Shown: positions 1 through 44,186 of the stretch, piece by piece
Numbering within the stretch: position 1 is the first letter of the stretch
Layout of the letters: every line of letters starts with the position of its first letter
From: Alphaproteobacteria bacterium
GTDB taxonomy: Bacteria > Pseudomonadota > Alphaproteobacteria > Sphingomonadales > JAKSBY01
Reading direction: 5' to 3'
Length of the DNA stretch: 44,186 bases
Assembly: GCA_021774625.1 (NCBI GenBank)
Contig: JAJFIV010000017.1
Location: 1 to 44,186, forward strand
The notes under the pieces: model-generated
Told to the model about the DNA's origin: nothing
The model's database searches: none
Seen by the model: the letters and a program-made list of their open reading frames with translations, nothing else
Made by a program: the position numbers and the translations under genes

Positions 1-804
1 TTTGATAAAATCTTCGGCGGTGCCTGGCACGACGGCTTCAATGACTTGCATCACCAATGGTGTGGCGTAGTTATCATATACAAAAGAACTCTGCGACTCT
101 GGGGTAATGGGTCCGCTCTGTTCAAAAATGGCTTGAACCAACCTTTGGCCTTCTACCTGGTCAGGATATTTGTCGAATGCTTCTCTTTGCTCTTTGCTGA
201 TGCTGATACCGGTATGCATGGTCAACGCCCGATGCAGGGTAACCCTTTCTGCGCCCTCAGCAAATTTTGTCGGGTCCAGCTCTTTGAGAAAGCTGATCAC
301 AGGTTTGTCTAAATCCGCCATGGCCAGATAGCCCAGCTGGATTGCGCGGCCAAGCGCCAAGCTGGTATAGGTTTTCGTTGCTGACGCCTGCGGATGGGTC
401 AGGTTGATACGACCCCGCGCATAATAGGATTCAAACAAGAGCTTGTCCTTGTGGGCAATAAGTAGGCTGTCGAAATCCCCGTGCTGGCCGTCGGACATCT
501 CCTGGGCCAGCTTGACAATCATGTCTTTGTTGCCGCCATCGACGCCCAATTCGCCCACCATGATACCGTCTTTTCGGTCCGCCGGTGCTGTATCGATAAG
601 GCCCTTTTCGAGTTGCGGCACATCCCAGATCTTAACAAGATCGTCATCATCGGTCGGCCATGCTGTCGCGATATGATCCACATTGGAATTGTCCCAGATA
701 TGAGCGCCTTGCGCCGGCTCCTTTGCTTCCAGCGTCTGATTTGCCGCGCCATCCGCAATCAGGAAAGCAGACAACAATATTATGCTTGGTGAAAAACGTT
801 TCAT
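1..804 (-). CDS. Serine hydrolase, class C beta-lactamase superfamily (3' end outside window)
   Basis: Reading the minus strand from the ATG at 804 gives 268 codons with no stop up to the window edge, so the C-terminus is missing. The protein begins MKRFSPSIILLSAFLIADG, a likely signal peptide, and an AAGG ribosome site lies about nine bases upstream. The nucleophile motif S-A-T-K (residues 141-144) matches SxxK, and Y-D-N (243-245) matches the YxN motif of penicillin-binding-protein-like serine hydrolases. The family includes AmpC, esterases (EstB) and D-aminopeptidases, so a true beta-lactamase activity cannot be claimed. It follows the hydrolase/PD40 gene in the same direction by 76 bases and is probably the last visible member of the blaI-led cluster. 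Its KTG motif would lie outside the window. Confidence 0.85.
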   Translation of the reverse strand, partial: MKRFSPSIILLSAFLIADGAANQTLEAKEPAQGAHIWDNSNVDHIATAWPTDDDDLVKIWDVPQLEKGLIDTAPADRKDGIMVGELGVDGGNKDMIVKLAQEMSDGQHGDFDSLLIAHKDKLLFESYYARGRINLTHPQASATKTYTSLALGRAIQLGYLAMADLDKPVISFLKELDPTKFAEGAERVTLHRALTMHTGISISKEQREAFDKYPDQVEGQRLVQAIFEQSGPITPESQSSFVYDNYATPLVMQVIEAVVPGTAEDFIK

Positions 805-880
805 AATATGACCTTTTTGATAGGTTGTAAGTCTAATCTTGTTTCAAGGAGCACCCTTTGTTTCTGCTCTAACGGCCCTG

Positions 881-2518
881 TTACTTAGTTTGCATTTTAG
901 GCCTGAGATTTTCGATAACTTGAGCATCCACCCAAAATATATCCACGTTATCGTATGAGTCTGAGCCCATATTCCTGTTGAAAAAAAGATATTTACCATC
1001 TGGCGTCACACTTGCCCCTGCCTCCCAAGCGTCTGTGTTTATCTTGTCGCCCAGGTTGATGGCTTCGCCCCATGAACCGTCCCGCTGCCTGAAACTGAGG
1101 TAAATATCGGAATCGCCATATCCGCCCTCCCGTTTGCCATCCCATAAAATATAGGACTCGTCCGAAGCGATGAAGGGATGGGCATTCCAGGTGCCGGTAT
1201 TTATTTCTTTAGGCAGGGGCCTCGGGTCTTCACGCTTGCCGTCAATGAGCCGCGAATAGCGAATAACGCCATCTCCGTCGGTGCCAACCTCATCAAAAAC
1301 AAAAGTGCCCTTGGCTGAAGATGTAAGGCGCATAATGCTGATTTCTTCGAATGGAGAGCCAAGGCTTTCTCTCTCTGACCAGCCAGTGACCGTGCGCACC
1401 TTAAATCGCTTGCCCAAATACATCGTCTTGCCGTCAGGCGCGATGAAGGCTTGACCCACTCTGGGTCCTAGAACTGTCTCATGCCACCGGCCGTTCTCAT
1501 TTTCAAAAACAACAAATTCTTGTTTGTTATTTTCTTCATCATTTCTGAGGAAGTAGAATTCTTTCATATCGGGTGTGAAGGCACCCCCATATTCCCAACC
1601 CGTGGTTGTAACAATGCCGGGTGCAAAGGGTTCAGGGGTTAAGCCGGGAGGCGTTTGCCCAAGATACTGGTTTGGATTGCTACTCCTTTTGGATAACCAC
1701 TTTACGCCTCGTATCACAGTCTCCGGAAAGGCCGTGCTATGGTTCGAATCTTCGATTATCTCGAGGCCCGTAAGCGCGAGGCCTGCCTCGCTTCTCCGCC
1801 GCAGCACCTCTATGAAATGGTCAACCTTTTCACGTTGATCCGCTTCTTGTTCGCCGAGGGATACAAAGACATTTACGTTCATCTCATCTTGACGAAGAGC
1901 GGTTTCTGCTTCGAATTCATCAATATACGGAAGGCCAGTCGTACCAAAAGCGGGACTGCCAAGGATATAATGCTTAAATGTGTCCGGTTGCGCCAATAAA
2001 ATGTAAGCGCCGAATGTTCCGCCCAGCGAATAACCGAAATAGGTGCGTTCACTTGGAATTGTTCGATATCTGGTTTCAACATACGGCATCACTTCATTGC
2101 GAATAAAATCCAGATGATTGCTGGCTTGCCCGCCTTGAAATCGAGCTTGATTTTCAGGGTTGTTGAATGCCGTCACGGAATAATCGCGAAATCTGCTTGC
2201 ATCTGCCCGTACATCGACATGATTTTTTTGATAGGAAATGCCGACCAATATAACCTCTGGCATCAAAAATTCGGTGGAACCAGACAGCATATCCATGTGC
2301 ACCACCGCATCGGTTGTGTAGATCACCGGGTATCTGGTGTCGGCATTTTCCGCATAATCTTCGGGCAGTTTGACATAAAGTTCATATTGTCGGTCGGTAC
2401 CGTTTTCCTGAATCGGTGCGACCTCAGTTCGCGGCATTTCATAAGGCTTAAGCTCGCTGGCCTGGGCACTGGCTAACGGTAACAAGATCAATGAAGCCAA
2501 GACGACGATTTTCTTCAT
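881..2518 (-). CDS. Secreted alpha/beta-hydrolase (esterase) fused to PD40-type beta-propeller
   Basis: 545 residues from MKKIVVLASL, chosen over an ATG 11 codons upstream because it begins a clear signal peptide (cleavage after SAQA, about residue 20) and has GGGA seven bases before it. Residues 30-280 look like an IroE/Fes-type esterase (COG2819): the nucleophile elbow G-Y-S-L-G-G puts Ser at about 164 and a candidate catalytic His lies at about 260 (DSNHS). From about residue 300 to the end, repeated W/F-x-x-D-G-K-x-(L/M)-Y-F-type blades (FTPDMKEFYFL, IAPDGKTMYLG, VTPDGKYLFFN) indicate a PD40/TolB-like propeller. Family knowledge suggests hydrolysis of an ester or peptide in the periplasm or outside, with the propeller as a binding platform; the substrate is unknown. 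It lies between the M56 protease and the serine hydrolase, same strand. Confidence 0.85.
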   Translation of the reverse strand: MKKIVVLASLILLPLASAQASELKPYEMPRTEVAPIQENGTDRQYELYVKLPEDYAENADTRYPVIYTTDAVVHMDMLSGSTEFLMPEVILVGISYQKNHVDVRADASRFRDYSVTAFNNPENQARFQGGQASNHLDFIRNEVMPYVETRYRTIPSERTYFGYSLGGTFGAYILLAQPDTFKHYILGSPAFGTTGLPYIDEFEAETALRQDEMNVNVFVSLGEQEADQREKVDHFIEVLRRRSEAGLALTGLEIIEDSNHSTAFPETVIRGVKWLSKRSSNPNQYLGQTPPGLTPEPFAPGIVTTTGWEYGGAFTPDMKEFYFLRNDEENNKQEFVVFENENGRWHETVLGPRVGQAFIAPDGKTMYLGKRFKVRTVTGWSERESLGSPFEEISIMRLTSSAKGTFVFDEVGTDGDGVIRYSRLIDGKREDPRPLPKEINTGTWNAHPFIASDESYILWDGKREGGYGDSDIYLSFRQRDGSWGEAINLGDKINTDAWEAGASVTPDGKYLFFNRNMGSDSYDNVDIFWVDAQVIENLRPKMQTK

Positions 2519-2580
2519 AATATTCCCATTAATTATGTGCGAACTATTCAACCCAGTTTCTGGGAAAGCTGGCGTTCAAT

Positions 2581-3879
2581 TCATTGAAGAAACTTATCCA
2601 ATTGCAGCTTCAATTCCTCGACGGTTTCCGCTGATGTTACGAAATACATTTTTACGGCTACATTTTTGATTTCAAATTCTTGAGGTGCGGCCACCCATCC
2701 GGCGATGGTGGTTTTGGCGTTGGCTTCGAAACAAGGGTGTGTGGAAACAATAACCTGCGGATTATGCGCGCTCCCGTCTCGACGAACATCATGTTTTAGA
2801 ACGACCAAACCCAATTTCACTACATGTTGTGGAACGATCATTCCGTTGATCGTGGACGTCGTCTTTTCATATTTAACGTCATCCAGTTTTAGACCGGGGC
2901 AGCTAGCGGGCAATTGTGGCGAGGTTTGCTTTGCATATTCAATCTGGTCGAGTTCCATATTTAGCACTTCCACTGTGGCGGAAGCCGGTGAGTTCAAAAA
3001 GCCGATCAGACTTGCCCCAAAAGTGGATAACAGGATCGCTACGCTCCAACGATGTTTGTGCGGATTGGGCACATTCTCGATGATCCCGGTTAGCCGCATT
3101 TTGACGTCCCGATGGCGCTTTGAGGTGAGATGGGCAGTCGGGCAAGGCAAGGCTCGTCTGCCTGCATGATCTCCGCCCGACCGCAAAACATTCAGCAAAA
3201 GCGCAGCATAGTTTTTGCGTTCGGATGCGCTGAGTTCCTGTGTTGCCGCATGGTCTGCGCGCAGTTCAATCGACAGGCGCCATTGCCGCACAAGGTAGCC
3301 AATTCCGGGATTGCTCAACATTAAGTCGCGCAAAAGCAACAACAGCAGTGTAAGCTCCGCATCATAGTGTCTTAGATGGGTACGTTCATGCGCTATCAAC
3401 GCGGTTTGAGTTTCCAATCCCGAAGGAATTAAGACCGCTCTGCGCGGCCAGGAAAGCGTCAAGGGTGGTATATCGGAAGTTGTTGTGAAAACATCGGGAT
3501 TGGGAGTTGCCGCGAAAGGCAGTTTCTGCAAACGCGACCACTGCCAAAGAGTCCGGCCCATTAACAAGATGCCAAGGCCGATATATATGGCCAAATAATT
3601 AAGCGGCGAAGAATCCGTTACCGAGACATCACTGGCTTGGCTCGAAAATACTTCCGGCATTTCTATTTTTGGCAAACCGAATACCGCGTCGAACGGGATT
3701 ACAAAAAGTAAGCCAGGCAAAATGCTGATCAGGATTAGTCCCAACCAGATATTTGCGGCTGGAAAGCTTGCTCCAACCTTTCCGTTACCGTCACGCTGCA
3801 AAATCCAGGCGATGCCTGCAACGACGAGGCTCCACAGATGGACAAGGATCAGTGCCTTAATCATCATCGCCACTTTCAT
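2581..3879 (-). CDS. BlaR1-type M56 membrane metallopeptidase with TonB-C-like C-terminus
   Basis: 432 residues. Hydrophobic N-terminal segments (about 6-26, 44-62 and 95-112) precede the zinc protease motif H-E-R-T-H at about 164-168, typical of Peptidase_M56/BlaR1. Another membrane segment lies around residue 280. The last ~80 residues (VVLKHDVRRDGSAHNPQV ... GWVAAPQEFEIKNVAVKMYF) resemble a TonB C-terminal domain, not the penicillin-binding sensor domain of classical BlaR1/MecR1. In the family, the protease senses a signal and triggers cleavage of the BlaI repressor; here the signal is unlikely to be a beta-lactam bound by a transpeptidase domain. The gene overlaps the end of blaI by 23 bases. 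ATGs at 3867 or 3864 (overlapping the blaI stop) are equally plausible starts. Confidence 0.85.
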   Translation of the reverse strand: MKVAMMIKALILVHLWSLVVAGIAWILQRDGNGKVGASFPAANIWLGLILISILPGLLFVIPFDAVFGLPKIEMPEVFSSQASDVSVTDSSPLNYLAIYIGLGILLMGRTLWQWSRLQKLPFAATPNPDVFTTTSDIPPLTLSWPRRAVLIPSGLETQTALIAHERTHLRHYDAELTLLLLLLRDLMLSNPGIGYLVRQWRLSIELRADHAATQELSASERKNYAALLLNVLRSGGDHAGRRALPCPTAHLTSKRHRDVKMRLTGIIENVPNPHKHRWSVAILLSTFGASLIGFLNSPASATVEVLNMELDQIEYAKQTSPQLPASCPGLKLDDVKYEKTTSTINGMIVPQHVVKLGLVVLKHDVRRDGSAHNPQVIVSTHPCFEANAKTTIAGWVAAPQEFEIKNVAVKMYFVTSAETVEELKLQLDKFLQ

Positions 3880-4228
3880 TGAGAAGACGGTCCAATTCCA
3901 GCCACTCCATTTCGGACAACATTTTGCTATCGTGAAAGGCAGCGGTCGGTAGCGGGCCTTTCATTTCCAGAACAGTGCCGAAGAACTCGCGCATGACGCC
4001 CGACAATGTACGGGCTTTGCTGTCCACAGGCGTATAAACGCGCACTCCATGTTTGGTGTTGGGCCGAAGTAAAGCCTTATCCACCATACGCGAAAGTGTC
4101 GTACGTGTCGTCGAGAACGACCAGTCCAATTGAGGGCCAGCTTTTTCTTGGATCTCTCGAGCAGACAATGGCGCTTCAACCCAGAGGACTTTCAGAATCG
4201 CAAGTTCGGATTTGCTTGGTTGTGTCAT
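3857..4228 (-). CDS. BlaI/MecI/CopY-family winged-helix repressor
   Basis: 123 residues, the usual length for the family. The N-terminal half (SKSELAILKVLWVEAPLSAR ... SFSTTRTTLSRMVDKALL) is the characteristic BlaI winged helix with the TTRTTLSRMVDKxLL recognition region. The C-terminal third is the helical dimerisation part, where family members are cleaved. It is the first gene of a run blaI, M56 protease, esterase/PD40 and serine hydrolase, all on the minus strand. A palindrome inside the predicted promoter spacer would allow autorepression. The ATG at 4228 is the only in-frame start that keeps the whole domain; no Shine-Dalgarno sequence is visible in front of it. Confidence 0.9.
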   Translation of the reverse strand: MTQPSKSELAILKVLWVEAPLSAREIQEKAGPQLDWSFSTTRTTLSRMVDKALLRPNTKHGVRVYTPVDSKARTLSGVMREFFGTVLEMKGPLPTAAFHDSKMLSEMEWLELDRLLNESGDDD

Positions 4229-4235
4229 ATATAGA

Positions 4236-4265
4236 CATGTATGTTACATCAGTAACATCTGTCAA
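4236..4265 (-). promoter_or_regulatory. Predicted blaI promoter with operator in the spacer
   Basis: On the minus strand TTGACA (4265-4260) is a perfect -35 hexamer. Seventeen or eighteen bases downstream is only a weak -10 (ATACAT or TACATG, 4242-4236). The spacer holds a perfect inverted repeat, TGTTAC-N4-GTAACA at 4242-4257 (extending by one pair to 4241-4258), similar in layout to BlaI/MecI operators with TAC-N-GTA half-sites. A second, looser inverted repeat TGTC-N7-GACA lies at 4223-4237 and covers the start codon. Repressor binding would block polymerase directly. A start site near 4229 would make the transcript nearly or fully leaderless. Confidence 0.6.
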
Positions 4266-4297
4266 GGTTCCCGTTAAACGACGTTTCCTTCCGATAG

Positions 4298-4495
4298 CTA
4301 AAACAAGTTTTCCCAATGTCTCCTTTTGCGCCCATGGCGGACGCTAATCTGTCTATCGATCGCTGACGGGGGACAGGTCGTAGCGATCATCATAAAGCCT
4401 GCCGTCAGCACAACCATACATCTCACTACAGTAGGTAATGCCTTCTGTATTCTTCTTTTAGCCCCCATCATTCTCTTGCCCTTCATGATTTTCAC
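4298..4495 (-). CDS. Small hypothetical protein with one hydrophobic segment (doubtful)
   Basis: 65 codons on the minus strand, 50 bases downstream of the RHS/cadherin-like gene. The product has a basic N-terminus (MKGKRMMGAKRRIQKAL), a hydrophobic stretch VVRCMVVLTAGFMMIATTC, then a basic polar tail. That could be a membrane peptide or a lipoprotein-like precursor, but I recognise no family. An AAGG lies close to an internal ATG. The alternative is that this is noncoding DNA upstream of the blaI promoter, and composition does not settle it. Confidence 0.25.
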   Translation of the reverse strand: MKIMKGKRMMGAKRRIQKALPTVVRCMVVLTAGFMMIATTCPPSAIDRQISVRHGRKRRHWENLF

Positions 4496-4545
4496 TATTT
4501 GGTTCTGAACTGAGTTTATTGAATGTGGTCAGCACCGGCCGCCTA

Positions 4546-5136
4546 TTACAAACAAAATGGATGAGTCGGACATGGCTCAGGATCGGCCAGGACCGTTATG
4601 TTGACGGATGCCGTGTCCGTCCCGCCATGACCGTCACTGATTGTATAAGTAAATGTGTCCGAGCCACTTCGGTTAGACACAAAACGAACTTTTGTTCCAC
4701 TGCTGACAATACTCGTCGTGCCGAAAGTTGATGTGCTTACGGATGTGATGGTCAGGGGCTGGCCTTCAGGATCGTTATCATTATTCAGAACGCTCAAATT
4801 AAGCGCAACGCCAACATTAAGTGTAAAGGAATCATTTACCGCATTGGGCGGCTGATTGGGTGCACCGATTGTCCGTTCAATCCGGTTGCCCGCCGCATCG
4901 TAGACATATTCGATGACCTGATCCGACCCTCCGGGCCCGCCACCCGGCATCGTCACCTTCACGACCCGCCCGAGCACGTCATATTCGTAGCAGACCGATT
5001 GCGTGCAGGCGGCCTGCGCCTCGTTCGGCACCGCTACAGACGCCACCAGCAACAGCAGCATCCCAAGCACAAAAAAAGCCGGTCTTGTGAGACCAGCCTT
5101 GAAAACACGGTGAATACAGGATCGATTAAAATCCAT
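4546..5136 (-). CDS. Small secreted RHS/YD-repeat protein with cadherin-like domain
   Basis: 196 residues; AGGA lies six bases before the ATG. A long signal peptide or N-terminal anchor (hydrophobic core FFVLGMLLLLVASVAV, ending NEAQA at about 42) is followed by two YD (RHS) repeats, YEYDVLGRVVKV and YVYDAAGNRIERT, at about 50-90. Residues 95-185 match the Ig/cadherin-like fold found in VCBS-type adhesins (NDSFTLNVGVALNLSVLNND ... FTYTISDGHGGTDTASVNI). The short tail carries Cys-Pro (EPCPTHPFCL). Full RHS proteins have dozens of YD repeats forming a shell; two cannot, so this may be a surface protein, a truncated derivative or a decayed RHS locus. The function is unknown. Confidence 0.75.
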   Translation of the reverse strand: MDFNRSCIHRVFKAGLTRPAFFVLGMLLLLVASVAVPNEAQAACTQSVCYEYDVLGRVVKVTMPGGGPGGSDQVIEYVYDAAGNRIERTIGAPNQPPNAVNDSFTLNVGVALNLSVLNNDNDPEGQPLTITSVSTSTFGTTSIVSSGTKVRFVSNRSGSDTFTYTISDGHGGTDTASVNITVLADPEPCPTHPFCL

Positions 5137-5435
5137 ACATTCCTGAGGAGAAAATTACATTCCTGGCATGGATATAAATAACTTATACAGCCTTGGCCTC
5201 ACTGACAGCCGTCCGGATTATTTTTATAAATCCGCCGCCATTCGAGAATCCAGTATGGATCGCGCCGGTTGCCACTAATGCGGACAATGGTTTCCTTGGC
5301 TTCGGCTTGCGATCATCTTAAAGGCGAAGCTACTTTCAGAGCGCGGACCCCGGAGTCAGGCTTAAATCATAACAGAGCCGCTGAGCGGATGAGGAGTGGC
5401 GCCAATAATACTATTGGAGTACCCAGCTTGTACTG

Positions 5436-5456
5436 AAAAACTACTCTGGGAGTAGT
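5436..5456 (-). terminator. Weak hairpin followed by T-run
   Basis: On the minus strand ACTACTC-CCA-GAGTAGT (5456-5440) forms a perfect seven-pair stem with a three-base loop and runs into five T residues (5440-5436). The stem is AT-rich, so strength is doubtful. No gene ends immediately upstream except the SHOCT-like remnant. Confidence 0.3.
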
Positions 5457-5549
5457 GGTTTTGGGATGTATTGAAGGTACTGTTTGGCAGAAATCAGCCA
5501 TTTATAGTGTTTTCTCTGCTCATAAAGGCCTCCATTGCCCCTGACACCC

Positions 5550-5666
5550 CTAATATCGACCGACAATCTCAGCTCGTTTGCGCTCATATTCTTTGCGGGG
5601 GATCAGTCCTTGATTCAGCGCTTGTTTGAGACCGGCCAATTGCTGGGCAAGGCCCAAACTGCAAAG
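5550..5666 (-). pseudogene. SHOCT-like C-terminal fragment
   Basis: On the minus strand the stretch between an in-frame TAG (5669-5667) and the TAG at 5552-5550 reads 38 codons, including LAQQLAGLKQALNQGLI and PRKEYERKRAEIV. This follows the SHOCT (short C-terminal) domain pattern, L..L..L...G.I...EYE..R..I. SHOCT domains normally sit at the end of longer proteins, and no ATG is present, so this is most likely the orphan tail of a lost gene. A TTG at codon 4 could in principle start a 35-residue peptide. Confidence 0.5.
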
Positions 5667-5672
5667 CTACAA

Positions 5673-5692
5673 TGTGCCCCCAGTGTGCCCCC
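5673..5692. repeat. Tandem TGTGCCCCC motif near tRNA-Arg
   Basis: TGTGCCCCC occurs twice with one base between the copies, about 60 bases from the 3' end of tRNA-Arg. Short tandem motifs beside tRNA 3' ends are typical of the arm-binding sites left by tyrosine integrases. The assignment to an attachment region is inference. Confidence 0.4.
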
Positions 5693-5752
5693 AATCGAGT
5701 TGTTGGTGAAAACCACAAGGCAAGAATTTCACTAACCTATTGAAAAGAATGG

Positions 5753-5826
5753 CGCGCTCGGAGAGATTCGAACTCCCGACCCCCAGATTCGTAGTCTGGT
5801 GCTCTATCCAGCTGAGCTACGAGCGC
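5753..5826 (-). tRNA. tRNA-Arg (anticodon ACG)
   Basis: The minus strand folds into a full cloverleaf. The acceptor stem pairs GCGCTCG with CGAGCGC, the D arm is GCTC/GAGC, and the anticodon stem CCAGA/TCTGG carries loop CTACGAA, giving anticodon ACG. The T arm GGGAG/CTCTC has loop TTCGAAT. The discriminator base is G at 5753 and CCA is not encoded. ACG is normally edited to ICG to read CGU, CGC and CGA. It marks the change from accessory to housekeeping DNA. Confidence 0.95.
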
Positions 5827-5968
5827 ATCAGAGATGTTCAGCGGCATAACCGCATCGGTGCGGGAAACTAGCCATATTGTTGCCGGCTTGCAAGCTTCTC
5901 TTTCAAAGAACTTGCCGCTGAGCCCTGATTGGGCTTATTCAGAAGACTGTTCTGGAGATTGCGGCCTT

Positions 5969-6544
5969 ATGGCTTTTGAAAAATACATCCGTCCTTTTCC
6001 CGCCCGCACCGTCATTTTTGTCGGCATGGCCGGAATTCTGACAGCCGGGTGCGGCAGCTATTTTTCCGAAGACTGGCCGAAGCTCACGGCGCCCTCCCCT
6101 GCCGTTACCAATCCGCCGCAGGTTTCCATGTCCTTTGTGGCGCCGCCCTCGCTCTATCGCAATACCGGTCTTTTGCCAGCAGGCAGCGGAACCGTGACGC
6201 AGAGGCTGGCAGCGCTCGCGGCGCGCTTTCAGGATTTAAGTGCTGAGATCGAAGGGCAGCAAGCGCGTTATGAGGACGCCCTGGCGCAAATGCCTGCAAA
6301 GGAGAGCGGTGAAGACCGGGCCCAGCGCTGGATCACGGCGCAGCTTGAACTGACCCGTCTCAGCCAGACCAGCAACGGGCTTGATGATATTCTGGCCGCG
6401 GTGGACGCTTTGCTGCTATCCGGGCCTCAGGAAAAGCTGCCGGCGGAACCGGCCCGAAACCTGTGGGACAGGGTTTTCCAAAAAGAAACGGAGCTGAACC
6501 GCTATCTGAAACGGCAGCGGCTGGAACTCGCAGCCCTGGAATAA
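5969..6544 (+). CDS. Hypothetical lipoprotein with coiled-coil-like helices
   Basis: 191 residues from the ATG at 5969, preferred over an upstream ATG because it gives a proper lipoprotein signal: MAFEKYIRPFPAR, a hydrophobic core, and lipobox L-T-A-G-C at about residues 24-28. A GGAG lies about 12 bases upstream. The mature protein has a proline-rich linker and then long, charged, leucine-containing helices (AALAARFQDLSAEIEGQQAR, LWDRVFQKETELNRYLKRQR). I do not recognise a family; it is likely a lipidated inner- or outer-membrane protein. It is convergent with the histidine kinase, two bases apart. Confidence 0.7.
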   Translation: MAFEKYIRPFPARTVIFVGMAGILTAGCGSYFSEDWPKLTAPSPAVTNPPQVSMSFVAPPSLYRNTGLLPAGSGTVTQRLAALAARFQDLSAEIEGQQARYEDALAQMPAKESGEDRAQRWITAQLELTRLSQTSNGLDDILAAVDALLLSGPQEKLPAEPARNLWDRVFQKETELNRYLKRQRLELAALE

Positions 6545-6546
6545 AC

Positions 6547-7971
6547 TTATACGGCCCGGGCCTTCGGACGTTTGCTGCGGGCTGACATTGGCAGGCACAG
6601 GCGAAATGTAACGCCGGTCTGATCGGATTTTTCCAGGATAATGGTCCCGCCATGGGCCTCAATCAGTTCCTTTGCTATGGCCAGGCCAAGACCGGTTCCG
6701 CCCTGGCCGCTGTTGCCGGAAAATGGGATGAACAGATTCTGCTTGGCCTTTTCCGGCAGGCCAGGCCCGTTATCCATGACGCGGATCACGGCCTGATTCT
6801 CATTCTCATAACCGGCTGCGATGGTAATGACGCAGTCCTCGCCGGACGCTTCCAAAGAATTACGCACAAGATTCAACAGCACCCGAAACAGCTGATCGGG
6901 ATCGGCCTCAAGGGCAAAACCGGGACCCACCTTATTCTCAAAGCGTGTTTTCGGCGCCCCGTCTGTACGGAGAGAAAGTCCGACTTCCTCCACCAGCACC
7001 CATAAGTCTATGGAGCGCGGCTCCGGCGGCGGTTCGTCGGCCTTGCCGTATTTCAGGCTCCGGTTACAAAGATTGATAGCCCGGTCAATGGCATTGATCA
7101 GGCGCGGGGAAAAGCTTTTGACTTTCGGGTCATCCACATTCTGCAACCTGCCGGAGGAAAGCTGGGCGACTGCCAGCATATTCCTGAGATCGTGATTGAT
7201 TTTGCTGACCGCCATCCCGAGATGGGCCAGCCGCGTTTTCTGATTGAGCGCCTGGCGCAATTCTTCCTGCATATGGGCGAGTTCCCGTTCGACCATGCCG
7301 ATCTCATCCCTGCGTTTGGACGGGGCTATCAGAGATCGGGCATCTTCCGGCCGTTCGCGAAAGGCGATCATGCTGTCAGTCACCCGGCAGATCGGTTTCA
7401 CGATGGTCATCAGAAGAGTCACATAAATCAGTGCCGCCGTGATTGTGGAAATCAGCAGGGAGCGCCAGAGAATGCCCACGGATTCATTCAGCATGGCCTG
7501 GTACAGCCTTTCTTCCTTCATGACGATGGCCACACTCTGTCCGGGAATTTCCGAAGGCCGGCCGGAAACCTGAATGGCGCCCTCCCCACCGCGGGACAGG
7601 GTGCCGTAGGACCAGACGATCAAATCAAAAATCGTCGCGTTGTCGAGAGTGTGCTGGTTACTGAGTTGTGGCGGCATATCGCGCCGCAGAATCAATTGTC
7701 TGAGATCGTCGCGGACAACAATCACCGCCTCGATCCCGGCCTTCATCAGCAACTCTTCCTCCAGGGCGTCACTGACCAGGCGGCCTGGCGCGCCTTCCAG
7801 CGTCAGGGCGGCAATCTGCGCGGCGGCCAGTCTTTGATCCAATTCATTGCGCCAGAATTGGGCAATGGAAGGAACATAGATAAAAACTTCAACCACCATC
7901 ACAAAAATCAGGGTCAGAATCAGAAGCCGCAACGGCAATCCGCTCCATATGGAAGGTACAGTCTGTTTCAT
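6547..7971 (-). CDS. Membrane sensor histidine kinase (orphan)
   Basis: 474 residues. Two transmembrane segments (about 14-34 and 168-188) flank a periplasmic sensor of about 130 residues. A HAMP region follows, then the H-box (NHDLRNMLAVAQ, His near 265), N-box (NLVRNSLEAS), G1 (DNGPGLP) and G2 (GGTGLGLAIA), so all catalytic motifs are present. The protein phosphorylates itself on the H-box His and should pass the phosphate to a response regulator, but none is encoded nearby. The ligand is unknown. The start is uncertain: the ATG at 7971 is used here, while an in-frame TTG nine bases upstream is possible. It is divergent from rpmH. Confidence 0.88.
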   Translation of the reverse strand: MKQTVPSIWSGLPLRLLILTLIFVMVVEVFIYVPSIAQFWRNELDQRLAAAQIAALTLEGAPGRLVSDALEEELLMKAGIEAVIVVRDDLRQLILRRDMPPQLSNQHTLDNATIFDLIVWSYGTLSRGGEGAIQVSGRPSEIPGQSVAIVMKEERLYQAMLNESVGILWRSLLISTITAALIYVTLLMTIVKPICRVTDSMIAFRERPEDARSLIAPSKRRDEIGMVERELAHMQEELRQALNQKTRLAHLGMAVSKINHDLRNMLAVAQLSSGRLQNVDDPKVKSFSPRLINAIDRAINLCNRSLKYGKADEPPPEPRSIDLWVLVEEVGLSLRTDGAPKTRFENKVGPGFALEADPDQLFRVLLNLVRNSLEASGEDCVITIAAGYENENQAVIRVMDNGPGLPEKAKQNLFIPFSGNSGQGGTGLGLAIAKELIEAHGGTIILEKSDQTGVTFRLCLPMSARSKRPKARAV

Positions 7972-8067
7972 CTCGCCCAATCCAATATCCCCACAAACGG
8001 GAATTTCCCACCCTTTTTACCTCCCGGCAAGCTACCGTAAATATATGCTCCTGACTATCCCTAACGG

Positions 8068-8096
8068 TTGACACCTGAATATTGGAAAGCTATACA
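8068..8096 (+). promoter_or_regulatory. Strong sigma70-type promoter of the rpmH-rnpA operon
   Basis: TTGACA (8068-8073), exactly 17 bases, then TATACA (8091-8096): a near-consensus housekeeping promoter. Transcription would begin around 8103, about 55 bases before the rpmH start codon, and would drive rpmH, rnpA, yidD, yidC and engB. Confidence 0.85.
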
Positions 8097-8157
8097 CCCG
8101 CTTCAATTTGATATTTGCCGCTGGCCGGATGGTCGCGGGTCTGAACGGAGAGAAAAC

Positions 8158-8292
8158 ATGAAACGCACCTTTCAACCGAGCAATCTGGTTCGTAAGCGCC
8201 GTCATGGATTCCGCGCCCGGATGGCGACCGTCGGCGGACGGCGTATTCTTGCCGCCCGCAGAGCCAAAGGCCGCAAGCGGCTCAGCGCCTAA
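8158..8292 (+). CDS. rpmH: 50S ribosomal protein L34
   Basis: 44 residues, the standard length, beginning [20 protein letters not shown] and ending GRKRLSA, which is the invariant L34 pattern. GGAGAG lies seven bases before the ATG. It is the first gene of the conserved rpmH-rnpA-yidD-yidC block. The protein is a very basic structural component of the large ribosomal subunit and binds 23S rRNA. Confidence 0.98.
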
Positions 8293-8337
8293 ATCGGGGC
8301 ATTCGCTTCGTTACCGACAGAGGGATCACATCCTGCC

Positions 8338-8682
8338 ATGCCGCCGCTCCAGTCATTGAAACGGCGGCGTGATTTTTTGGCCATTGCCGCGACTCGCCAA
8401 AAATATGTTGCCAAGGGGTTCATTCTGCAAATCAGAAAGCATCCGGAGCAGGAAGATCTCATCCGTATCGGATATACCGTTTCAAAAAAAGTCGGCAATG
8501 CGGTGGAAAGGAATCGCGTCAAGCGACGTTTGCGCGCCGCGTCACAGCTGATTATGCCGGAAAAAGCGCGGCCGGCATGCGACTATGTCTTGATCGGGCG
8601 GCGGAACGCCCTTACTTGTAGCTTCGATCGTATCACACGTGATCTGTCCGATGCGCTAACGCGTCTCAACGAAGGCCAATAG
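8338..8682 (+). CDS. rnpA: Ribonuclease P protein component
   Basis: 114 residues. It begins with [20 protein letters not shown] and contains the RNase P signature [17 protein letters not shown] (about 52-68), the RNA-binding RNR helix. With the RNase P RNA, encoded elsewhere, it removes 5' leaders from tRNA precursors. It sits 45 bases after rpmH and one base before yidD, in the usual operon. Confidence 0.97.
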
Positions 8683-8683
8683 C

Positions 8684-8962
8684 ATGACAATTCTTGCCAG
8701 GCTCGTTTCCCTGCCCGTGCATGTTTATCGCCTGGCGATCTCCCCGCTGCTGCCCGGAACCTGCCGCTATCACCCGACCTGCAGCGCCTATGCGCTGGAG
8801 GCGATTGCGGTTCATGGCGGACTAAAGGGCGGATGGCTTGCCGCCAGGCGGCTTCTCCGCTGCCATCCTTTTGGCGGGTTTGGTTTTGATCCGGTGCCCT
8901 TAAAGTGCGCTGATGCACCTTCTGGACAAAACCCCTGTAATAAACTTGACGAAAGTCTGTAG
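8684..8962 (+). CDS. yidD: Membrane protein insertion efficiency factor YidD
   Basis: 92 residues. It shows the DUF37/YidD pattern: an amphipathic N-terminus ([19 protein letters not shown]), the conserved cluster [19 protein letters not shown] at about 27-45, and [17 protein letters not shown]. YidD is a small peripheral inner-membrane protein that helps YidC-dependent insertion. It lies between rnpA and yidC with gaps of one and two bases, so translation is probably coupled. Confidence 0.97.
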
Positions 8963-8964
8963 GA

Positions 8965-10698
8965 ATGAGTGATCAAAAAAACCTGCTTGTCGCCCTGGTG
9001 CTGTCTATTCTGGTGCTGGTGGCGTTTGATTATTTTTATCTGACGCCTAATGCCCCGCCGCCGATGCCGGTTGCTGGGGATCAGGGGGAATTGGAACCGC
9101 CGGGCCCTGTGACGGGCGATGCGCCGGTGCCTGCAGGCGATGCCCCGGTTCCGGACGGCCCGCGCCCTGATGCACCCGAACTCAGCGCTGCCGGGAATGC
9201 CGCGCCGGCCCCCCGCGTCCGGATAGCGACACCACGGCTGACAGGCTCCATTTCGCTGAGAGGCGGACGCATCGACGACCTGGTGCTGGCGGATTATGAT
9301 GTCAGCATCGAAGAAGGATCCGATCAGGTCCGGCTTTTAAGCGGGCCGGCGAGCGCCAACCCCTATTATGCGGAATTTGGATGGGCCTCCCGGGACCGGG
9401 CCCTGTCTCTGCCAAAGGACGCCAGTGACTGGGAAAACATGTCCGGTGAGCTGACCCCGACTTCACCGCTTATTCTGCGCTGGAATAACGGTCTGGGGCT
9501 GATTTTTACCCGCACCATTTCGATCGACGAAGATTATATGTTCACTATCCATCAGTCGGTGGAAAATCAGTCCGGCAGTGCCGTGACCCTTGCCCCCTAC
9601 GGTCTGATTGCCCGGCGCGGCACACCGGAAACCAGCGGTTTTCTGATTCTGCATGAAGGCCCGCTGGGGGTTTTCGACGGCCGGCTGAAGGAAACCGATT
9701 ATGATGATGTGAAGGATGACGGCCCGGTGAATTTTAATTCCACCGGCGGCTGGATCGGCATCACCGATAAATACTGGCTGACGACGCTGGTGCCCGATCA
9801 GGACACTCCCTTCAACGCCCGCTTCACCCACCGGGAAGAGCGTGGCGATGACCGCTATCAGGTGGATTATCTGGATGCGGAACAGACCATTCCCGCCGGC
9901 GGCACCATCGAGATCACCAATCTGCTTTTTGCCGGAGCCAAGGAAGTGGACCTGATCGACCGCTATCAGGAACAATATAATATCACACTGTTTGACCGGA
10001 CCATTGACTGGGGCTGGCTGGTTCTGCTGACCAAGCCGATTTTCCATGCGCTCGATTTCTTCTATGGTCTGGTTGGCAATTTCGGCGTCGCCATTCTGCT
10101 GCTGACTGTTGTGATCAAATTGATTTTCTTTCCGCTTGCCAACAAGTCCTATGTGGCGATGAGCAAGATGAAGAAGCTGGCGCCGGAAATGAAGAAAATT
10201 CAGCAACGCTTTGCCGACGACAAGGTCCGTCAGCAGCAGGAAATCATGGCGCTTTATAAAAAAGAAAAGGCCAATCCGGCCGCGGGCTGCCTGCCCATGC
10301 TGATCCAGATTCCGGTGTTTTTCGCGCTTTATAAGGTTCTGTTCATCACTATCGAGATGCGTCATCAGCCTTTTTTCGGCTGGATTCAGGATTTATCCGC
10401 CGCCGATCCCCTGCTGATCACCAATCTGTTCGGTCTGGTCCCATGGGACCCGCCGCGGCTGATCGCCATCGGCATCTGGCCCCTGATCATGGGGATTACC
10501 ATGTTTCTTCAGCAAAAACTGAACCCGCAGCCGGCTGACCCTATTCAGGCGAAAGTCTTTATGGCGCTGCCCATTGTCTTTACCTTCATTCTGGCGCCTT
10601 TCCCCGCCGGGCTGGTCATTTACTGGAGCTGGAACAACCTTCTTTCCATGGCGCAGCAATGGGCGATCATGCGCCGGATGGGCGTGAAGGCGACATGA
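8965..10698 (+). CDS. yidC: Membrane protein insertase YidC (Oxa1 family)
   Basis: 577 residues. An N-terminal transmembrane segment ([19 protein letters not shown]) is followed by a Pro/Ala/Gly-rich linker (about 30-85), the large periplasmic beta-sandwich domain (about 90-340) and the conserved C-terminal 60KD_IMP core ([20 protein letters not shown], then [17 protein letters not shown]). YidC inserts and folds inner-membrane proteins, alone or with SecYEG. The stop codon overlaps the engB start (ATGA). Confidence 0.98.
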
Positions 10699-11363
10699 GC
10701 GCCGCGCCGGATGTTGCGGATGACGACCGCGCGCAATGGCTGGAAAAGGGACAGTTGCTGTTCAAATGCCCCTGTGAATTTGTCATGGGGGTCGTCGGGC
10801 TGGAACACCTGCCGCCCGCCGACCGTGTGGAAATCGCTTTTTGCGGCCGTTCCAATGTCGGAAAATCCAGCCTGCTGAATGCCCTGACCGGCCAGAAGAG
10901 CCTGGCGCGGACGTCGAACACACCGGGCCGGACCCAGGAAATCAACTATTTTTCCCTGAATAAGGGGGGGCCGGGGCCGCTCTATCTCGTTGACCTGCCG
11001 GGCTATGGCTATGCCAGGGCGCCGAAGACGGAAGTCGAACGCTGGACCGGCCTGGTGAAGGATTATCTCAAAGGACGGCAGACCCTGCGCCGTGTTTTGC
11101 TGCTGATCGATGCCCGCCACGGGCTGAAGGCCAATGATAAAAACTTCATGGCACTGATGGATGTCGCGGCGGTTTCCTATCAGATCGTCCTGACCAAGCT
11201 GGATAAGATCAAGGCCGGCGGCCGTGAAAAATTGCGGGCGATTATCGCGGAGCAGGTCAAGAAACACCCGGCCTGCTATCCGGAAATCCTGGCAACCAGC
11301 TCGCAAAAGACACTGGGGCTTGATGAAGTCAAAGCGGAAATCGCGCATCTTCTGGAACAATAA
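10695..11363 (+). CDS. engB: Ribosome biogenesis GTPase EngB (YihA/YsxC)
   Basis: 222 residues from the ATG at 10695, which overlaps the yidC stop by four bases; a longer reading would run back into yidC. GTPase motifs are all present: G1 [14 protein letters not shown] (about 54-67), G2 region [11 protein letters not shown]3 DLPGYGYA and G4 TKLDK. EngB is an essential GTPase needed for 50S subunit assembly. In many alphaproteobacteria argB comes next, but here a reversed DUF2336 gene does. Confidence 0.97.
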
Positions 11364-12593
11364 TCACTCATCGATGAAATAACTGAGCTGGAACTCCACT
11401 TCCTTTTCATCAAACGGATAATCCACACCGTCTTTTGCCGGGACAAGTTGGCTTGGCGGCACCAGAGCGAGCTTGATCTGCATTTCGTAGGCCGTACGCA
11501 TTTTAAGACCGGCCTGCCAAGCAAGCGCCGTTACCGCCCGGCCGCTTTTCGACACAAGAATTTTTTTCACTGCCTCGACAGGAAGCTTCGATAATTCCGC
11601 AAGGCAGAAAATCAGCAATCGGCGCCTGTTGCCGGCGATCTGATCGAGAATGAAACTGTCGTCAATAGCGCCCCGCCGATAAAAATCCGCGGCTTTTTCG
11701 GCAAGCCCTGCTTCCTCTTCTGCGCCGATGGGTTCCGCTGCGATACGCTCCCGCACTTTATCAAGAATCTCTTCCGCCGTTTTGTTATCCAGGCCCTTAC
11801 CGTCAATCAGCCCGTGAACCAGGGAGGAGGCGACGAAATCCGCAATCCTGCGAATGGCGCGGACGGACAGATCCGGGCGCAAGGAAAGCGGGCCGTGCAA
11901 CGCATTCTGCTTCTTCGCCTGGCGGATAATCTGATCCATGGTTTCTTCCCGGATCCGCGCTTCCTTGTTGGTGAGCAAGGCAGTGAGGGCGGGGATATCC
12001 AGTGATCCGGCAATGCTATCGGACATGTCTTCGCTCAACTTCCGCCTTTTCGCAATGCAGGCAAGGCCGCCTTCCACAATCCCGGCGGCAAGAATTTCCT
12101 TCATATCCGTATCGCTCAGCAAGGGGGAATATTCGAGGATCGGGGCGGCAACCTCAATCTCCTCGTCACCCGCCAGGCCCTTGATGATATCTTTTGGAAC
12201 ATTGGTGGCGTGCTTGAGCTCCTCGGCAACAATTTTTCGCACCTTTGCCAGCTGATCCTTGGCGAGCCGTTCCAGAATGACGATGGACCGGTCCAGCAGC
12301 GCACTGCCTTCACCCGGCCTCAGATTGGGCACAAGCCGGGCAATCTTGCGGGCCAGCTCGGCCCGCACCTCATCATCCTCATCCTCTGAAAGGATTTCAT
12401 CTGCATGGATTGGCGCGCCCGAATTTTCGGCAATATCCCGGCGAATCTCAATCGATGGATCGGAAGCGAGATAATACAGGATTTCCGGTTCGGTTTCCGG
12501 ATGGGCCGCGAGTTTTCGCTTTTTCGCCACATCCTCCCGCTTCAGGCTCTTCTTAGCCTCATTATAGGAGATTTTCTTTGATCCAACGGTCAT
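11364..12593 (-). CDS. DUF2336 family protein
   Basis: 409 residues, predominantly alpha-helical with HEAT-like stretches, for example AAHPETEPEILYYLASDPSI, then EIRRDIAENSGAPIHADEIL and DDEVRAELARKIARLVPNL at about 25-95. This is the pattern of DUF2336, an alphaproteobacterial family of unknown function. Basic N-terminus, no signal peptide or membrane segment, so probably cytoplasmic. It is convergent with engB with no bases between the two genes and divergent from the HAD gene. Confidence 0.75.
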   Translation of the reverse strand: MTVGSKKISYNEAKKSLKREDVAKKRKLAAHPETEPEILYYLASDPSIEIRRDIAENSGAPIHADEILSEDEDDEVRAELARKIARLVPNLRPGEGSALLDRSIVILERLAKDQLAKVRKIVAEELKHATNVPKDIIKGLAGDEEIEVAAPILEYSPLLSDTDMKEILAAGIVEGGLACIAKRRKLSEDMSDSIAGSLDIPALTALLTNKEARIREETMDQIIRQAKKQNALHGPLSLRPDLSVRAIRRIADFVASSLVHGLIDGKGLDNKTAEEILDKVRERIAAEPIGAEEEAGLAEKAADFYRRGAIDDSFILDQIAGNRRRLLIFCLAELSKLPVEAVKKILVSKSGRAVTALAWQAGLKMRTAYEMQIKLALVPPSQLVPAKDGVDYPFDEKEVEFQLSYFIDE

Positions 12594-12705
12594 GCGGCTT
12601 GATCCGGCCCCCCCGCTTCTTTATGTGTTTGTCGAACAATATACCCGGTCGGCCCATTGCCAAAATCGCTTTAGCGAATTTTGGCCATGCGCGGCGAGTA
12701 ACGTT

Positions 12706-13431
12706 ATGACAAATGCCTTTAAAATGGATTTAAAGCCGAGAAAAATCGATCACAGTTCTGAAACCGTGTGGATTTTTGATCTGGATAATACGCTCTATTC
12801 GGCCTCCAGTGATGTTTTTGCCGATATTGATGGCCGCATGGGGCAGTTTATCGCCGGGCATTTCTCGGTCAGTCTCGAAGAAGCCCATCGCATGCGTTAC
12901 GATTTTTTTATGAGCCACGGCACCACCTTGCGCGGCCTGATGGATGAACACGGGATGGCGCCCGGGAAATTCCTTGATTATGTTCATGATATTGATATCG
13001 GCCGAATTGGCGCCGACGCGGGGCTGATAGAAGCGGTCAGCGGTCTTCAGGGGCAGAAATATATTTTTACCAATGCCACGGTCCGCCATGCGGTACGCAT
13101 TCTCGACCGGCTTGACCTTGCCGGATATTTTGACGGAATTTTTGATATTGAAGCGGCGGATTATATCCCAAAACCCAACCAAAAACCCTATGAGGATATG
13201 TTGGGCCGCTACGGGATTCAGCCTGAAAGTGCAGTGATGGTAGAGGATATGGCGCGCAATCTGGAACCCGCGCACGGGCTCGGCATGACCACCGTCTGGC
13301 TCAATACCGGCAGTGAGTGGGGCGCGAAAGGCCGCGAAGACCATTTCATTCATCATGAAATTGACAATCTTGCAGACTGGCTTGCGCAGATTATTCAGAA
13401 GGATACGCGGGATAACAGTCATGATCTCTAG
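12706..13431 (+). CDS. HAD-superfamily pyrimidine 5'-nucleotidase-like hydrolase
   Basis: 241 residues from the ATG at 12706, preceded by GGCGAG; an upstream in-frame ATG at 12592 would add 38 residues not typical of the family. Motif [18 protein letters not shown] holds both catalytic Asp residues, motif II is the IFTNAT region, and motif III/IV are PKPNQKPY and MVEDMARN. The protein resembles SDT1/Phm8-type pyrimidine nucleotidases, dephosphorylating nucleotides or related metabolites. It overlaps dapD by 11 bases, a coupling common in alphaproteobacteria. Confidence 0.88.
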
Positions 13432-14266
13432 TAAACTGGAACAGGTTATCAACCGGGCATGGGAAGCCCGCGGCGAAATCACCACCGATACAAAAGGCGA
13501 GATCCGCGACGCGGTTGAGGAAGCGCTCAATCTTCTCGATAATGGCCACGTCCGCGTCGCCGCGAAAGAAGGCGGCGGCTGGGTGGTTCACCAATGGCTG
13601 AAAAAGGCGGTCCTGCTGTCGTTCCGGCTCAATGATATGGCGCTGATCGAAGGCGGACCGGGCCGGGATACGCCCTGGTTCGACAAAGTGCCGTCGAAAT
13701 TTGCCGGCTGGAGCGCGGAGCATTTCCGCCGGGCCGGATTTCGCGCCGTACCGGGGGCGATCGTCCGCCGGTCGGCTTTTATCGGCAAGGGGGCGGTGCT
13801 GATGCCAAGCTTTGTCAATCTCGGCGCCTATGTGGGGGACGGGACAATGGTCGACACCTGGGCAACGGTCGGCTCTTGCGCGCAGATTGGCAAAAATGTC
13901 CATATCTCGGGCGGTGCGGGGATCGGCGGTGTGCTGGAACCCTTGCAGGCTGAGCCCGTGATCATTGAGGATAACTGCTTTATCGGCGCCCGTTCCGAAG
14001 TGGCGGAGGGCGTAATTGTTGAAGAGGGAGCGGTGCTTTCCATGGGGGTTTATCTGGGCGCTTCCACCAAAATCATCGACCGGGAAAGCGGTGAAATCTT
14101 CAGAGGCCGGGTGCCCGCCTATTCGGTGGTGGTGCCGGGAACTGCGGCCGGCAAACCCCTGCCCGACGGCAGCCCCGGTCCGGCTCTCTATGCCGCGGTT
14201 ATTGTCAAGCGGGTGGATGCCCGGACCCGGTCCAAAACCTCCGTCAACGATCTGCTCAGGGACTGA
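13421..14266 (+). CDS. dapD: 2,3,4,5-tetrahydropyridine-2,6-dicarboxylate N-succinyltransferase
   Basis: 281 residues, starting [20 protein letters not shown] at 13421, which matches the family's N-terminus; earlier in-frame codons lie inside the HAD gene. The C-terminal half is a left-handed beta-helix of hexapeptide repeats (about 105-240: [20 protein letters not shown], then [20 protein letters not shown]). It succinylates tetrahydrodipicolinate in the lysine/meso-diaminopimelate pathway. dapE follows six bases later. Confidence 0.97.
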
Positions 14267-14272
14267 CCGGCC

Positions 14273-15430
14273 ATGACCGGACCAGCCATTGACCCCATCG
14301 CCCTGACACAGGACCTGATCCGCTGCCCCAGTATCACCCCCCGCGATGAGGGGGCGCTGGATATTGTGCAGCAGGCGCTGGAAGGCCTCGGTTTTGACTG
14401 TCATCGCCTGGTTTTTTCCGAAGCCGGCACGGCGGATGTCGGCAATCTTTACGCCCGGTTCGGAAGGGGCGCCCCCAATCTTTGCTTTGCCGGGCATACC
14501 GACGTAGTGCCGGCCGGTGATCTGGCCGACTGGCAGACCGGTCCTTTTGCCGCAATCATTGAAGACGGGAGGCTGAAAGGCCGGGGCGCGGCCGATATGA
14601 AAGGTGCCATTGCCGCCTATATTGCCGCGCTGGCCGCCTTTCTTGGCGCGACCGGCGGTAAATTTCCGGGTTCGCTTTCCCTGCTGATCACCGGCGATGA
14701 GGAAGGGGCGGCGATCAATGGCACGGCGAAGGTTTTGCGATGGCTGGAGGAAAAAGGGGAAAAGCTGGATTTTTGTCTGGTTGGCGAACCCACTTCCTGC
14801 GAAACGCTGGGCGACATGATAAAAATCGGCCGCCGGGGCAGCCTGTCCGGTGAAATCACGGTGATCGGCATAGGCGGCCATGTGGCCTATCCGGATCTGG
14901 CCAAAAACCCGATCCCGGGCCTTGCTAAAATTATTACAATGCTGAAGGCGGAACCACTGGATCAGGGGACGGAACATTTTCCGCCATCCAATCTGGAAGT
15001 CATCAATATTGAGATCGGCAATGCGGCCGGCAATGTGATTCCGGCCCGGGCCGGTGCGGCTTTCAATATCCGCTTCAACAACCTGCATGAACCCGATGAC
15101 CTGAAGGAAAAGGTCCGGCGGGCCTGTGAAGCCTCGGGTTTTGAATATGAGCTTTCCTTCAGGCTGTTCGGGGATGCCTTCCTTTCGCCCGAAAGCGCGC
15201 TGCAATCCGCGGTCCTTCATGCCATTGAAGAAAAAACCGGCGCTCTGCCCGAGCTTTCCACAACCGGCGGCACGTCCGATGCGCGCTATATCAAAAACCA
15301 TTGCCCGGTCACGGAATTCGGCCTGGTTGGCAAGACCATCCATAAGCCCAACGAGGAAGCCGCCGTCAGCGATATCGCGGCGATCAGCGATATTTATCAC
15401 AATATCCTGCAGCATTTTTTCAGGGCCTGA
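14273..15430 (+). CDS. dapE: Succinyl-diaminopimelate desuccinylase
   Basis: 385 residues of the M20 metallopeptidase family. Zinc-ligand and catalytic motifs are clear: CFAGHTDVVPAGD (about 68-80), GRGAADMKG (about 103-111), ITGDEEG (about 138-144) and the C-terminal TTGGTSDARY and KNHCPVTEFG regions. It releases succinate from N-succinyl-diaminopimelate two steps after DapD. Cytoplasmic. Part of the HAD-dapD-dapE operon. Confidence 0.97.
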   Translation: MTGPAIDPIALTQDLIRCPSITPRDEGALDIVQQALEGLGFDCHRLVFSEAGTADVGNLYARFGRGAPNLCFAGHTDVVPAGDLADWQTGPFAAIIEDGRLKGRGAADMKGAIAAYIAALAAFLGATGGKFPGSLSLLITGDEEGAAINGTAKVLRWLEEKGEKLDFCLVGEPTSCETLGDMIKIGRRGSLSGEITVIGIGGHVAYPDLAKNPIPGLAKIITMLKAEPLDQGTEHFPPSNLEVINIEIGNAAGNVIPARAGAAFNIRFNNLHEPDDLKEKVRRACEASGFEYELSFRLFGDAFLSPESALQSAVLHAIEEKTGALPELSTTGGTSDARYIKNHCPVTEFGLVGKTIHKPNEEAAVSDIAAISDIYHNILQHFFRA

Positions 15431-15431
15431 C

Positions 15432-16010
15432 TTGTCCTTTCAGGAACATATTGCCCGTGCCCTTTATGCCGCCTGGCGGCTGCTCAGCCTGGATAAGTCG
15501 GGACTTTCCTTTCTGGAAGTGAGCGGCAAGGGTGTTTTGCGGTCCTTTGCGGCACTGCTGTTTGCGCTGCCGCTTTATCTGTTGTCGCTTTATCTGGTGA
15601 CCCGCAGTCCCGGGGCGGGGGCTATTACCTCAAGCCCGTTGTCTCTGCTTTTGACCGGGTACGCCCTGGGCTGGCTTGTGTTCGCTTTTTTTGCTTTTCA
15701 GATCAGCAGGCTGATCGGCCTGGAGGCGCGCTATATGCGCTTTATCACCGTTTATAACTGGGCGCGGGTCTTTGTGGCGATCCTCTGGCTACCGGCCCAC
15801 GCCCTGATTCTCCTCGGCCTTGTCAGCCGGCCGGCCGGCGATATTCTGCTGGTTGTCACATTTGGGATTGTTTTTGCCTATCGCTGGTATATCGCCAAAG
15901 CGGCTTTCGGGACCAACGCCGTTTACAGCGCACTTATTGTTGTGATGGATATGGCGTTCTTTTTCGCTATAGAATCCGCCATCATTAACTGGCATGCGCC
16001 CCTTCAGTAA
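15432..16010 (+). CDS. Hypothetical multi-pass membrane protein
   Basis: 192 residues if the TTG at 15432, one base after the dapE stop, is the start; any ATG in this frame lies deep inside dapE. CAGGG in the dapE tail may serve as ribosome site. About five hydrophobic segments are visible (around 40-58, 70-92, 108-128, 135-155 and 165-185). I recognise no named family. Close coupling to dapE suggests co-expression. It overlaps the truA end by seven bases on the opposite strand. Confidence 0.7.
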
Positions 16011-16741
16011 TCGATATGGCTGAGATACAGCCCTTCCGGCGGGGCGTTCAGGCCAAGAGCGGCGCGATCCTTTGCGTCCAGTGCCGTTCTCAGGTCCGCC
16101 GCCCTCCATTTTCCTTCGCCAACCAGTTTCAGGCAGCCAACCATGGACCGGACCTGATGATGAAGGAAGGATTTGGCCTCCACCGTGACCGTGATGTCAT
16201 CGCCCTCGCGCGTCACCTCCAGCCGGTCCAGCGTCTTGACCGGTGATTTTGCCTGACAATGAACCGACCGGAATGTGGTGAAATCATGCTTGCCGACAAG
16301 ACTTTGCGCCGCCCGGTGCATGGCATCCGCATCAAGGGAACTGGCGACCCGCCAGACGCGGTTTTTGTCAAGCGCCAGGGGTGCGCGGCGGTTCTTGATC
16401 CGGTAAATATAGTGGCGCCTTTGCGCGGAAAAGCGGGCATGAAAATCCTGATCCATCTTTTCCGCTGTCAATATCACGACGGGACTGGGTTTTAAATGAT
16501 GATTGAGCGCGCCCTGCACCTGATCAGCCCTGACCGGCTTTTCGAGATCAAAATGCGCCACCTGACCCAGCGCATGCACCCCGGCATCGGTCCGCCCCGC
16601 ACCCTGAACGCGGATTGTCTCGCCGGAAAAAGCCTGGATGGCGCTCTCCAGCGCCTCCTGGATCGACGCCCCGTTCTCCTGCGCCTGCCAGCCAACAAAA
16701 TCCGTGCCGTCATATTCTATGGTGATTTTAAAACGCTGCAT
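16004..16741 (-). CDS. truA: tRNA pseudouridine(38-40) synthase TruA
   Basis: 245 residues. The catalytic motif is [20 protein letters not shown] (about 45-64) with the nucleophilic Asp in [26 protein letters not shown] at the N-terminus and [20 protein letters not shown] near residue 200 are also family signatures. The enzyme isomerises U38-U40 in the anticodon arm of many tRNAs. It is convergent with the membrane protein gene; fmt lies 190 bases away on the same strand. Confidence 0.97.
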
Positions 16742-16929
16742 TTATGACACTGTCTCCGCTCCCGTTCCCGCCGCCGGTACAGGTTGCCCCAATGCTAGCA
16801 ACCACCTCCTCCCGATCGCTCATATTATAATCTAATATAGAATATTCTAAATTAATATTATTTACATTCTTTCATCAGCGGATAACTCCTTAAGCATTAT
16901 TGCCCCGGATCCATATGCCTGGGAAAAGC
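16742..16929. other. Short AT-rich gap between fmt and truA
   Basis: The stretch 16820-16870 is strikingly AT-rich (TATTATAATCTAATATAG, AATTAATATTATTTAC) compared with its GC-rich surroundings and is probably the truA promoter region on the minus strand, given its position. No gene or stable hairpin is evident. Confidence 0.4.
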
Positions 16930-17850
16930 TCATTCCATTTGTTCACCTTTGGGGATCGGAAATCCCTTGAGAAAATCTTTTGCCGTCATCGCGGCTTTCC
17001 CTTCCCTTTGCAGCTTTAAAATGCGATAAATACCTTCACCACAGGCTATGCCGAGCCGATCATCAACCGCAAAACCGGCGGTATTTTTTCCATCCTCTGG
17101 TGTTCCGTATAAGCATTTGATTCTCCTTTTCTTATAAGAAAGCCATGCTCCCGGAAAAGGGCTTAATCCCCGCACTTTCCGGTCAATTTCCTGCGCCGAT
17201 TCCGCCCAGTCGATACGGGCCTCCGCCTTGTTGATCTTTTTGGCATAAGTGACGCCTGCCTCCGGCTGGGGGACCGGAATTAATTTCCCGGCTTCAATCC
17301 CATTTACTCCATCAATAATCAGCTTTGCCCCAAGATCTGCGAGTTTGTCATGCAGGCTTCCCGCCGTGTCTTCCGCCAGAATTGGGACCGCTGCCGACAG
17401 CAAAACCGCGCCGGTGTCAAGCCCTTCGGCCATCTGCATGATGGAAATGCCGGTCTCATGATCCCCCGCCATAATCGCCCGCTGAATGGGGGCGGCCCCG
17501 CGCCAGCGCGGCAACAGCGAGGCATGGATATTGATACAGCCATATTTTGGCGCATCCAGAATGACTTTGGGCAGGATCAGGCCATAGGCCGCCACCACGG
17601 CAAGATCAAGATCAAGGGCTTGCCAGGCATTCTGCTCTTCGGGGTTGTTCAGGCTTTTCGGGGTTCGCACCGGAATGCCAAGGCCGTCGGCGGCGCGATG
17701 CACCGGGCTCTTTTTTTCCGACAGTCCCCGCCCGGCAGGCCTTGGCGGCTGAGAATAGACACAGGCAATCTCCTGTCCGGCCGCAACCAGCGCACGGAGC
17801 GCCGGCACGGCAAAGTCCGGGGTTCCCATAAAGGCAAGGCGTAAAGTCAT
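16930..17850 (-). CDS. fmt: Methionyl-tRNA formyltransferase
   Basis: 306 residues. [20 protein letters not shown] (start), [20 protein letters not shown] at about 108-127 with catalytic Asn and His, and [19 protein letters not shown] are diagnostic. The C-terminal domain (about 205-306) binds the initiator tRNA. It formylates Met-tRNAfMet using 10-formyl-THF. It lies 30 bases downstream of def, in the common def-fmt operon. Confidence 0.98.
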
Positions 17851-17880
17851 GCCCCTCTCTAACCGTCCTGCTGCAAAGGC

Positions 17881-18399
17881 TCAAGCCGTCGCTTCCGCCT
17901 TTTGCGCTTTTCTGAGTTTTTTCAGGATGATCTGGCGTTTCAGGGACGACAGATGATCAATGAACAGAATGCCGTTCAGATGATCCATCTCATGCTGGAA
18001 ACAGGTGGCAAGCAGGCCGTCCATTTCTTCTTCCCGAATTTCCCCTTCATAATCCAGATAACGGACCCGGCACTGGGCCGGCCGCTCCACATCCGCATAA
18101 TGTTCGGGCACCGACAGGCAGCCCTCGTTGTAATTGGCGAGATCCTCACTGGTCCAAAGAATTTCCGGATTTATGAAATGGCGCGGCGCCGGTCCATCCT
18201 CATCGTGGGAAAGGTCCATAACAATCACCCGTTTAGGGACGCCCACCTGAATGGCGGCGAGGCCGATGCCGGGCGCGGTATACATGGTTTCCAGCATATT
18301 GTCCATCAGACGGCGCAGGTCGTCATCCACCTTTTCCACCGGCTGGGAAAGGGTGCGGAGCGACTGGTCCGGCGCTTCTATAATGGGCAAAATTGCCAT
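17881..18399 (-). CDS. def: Peptide deformylase
   Basis: 172 residues. All three metal/active-site motifs are present: [10 protein letters not shown] (about 45-54), EGCLSVPE (about 92-99) and [12 protein letters not shown] (about 138-149), with Cys and two His as ligands. It removes the N-formyl group from nascent proteins, so it works in sequence with the fmt product. First gene of the def-fmt pair. Confidence 0.98.
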
Positions 18400-18492
18400 A
18401 TATATAATCCTTTTGGCCTTACCTAATATTCCCTGTTCGTTCCGTCAAGATGGTCGCCATTTGCCGTCACTTCATGTTATGAAGCACACACC

Positions 18493-19617
18493 ATGATAAA
18501 CCTAGCGGAAAACGGTTACCAAATCACCTTTGAAGGAGCGCTTATTCTGGCGCTGCTGCTGGTCTTTTTGACCATTATAGCTGTTCTGATCTACCGTTCC
18601 GCCAAACAGCGCGGGAATGCCGAAACCAGGGTCGCGGAACTGGCCGGGCGTATCGCCCAGATGGCGGAAGACGGCCGACGGGCGCAGTCGGACCTCTCAA
18701 AAGCCGTGCAGGACCGTTTCGACCAGCTGGGTATGCGCATGGGGCAAAGCCTGGAGCAGGCCGCGACCAAAACCGCCAAATCGATGGGAGAGATTGAAAC
18801 CCGGCTCAAGGTCATTGACGAGGCGCAAAAAAATATAACGGCGCTTTCCGGGGAAATTGTCGGCCTGCAGGATATTCTTTCCAACAAACAGGCGCGCGGC
18901 GCCTTTGGCGAGTTTCAGCTGAATGAGCTGGTCTCGGCAATCCTGCCGCCCAACGCCTATGAATTTCAGGCGACGCTTTCCAGCGGCAAGCGCGCTGACT
19001 GTCTGATCAAGCTGCCCAATCCGCCGGGCCCGATTGCAGTGGATGCAAAATTTCCGCTGGAGAGTTTTTACGCCCTGCGCGCTGCCGAGGATGACGGCGC
19101 CAAGCTGGTGGCCAAACGCGCCTTTGCCAACGATATTCTGACTCATGTCCGGGCCATTTCGGAAAAATATATCGTGGCCGGGGAAACCGCCGAATCGGCC
19201 CTGATGTTTCTGCCCTCGGAGGCAGTCTATGCGGAATTGCATGCCTCATTCCCAGATGTGGTGGAAAAAAGCTACCGCTTCAAGGTCTGGATTGTCTCTC
19301 CCACCACTTTGATGGCGACTCTGAATACAGTGCGCGCGATTTTGAAGGATGCCCGGATGCGCGAACAGGCTCACATCATCCAGAAGGAAGTGCATATGCT
19401 GCTGACCGATGTGGATCGGCTCTCCACCCGGGTCGACAGCCTGAGCAGGCATTTCAGTCAGGCGGAAGAAGACATCCGGAAAATCCAGACATCCTCGGGC
19501 AAAATCTCCAGCCGCGCCGAGCGGATCGAGGAATTGCAGCTTGAGGAAAATGTGGAAGAAAAAACCGGCGACGTGGTTCATCTCGCCCCCAAATCCGGCC
19601 AGATCGGGGTAGATTGA
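18493..19617 (+). CDS. rmuC: DNA recombination protein RmuC
   Basis: 374 residues. One N-terminal membrane helix (ALILALLLVFLTIIAVLIY, about 16-34), a coiled-coil segment (about 40-125), and the RmuC nuclease-like core: GAFGEFQLNELVSAILPP, CLIKLPNPPGPIAVDAKFPL and ESALMFLPSEAVYAELHA. It is shorter than the E. coli protein mainly in the coiled coil and tail. The family limits recombination at inverted repeats. Divergent from def, convergent with recR. Confidence 0.95.
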   Translation: MINLAENGYQITFEGALILALLLVFLTIIAVLIYRSAKQRGNAETRVAELAGRIAQMAEDGRRAQSDLSKAVQDRFDQLGMRMGQSLEQAATKTAKSMGEIETRLKVIDEAQKNITALSGEIVGLQDILSNKQARGAFGEFQLNELVSAILPPNAYEFQATLSSGKRADCLIKLPNPPGPIAVDAKFPLESFYALRAAEDDGAKLVAKRAFANDILTHVRAISEKYIVAGETAESALMFLPSEAVYAELHASFPDVVEKSYRFKVWIVSPTTLMATLNTVRAILKDARMREQAHIIQKEVHMLLTDVDRLSTRVDSLSRHFSQAEEDIRKIQTSSGKISSRAERIEELQLEENVEEKTGDVVHLAPKSGQIGVD

Positions 19618-19636
19618 AAGATGGGAACAGTCCCCG

Positions 19637-20239
19637 CTAAAGCGGTTTGCGTTCCTTGAGCGCCGCCGCCAGCGTCCCGTCATCCAGATAGTCCAGCTCG
19701 CCGCCGACCGGCACTCCATGAGCGAGAGCCGTGACTTTGACGGCGCAGCCCGTCAGCCTTTCCGTTACATAATGGGCCGTGGTGCGGCCATCCACTGTGG
19801 CGTTCATGGCGAGAATGATCTCTTTCACCTCTTCCGCCCTGGCGCGGTCCAGCAGACCGCCAATATTCAGATCTTCCGGCATAATGCCATCAAGTGCGGA
19901 CAGCACGCCCCCCAGCACATGATAGCGTCCTTTATAGGTTTCGGACCGGTCCAGCGCCCACAGATCCGCCACATCTTCGACCACGCAGATAATACTCGGA
20001 TCGCGTCTTGGATCGCGGCAGACATGGCAGGGGCTTCGGGTGTCTAGATTTCCGCAGGTCCCGCAGACATGAATGGCCTCGGCCACGTCCGCCAGCAATT
20101 TCGCCAGCGGCGCCATCAGGCTTTCGCGTTTCTTGATCAGATGAAGGATCGCCCGCTTGGCGGATCGCGGGCCCAGTCCGGGTAGCTTCGCCAGAAGCCG
20201 AATCAGACTGTCAATCTCGCTGCCATGGGAGCGGTGCAT
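19637..20239 (-). CDS. recR: Recombination mediator protein RecR
   Basis: 200 residues, the typical length. Helix-hairpin-helix region [20 protein letters not shown] (about 12-31), four-Cys zinc finger [16 protein letters not shown] (about 58-73), and Toprim domain beginning [18 protein letters not shown]. With RecF/RecO it loads RecA at gaps. It is the third gene of dnaX-ybaB-recR on the minus strand. Confidence 0.97.
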
Positions 20240-20254
20240 AATAAAATTTACCGG

Positions 20255-20578
20255 TCAAAAGGGCAGTTTAAAGCCGGGCGGCAGCCCCATTCCACCGGTC
20301 ACTTTGCCCATTTCCTCCTGGGTGCGTTCCTCAAGCTTGCGCCGGGCATCCTTATGGGCGGCGATAATCAGATCTTCAACCACCTCCGCCTCTTCGCCAT
20401 CCAACAGGTTGGGATCGATTTTCAGGGACAGCAGGTCGCCCTTGCCGTTGAGCGTCACATTGACCATGCCGGCGCCGGCGGCGCCTGCAATCTTCATATC
20501 CAGCAGACTGGCCTGCATATCGGCCATTTTTGCCTGCATTTCCTGGGCTTTTTTCAGCATCTGACTGAAATTGGTCAT
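20255..20578 (-). CDS. ybaB: Nucleoid-associated protein YbaB/EbfC
   Basis: 107 residues. It begins MTNFSQMLKKAQEMQAKMAD and contains GAGMVNVTLNGKGDLLSLKI and LEDLIIAAHKDA-like segments (here VEDLIIAAHKDARRKLEERT), the YbaB/EbfC family pattern. It is a small dimeric DNA-binding protein. It lies three bases after dnaX and 15 bases before recR, the widespread arrangement. Confidence 0.97.
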   Translation of the reverse strand: MTNFSQMLKKAQEMQAKMADMQASLLDMKIAGAAGAGMVNVTLNGKGDLLSLKIDPNLLDGEEAEVVEDLIIAAHKDARRKLEERTQEEMGKVTGGMGLPPGFKLPF

Positions 20579-20581
20579 GGG

Positions 20582-22321
20582 TTATTTCTCCTCAACTCGG
20601 TCGGGCGAAGCGGGTGAGCTTTGCTGCCGTTCCACAATCCTGATAATCTTTGCGCCGGGAAAGGTTTCCAGCGCCTTTTTTATGACCGGCGTCGCCAGCG
20701 CTTCCTGCAGCAAGGCCTCTTCCCGCTCTTCATCCTGCGTGCGGAGCGTGGGACCGCCCTGCTCATTGGAAAAGACGATCTGCCATTCTTCGCCGGTCCA
20801 GGCCTTGAGACACTGCCTGAGCCGCCCGGCAAGATCGGCGCTGGCCCTTTTGCTCGCCCGCATTTCAATGCGGCCCGGCCGATAGGAAATCAGATGAACA
20901 TGATCGCGAAGATGAAGGCCGATCACCCCTTCCTTTTGCCGTTCAAACAAATCCACCAGGGATTCAAAACTGCCCGGCATGGGATGAAAGGAGGACCGCG
21001 GCAGCTCCTGCTTCAACGCAACCACATTGCCGGTCTGAGTGGCGCCGGTGCCGGAAGGCGCGCTCTGCTGTTTTGGCAACAGAGCACTGGACCCCACATC
21101 TGCGCTGGTCTCGTTTTGTGTCTGGCGTACCGGCGCGGAAGTGGCTTTTGTTTCCCTGATCTGTTTGATCAGATGGGCCGGGTCGGGAAGGTCGGCGGCA
21201 TAGATCAGCCGGATCAGCACCATTTCCACCGCGGCCATGGGACCGGGGGCCATCCGGGCTTCATTCAGGCCTTTCAGCAGAAGCTGCCAGGCCCGGGTCA
21301 GTTGCGGCATGGCGAGTTTTTCCGCCATGTCCCGGCCCAATGTCCTTTCAGCTTCGGAGGTCAGCGCATCGGAACCGGCATCATTGTTCAGCTTCAGCCG
21401 GGTGATCCAGTGGGTGGCTTCGAGAAGGTCCTGCAGCACGACAAGCGGGTCAGCGCCAAGCCGGTGCTGTTCCTGTAAAAGCATCAGCGCTTTTTTTGCA
21501 TCGCCGGCCATGGCGGCTTGAAAAAGGTCAAGGGTCAGCGCCCGGTCGGCCAGACCCAGCATATCCCGCACCTGATCTTCGGTGACTTTTCCCGCCCCAT
21601 GGGCAATGGCCTGATCCAGCAACGAGAGCCCGTCCCGGACTGAACCTTCGGCGGCGCGGGCGATCATGGCAATGGCCGCGCCCTCGGCCTCGCAGCTTTC
21701 TTTTTCGACAATGCTGCGGAAATGATTGATCAGCTCCTCGCCTTCCACCCGCCTGAGATCAAAGCGCTGGCAGCGCGAGAGAACGGTCACCGGCAATTTG
21801 CGGATTTCCGTCGTCGCGAAGATGAATTTCACATGGGGTGGCGGTTCTTCCAGCGTCTTCAGCAGCGCATTAAAGGCGTTTTTCGACAGCATATGCACTT
21901 CGTCAATGATATAGACCTTGAAGCGGGCGGACGCGGGCGCATATTGCACGCCATCGATAATCTCCCGGATATCATCGACGCCGGTGCGCGATGCCGCGTC
22001 CATTTCGATCACGTCCACATGGCGCGATTCGGCAATGGCGATGCAGTTTTCGCAGACCCCGCAGGGCTCCACCGTCGGACCGGACCGGCCATCGGCCCCG
22101 TCGCAATTCAGCGCCCGCGCAATCAGCCGCGCGGTAGTGGTCTTGCCGACCCCGCGCACGCCGGTCAGAATAAAGGCATGGGCAATCCGGCCCGCCTCAA
22201 AGGCGTTTCTGAGGGTGCGGACCATGGCTTTCTGGCCGATCAGCTCGGAAAAATTGCCCGGCCGGTATTTGCGGGCCAGAACTTTATAGTCTTTTTTCTC
22301 TTCTGTGTGCCGATCGGCCAT
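20582..22321 (-). CDS. dnaX: DNA polymerase III subunit gamma/tau
   Basis: 579 residues. Walker A GVRGVGKTTTARLIARALNC (about 54-73), zinc Cys cluster (about 73-92: CDGADGRSGPTVEPCGVCEN then C), Walker B IDEVHMLSKNAFNALLKTLE and sensor/SRC motif TVLSRCQRFDLRRV are present. It forms the clamp-loader ATPase of the replisome. The C-terminal ~200 residues are variable tau sequence, rich in Pro/Ala/Gln around 385-440. First gene of dnaX-ybaB-recR. I did not identify a convincing slippery site for a gamma form. Confidence 0.97.
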   Translation of the reverse strand: MADRHTEEKKDYKVLARKYRPGNFSELIGQKAMVRTLRNAFEAGRIAHAFILTGVRGVGKTTTARLIARALNCDGADGRSGPTVEPCGVCENCIAIAESRHVDVIEMDAASRTGVDDIREIIDGVQYAPASARFKVYIIDEVHMLSKNAFNALLKTLEEPPPHVKFIFATTEIRKLPVTVLSRCQRFDLRRVEGEELINHFRSIVEKESCEAEGAAIAMIARAAEGSVRDGLSLLDQAIAHGAGKVTEDQVRDMLGLADRALTLDLFQAAMAGDAKKALMLLQEQHRLGADPLVVLQDLLEATHWITRLKLNNDAGSDALTSEAERTLGRDMAEKLAMPQLTRAWQLLLKGLNEARMAPGPMAAVEMVLIRLIYAADLPDPAHLIKQIRETKATSAPVRQTQNETSADVGSSALLPKQQSAPSGTGATQTGNVVALKQELPRSSFHPMPGSFESLVDLFERQKEGVIGLHLRDHVHLISYRPGRIEMRASKRASADLAGRLRQCLKAWTGEEWQIVFSNEQGGPTLRTQDEEREEALLQEALATPVIKKALETFPGAKIIRIVERQQSSPASPDRVEEK

Positions 22322-22378
22322 ACCTGTCAGCCCAGACTGTGGATTTGGGGGCGGTCAAACACCCCGGGGGTGAATGGT

Positions 22379-22474
22379 GGGAGGCAGGCCGTGCGACCCA
22401 GAACAAACTCGTTACGGCTGCTTCCTTCCGGATCTGACCGGATTGGCGAGGGCTCTGTCCGCCGCCTGTCTCCC
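22379..22474 (-). ncRNA. ffs: Signal recognition particle RNA (4.5S)
   Basis: The minus strand contains the SRP apical hairpin with the invariant GGAAGGAAGCAGCC block and flanking GGTCAGATCC. The ends pair: GGGAGACAGGC (22474-22464) with GCCTGCCTCCC (22389-22379), with one mismatch. That gives a rod of about 96 bases, the size of short bacterial SRP RNA. It works with Ffh to target membrane proteins. Location next to dnaX is usual for the class. Confidence 0.93.
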
Positions 22475-22480
22475 GTCCTC

Positions 22481-22509
22481 TATATGTGCCATTTCAGAAG
22501 GCATGACAA
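22481..22509 (-). promoter_or_regulatory. Promoter of ffs
   Basis: On the minus strand TTGTCA (22509-22504), a 17-base spacer and CATATA (22486-22481) form a good sigma70 promoter. The 5' end of the SRP RNA predicted independently from end pairing (22474) falls seven bases downstream of the -10, as expected. Confidence 0.75.
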
Positions 22510-22588
22510 GGCCGCACTGACCGGGATTGCAAAATTGATTGCGCAGGAAAGCTGTGTCATTGTGCCCGGCCCATGAGAAAGGCCCTTT

Positions 22589-23536
22589 ATGGATTTCATA
22601 AGACCGGACACCGCCGCGGTTTTTTCCGGAAGCCCGCTTGATCGGGCCGATGAAAAGCGGGCGGATGCTGACTGGATCAGGGGGAAAATACGGGAGAAAA
22701 CCACCCGTTTTATCGCCTATTGCGGCCTCCGGCCCCTGATGCGGCGTGACCCGCCCTATGCGATTGCCTATCTTTCCTTTGGGGATATTGCGGCTGATAT
22801 CGAGGGCGGGGCAGTTTGGGTTTTTCTCGGGTTGAAGAAGGGTCGGGCTTATTTTGCCATCAGCCTGCCTGCCGCCGATCCGGAACATCCGCCCTTGCAC
22901 AAAGCCGGTGAGTTTCAGGACGTCCGCGCCATCGCCATTCAGGCCGCCGGTCTGGGGAAAGGGACTGAAGCGGCCATGATCGGTCAGGGAAAGTCGCTGC
23001 TTGACTGGAATACCCGGCGGAAATTCTGCTCCGTCTGCGGGGCGGAGTGTGAAATGGCCCGGGCCGGTTATCTCCGCCGTTGCACCAATGGAACTTGCGC
23101 CGCCGAACACTTTCCGCGCACCGATCCCGTGGTGATCATGCTGGCCCTCCATGAGGGGCGTTGCCTGATCGGCCGTCAGCCAAAATTTATCGAAGATGTT
23201 TATTCGGCTCTTGCCGGGTTTATGGAGCCGGGCGAAAGCATTGAGGAAGCCGTCCGCCGGGAATTGCTGGAGGAAGCAGGCATTCCGGTCGGCCGCGTTA
23301 GCTATGTGGAAAGTCAGCCCTGGCCCTTTCCTTCTTCCCTTATGATCGGTTGCATCGCGGAAGCGTTATCGGACAAGATCAAACTCGACGAGAATGAGCT
23401 GGAACATGCTTTCTGGGTGGAAAAAGCGGCCATCCGCGATGTGCTGGGCGGCGACCGGGAGAGGCACGGTTTCAAACTGCCGCCCAAAATGGCCATTGCC
23501 AACCGGCTGCTCACGGCCTGGGCTTTTTCCGATTAA
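22589..23536 (+). CDS. nudC: NAD(+)/NADH diphosphatase (Nudix), also RNA NAD-cap remover
   Basis: 315 residues. A four-Cys zinc ribbon (Cys 147, 150, 165, 170) precedes the Nudix domain. The Nudix box (about 210-232) fits G-x5-E-x7-REL-x-EE-x-G-I: GFMEPGESIEEAVRRELLEE. The NudC-specific SQPWPFPSSLM motif follows. It hydrolyses NADH to NMNH and AMP and, in E. coli, removes NAD caps from RNA. Divergent from ffs. Confidence 0.95.
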   Translation: MDFIRPDTAAVFSGSPLDRADEKRADADWIRGKIREKTTRFIAYCGLRPLMRRDPPYAIAYLSFGDIAADIEGGAVWVFLGLKKGRAYFAISLPAADPEHPPLHKAGEFQDVRAIAIQAAGLGKGTEAAMIGQGKSLLDWNTRRKFCSVCGAECEMARAGYLRRCTNGTCAAEHFPRTDPVVIMLALHEGRCLIGRQPKFIEDVYSALAGFMEPGESIEEAVRRELLEEAGIPVGRVSYVESQPWPFPSSLMIGCIAEALSDKIKLDENELEHAFWVEKAAIRDVLGGDRERHGFKLPPKMAIANRLLTAWAFSD

Positions 23537-23733
23537 GCTCCCCGTTCGGGCATCTTTATAACGCTGCGATAACTCGCACAATTTTATGTGGCACCGTGTC
23601 GCATTGAAGCTTAACGGATCATTTGCGAATTTGCCGCATAGTATCGGGCGATAAAGCTTGCAAAAGTGCCGCTGGCGGGGCTAATCTCCGCCGCAAATCG
23701 GATCCGCCCAGGCTCAAAATCAGGAGAACCGTC

Positions 23734-24351
23734 TTGGACTCATTTGAATGGAATAAGGTCGCAGCAGCGCTTATTGCGGCTGTTCTTTTCTTCATGGTGA
23801 TCAATATGGCCGCCGAGTCCCTGTTTCATGTGGAGCCGCTGGAGACCAGAGCCTATATCGTTGAGGGTGTGGTTGAGGAGACGGAAGCCCCCGCGGAAGT
23901 GGTTGCGCCTGAGGACACCGGGCCTGATTTCACGACCTTGCTGGCCGCCGCGTCTGCCGATTCCGGCGCCAGGGCTTTCCGGAAATGCCAGGCCTGTCAC
24001 ACCATTGACAATGGCGGCCCGAACCGGGTTGGCCCCAATCTCTGGAATATCGTCGGCCGCCCGGTGGCCGCAGAGGACGATTACAGCTATTCCGACGCCA
24101 TGGCCTCCCATGGCGGCAATTGGGGCTTTGAAACGCTGAATGAATATCTGCTGAGCCCCAAGGACGCCATTCCAGGCAATAAAATGTCCTTCGCCGGTGT
24201 CAAGCGGGATAACGAGCGGGCCGATCTGATCGCTTATTTGCGGGAACAGAATGACAGTCCTCCGCCTTTACCGGCGACCGCAAGTGATGAGCCGGACGCC
24301 GGGAGCGAAGTCCCGGCTGAAGAGGCGGAGCAGGACGAAACCCGGGAATAG
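23734..24351 (+). CDS. Membrane-anchored c-type cytochrome (class I, CycM/c552-like)
   Basis: 205 residues from the TTG at 23734, chosen because AGGAGA lies six bases before it and because it gives the family's M-D-S-F-E-W-N-K start; an upstream ATG would add unrelated residues. One N-terminal membrane anchor (about 8-27), an acidic linker (about 45-65), haem site C-Q-A-C-H at 85-89 and Met ligand in NKMSFAG (Met about 151). The tail (about 170-205) is Pro/Glu-rich and low complexity. It likely carries electrons between bc1 and a terminal oxidase on the periplasmic side. Confidence 0.9.
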   Translation: MDSFEWNKVAAALIAAVLFFMVINMAAESLFHVEPLETRAYIVEGVVEETEAPAEVVAPEDTGPDFTTLLAAASADSGARAFRKCQACHTIDNGGPNRVGPNLWNIVGRPVAAEDDYSYSDAMASHGGNWGFETLNEYLLSPKDAIPGNKMSFAGVKRDNERADLIAYLREQNDSPPPLPATASDEPDAGSEVPAEEAEQDETRE

Positions 24352-24356
24352 AATAC

Positions 24357-25259
24357 TCAGCGGGCGCGGCGGACTGCAGTAACGGGTTTTGCGTGGGTTT
24401 TCCCGATAATCCTGACGACATCCTCCAGTGGATCGATGGTCACCTGCATCGCCGTGGCGTTGGCGTGCAGCAGATGCTCAGCGTCCGTCATAATGCCCAC
24501 ATGGCCCGGAAAAAAGACAAGGTCACCCGTCCTCAGCTTATTTAAATCCGCATTCGGGATTTCAACCCCGATGGTCTCGGCCTGCTGGTCGGTATCCCGC
24601 AGCGCGGCAATGCCGGTCAGCGCCAGCGAAATCTGCAAAAGTCCGGAACAATCCAGACCCGCCGCCGTTCTGCCGCCCCAGAGATACGGCGCATTGAGGA
24701 ACGCCATCGCCATGTCCGGCAAATCCGGCGCCCGCCAATCCGCAGGCCTTAGATGTTTTTCATAAACCCATCCGCCCGCCTCAAGACGCCGGAACCCATT
24801 GACCGCGACATCACCGCTAACCGCAAGCCGCGCCATTGCCGGCAGCGCCATTGCCGGGACGGTTTTTAAATCGGCCTGCGGATAAAGATGGGTCCTGGGA
24901 ACAATGATTTTATGGGTTGCGGGACTGCCCGCCGCTACAAGCGCGGCGCTTTCCACGTATCCTACATAGCCGTCCGTCTCAGCCTGGAGCCAGGCCCAGT
25001 TCTCATTTTCATCATAAACAGTGACAGTCTCTCCGAATAGCAACTGGGTCTGCAGCGGGGCGGCTAAATCAGGCCTTTTCCGAAGACCCGCCTGGCTATG
25101 GCAAACGGACCTTTTCACCCCTGTGACATATTTTTTTGCTTCCACCTCGCCTCGCAGATAACCGGCGGCGAGATCCGGCCTTGCCGGGATCAACCTCTTG
25201 TCCGGTTTAAGGCCAAGGGATATCATTTGCCGAAGGATGATTGGCCGGACGTCCGCCAT
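24357..25259 (-). CDS. NlpC/P60 (C40) cell-wall peptidase with SH3-like domains
   Basis: 300 residues. Two SH3-type bacterial domains (about 50-105, with AGLRKRPDLAAPLQTQLLFG, and about 110-170) are followed by the papain-like C40 domain: AAGLDCSGLLQISLALTG holds the catalytic Cys (about 206), and PGHVGIMTDAEHLLHANA holds the His (about 254). Such enzymes cut D-Glu-mDAP bonds in peptidoglycan or muropeptides. No signal peptide is visible, so it may act on recycled cytoplasmic muropeptides or be exported otherwise. It starts three bases after the marR-like gene. Confidence 0.88.
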   Translation of the reverse strand: MADVRPIILRQMISLGLKPDKRLIPARPDLAAGYLRGEVEAKKYVTGVKRSVCHSQAGLRKRPDLAAPLQTQLLFGETVTVYDENENWAWLQAETDGYVGYVESAALVAAGSPATHKIIVPRTHLYPQADLKTVPAMALPAMARLAVSGDVAVNGFRRLEAGGWVYEKHLRPADWRAPDLPDMAMAFLNAPYLWGGRTAAGLDCSGLLQISLALTGIAALRDTDQQAETIGVEIPNADLNKLRTGDLVFFPGHVGIMTDAEHLLHANATAMQVTIDPLEDVVRIIGKTHAKPVTAVRRAR

Positions 25260-25261
25260 CC

Positions 25262-25645
25262 TTACCCGCCCTCAAGCAAGGGAAAGTGCAAATTGGGTTT
25301 TGCTTCGACGATCCTGTCGGCAAGTTCACTCAAATATACCGCGCCCCTGACCGTGCGCTGGATCATCACGGAACGGCGATCATTTTCATCCCGCACCCGC
25401 TTGACGAAATCAAATTTGATCAAGCTGTTCACAGCCCTGGTAATGACCGGTTTTCCCACCTGCAATTTTGCCGCAAGCCCACGCACGGTATGAGGCGGAT
25501 CGGTCAGAAAAACGGAAAGCAGGACGGCAAGCTGGCGGGATGTCAGATCCGGCCCGGCGTTCCTGACTGATTGCTGCACCACAAAGTGCCAGAACTGCAG
25601 GGACCGGATACCGGGATGGTCGGCAATGTCTGTTTCATCCTCCAC
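25262..25645 (-). CDS. MarR-family winged-helix regulator
   Basis: 127 residues. Helix-turn-helix LTSRQLAVLLSVFLTDPPHT, then VRGLAAKLQVGKPVITRAVN (about 48-67), and the wing FVKRVRDENDRRSVMIQRT match MarR: DxR in the wing becomes DENDRRS here. Small dimeric repressors of this family usually respond to a small ligand. It is immediately upstream of, and almost certainly co-transcribed with, the C40 peptidase. Confidence 0.85.
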   Translation of the reverse strand: MEDETDIADHPGIRSLQFWHFVVQQSVRNAGPDLTSRQLAVLLSVFLTDPPHTVRGLAAKLQVGKPVITRAVNSLIKFDFVKRVRDENDRRSVMIQRTVRGAVYLSELADRIVEAKPNLHFPLLEGG

Positions 25646-25721
25646 AGGCGGAACCTTCTCTCCTCAATAGAAGGATTTACGCTTAAAATGGTCCGGATGT
25701 CGAGCCCCTGCGCTTATGTCC

Positions 25722-27119
25722 CTATTGAAAAGCGGCCTGAAGATAGTGCAATACAGCCCGCACCGTCATGGCTTCGCCTCCCTGCGGCCGGCCGGGACGA
25801 TTTTTCTGGTTCCAGGCATAGAGATCGAAATGCGCCCAGTTTTTTGTCTGCTCCACAAAATTCCTCAAAAACAGGGCCGCCGTGATGGAACCGGCGAAGG
25901 AGTTTTCAGCGGCGTTCAGAAGGTCCGCCACCGGGCTTTTGAGATCATCTTCATAGTCCGGCCAGAGCGGCAGGCGCCACATGGGGTCGGATTCATCCCG
26001 GCCGCTAATCAACAGTTTTTCGGCCAGGACGTCATCGTCTGTGAAAAGTGCCGGAAGGTCACCCCCAAGGGCGACCCGGGCGGCGCCGGTCAATGTGGCA
26101 AAATCGAGCAAAAGGTCGGGGTTTTCCTCATCGGCCAGGGTTAGGGCATCGGCCAGCACCAGCCGCCCTTCCGCATCCGTATTGGTTATTTCAACGGAAA
26201 GCCCCTTTCGGGTCTTGATAATATCGCCCGGCCGGTAGGCGTTGCCTGCGATGCTGTTTTCGACCGCCGGAATCAGAACCCGCAGCCGGACAGGGAGTTT
26301 GAGCGCCATAATCATGCGGGCCAGCCCCAGCGCCTGAGCGGCTCCCCCCATATCCTTTTTCATGATCCGCATGCCCGACGCTGATTTGATATCGAGACCG
26401 CCGCTGTCAAAACACACGCCTTTTCCAACCAGCGTCACTTTGGGCGCTTTGGCATTCCCCCAGCGAAGATCAATCAGCCGGGGCGCATCGGCAGCAGCGC
26501 GGCCCACCGCATGGATGGCCGGAAAATTATCTTTTAAAAGCTGGTCGCCGGCGGTCACCGTGACGTTGGCCTTGAATTCCTTCGCAAGACTTTTCGCGGC
26601 GGCGGCCAGAGCGGATGGCCCCATGTCGTTGGCCGGTGTATTAACCAGATCACGGATCAGGAAAACACCGTCCACTATCATCCGCACCCTTGTAGCGTTA
26701 AAATTTTCAGGAACTTCGAGTATCCTGACTTTTTCAGACCTTTCTTTTTTATAGCCGTCAAACCGGTATTGGGCGAAACACCAGCCCAACAGAAAATCGC
26801 TTGTGCCTTTGCTGCCCAGCTTAGTGTCCAGCCGGTAGCGGCCCGCTTCCAGCCCTTCGGCGAGTTTTGCCGCGGACCAGACATCCAGGCTTTCAGCATC
26901 CCCGATGCCGAAAAGCACGCCGGCCTTATTGCCTTTTTCATCGGGATAGGCAACGGTCTGGTGTTTTTCGCCGTCAAAACCGGCGGCCCTGATCCATTTT
27001 TTCTGGGCGCTGGAGAGAGGGGCTTTTCCGGCTTTATATTGGCTTTTTGACAGAATCCGGATCGGAATGGCCGCCGCGGCCGGTTTTTTCGAGAGCAATG
27101 ATTTGGGTGCGATAGTCAT
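25722..27119 (-). CDS. Leucyl aminopeptidase family protein (M17)
   Basis: 465 residues from the ATG at 27119 (MTIAPKSLLSKKPAAAAIPI); an ATG 15 codons earlier lies close to tRNA-Ser and is less likely. The M17 catalytic domain has KGVCFDSGGLDIKSASGMRI (about 247-266), MKKDMGGAA and the signature NTDAEGRLVLADALTLA (about 325-341), with the two-metal ligands and catalytic Lys/Arg. It removes N-terminal residues from peptides in the cytoplasm. Relative to PepA the N-terminal domain is divergent, as in the PepB-like branch common in alphaproteobacteria. Confidence 0.93.
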   Translation of the reverse strand: MTIAPKSLLSKKPAAAAIPIRILSKSQYKAGKAPLSSAQKKWIRAAGFDGEKHQTVAYPDEKGNKAGVLFGIGDAESLDVWSAAKLAEGLEAGRYRLDTKLGSKGTSDFLLGWCFAQYRFDGYKKERSEKVRILEVPENFNATRVRMIVDGVFLIRDLVNTPANDMGPSALAAAAKSLAKEFKANVTVTAGDQLLKDNFPAIHAVGRAAADAPRLIDLRWGNAKAPKVTLVGKGVCFDSGGLDIKSASGMRIMKKDMGGAAQALGLARMIMALKLPVRLRVLIPAVENSIAGNAYRPGDIIKTRKGLSVEITNTDAEGRLVLADALTLADEENPDLLLDFATLTGAARVALGGDLPALFTDDDVLAEKLLISGRDESDPMWRLPLWPDYEDDLKSPVADLLNAAENSFAGSITAALFLRNFVEQTKNWAHFDLYAWNQKNRPGRPQGGEAMTVRAVLHYLQAAFQ

Positions 27120-27170
27120 ATCGGACTTCTTCTCCGGCCCCGCGCAGATAGGCAGGTTCAGCATCTAATC

Positions 27171-27259
27171 TGGCGGAGCGGGGGGGATTCGAACCCCCGA
27201 GGGGCAGAACCCCAACACGCTTTCCAGGCGTGCGCCTTAAACCGCTCGGCCACCGCTCC
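27171..27259 (-). tRNA. tRNA-Ser (anticodon GGA)
   Basis: Minus-strand cloverleaf with acceptor GGAGCGG/CCGCTCC, discriminator G and an encoded CCA (27173-27171). The anticodon stem CACGC/GCGTG has loop CTGGAAA, giving GGA (reads UCC and UCU). The long variable arm (GTTGGGGTTCTGCCCCTC region) is class II, as expected for serine. The T arm is CGGGGG/CCCCC with TTCGAAT. It sits 51 bases upstream of the M17 gene on the same strand. Confidence 0.96.
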
Positions 27260-27516
27260 GATTTATCGCTAGCTAGGTAGCTGCAAGTAAGCTGCAACGC
27301 AACAGTTTCCTGCAATTTTAGCCCCTTTCTGTGAATAGTTGTTGCCACAGTCTTAACCACGTTTGTTAAAGAGCGCTTTACCGCTGTCACATAGAATAGC
27401 GTCAAGGCATCATAATCTGCGTGCAGCAGGATGCTGACATTGTACAAACTGTTTTAAACCGGGTTTGATATTGAATCAGTTTGTATGGGGACATTGGAAA
27501 CTAATGGGGCATTAAA

Positions 27517-27903
27517 ATGCAGAAAGCAAAAAATCGTCTCGTGCAGACCGTTGTGGCTGCGGCCTTTGCAACAACGATCTTTTCCGGCACGCTGGCCACA
27601 CCGGCCTTCGCCGATGAAATCAAAGACTGGAAGACATCCATTGCCAAACTGGTGGCGAAAAAACAGGTTTACCCCCGTTCCGCCATTAACCGGCAGTTAG
27701 AGGGCGACGCAAGGGTCGAGGTCTTTATCGACCGGTCCGGCAGCGTTCAGAAATACGATCTTGTCCAGGCAACCGGCCATTCCATTCTGGATAAGGAAGT
27801 GGAAAAACTGATGGAACGGATTAATCCGTTGCCGGCGCCTCCGGATACCGTATCGGACGATCAATTATCATTTGTTCTGCCGCTTTCCTGGGTTTTGCAG
27901 TAA
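27517..27903 (+). CDS. Secreted protein consisting of a TonB-C-like domain
   Basis: 128 residues. A signal peptide (MQKAKNRLVQTVVAAAFATT ... ATPAFA, cleavage about residue 32) is followed by about 95 residues matching the TonB C-terminal fold: VYPRSAINRQLEGDARVEVF, then IDRSGSVQKYDLVQATGHSI and the final SFVLPLSWVL strand. There is no transmembrane anchor that stays and no Pro-rich spacer, so it cannot span the periplasm like TonB. It may bind a TonB box or peptidoglycan in the periplasm; the role is unknown. GGGG lies seven bases before the ATG. Confidence 0.8.
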   Translation: MQKAKNRLVQTVVAAAFATTIFSGTLATPAFADEIKDWKTSIAKLVAKKQVYPRSAINRQLEGDARVEVFIDRSGSVQKYDLVQATGHSILDKEVEKLMERINPLPAPPDTVSDDQLSFVLPLSWVLQ

Positions 27904-27942
27904 ATTCATTCTGCTCAACGCAAAGCGATCAGACAAAAAATC

Positions 27943-27975
27943 AGCAGCGGGAACTTTAAGTTCCCGCTGCTTTTT
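27943..27975 (+). terminator. Strong bidirectional terminator
   Basis: AGCAGCGGGAAC-TTTAA-GTTCCCGCTGCT (27943-27971) is a perfect 12-pair stem followed by a run of T on the plus strand. On the minus strand the same stem is followed by GATTTTTTG. It should stop both the TonB-C-like gene and the oppositely oriented chemoreceptor gene, which ends at 28008. Confidence 0.92.
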
Positions 27976-28007
27976 ATCGCCTGCATTGGATTTTCTGGGC
28001 CCTGACC

Positions 28008-30242
28008 TTAGGCCGCCCGGATCTGGGCGAGGAATTTTTCAACTTCTGCTCTCAGTTCCCCGGATTGGCTGGAAAGCGCCTGGGCTGAACTGAGGACCTG
28101 ACTTGCCGCCGCCCCTGTTGTCGTTGCCCCTTCATTCACGACGGAAATATTACTGGTGACTTCCTGTGTTCCCGTCGAGACTTCCGCGACATTGCGGGCA
28201 ATTTCCTGGGTTGACGCATCCTGTTCCTCGACAGCGCTGGCTGTGGAAACGGCGGTTTCATCAATGCTCTTAATAATAGTCTGAATACCCTCAATGGCAC
28301 GAACGGCCTTATCGGTTGCTTCCTGCATCCCGCTGACCTGCAAGGCAATTTCCTGCGTCGCTTTCGCCGTCTGATTGGCCAGATTTTTAACTTCTGACGC
28401 GACCACTTCAAAGCCTTTTCCGGCCTCGCCGGCGCGCGCTGCTTCGATGGTGGCGTTCAGGGCCAGAAGATTGGTTTTATCGGCGATATCGTTGATCAGA
28501 TTGATCACGTCGCCAATTTTCTGCGCCGCGCCGACAAGCCCCTGTATTTCGCTTGAGGCGCTTTCCGTCTGTTCAACGGCCCGCCTTGCCGCCTCGCTTG
28601 ATTGCGCCATCTGTGTGCTGATTTCCCGGACCGAGCTGGAAAGTTCTTCGGCGGCGCTCGCCACCATTTGAACACTGTTGGCCGCCTGTTCGGATGCATG
28701 CGACACTACCGATGATTTGTTGCTGGTGTCTTCGGCTATGGCGGTCAGCTCCTGTGCTGCTTTTTCCATTTCAGACGAGGATGCGCCGACATTATCGACC
28801 ACTTTCAGGACACTGGCTTCAAAACTGTCCGCAAGGGCCAGCATTTCCTTTTTGCGTTCTTCCCGCGCCTTTTCCTCGCGCTGTTGTTCCCGTTGCCGCT
28901 GCTCATCTTCCGCCTGACGCTTGGCTTCCTCTTCCGCTTCCTTCATTTTCAGGCGTTCTTCTTCGGCCTTGCGCTGCTCCTCTTCGAATCGCACTTTTTC
29001 CACGGCATTGTCCCGGAACACCTGAACGCTGGCGGCCATAATCCCGATTTCATCGGTTCTGCCGGTGGCGCCAATCTCCACTTCAAGATCACCGCTGGAA
29101 AGCTTTGTCATCACGGCGCTCAGATCATTGATTGGCGCTACGATCCGCCGCGCCACCAGCCAGATCGACACCAGCCCGATCAGGGCAGCAATACCGACAA
29201 TGAGCAACTGAAAAATCATTGCGCGCGTCCCGTCGGAGGCGATTCCCTCTGCCATATCGGCGGTCAGCTCATTGGCCTTGTTGCCAAGACGGTTCAATAC
29301 GGACGTTCCCTCTGTTGCCCGGGAAATCCATTCCATCGCCGGGAAGGGATAGGGTTCTTCCGCTTCCGCCGCCGCATAAACTTCGTCCCGGACGGACACA
29401 AAATCCTCAAAGAAAATCGTTTGCACATCGGCCAGCAAGGGATCGAGTTCTTCGGATATGAGAGTGGATGCCGCCATTGTGCGGACATTATCCCACGCGC
29501 CATTCGTCCGGCCGGAATAGGTTGATAGAATTTGCAGCATTAATCCCGACAATGACTCCTCGCTGGCAATCGCCTTGCCGATGGTGGCCCATTCCTGGGA
29601 CGCATATTCGCTCATCACCCACAATTCATGCTTCAGCTTTTGATTGGCGGCCATTGCCGGATTGGCCGGCGCCATTTCAAACTCGATTGCCAGGCGAAAA
29701 TCCTTGCTTGCCACAATCAAGTTGGTCGCAATACGAAACATGTCGCGGTCGATGCGCCGCGGGCGGAGGGATATTTCCTGACTCAGCGCCGCATCAATGG
29801 CGGGCAGTGTCTGCTGATATTCGTTATAGGCCTCATTAAAGGATTGAAGCAACTCGGCCTTGCGCGGAAAGTCTTCAATTTCGCTAATTGTAGCCGCCAC
29901 TGTCTCAAAATTGCTTTTGACGATGGCCCGTTCCTCAGCGATTCTGCTCATGAAAGAACGGTCGGGCACTTGTTCATAGCCCAGAGCCGTATTGGTGACG
30001 CCCCGCTCGACAGCCAAGCGCTGAGCAAAATTCAGCAGACTATCGGATAATTTATTGGCGGCGACGACCGCCCCGGCCTCAGCCCGTTCCTGAAGAGCGG
30101 TCTTCGCCGCGATAATCGCGAAAACAAGAACCAGAGAAACCAGCACTCCCAAAACGGCGAAGAGTGAGTTGCGAACAGTGAAAAATGTTGTGACTTTATT
30201 AAAAAAAGACTCATCAGTCTTGGAGACAGAAGCTGCCGACAT
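28008..30242 (-). CDS. Methyl-accepting chemotaxis protein with NIT-like sensor
   Basis: 744 residues from the ATG at 30242, which has AGGGG seven bases upstream. TM1 (about 25-47) and TM2 (about 338-360) bracket a helical periplasmic domain. That domain resembles nitrate/nitrite-sensing NIT modules ([18 protein letters not shown]), but the ligand is uncertain. A HAMP domain, then a long Glu/Lys/Arg-rich helix (about 420-470), then the signalling tip [20 protein letters not shown] with [15 protein letters not shown]. It would control CheA; no che genes are in view. Confidence 0.92.
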
Positions 30243-30491
30243 AGAATACCCCTTTTCTTCCGGCACGGCCGGATGGCCGTTTCAATTATCATAAACCACC
30301 ACCAGTGGTGTAACGTCGCCAATGTGGCAAATTTGAATTAACGAATGCTAAATTATGAGTAATTTCTCGTCTGGAGTGTTCTATTACTTTCCTTTATCTG
30401 CGCGCAGGTAGAAATAAGATCAGTTTGACGTCGGCTCTGTAAGATTTTAAGCTTACCGATATCATAGCTAACAGGCAGGATTTGATCGCCG

Positions 30492-30794
30492 ATGTTGCGG
30501 CTTTTTGGTATGGCCTTTATTTATATCACCTTGGCGATTTTCGGCATGGAGCTTATTGCCGCCCTTGCGGCCGGCCATTATTCCGTCCGTTCTATCGGTC
30601 AGCAATGGTTTGCCTTCGGCCCGGATAGCCTGACCGGCTTTTCAAATTTTTTAACCGGCATGGCCCCCTGGCTCTGGGACCCGGTTTTCCTCACCCTATT
30701 GGCAATTCCCGCCTGGCTTCCAACGCTGCTTTTGGGGATCCTTTTTCTTTTGCTTGCAAGGCGGCCGGCCCGAAAGAAAAAAATGTTTGCGTGA
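30492..30794 (+). CDS. Small hypothetical membrane protein
   Basis: 100 residues. Two hydrophobic segments (about 8-28 and 66-90: FLTLLAIPAWLPTLLLGILF) flank a soluble loop containing SIGQQWFAFGPDSLTGFSNF and an LWDPVF motif; the end is strongly basic (ARRPARKKKMF), so the C-terminus should face the cytoplasm. The pattern FGPDSL ... APWLWDP resembles a small unnamed alphaproteobacterial family. The function is unknown. It is alone on its strand between the chemoreceptor and lepA. Confidence 0.65.
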   Translation: MLRLFGMAFIYITLAIFGMELIAALAAGHYSVRSIGQQWFAFGPDSLTGFSNFLTGMAPWLWDPVFLTLLAIPAWLPTLLLGILFLLLARRPARKKKMFA

Positions 30795-30862
30795 ATTTGG
30801 TCCGATAGACGGCCTTGCCGGCACATGCCCCAGGGCCGATAAGGCGCATTTCAGTGCCTTAC

Positions 30863-30918
30863 AGCACCTTGCGTTCACCGGAGACCATCAAATTGGCTCC
30901 AGGTGAACGCAAGATGCT
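30863..30918. repeat. Long intergenic palindrome between small membrane gene and lepA
   Basis: AGCACCTTGCGTTCACC (30863-30879) pairs with GGTGAACGCAAGATGCT (30902-30918), 16 of 17 positions. The loop can pair further (GGAG with CTCC, then CCA with TGG), giving one continuous hairpin of roughly 24 pairs. There is no T-run on the lepA strand, so it is not a standard terminator. On the minus strand it begins TAGAGCAT, like the dispersed palindromic units of many alphaproteobacteria. Confidence 0.75.
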
Positions 30919-30925
30919 CTAAAAT

Positions 30926-32737
30926 TTATTTATCATCCATTTTCAAGGCGGCGATAAAGGCTTCGTGGGGAATTTCCACCCTACCAAAGGTGCGCATGCG
31001 CTTTTTGCCCTCTTTCTGCTTTTCCAGAAGCTTGCGTTTGCGGGTCACATCACCGCCATAACATTTTGCGGTCACATCCTTGCGCAGCGCGGCGATGGTC
31101 TCCCGGGCAATAATTTTACCGCCAATTGCCGCCTGGATCGGTATTTTAAACAGGGTGCGCGGGATCAGGTCCTTCAGACGCTCACAAAGTGCGCGCCCCC
31201 GTGTTTCGGCTTTGCTTCTATGCACCAGCATGGAAAGCGCATCGACCGGCTCCGCGTTCACCAGGATCGACATTTTTACGAGATCGCCTTCCTGATAGCC
31301 GGTCATCTGATAGTCGAAACTGGCATAGCCCCGGCTCACCGATTTCAACCGGTCATAAAAATCATAAACCACTTCGTTAAGCGGCAGATGATAGACCAGC
31401 ATTGCCCGGCTTCCTGCGTAAGTCAGTTGTTTTTGCACGCCGCGGCGGTCTTCGCATAATTTCAGGACCGACCCCAGATGTTCATCGGGCACCAGTATGG
31501 TCGCTTCGATCCAGGGTTCTTCGATATAATCGACCCGCACCGGATCCGGCATATCGGCGGGATTATGCAGTTCTTCCGTCGCTCCGTTGGTCATATGAAT
31601 TTTATAAATAACGCTTGGCGAAGTGGTGATCAGATCAAGGTCGAATTCGCGCCGGAGCCGCTCCTGAATAATCTCAAGATGCAGCATGCCCAGAAAACCG
31701 CAGCGGAAGCCAAACCCCAGCGCCGCCGACGTCTCGGTTTCAAAGGTAAAGCTGGCGTCGTTTAATCTGAGCTTGTGCAGACTGTCGCGCAGATGCTCGA
31801 ATTCCGCCGAATCCGCCGGGAAAAGCCCGCAAAAGACCACCTGCTGGACCGGCTTGAAGCCCGGCAAGGGCGCTAAGGCCGGCTTTTTGGCATTGGTGAT
31901 GGTATCGCCAACCCGGGTTTCGGACACATCCTTGATGGCCGCCGTGATGAAGCCGATTTCACCGGGGCCCAATTCATCAATGACCACCGTTTTTGGAGTA
32001 AACTGTCCGACGCGCTCCACTTCATGAAATGTGCCGGCTGCCATCATCTGAATGGCCATGCCCTTTTTCAGTTTGCCATCAATCATGCGGACAAGAATGA
32101 CGACACCGAGATAAGGGTCATACCAGCTATCGACCAATAGTGCCTTTAACGCGGCGTTGGCGTCGCCTTTGGGCGCCGGCAGCTTTTTAACCAGGGCCTC
32201 CAGAACCTCCTTGACGCCAACGCCGGTCTTCGCGGAAACGGCAATGGCCTCGCTGGCATCGATCCCGATCACATCCTCGATCTGCGTCCTGACCCGTTCC
32301 GGCTCCGCCGCCGGCAGGTCGATCTTGTTCAGGACAGGAATAATTTCATGGTCTGCCTCAATCGCCTGATAGACATTGGCCAGGGTTTGCGCTTCGACCC
32401 CCTGGCTGGCGTCCACAACCAGAAGCGATCCTTCACAGGCTGCCAGCGAGCGGCTGACCTCATAGGAAAAATCAACATGGCCCGGCGTGTCCATAAGATT
32501 AAGAATATAGGTCTCGCCATCCGCCGCCCGGTATTCCAGTTTGACCGTCTGCGCCTTGATTGTAATGCCGCGTTCGCGCTCGATATCCATGGAATCGAGA
32601 ACCTGGGCGCGCATTTCCCGTTCGGTCAAACCACCGCAAACCTGAATCAGCCGGTCCGCCAGGGTGGACTTGCCATGATCGATATGGGCGATGATTGAAA
32701 AGTTGCGAATTTTATCCTGTGAAATCATGGCGCACAT
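30926..32737 (-). CDS. lepA: Elongation factor 4 (LepA)
   Basis: 603 residues. GTPase motifs: [20 protein letters not shown] (about 12-31), [20 protein letters not shown] (about 84-103) and NKIDLPAA. The LepA-specific C-terminal domain ends with [16 protein letters not shown]-like sequence (here [20 protein letters not shown]). It is a ribosome-binding translational GTPase acting on stalled or mistranslocated ribosomes. The start may be this ATG or the ATG three codons later (32728); homology slightly favours the shorter form. Confidence 0.98.
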
Positions 32738-32775
32738 GTATCACCGGAACAACGCGCCGCCAAGCATGATCCGCC

Positions 32776-33774
32776 TTACCAGTTGGACATCATGCCTTTT
32801 TTTGCCTCTTTCTTATAGGCGAGGACACGGCGGACACTGATATCGCCCGCTTTCAGAAGTTCCGAGCGGCAATTCCAGAACTCCGCCTCGCGCAGGAGCG
32901 TTTTGGTCAGGGTTTTTCCGTCTTCCTCCTGAGTCAGCCGGGCGATGACTTCATCCGCACCGGACCAGGCATTGGCGATCAGTTTGATATATTGTTCGGA
33001 AACGTCTTCATTGACCCGGACCTGCAACCCGGATTCGGCAATCAGGCCGGCGAATTCATCCTTGGTGACGGGGTGAATTGTCCCCGGCTCGCATTCTTTC
33101 CATTTTTTATAGCCGGCCGTGCCGACAAAAGCTTCGTCATTCACCGTATATTCGGTGGCCAGAACCAGACCCTCCGGTTTCAGATTATTATTGATGGCCG
33201 ACAAAATCTGCAGCTTGTTCTTGATATGAAACAGGCATTCCTTGGCAAAGGCGCGGTCAAAGTTTCGGTCAAATTCCTTGGTTTCCTCGGGGTCATATTG
33301 AACAATTGGCACTTTTTTCGCCATACCGGCCATCGTGGAAAGCTCGTTTCCGGCATTGACCAGCGCTTCCGATTCTTCATAGGCGGTAATCCAGACGCCA
33401 AAATGCTCGGACAATGTCCGGGCCGGGCCGCCAAGCCCGGCGCCGATGACCAGCATGCTGAGTTCCGGCGACAGGGTCAGCAATTTCGACATGGTGATGA
33501 TATGTTCGGAACCGCCGGGGCCGCAATAGCCTTCGCCCCAGATAAATTGCGAGACATCGATTCGCTTGCTGTCCCAGGGATCGAACGGAACGTCGCTCTC
33601 CAAATCGATGGCCTCGTCAGCCGCTGCCGTAAAATCGATATCATCGTCCCCCATCCGGTCCCGAAGCCGCGCTTCGATTTCGGACGGATCATAGCCTTCC
33701 CACCACGCCTTCAGGCGCAGTTTGATTGGTAGTTTTGCCTCTGATGCTGTTGCTTTCACCGTCATGAAACTCAT
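32776..33774 (-). CDS. SAM-dependent methyltransferase (class I)
   Basis: 332 residues from the ATG at 33774, close behind GGGGGC; an ATG 16 codons upstream encodes an unlikely Tyr/Trp-rich leader. Residues 95-240 form a Rossmann methyltransferase: motif I MLVIGAGLGGPARTLSEHFG (about 127-146), acidic loop ITAYEESE and post-motif region AKECLFHIKN. The pattern resembles ubiquinone/phosphoethanolamine-type enzymes, but the substrate cannot be inferred. The C-terminal ~90 residues are helical. It stands alone between lepA and pheT on the same strand. Confidence 0.75.
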   Translation of the reverse strand: MSFMTVKATASEAKLPIKLRLKAWWEGYDPSEIEARLRDRMGDDDIDFTAAADEAIDLESDVPFDPWDSKRIDVSQFIWGEGYCGPGGSEHIITMSKLLTLSPELSMLVIGAGLGGPARTLSEHFGVWITAYEESEALVNAGNELSTMAGMAKKVPIVQYDPEETKEFDRNFDRAFAKECLFHIKNKLQILSAINNNLKPEGLVLATEYTVNDEAFVGTAGYKKWKECEPGTIHPVTKDEFAGLIAESGLQVRVNEDVSEQYIKLIANAWSGADEVIARLTQEEDGKTLTKTLLREAEFWNCRSELLKAGDISVRRVLAYKKEAKKGMMSNW

Positions 33775-33868
33775 CTGCCCCCAGTTTCTCCAGTAAAAGC
33801 AATAATTGAGAATAGGAAACAAATAGTAAAAAATGCGGTAACGATACCAATTAGTGGCTTCATAAACT

Positions 33869-33904
33869 AAAAATCACACCCGCAACTTACCGCCGGTGAT
33901 TTTT
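33869..33904 (-). terminator. Terminator overlapping the pheT stop codon
   Basis: On the minus strand AAAAATCAC (33904-33896) pairs with GTGATTTTT (33877-33869), with extra CC/GG pairs inside and a loop of about 15 bases. The descending arm ends in TTTTT just after the pheT stop codon (33876-33874). The arrangement suits rho-independent termination of pheST. Confidence 0.5.
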
Positions 33905-36270
33905 TCAACAGAAGAAATGACTTTTTTCGAAAGCGCTTCAATTTCCTCGTCCGTGAAGGTTTTGTTCCTTGGCGTGAGTTTCACACTGATGGCCAAAGAC
34001 TTCGATCCTTCGGGCAATCCGGTTCCTTGGAAAAGGTCAAACACGCTGGCATCTGTGACAAATTGCTTGTCTGCGGTTTTTGCCGCACGGAGAACCTCTC
34101 CCGCAGCAATATTTTGATCCACGATGAAAGCGAAATCCCGCTCGACACCGGGTAAATCGGAAATATCGGGCGCAGGACGGGTTTGTCCGGCCTTGCCGCG
34201 AGGTTCGGGCACCAGGTCAAGATAGACTTCAAAAGCCGCGACAGGGCCTTTCACATCGAGGGTTTTCAAGATACCCGGATGGATTTCACCAAAAGCGGCC
34301 AGAATATTTTTCGGCCCAAGCCGCAGAGTTGCCGAACGTCCGGGATGATACCAGTTCGGCGCACCGTCATATATCTGCAAGCTGCCAACCGGCGCACCAC
34401 AGGAATTCAATGTTGCCAGGGCATCGGATTTTGCATCGAACAGATCGTGCTCACGGGGTGGCGCCGCCCAATGGCGCGGACCGGTGATGCCGGCGCGAAG
34501 ACCGGCGGCGACCAGGGCTTGTCCGTTCTCACGGTCATCCGTATAGTGCGGCCCCACTTCAAAAAGACCGATGGATTTAACCCCGCGGTCGGCATTTCTG
34601 CCTGCCGCCGCAATCAGATTGGGCAGAATGCTCGGTCGCATGACATCCAGTTCCGAACTAATGGGATTCGCCAGTCGCAGACTATCCTGTCCGCCGCCAA
34701 AAAGACCGGCAATTGCGCCATCCATAAAGGAATAGGTGATGACCTCAACCAGCCCGATGGAGGCAAGGCCGCGCCGCACGGCGCGGCTTCGTTTTTGCTG
34801 CAGCGTCAGGGTCGGCTTGGCCACATTCGCCGCTTTCGGCAGGGGCGTCGATGGGATTTTATCATAACCATGGATGCGGAGAATATCCTCTACAAGATCG
34901 GCTTCCCCGTCCACATCCATCCGCCAGGACGGAACAGCGGCAATATATAGGCCAGCCTCCTGTTTTTCCAGGGCGAAGCCGAGTTCAGACAAAATCCGGA
35001 TCGATTCTGCTTCCGGCACATCGACGCCGCCAAGGCCCGCAACCCGGCCGGGACGGAAAGGCACGGTCTTTTGATCATCCGGAACGGCGCCGGCGACAAT
35101 CACATTGCTGGCTTCCCCGCCACAGAGATCGAGAATCATCCGGGTGCCGAATTCGATACCTGAAAGCACGCTTTCGGGGTCAACGCCGCGCTCAAACCGG
35201 TAACGGGCATCGCTTTCAATGCCATGCAGCCGGCCGGTCTGCGTGGTTCTTATCGGATCGAACAGGGCGCATTCCAGGAACACATCCTTTGTTTCGTCGG
35301 AAGCCCCGGTCGTCTCGCCGCCAATAATGCCGCCAAGGCCGATAGCGCCGGACTGATCGGCAATCACGCACTCGCTTCCGGTCAGTACATAACTTTTGCC
35401 ATCCAGTGCCACGAGCCCTTCGCCTTTTTCCGCCATGCGCACACGGATATCACCGTTTAATTTCGCCGCGTCATACACATGAAAAGGCCGTGCCCGGTCA
35501 TAGGTCAAATAGTTGGTGATATCGACCAGAACCGAAATAGGCCGAAGACCGCTGGCGCGCAGCCGCCGTTGCAGCCAGTCCGGGCTCGGACCGTTTTTAA
35601 CGCCGCGAATAAAACGCCCGGCAAAGACCGGGCAGGCATCCGGCGCATCGATTTCCACATTGACCGGCGACGGATGCGATCCTTCGATCTGTTCGACCAC
35701 CGGCGAAATCAGTGTCCCCAGCCCCGCCGCCGCCAGATCCCGGGCAATCCCCAAAACACCCAGGCAATCCTGGCGGTTGGGCGTGATAGCGATATCGATG
35801 ACGGGGTCGTCAAGCCCGGCGATTTCCGCAAAGGGGGCGCCAATGGGTGAATCTGCCGGAAGATCGATGATTCCATCATGTTCCTCCGACAGCATCATTT
35901 CCCGTTCGGAGCACAGCATACCGGAAGACAGGACCCCGCGTATTTCCGCCTGTTTCAAGGTGATGCCGGTGCCGGGGATATGCGTCCCCACCGGCGCAAA
36001 CACGCCTTTCATGCCCGCCCGCGCATTGGGCGCGCCGCAAACCACCTGAACGGTTTTCCCGCCGGCATTGACCGTGCAAACCCGAAGCCGGTCCGCATTG
36101 GGATGCGGCTTGGCTTCAATCACTTCAGCGACAAAAAACGGTTTCAGCGCTTCGGCGGGGTCCGTCACGCTTTCGACCTCAAGGCCGACGGCAGTCAGCT
36201 TATCCGTGATTTCAGCCAAGGTGGCATCGGTCTTAAGATGTTCCTTTAGCCAGGACAGGGTGAATTTCAT
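33874..36270 (-). CDS. pheT: Phenylalanine--tRNA ligase beta subunit
   Basis: 798 residues. The N-terminal tRNA-binding (EMAP-like) domain (about 40-150: [20 protein letters not shown]), the B3/B4 editing region (about 210-380), B5 (about 405-475), the class II-like core, and the C-terminal ferredoxin-like anticodon-binding domain (about 705-798, ending [10 protein letters not shown]) are all recognisable. With PheS it forms the alpha2beta2 enzyme charging tRNA-Phe. Its ATG overlaps the pheS stop by four bases. Confidence 0.98.
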
Positions 36271-37343
36271 CGCGACAGCCCTCCCGCCAGGGTCGGGATA
36301 TCAAGGGCGGCAAAACCGTAATGTCTAAGCCAGCGCAGATCCGATTCGAAAAACGCTCTGAGATCCGTCATGCCATATTTCAGCATGGCCAGCCGGTCGA
36401 TGCCGCAGCCAAAGGCGAACCCCTGATATTCATCAGGGTCAATGCCGCAATTGGCGATCACCTTGGGGTGCACCATGCCGCAGCCGAGAATTTCCAGCCA
36501 GTCGTCGCCTTCGCCGATACGCAGCGTATCGCCGTCAAAATGGCAACCGATGTCCAGTTCCGCCGACGGTTCGGTGAAAGGGAAATAGCTGGGGCGAAAC
36601 CGCATCTTTACATGGTCAATTTCAAAAAAGGCAGTGACGAAAGCTTCCAGGCAGCCTTTCAGATGACCCATATGAATGTCGCGGTCGAGCACCAGTCCTT
36701 CGACCTGATGAAACATCGGGGTGTGGGTGGCATCCGAATCGGAGCGGTAGGTGCGGCCGGGGGCGACGATCCTGATCGGCGGTTTCTGATTGATCATGGT
36801 GCGGATTTGCACCGGGGAGGTATGAGTGCGCAGAACCTTGCGCGCGCTCTCCTCCTTTTCCGCCAGATAGAAAGTATCATGCATCTGGCGCGCCGGATGC
36901 TCTTCCGGAATATTCAGCGCGGTGAAATTATGAAAATTATTTTCGATATCCGGCCCTTCGGCGATGGCGAAACCCAGATCGGCGAAAATTTCCGCCAGTT
37001 CATCCATCACCTGGCTAACCGGGTGAATGGTGCCTTGCGTTTGCGGGCGGACAGGAAGCGTGGCATCAACCCGCTCTTTCTTCAGCCGAGCGTCAAGACC
37101 GGCCTTTTCAAGAGTGTCTTTTTTGACCGTGACGGCGTCAATGATGCGGTTTTTCAGTTGATTCAGAAGCGGTCCGCTTTCCTTGCGCTGTTCCGGGGTC
37201 ATGCTGCCAAGCGTCTTCAAAAGTCCAGTAATTTGGCCTTTCTTGCCAAGCACAGATATCCGCAGGGCTTCCAGTGCCTCAAGCGTGTCTGCGCTTTCAA
37301 CATCGTTCAGAAGGTTTTTTTGAAGGTCTGAAATCTGTTCCAT
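36267..37343 (-). CDS. pheS: Phenylalanine--tRNA ligase alpha subunit
   Basis: 358 residues. N-terminal coiled coil (about 1-85), then the class II catalytic domain with motif 2 region [10 protein letters not shown] and [20 protein letters not shown] (about 195-214), and motif 3 [20 protein letters not shown] (about 312-331). It provides the active site of PheRS. Operon order rpmI-rplT-pheS-pheT on the minus strand, with a hairpin between rplT and pheS. Confidence 0.98.
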
Positions 37344-37380
37344 GGTCCGCCTGCCGGATCGTCAAAATTACATCAACAGC

Positions 37381-37411
37381 AAAAGGGCGACTTCGCCAGC
37401 GAAGCCCCCTT
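37381..37411 (-). terminator. Hairpin between rplT and pheS
   Basis: On the minus strand AAGGGGGCTTCGC-TG-GCGAAGTCGCCCTTTT makes a stem of about 11 pairs with one bulge and ends in four T residues. It lies 27 bases after the rplT stop and 38 before the pheS start. It could terminate rpmI-rplT or act as an attenuator allowing partial read-through into pheST. No Phe-rich leader peptide was seen. Confidence 0.6.
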
Positions 37412-37437
37412 ATGCACAACTTTGTAAAGCCTGAGCT

Positions 37438-37806
37438 CTACGCCGCTTTTTTATCGAGGGCTTGCCGGGCCTGTTCCGCCAATGCTTTAAAAGCCGCTTC
37501 TTCATTGACCGCAAGATCGGCCAGAACCTTGCGGTCAAGATCGATCTCGGCCAGCTTCAGGCCATGCATAAAATTGCCATAGGTCAGACCGCACTGCCGG
37601 GCTGCCGCATTGATCCGCTGGATCCACAAAGCGCGGAAGCTGCGTTTCTTGCGCCGGCGGTCGCGATAGGCATATTGCAGCGATTTCTCGACGGCCTGGA
37701 TGGCTGTGCGAAAGGTGTTTTTCCGGCGGCCGGAAAAGCCTTTGGCTTGTTTCAGAACTTTTTTGTGACGGGCATGTGTGGTCGTGCCCCGCTTGACGCG
37801 CGCCAT
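37438..37806 (-). CDS. rplT: 50S ribosomal protein L20
   Basis: 122 residues. [20 protein letters not shown] at the N-terminus, [20 protein letters not shown] and [20 protein letters not shown] are the L20 hallmarks. L20 is a 23S rRNA-binding assembly protein and in several bacteria represses its own operon. It lies 20 bases after rpmI. Confidence 0.98.
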
Positions 37807-37826
37807 TTCATTAACTCCTTAAGCAA

Positions 37827-38027
37827 TTATGATCCGTTGGGCAGAAAAGACTTGATGGTCTTTTCATTGGCCTTGGCAAGAACCCGGGTTCCACGAAGGT
37901 CGCGGATCTGTTTCGGCGATCGTTTGATCATGCCGTGGCGTTTACCGGCCTGGGCTGATTTGATCTTACCGCTCGCGGTCAGCTTAAAGCGCTTTTTGGC
38001 GCCGCTTTTGGTCTTCATCTTGGGCAT
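37827..38027 (-). CDS. rpmI: 50S ribosomal protein L35
   Basis: 66 residues from the ATG at 38027 ([20 protein letters not shown]), the family's exact start, preceded by AAAGGA six bases upstream; two earlier in-frame ATGs are rejected. It is a very basic ribosomal protein. infC, the usual upstream partner, is not within the 200 bases before it, so the operon starts here or infC is elsewhere. Confidence 0.97.
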
Positions 38028-38246
38028 TTGCATTCCTTTCATCGTAAACGCTTAGTGAACGCTTTTTCGGGATCGACACGGCAGCCCTTTTCGCCGGCCC
38101 ATCCATTTGGATGCGGCCTTATACAGGAGGCATCTCCCGCCTACAACCCCAATTTTGTCATAATTCGGTTGTAATGCTCCGCGGGCCGATCATATTAACC
38201 ATTGCTGTCCACCTTCTTTTAACCCGTAAGGCGATAAATTTTTTTC

Positions 38247-39170
38247 ATGATGACTTTTGCCAGACAGACTCTGTCCTTGAACCGGGCCGCCCGTGCGCTG
38301 GGCCTTCTGGTTTTCGTGCTTTTCTCTTCAACCGCCAGCTATGCCCAGGATACCATAGCAGCCCAACCGGCCATGTGGAAAATGGAAAAGGATGGCTCCA
38401 CAGTCTATCTGCTGGGCACCTTCCACCTGCTGACACCGGAAGTGCAATGGCAGACACCCCGCATTATGGATGCCTTTAATGCTGCGGAAAGCCTGACGGT
38501 TGAAGTGACGGATGAAGATATGGTGTCCCAGAAAATCATGGCGCTGGTCCAGCAGGTCGGCATGTACCCGCCAACGGACAGCCTTAAAAATCATATTCCG
38601 GAAGAAATGTTTGCGGAACTTTCCGCGCAGGGCGGCGCCGTCGGTCTTCCGGCTCAGTTCCTTGAACGATTCAAGCCCTGGTTCGCCGCGATCACCGTCG
38701 CGCTTCAGCATGCTCAGGCAAACGGTTTTTCCCCTGCCCTGGGCGTTGACTTCACCCTGATGGCGAAGGCCCGGGCAACCGGCAAGCCAGTCCAGGGCCT
38801 CGAAAGAGCGGAGGAACAGCTTGCCATGCTTTCCAGCCATCCGCCGGAAGTCCAGGAGCAGATGCTGGCGGACACGTTGCGGCAGATCGAAGAGCTGAAT
38901 GAACTATGGGACAGCATGATCGCAGCCTGGTCGAGTGGGGATGAGGCCGCTCTTGATAAGCTGATGGTTGATGGCATGCGCGAATTGCCGGAACTTTATC
39001 AGGTGCTGCTGGTTAACCGCAACCACAACTGGGTCCCGCGGATCAAGGTACTTTTGAACACATCCGGCCAGCATTTTGTCGCTGTCGGCGCCGCCCATCT
39101 GGTGGGAAAAGACAGTGTCATCGCCATGCTGGAAGCCGAAGGCTATTCCGCCGAGCGGGTCATGGAATAG
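38247..39170 (+). CDS. TraB/GumN family secreted protein
   Basis: 307 residues. A signal peptide (FARQTLSLNRAARALGLLVF then VLFSSTASYA, cleavage about residue 33) leads into the TraB/PrgY/GumN domain: WKMEKDGSTVYLLGTFHLLT (about 44-63) with the conserved GTxH motif, and the C-terminal FVAVGAAHLVGKDSVIAMLE, giving the second GxxHxxG motif. The family is proposed to be metal-dependent proteases related to Tiki; the two His/Gly motifs are intact. The substrate is unknown. It is convergent with the CoA-transferase gene, three bases apart. Confidence 0.88.
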   Translation: MMTFARQTLSLNRAARALGLLVFVLFSSTASYAQDTIAAQPAMWKMEKDGSTVYLLGTFHLLTPEVQWQTPRIMDAFNAAESLTVEVTDEDMVSQKIMALVQQVGMYPPTDSLKNHIPEEMFAELSAQGGAVGLPAQFLERFKPWFAAITVALQHAQANGFSPALGVDFTLMAKARATGKPVQGLERAEEQLAMLSSHPPEVQEQMLADTLRQIEELNELWDSMIAAWSSGDEAALDKLMVDGMRELPELYQVLLVNRNHNWVPRIKVLLNTSGQHFVAVGAAHLVGKDSVIAMLEAEGYSAERVME

Positions 39171-39173
39171 AAA

Positions 39174-40355
39174 CTATTCCCTTATTCCCAATTCTTTAAG
39201 AATGGCTCTCCGGTCCTGATCAAGGTCCGGAGCCGGGGTCCGGGTAGCGGGGTCTTCCATGTCCGATAATTTGATCGGATTCCCTGCCATTTTCAGGGCG
39301 CCCACTTCTGCGTCTTCCGCTCTCACCACCATATTCCGGGCAAGAATTTGCGGATCATTCAGAGCCTGCTCCACATTATTGATGGGGCCGGATGGAATAC
39401 CCGCCTTCGCCAGAATGGCAAGCCAGTCTTCCGCACTTTTGCCGGCCAATGCCTGTTCCATTTCCAGCGTCAGCGCGTCGCTATTCCGGCAGCGGAGATC
39501 ATTGCTCCGAAACCTTTCATCTGTGGCCATCCCCGGAATATCCAGGCTTTCCGCCAGCTTTTGAAAAAGTCCGTCATTTCCGGCGGCAATGACAACAGGG
39601 TCGTCTTTGGTCCGGAACGCGGCAAAGGGCGCAATGGAGGGATGGCGCGCCCCGAGCGGCCCCGGTGAGATGCCCGAGGCCTGATAGCGGGCGATGGCAT
39701 TTTCCAGAATGGCGATCTGGCAATCGAGCATACCGACATCAATCTTCCGCCCCCGGCCGGTGCGTTCGCGGCCATACAAAGCCGAACCAATGCCGATGGC
39801 GGTAAAAAGCCCCGCCGTGATATCACCGATGGAAGTGCCGACCCGCACCGGCGGCCCGCCGGGCTGGCCGGTCACCGACATGATGCCGCCCATAGCCTGC
39901 ACCACCATGTCATAGGCTGCGCGGCCGCGGTAAGGTCCGGTATGGCCAAAGCCGGAAGCGGCGGCATAGATCAGTTTCGGGTGGTTTTTATGAAGAACCT
40001 CCCAGCCATAACCCAGTTTTTCCATAACCCCGGGCCGGTAATTTTCCACAAGGATATCGGCCTTTGCCAAAAGCGCTTCAAAGATCCGGCGGCCCGCTTT
40101 CGCCTTCAGATCGAGCGCGATGCTTTCCTTGCCGCGATTGAGGGACAGGAAATAGGCGGACTTTTCCACGCCATTCCGCCCTTTCAGAAAAGGTCCGATT
40201 GCGCGGGCGTCATCGCCCTTTTTGGGCGGCTCGACCTTGATCACCCGGGCGCCGAGGTCAGCCAGCACCATCGTGCAATAGGGGCCGGCCAATACGCGCG
40301 TGAGATCAAGGACGGTAATGCCCGATAACGGACCTGACGGTTTTGCCTGTATCAT
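39174..40355 (-). CDS. Family III CoA-transferase (CaiB/BaiF)
   Basis: 393 residues. GITVLDLTRVLAGPYCTMVL at the N-terminus, VIKVEPPKKGDDAR, SLNRGKESIALDLK and ENYRPGVMEKLGYGW are typical. The catalytic Asp is expected in KIDVGMLDCQIA (about 207-218). The enzyme moves CoA between carboxylic acids; the family includes formyl-, carnitine- and succinyl-CoA transferases, and the substrate cannot be read from the sequence. It follows the TonB-dependent receptor by 57 bases on the same strand, suggesting co-transcription. Confidence 0.92.
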   Translation of the reverse strand: MIQAKPSGPLSGITVLDLTRVLAGPYCTMVLADLGARVIKVEPPKKGDDARAIGPFLKGRNGVEKSAYFLSLNRGKESIALDLKAKAGRRIFEALLAKADILVENYRPGVMEKLGYGWEVLHKNHPKLIYAAASGFGHTGPYRGRAAYDMVVQAMGGIMSVTGQPGGPPVRVGTSIGDITAGLFTAIGIGSALYGRERTGRGRKIDVGMLDCQIAILENAIARYQASGISPGPLGARHPSIAPFAAFRTKDDPVVIAAGNDGLFQKLAESLDIPGMATDERFRSNDLRCRNSDALTLEMEQALAGKSAEDWLAILAKAGIPSGPINNVEQALNDPQILARNMVVRAEDAEVGALKMAGNPIKLSDMEDPATRTPAPDLDQDRRAILKELGIRE

Positions 40356-40412
40356 GCCCCGCTTATAACCCGGGACCGCAAAATGCTCTATATCCTAAAT
40401 TGACCTGCAGTT

Positions 40413-42920
40413 CTAGAAATCGCCGCGGACAGCAAAGCCCCATGTGCGCGGCTCCGCTAAAAAGGCATTGAAGGTCTGGGTCGAACCAGGCCCGGTATTG
40501 GGCGTCAGCGGGATCGACTGCAATGGCCCGTCAAAGGCAACCTGGAGATAATCCTTGTCGAAAAGATTGCGCGCCCAAAGTTCCAGCCGCCAGTTGCTGT
40601 TCTGATTGCCAATGCCGATCCGGCCGTTAAAGACCGCAAAGCCTGACTGCAGTTTTTCAATGTCGAGATCAGAACCGGTGTTGAATTTGGAGCTATAGCG
40701 GAAATCCAGATGTAAAAATCCGAGCAGGCCGGTATTGGGGATATCCCGCTCGTAGGTGGCCGCACCGGTAATTGACCATTTCGGCGCGTTGGTCAGTTGC
40801 TGGCCGGCGAGAGTGGGCTGCGGATTACCCGCGTCGTCGGTCAGATTGTCGCCATATTCCGCATCGGCATAGGTAACCCCGCCCTGAAACATCAGCTCCG
40901 GCGTGACAAGCGCTGAAACTTCAAATTCCACGCCTTTTGTCACCGCTTTTGAAAGATTAGTGACAAGAAAATTCACGCCGTTGAACGCGTTGAGCTGGAA
41001 GTTTGAAAAATCCTCGTAAAACAGCGTCACATTCACATTGGCCCGATTGCCCCAGAGCTCGCTTTTGGCGGCAATCTCAAAAGCATCAACAAATTCAGGC
41101 TCGAATTCCAGGTCGCTTGTCATTGGCAGGCGGCTGAAGGGAGGCGTTGCGGTCAAGGGATTGAAAAGCCCGGAACGATCCAGATTAAAGCCGCCGGCTT
41201 TATAGCCGCGGGAATAGCTGAAATAGGTTAAAAGCTCGTCCGACCAGCGATAGCTGAGGGAGGCCGTACCCGACCATTCGGTTTCCTTGCGCCGCCCTTC
41301 AAAGCTGCCATTTACCAGCGGATTAATCAAAGGCAGACAAGCAAAACCGATAAAAAGCGGGGCTGCTCCGGCAAGGGCGAGCGGTGACGGCGGCATCAGC
41401 GCCGGTGAAGCGAGCGCCGCCGGGCAGGCCGGAACATTGGAAAGCAGGTCCGCATCAAGCGTCTTCTTTTCCGACGTGTAGCGAATACCTCCGGTCAGCT
41501 CCAGCCCTTCCGTTATTTCAACGGTATTATGGGAAAAGATCGCCCAGCTGTTGGCGTCCTGCATAAAGGCATCGTTAACAACGCCATCCCCCTCAGCGAT
41601 ATTGAGGCCAATGCCGGCAAAGGGCGGCAGCAGCGGGTTCAGCGCCTGGAAGACCCCGGGAATCAAACCGGTCGCCGTAATTCGTCCGCTCACAAAATCG
41701 GCATAATCGGCCCCGGTCCTGATCGCCGTATTGAGGGCGAGATCTTCATTGCTGTAGAAAAAACCGACCAGCCAGTCCAGCGGACCGGCCACGCCGTTCA
41801 GGCGTACTTCCTGAGTAAAGGTCTCGAATGTCTGGGTGAATCCGTTGTCGTCCTGAAAAAGAATATCCAGGCTGGTGAAGTCAATATCCTGGGAACGGGC
41901 GGCATCCCATTCCCGATAAGCCGTAATGGATGTCAGTGTCGCCTCGCCGATATCCCAGTTCAGTTCGCCGGAAACCCCCCATTCTTCCACATTCTGATCG
42001 AAGCCGCGTCCGGGTGTGGTGGCGCTCAGCCGGTCAAAGGGATTGGAGCCCGCCGGTGACCCGCCCGAGCCCAGTTCGCCCCCCAGCGCCTCGATAATAC
42101 CGGCTGTGGGACCCCTGACGATGGTCACGGCGGCGCAGCAGGTTTCGTCGCGGTCGCTGTAATCGGCAATAAGATTGAAGGTCGCTTCCTCCGCAGGCTC
42201 GATCAGCAATTTGCCCCGGACCAGAACGCGCTCCCGGTCATTAAACTCGTCACCGGTCACCTTGTCGCGGATAAAGCCATCCCGTTCCGTATAGACAACA
42301 TCGACCCGCGCGGCCATGACATCCTCGATAATCCCGCCCGTGGCCCCCGCCGCGATGCGGAGATTGTCAAAATTCCCGAAACTGACATCGGCATTCACGG
42401 CGGGCTCATATTCCGCCTGTTTGGTGAAAATGCTGATAAGGCCGGCGGAGGTGTTGCGGCCGAAAAGGGTCCCCTGCGGCCCGCGCAGAACTTCGACCCG
42501 GTCCAGTTCTCCCAGTTCCGTCAGGCCGACATTGTTGCGGTTGCGGTAAACGCCATCGATAAAAACCCCCACTGCGGATTCGAGGCCGGGATTGTCACCC
42601 GTCGTGCCGATGCCGCGGATGCGGGCGACAACGCCCGCCACTTCCGAAGAGGAAGTGGACAGATAGAGCGAAGGGGCCAGGCCAACCAGATCACGGAGAT
42701 CATAAACCCCCGAATTTTCAAGTAATTCACCTGAATAGGCGGAGACGGCAATGGGAATATCCTGCACCGACTGGCTTCGTTTGGTTGCTGTGACAAAAAT
42801 CTGGTCGAGAACACGGTCGGCATCGTCACTGCTGGACTGCGCCCGGGCAGACAGCGGATTGATCGCGAGAAACCCTGCGACAATAGCTGTTGTATATTGC
42901 AACATTATTTTTCGCGGCAT
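40413..42920 (-). CDS. TonB-dependent outer membrane receptor
   Basis: 835 residues from the ATG at 42920, with GAGGAG seven bases before it. Signal peptide (MPRKIMLQYTTAIVAGFLAI, cleavage after ARAQ at about 28), TonB-box-like DQIFVTATKR, plug domain (about 45-165: DIPIAVSAYSGELLENSGVY, LDRVEVLRGPQGTLFGRNTS) and a 22-strand barrel ending in the C-terminal Phe (WGFAVRGDF). Sequence style (VTATKRSQSVQDIPIAVS) matches sphingomonad/Caulobacter-type receptors for organic substrates, not classical siderophore receptors, but the ligand is unknown. Long loop insertions occur around 455-500 and 525-570. Confidence 0.93.
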   Translation of the reverse strand: MPRKIMLQYTTAIVAGFLAINPLSARAQSSSDDADRVLDQIFVTATKRSQSVQDIPIAVSAYSGELLENSGVYDLRDLVGLAPSLYLSTSSSEVAGVVARIRGIGTTGDNPGLESAVGVFIDGVYRNRNNVGLTELGELDRVEVLRGPQGTLFGRNTSAGLISIFTKQAEYEPAVNADVSFGNFDNLRIAAGATGGIIEDVMAARVDVVYTERDGFIRDKVTGDEFNDRERVLVRGKLLIEPAEEATFNLIADYSDRDETCCAAVTIVRGPTAGIIEALGGELGSGGSPAGSNPFDRLSATTPGRGFDQNVEEWGVSGELNWDIGEATLTSITAYREWDAARSQDIDFTSLDILFQDDNGFTQTFETFTQEVRLNGVAGPLDWLVGFFYSNEDLALNTAIRTGADYADFVSGRITATGLIPGVFQALNPLLPPFAGIGLNIAEGDGVVNDAFMQDANSWAIFSHNTVEITEGLELTGGIRYTSEKKTLDADLLSNVPACPAALASPALMPPSPLALAGAAPLFIGFACLPLINPLVNGSFEGRRKETEWSGTASLSYRWSDELLTYFSYSRGYKAGGFNLDRSGLFNPLTATPPFSRLPMTSDLEFEPEFVDAFEIAAKSELWGNRANVNVTLFYEDFSNFQLNAFNGVNFLVTNLSKAVTKGVEFEVSALVTPELMFQGGVTYADAEYGDNLTDDAGNPQPTLAGQQLTNAPKWSITGAATYERDIPNTGLLGFLHLDFRYSSKFNTGSDLDIEKLQSGFAVFNGRIGIGNQNSNWRLELWARNLFDKDYLQVAFDGPLQSIPLTPNTGPGSTQTFNAFLAEPRTWGFAVRGDF

Positions 42921-43791
42921 TGGTCTCCTCCCACATTGATGAATTTTAAATAGTCTGTTAATTTTACCTTTTGCTAAGCTAACCAAACAACAATAACTCT
43001 TTATAAAATATTTACCGCCGTCAAGTTTTCGTAACCAATAATATAAAAATTATATGTTTTGCATATTTTAATATCACAATTAGAGGCAGGCGTATAGATA
43101 AGGCGTGACCGGCAAATACAGTCTGCCGTCATCAAATATCTTGCAGGACTTACTCCGCTCTTTGGCATTTTTTACGGCCATAGCCGTCAGGGGCCTGATG
43201 GCATTCCCTTAAATTCCCCCAAATGCTCTGGATGCCAAGAAAAATCGAAAAACATCCATGGACAAAAATGCCTTATTTTCTAGGGGTTTTCCGGACATTT
43301 GTGGATGATGATGGATGCCTGAGGAGAGGGTTCTGGTGCCAGGGGCCACGGATAGGGTATTTGTTAAGTATTTGAAATAACTTAATAAATATAGAAGAAA
43401 ATCGTAACTCGACCCATCAAAAATATCCCAAAAAATTCTGACTGTAGATGGATGAGGTAGGATTCCTGATGGCCAATAATTTATACTTCCTGGAGAAATT
43501 CGAGACCAGATTTAAGGTACAAAAATTAGCATTTAACAGGGTGATTTCGTATACGACTCGAACTTGAAAAGGAATATTATTAACATTCCCGCCAATCCGG
43601 TATTGACCGTTTTACAACTATTGGCTTCCCAGATCATACACATATATCCTTGAGACCGTCCGCTCGACCAGCAAACCTGTTGATTGTCAGACGGATAACA
43701 CCAAGACACGTATAGGCAAGGGGGCGGACGGCCCGCTTCTTATTTGTTTTCTTACTTAAGGAGTGCCCGAGAATATAGAGAGATTCCTGGT
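42921..43791. other. Long AT-rich noncoding stretch before the CRISPR array
   Basis: About 870 bases without an intact gene. 42960-43080 is very AT-rich and includes the promoter region of the TonB-dependent receptor (minus strand). 43080-43196 is an integrase remnant. 43225-43322 contains two imperfect opposed copies of a CATCCAT...ACAAA-ATG motif. 43330-43790 shows only short AT palindromes (TTAAGT...ACTTAA around 43364-43383) and no coding signal on either strand. Confidence 0.7.
43080..43196 (-). pseudogene. N-terminal remnant of a P4-type tyrosine integrase
   Basis: On the minus strand 38 codons run to a TAA at 43082-43080. They include PLTAMAVKNAKERSKSCKIF and DDGRLYLPVTP, which match the arm-DNA-binding N-terminus (DUF4102) of P4/CP4-type integrases, typically M-P-L-T-x-x-A-V-K-N-A-K ... 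D-G-x-G-L-Y-L-x-V-x-P. The codon where the start Met is expected reads AGG. Homology ends after VTP, and the following DNA is AT-rich noise, so the catalytic domain is lost. It is a scar of an integrated element. Confidence 0.7.
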
Positions 43792-44186
43792 CTTTCAATC
43801 CACGCCCCCGCATAGGGGGCGACCGATGATGTAAAACAGGATCTGCTCCTGTTCGCGGTTTCAATCCACGCCCCCGCATGGGGGGCGACCGCGCCGGGGC
43901 ATCCTATCAATCTGCGCTAACGGTTTCAATCCACGCCCCCGCATGGGGGGCGACGATCTCCGTCAAGCCTGTGCATCCCGCCCAAACGGTTTCAATCCAC
44001 GCCCCCGCATGGGGGGCGACGCCGTCCTCATGGCGCTCCGAATACCCGTTCGGAGTTTCAATCCACGCCCCCGCATGGGGGGCGACATCCGTTCGCGCCG
44101 AACATATGGACGATATTGAGTTTCAATCCACGCCCCCGCATGGGGGGCGACAAAAGCGGCGCCAAGGCATTCCTCTATTCGGCGGT
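43792..44186 (-). CRISPR. Type I-C-like CRISPR array (leader-distal end; continues past the window)
   Basis: Six 32-base repeats at 43792-43823, 43858-43889, 43923-43954, 43989-44020, 44055-44086 and 44120-44151, each reading GTTTCAATCC...GGGGGGCGAC on the plus strand. Five complete spacers are 33-34 bases (43824-43857, 43890-43922, 43955-43988, 44021-44054, 44087-44119). A sixth (44152-44184, 33 bases if the final GT starts another repeat) is cut by the edge. The minus-strand form GTCGCCCC...GGATTGAAAC, with a strong CGCCCCC/GGGGGCG hairpin, is the crRNA orientation known for type I-C. The repeat at 43792 has two substitutions (first base C; A at 43814), as expected at the leader-distal end. 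No cas gene is in the window. Confidence 0.97.

Follow-up and report, generated by a model that had tools for sequence, protein, structure and literature searches.

Organization of the locus

The window, i.e., the complete 44,186-nt stretch of DNA analyzed in this work, comes from a marine-type alphaproteobacterium. An earlier note based on the same sequence had described a cluster of BlaI, M56, esterase-PD40, and class C-like hydrolase genes, and gene positions together with Pfam profiles place all four on the minus strand within 1-4228. These genes encode a 123-aa repressor of the BlaI/MecI family (3857..4228, minus strand; PF03965, 66.8 bits, cut-off 22.6), an M56 protease with a BlaR1-like layout and a C-terminal TonB-CTD-like domain (2581..3879, minus strand; PF05569, 44.7 bits, cut-off 31), a secreted IroE-like esterase (EST) fused to a PD40 propeller-type domain (881..2518, minus strand; PF00756, 63.9 bits, cut-off 22; PF07676, 37.1 bits), and a class C-like or family VIII-type serine hydrolase (BLC; 1..804, minus strand; PF00144, 36.7 bits, cut-off 27). 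The BLC gene is incomplete because the first base of the window is also the first base of the contig (C9), and the missing C-terminal part could not be located in the rest of the assembly. In the seven operons tabulated, including that of the window, the BlaI reading frame shares 8-23 nt with that of M56, and 38-74 nt separate M56 from the next gene.

An operator-like dyad, TGTTAC-N4-GTAACA, precedes the blaI ATG by 14 nt (4242..4257, assigned to neither strand). Directly before it is a TTGACA -35-like box (4260..4265, minus strand), in which (C)TTGAC is invariant in 8/8 loci.

The M56 protease and the BlaI repressor

Hydropathy analysis revealed four hydrophobic segments in the M56 protein, the third and fourth of which flank the HExxH motif (residue 164). 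The predicted structure is of low overall quality (mean pLDDT 53.5); only the C-terminal part mostly reaches values of 70-84. In structure searches, this model matched S. aureus BlaR1 (Z 8.1, rmsd 4.7 over 156 residues), and the C-terminal domain (about residues 312-420) matched the TonB/FusB CTD (Z 8.9). Comparisons of this domain with 7zc8 and 1u07 gave rmsd values of 3.0-3.1 over 83-84 residues, where the model is only moderate, and further TonB entries matched at Z 7.5-8.9. The TonB_C profile (PF03544) scored 17.9 bits on the window protein, below the cut-off of 24.6, and matched six of the seven orthologs scanned, two of them above the cut-off (26.0 and 26.3 bits). A search of PDB sequences with the M56 alignment profile returned no match at 0.01. 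The M56 of locus L080, which is out of frame towards its end, entered the analysis unaltered.

For the penicillin-binding (class D-like) sensor domain, no Pfam match was found in the window M56 or in seven orthologs, and the NCBIfam blaR1 equivalog scored 19.1 bits on the window protein against a cut-off of 400. The earlier note had described this protease as lacking a penicillin-binding sensor, which agrees with these searches; however, the protein is not sensor-less, as it carries the TonB-like C-terminal domain. Because this tail takes the place of a penicillin detector, the signal of this protease is probably something other than penicillin. Among ten neighboring proteins scanned beside M56 loci, no TonB-dependent receptor was found. 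As a separate observation, one TonB receptor gene is divergent from and adjoins an M56-less cluster (L050).

In an alignment to MecI (1sd6), Phe98 of the window BlaI corresponds to MecI Phe102, which directly follows the known scissile bond (PMC9834060). The AAF at this cleavage-type site is kept in 8/8 orthologs, which are 81-89% identical to each other, and is absent from the other BlaI of the same genome.

Conservation of the gene neighborhood

We found that M56 genes of any kind are present in 34 of 60 relatives, and BlaI/M56 pairs are common. For the M56 of the window, the only match among 385 genomes in a class-wide search was the window's own genome, and a plasmid collection gave no match. 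The intact loci found for this M56 subfamily, eight in number, are spread over three alphaproteobacterial orders or more. All of them have a gene of the hydrolase/propeller set directly downstream of M56 and on the same strand. As a control, other M56 genes of relatives were examined (58 matches, of which the 30 that had loci were covered, with flanks of about 1.5 kb), and such a neighbor was found at only two of these 30. The order BlaI-M56-X-hydrolase (BLC) occurs in four of the eight subfamily loci. These counts uphold the expectation that the neighborhood of the cluster is conserved.

The hydrolase genes also have a distribution of their own. Their occurrence apart from blaI/M56, which the earlier note had named as a finding that would count against its proposal, was observed at 13 loci, two of them beside a two-component system. 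An OmpR-type two-component system adjoins the module in divergent orientation in two genomes. BLC was found in 19 of the 396 genomes of the order (E 1e-40), with an adjoining intact M56 in four of these 19 and a remnant in one, so the hydrolase module is either older than the switch or more widely spread. As the 13 loci show, it is independent of BlaI/M56. In the phylogeny, the BLCs of five M56 loci and of the remnant locus form one clade (support 100/100); the alignment and tree left out the BLC-fusion proteins (L089, L091, L093, and L094), near-duplicates (L044 and L092), a single sequence (L098), and a fragment (L079).

Hydrolases and propeller domains

The EST-PD40 protein comprises an esterase part (residues about 41-238) and a PD40 part (about 284-545). 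The esterase translation contains GYSLGG, a GxSxG nucleophile motif, and the solved structures nearest to this half are 2qm0 (BES) and 6gud (a siderophore esterase). Among the loci examined, the EST-PD40 fusion is found only in the window's genome. Elsewhere, the parts are separate genes, as in Kordiimonas aquimaris, or form other fusions, namely, BLC-PD40 (L089, L093, and L094), EST-BLC (L091), and PD40-PD40 (L078 and L083). These varied combinations of EST, BLC, and PD40 suggest a functional link between the hydrolase parts. An unnamed 210-aa cluster protein had no Pfam or PDB match.

In the BLC family, SxxK is present in 21/21 members. The Y-x-N box retains its Tyr in 21/21 and has an aligned Asn in 12/21, whereas the 20 full-length proteins have a mostly W/Q-GGG stretch in place of the KTG box, a region that the window copy does not include. 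The model of a full-length relative matched Lsa45 (Z 30.1), NylB (Z 29.2), and EstG (Z 27.6) ahead of AmpC (Z about 24). The window serine hydrolase resembles family VIII esterases/amidases more closely than beta-lactamases. A plain beta-lactamase operon was rejected, given that the BLC motifs deviate and the fold matches favor esterases/amidases over AmpC.

The operator-like dyad

The dyad precedes blaI at identical spacing in 8/8 loci, and the spacing between dyad and -35 box is likewise constant in all eight. In the upstream alignment, the mean pairwise identity is 0.765 across the 38 bases before the ATG versus 0.27-0.30 further upstream. A scan of 37 loci yielded 10 site rows at ≤1 mismatch, which represent eight distinct sites because the loci L039/L081 and L040/L082 overlap pairwise. 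All sites are at blaI, and no dyad was found at hydrolase genes in the scanned loci; in K. aquimaris, three genes of the hydrolase set are upstream of blaI without a dyad. One conserved operator-like dyad at blaI with none found at the hydrolases fits the single regulated cluster that had been proposed. Several loci have a dyad core of TACA-N2-TGTA type, the pattern of the CopY "cop box".

Across the whole of the window's own genome, the dyad has only one site at ≤1 mismatch, compared with 19 for the backwards control. A wider dyad regulon was rejected because three other M56-bearing genomes, with 14, 4, and 2 sites at 1 mismatch, have no excess over the backwards control (24, 18, and 15, respectively).

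Proposed function and alternative explanations

The computed gene content, neighborhood conservation, operator footprint, domain architecture, and catalytic motifs make it fairly probable that the locus is an inducible BlaI/M56-TonB operon that regulates itself and serves ester/amide hydrolysis in the envelope or by secreted enzymes; binding by BlaI, cotranscription, proteolysis, a sensory role of the TonB-like domain, and the substrate are what we infer beyond them. In this putative operon, BlaI would occupy the dyad, which lies between the -35 box and the blaI start, and repress blaI-M56 as well as the downstream hydrolase genes. The M56 protein would span the inner membrane, with its TonB-like domain in the periplasm as the sensing or docking part. 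Upon meeting a signal or partner, the zinc protease would cut BlaI before Phe98 and the operon would be expressed. After export, the serine hydrolases of esterase/amidase type and the PD40 propellers may then cooperate in a single pathway or complex that acts on an extracytoplasmic compound with ester or amide linkages, such as a nutrient, a siderophore-like molecule, a foreign antibiotic, or the cell's own envelope glucan.

A role in envelope homeostasis is possible but unlikely. Like EstG in Caulobacter, the hydrolases would edit a periplasmic glucan or another envelope ester of the cell itself, and M56-TonB would read the state of the envelope. EstG is alphaproteobacterial, has the same fold as BLC and is among its strong matches, and it acts on a cyclic glucose hexamer (PMC11389396); the OmpR-type systems divergently beside the module in two genomes point in the same direction. 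However, many other folds match BLC equally or better, and the patchy presence of BLC in the order would be odd for a housekeeping role.

It is rather unlikely that M56-TonB docks on a loaded TonB-dependent receptor or another TonB-box-like partner, which would trigger BlaI cleavage and production of hydrolases that process the same incoming compound, with the module re-wired to two-component systems in relatives. If true, such docking would be cell-surface signaling by one protease and one repressor, without sigma/anti-sigma factors, and a new way for Gram-negative bacteria to read the outer membrane.

We consider a beta-lactam-inducible resistance operon quite unlikely. In such an operon, the class C-like enzyme would be a beta-lactamase, and M56 would respond indirectly to damage of the cell wall, an idea put forward for M. 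tuberculosis BlaR. The homology to BlaI/BlaR1 and the invariant SxxK are in line with this explanation, as is the M. tuberculosis BlaR1 homologue, which lacks the sensor domain and yet is tied to beta-lactam resistance (PMC9834060). The replaced KTG-type motif, the inconstant Asn of Y-x-N, the lower ranking of AmpC among the folds, and the IroE-like esterases and propellers in the same operon argue against it. BlaI, BlaR1, and beta-lactamase labels alone are insufficient to call such loci beta-lactam resistance.

Improbable to a similar degree is that BlaI/M56 regulates only itself and that the hydrolases are mere neighbors with promoters of their own. The 13 loci without the switch and the restriction of the dyad to blaI would agree with this, as would a possible promoter at 831-803 in the EST-BLC gap (9/12 match), in a region that holds four such sites versus 6.3 in shuffles. 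Against it are the invariant adjacency across orders, the short gaps, the recurrent BlaI-M56-X-BLC order, and the single clade formed by the BLCs of five of these loci and of the remnant locus.

Metal sensing (e.g., of copper) as in PetR/PetP is very unlikely: a metal-dependent M56 activity or metal binding by Cys327, His363, His381 (8/8 each), and Cys383 (7/8, the eighth row being broken there) of the C-terminal domain would be consistent with the TACA-N2-TGTA-type core and the PetP precedent (PMC7896320), but the two cysteines may form a plain disulphide and no metal homeostasis gene was found among the cluster and neighbor proteins scanned. A phage-defense module was rejected and the defense role raised in the earlier note is unsupported, as 0/5 scanned proteins matched PADLOC models at E 0.01.

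Although BlaI/M56 pairs are common, the signal is known for few of them. With its recurring outputs, clear operator-like dyad, and recognizable putative sensing domain, this small subfamily provides a tractable system for finding what a TonB-tailed M56 detects.

Comparison with known systems

In staphylococci, the BlaI/BlaR1-type switch turns on penicillin resistance. BlaI/BlaR1 and MecI/MecR1 of these bacteria are similar to the locus studied here in having adjacent genes for a winged-helix repressor and a four-segment HExxH M56 protease, an operator or operator-like dyad, and a cleavage-site Phe. In contrast, the window M56 has a TonB-like domain in place of the penicillin-binding sensor of BlaR1/MecR1, and the outputs are secreted esterase/amidase-type enzymes and propellers. 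The same two-domain architecture was reportedly noted in a 2007 survey of the TonB family as M56-TonB_C fusions ("MecR1-TonB"). To our knowledge, outputs and function have not been established for those fusions, whereas the M56-TonB of the window is tied to one operon.

In M. tuberculosis, BlaI/BlaR controls the beta-lactamase gene blaC among others. This system also has an M56 protein without a PBP sensor domain, but the TonB-like domain of the window M56 is not known to have a counterpart there (PMC9834060). In cyanobacteria, PetR/PetP consists of a BlaI-like regulator and a BlaR1-like protease with signal and targets unrelated to beta-lactams; it responds to copper and exchanges plastocyanin for cytochrome c6 (PMC7896320). 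The window differs from PetR/PetP in its hydrolase operon and TonB-like domain. The suggestion in the earlier note that the response may be undescribed so far goes too far as regards the principle, because BlaI/M56 pairs without a penicillin sensor (PetR/PetP and M. tuberculosis BlaR) and with non-beta-lactam signals and targets (PetR/PetP; PMC7896320) are already known. For a BlaI/M56-TonB operon with these hydrolases, no paper was found in the literature searched, the coverage of which excludes most subscription journals.

For the enzymes, IroE/bacillibactin-type siderophore esterases (PF00756) are the closest solved relatives of the window esterase half, although the latter is distant from them, is fused to PD40, and has no siderophore genes seen beside it. 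Despite only 13-23% identity to BLC, the family VIII carboxylesterases, EstG, NylB, and Lsa45 share with it the beta-lactamase fold and SxxK, and represent its closest folds.

Organization and conservation of the putative operon

The window is contig C9 in a genome of 2.99 Mb and 35 contigs; its base 1 is where the contig starts, and four minus-strand genes fill positions 1-4228. These genes encode the repressor BlaI (3857-4228), the BlaR1-like membrane protease M56 (2581-3879), an IroE-like esterase fused to a PD40 propeller-type domain (881-2518), and BLC, a PF00144 class C-like serine hydrolase truncated by the contig end (1-804). The BlaI and M56 frames share 23 nt, and the gaps to the following genes are 62 and 76 nt. 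A search of the rest of the assembly did not recover the lost C-terminal part of BLC, and the sole other match (25% identity) is at C18. Just upstream of the operon, 4546-5136 encodes a short secreted protein in which RHS/YD repeats accompany a Big_9 domain.

An M56 scan with one genome per species gave six loci, in two Marinicaulis (Parvularculales) MAGs (L078 and L083), two Robiginitomaculum (Maricaulales) MAGs (L079 and L080), Kordiimonas aquimaris (L081), and Eilatimonas milleporae (Kordiimonadales; L082). Among 396 genomes of the window's order, we found four full M56 orthologs (G000, G045, G057, and G229), a 72-residue remnant (G304), and distant relatives in G005 and G017. With G045 and G057 taken to be identical to L081 and L082, there are eight distinct intact loci, including L080, in which the M56 frame is broken towards its end. 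In all eight, M56 is directly followed on its strand by a gene for BLC, an esterase, or a PD40 protein, and four (the window, L099, L078, and L083) share the order BlaI-M56-X-BLC, with X standing for an esterase, a PD40 protein, or both. Because a class-wide sample gave this M56 in only one of 385 genomes, namely the window's own, the subfamily is rare, with a patchy distribution.

The control set comprised 30 other M56 loci of relatives, taken from 58 M56 matches in 34 of 60 genomes; 28 have a BlaI neighbor, two an esterase of the same type, and none PD40 or BLC. The window's own genome has one further M56, which forms a pair with its own BlaI (pair at L001:385-2954, contig C8) and bears a long, charged C-terminal tail; a scan of its neighborhood found no hydrolase of the three families.

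Other arrangements were observed among distant loci. In L115 and L117 (G005 and G017), an IroE-like esterase gene directly follows an M56 of a different subfamily, and BlaI/M56 and such esterases may have been brought together more than once. Distant BlaI plus M56 genes occur in L052 (6473-8181) and L053 (5835-7597), both with a BLC-related gene about 3 kb away; the C-terminal domain of the L052 M56 is Peptidase_M23, a further case of an M56 scaffold with its sensor exchanged.

Hydrolases and their occurrence without the regulators

The nearest structures to the esterase half are 2qm0 BES and IroE-like siderophore esterases. For BLC, a model of the full-length K. aquimaris protein (mean pLDDT 74.0) matches Lsa45 (Z 30.1), 6-aminohexanoate-dimer hydrolase (29.2), PIB-1 (27.8), EstG (27.6), a family VIII carboxylesterase (27.5), and AmpC types (about 24). 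The SxxK and Tyr motifs are present in 21/21 BLCs, a mostly W/Q-GGG stretch takes the place of the KTG-type box in the 20 full-length members, and the nearest NCBIfam model, 3-succinylated cholic acid synthase, scores far below its cut-off. A shared fold does not show function, and an esterase or amidase is a better guess than a beta-lactamase.

The hydrolase module is independent of the BlaI/M56 switch. BLC is present in 19 of the order's 396 genomes at 24 places, all examined in context, which correspond to 22 loci (three G101 genes form one cluster). Esterase or PD40 genes lie beside BLC in 16 of the 22; BlaI/M56 is intact in three of these, whereas in the other 13 neither BlaI nor M56 was detectable at E 1e-5. 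Counted by genome, intact M56 adjoins BLC in four of the 19 and a remnant in one. Pairwise fusions cover all three parts, namely, esterase-PD40 (window), BLC-PD40 (L089, L093, and L094), and esterase-BLC (L091), with PD40-PD40 in L078 and L083; these fusions argue for one common pathway or complex. In L089 (5399-7530) and L091 (5265-7405), a divergent OmpR-type response regulator and histidine kinase adjoin the module, which looks like an exchange of regulator, with identical outputs under another kind of switch.

A tree of 21 BLCs groups those of the window, L078, L083, L099, and the remnant locus L090 with one L079 copy in a single clade (100/100), and the M56-adjoining Kordiimonadaceae copies fall outside it. 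The M56 label needs five changes on this tree, as achieved by 71 of 500 shuffles. The M56-BLC association was therefore stable in one lineage and gained or lost more than once overall. In L090, only the TonB-like end of M56 remains, in front of BLC (6872-7102), a decayed switch next to a retained hydrolase.

Further genes were noted at some loci. A family of proteins of about 210 aa encoded within the clusters (L039:3158-3790 and L042:6743-7384) has no Pfam match, and its L039 member has no PDB sequence match. In L095, a Trans_reg_C plus TPR protein of CadC-like layout (6333-8618) is divergent from a solitary BLC gene. A third BLC copy in L079 (15982-16488), of 168 aa and probably a fragment, ends a five-gene hydrolase series.

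Putative sensor, repressor, and operator

Of the four hydrophobic segments in M56, the third and fourth flank the HExxH motif. Its AlphaFold2 model from eight sequences is weak (mean pLDDT 53.5), and the part from about residue 320 on mostly reaches 70-84. For this C-terminal part, the structural match is to TonB/FusB C-terminal domains (Z 8.9, rmsd 3.0-3.1, 83-84 residues), and for the protease part it is to Staphylococcus aureus BlaR1 (Z 8.1, rmsd 4.7, 156 residues); Foldseek again gave these as the top two families. For Pfam TonB_C, the window protein falls below the cut-off, and six of seven orthologs were matched, two of them over the cut-off, the exception being L080 with its broken frame. 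Cys327, His363, and His381 are invariant in all eight proteins, and Cys383 is present in seven.

BlaI residues 5-117 align with MecI, placing Phe98 on MecI Phe102. Known BlaI is cleaved between Asn101 and Phe102 (PMC9834060). Ala-Ala-Phe is conserved in all eight orthologs and absent from the other BlaI of the window's genome. Identity to the window protein is 81-89% for BlaI and only 50-65% for M56, a difference that a fixed operator and a drifting sensor would produce.

The 38 bases before the blaI ATG align gap-free in all eight loci, with a mean pairwise identity of 0.765, compared to 0.27-0.30 further upstream. Each contains an invariant CTTGAC and then, 14 nt before the ATG, the operator-like dyad TGTTAC-N4-GTAACA with no more than one mismatch. 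Across 37 loci (646,758 bases), every site at this threshold is a blaI one (10 rows, eight distinct sites). The window's genome has the dyad once versus 19 sites for the backwards control, and three other genomes showed no excess over the control. These data therefore speak for one operon rather than a wide regulon. A simple promoter scan did not call a promoter at blaI; promoter-like sites were rarer than in shuffles (4 versus 6.3), with one at 831-803, before BLC, and internal promoters may exist within the operon.

Proposed mechanism and comparison with known systems

We consider it fairly probable that BlaI represses the entire operon, that M56 senses through its periplasmic TonB-like domain and then cuts BlaI, and that the hydrolases and propellers would then be produced and exported; in this scheme, the binding of BlaI, transcription as one unit, and the cleavage step are predicted, as are the signal and the substrate. 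The substrate could be a nutrient, a siderophore, a foreign antibiotic, or the cell's own envelope glucan; that of Caulobacter EstG is a cyclic glucose hexamer (PMC11389396). A bolder, unlikely reading is that an outer-membrane receptor, once loaded, serves as the docking site of the TonB-like domain. The ten proteins scanned beside M56 loci included no receptor of this kind, and a partner could be encoded elsewhere.

M56-TonB_C fusions were reportedly described in an older TonB survey. Within the literature searched, a BlaI/M56-TonB operon with an esterase/PD40/BLC module seems to be unreported. Known precedents are Mycobacterium tuberculosis BlaR, a sensor-less BlaR1 homologue (PMC9834060), and PetR/PetP, a BlaI/M56 pair with a non-beta-lactam role (PMC7896320).
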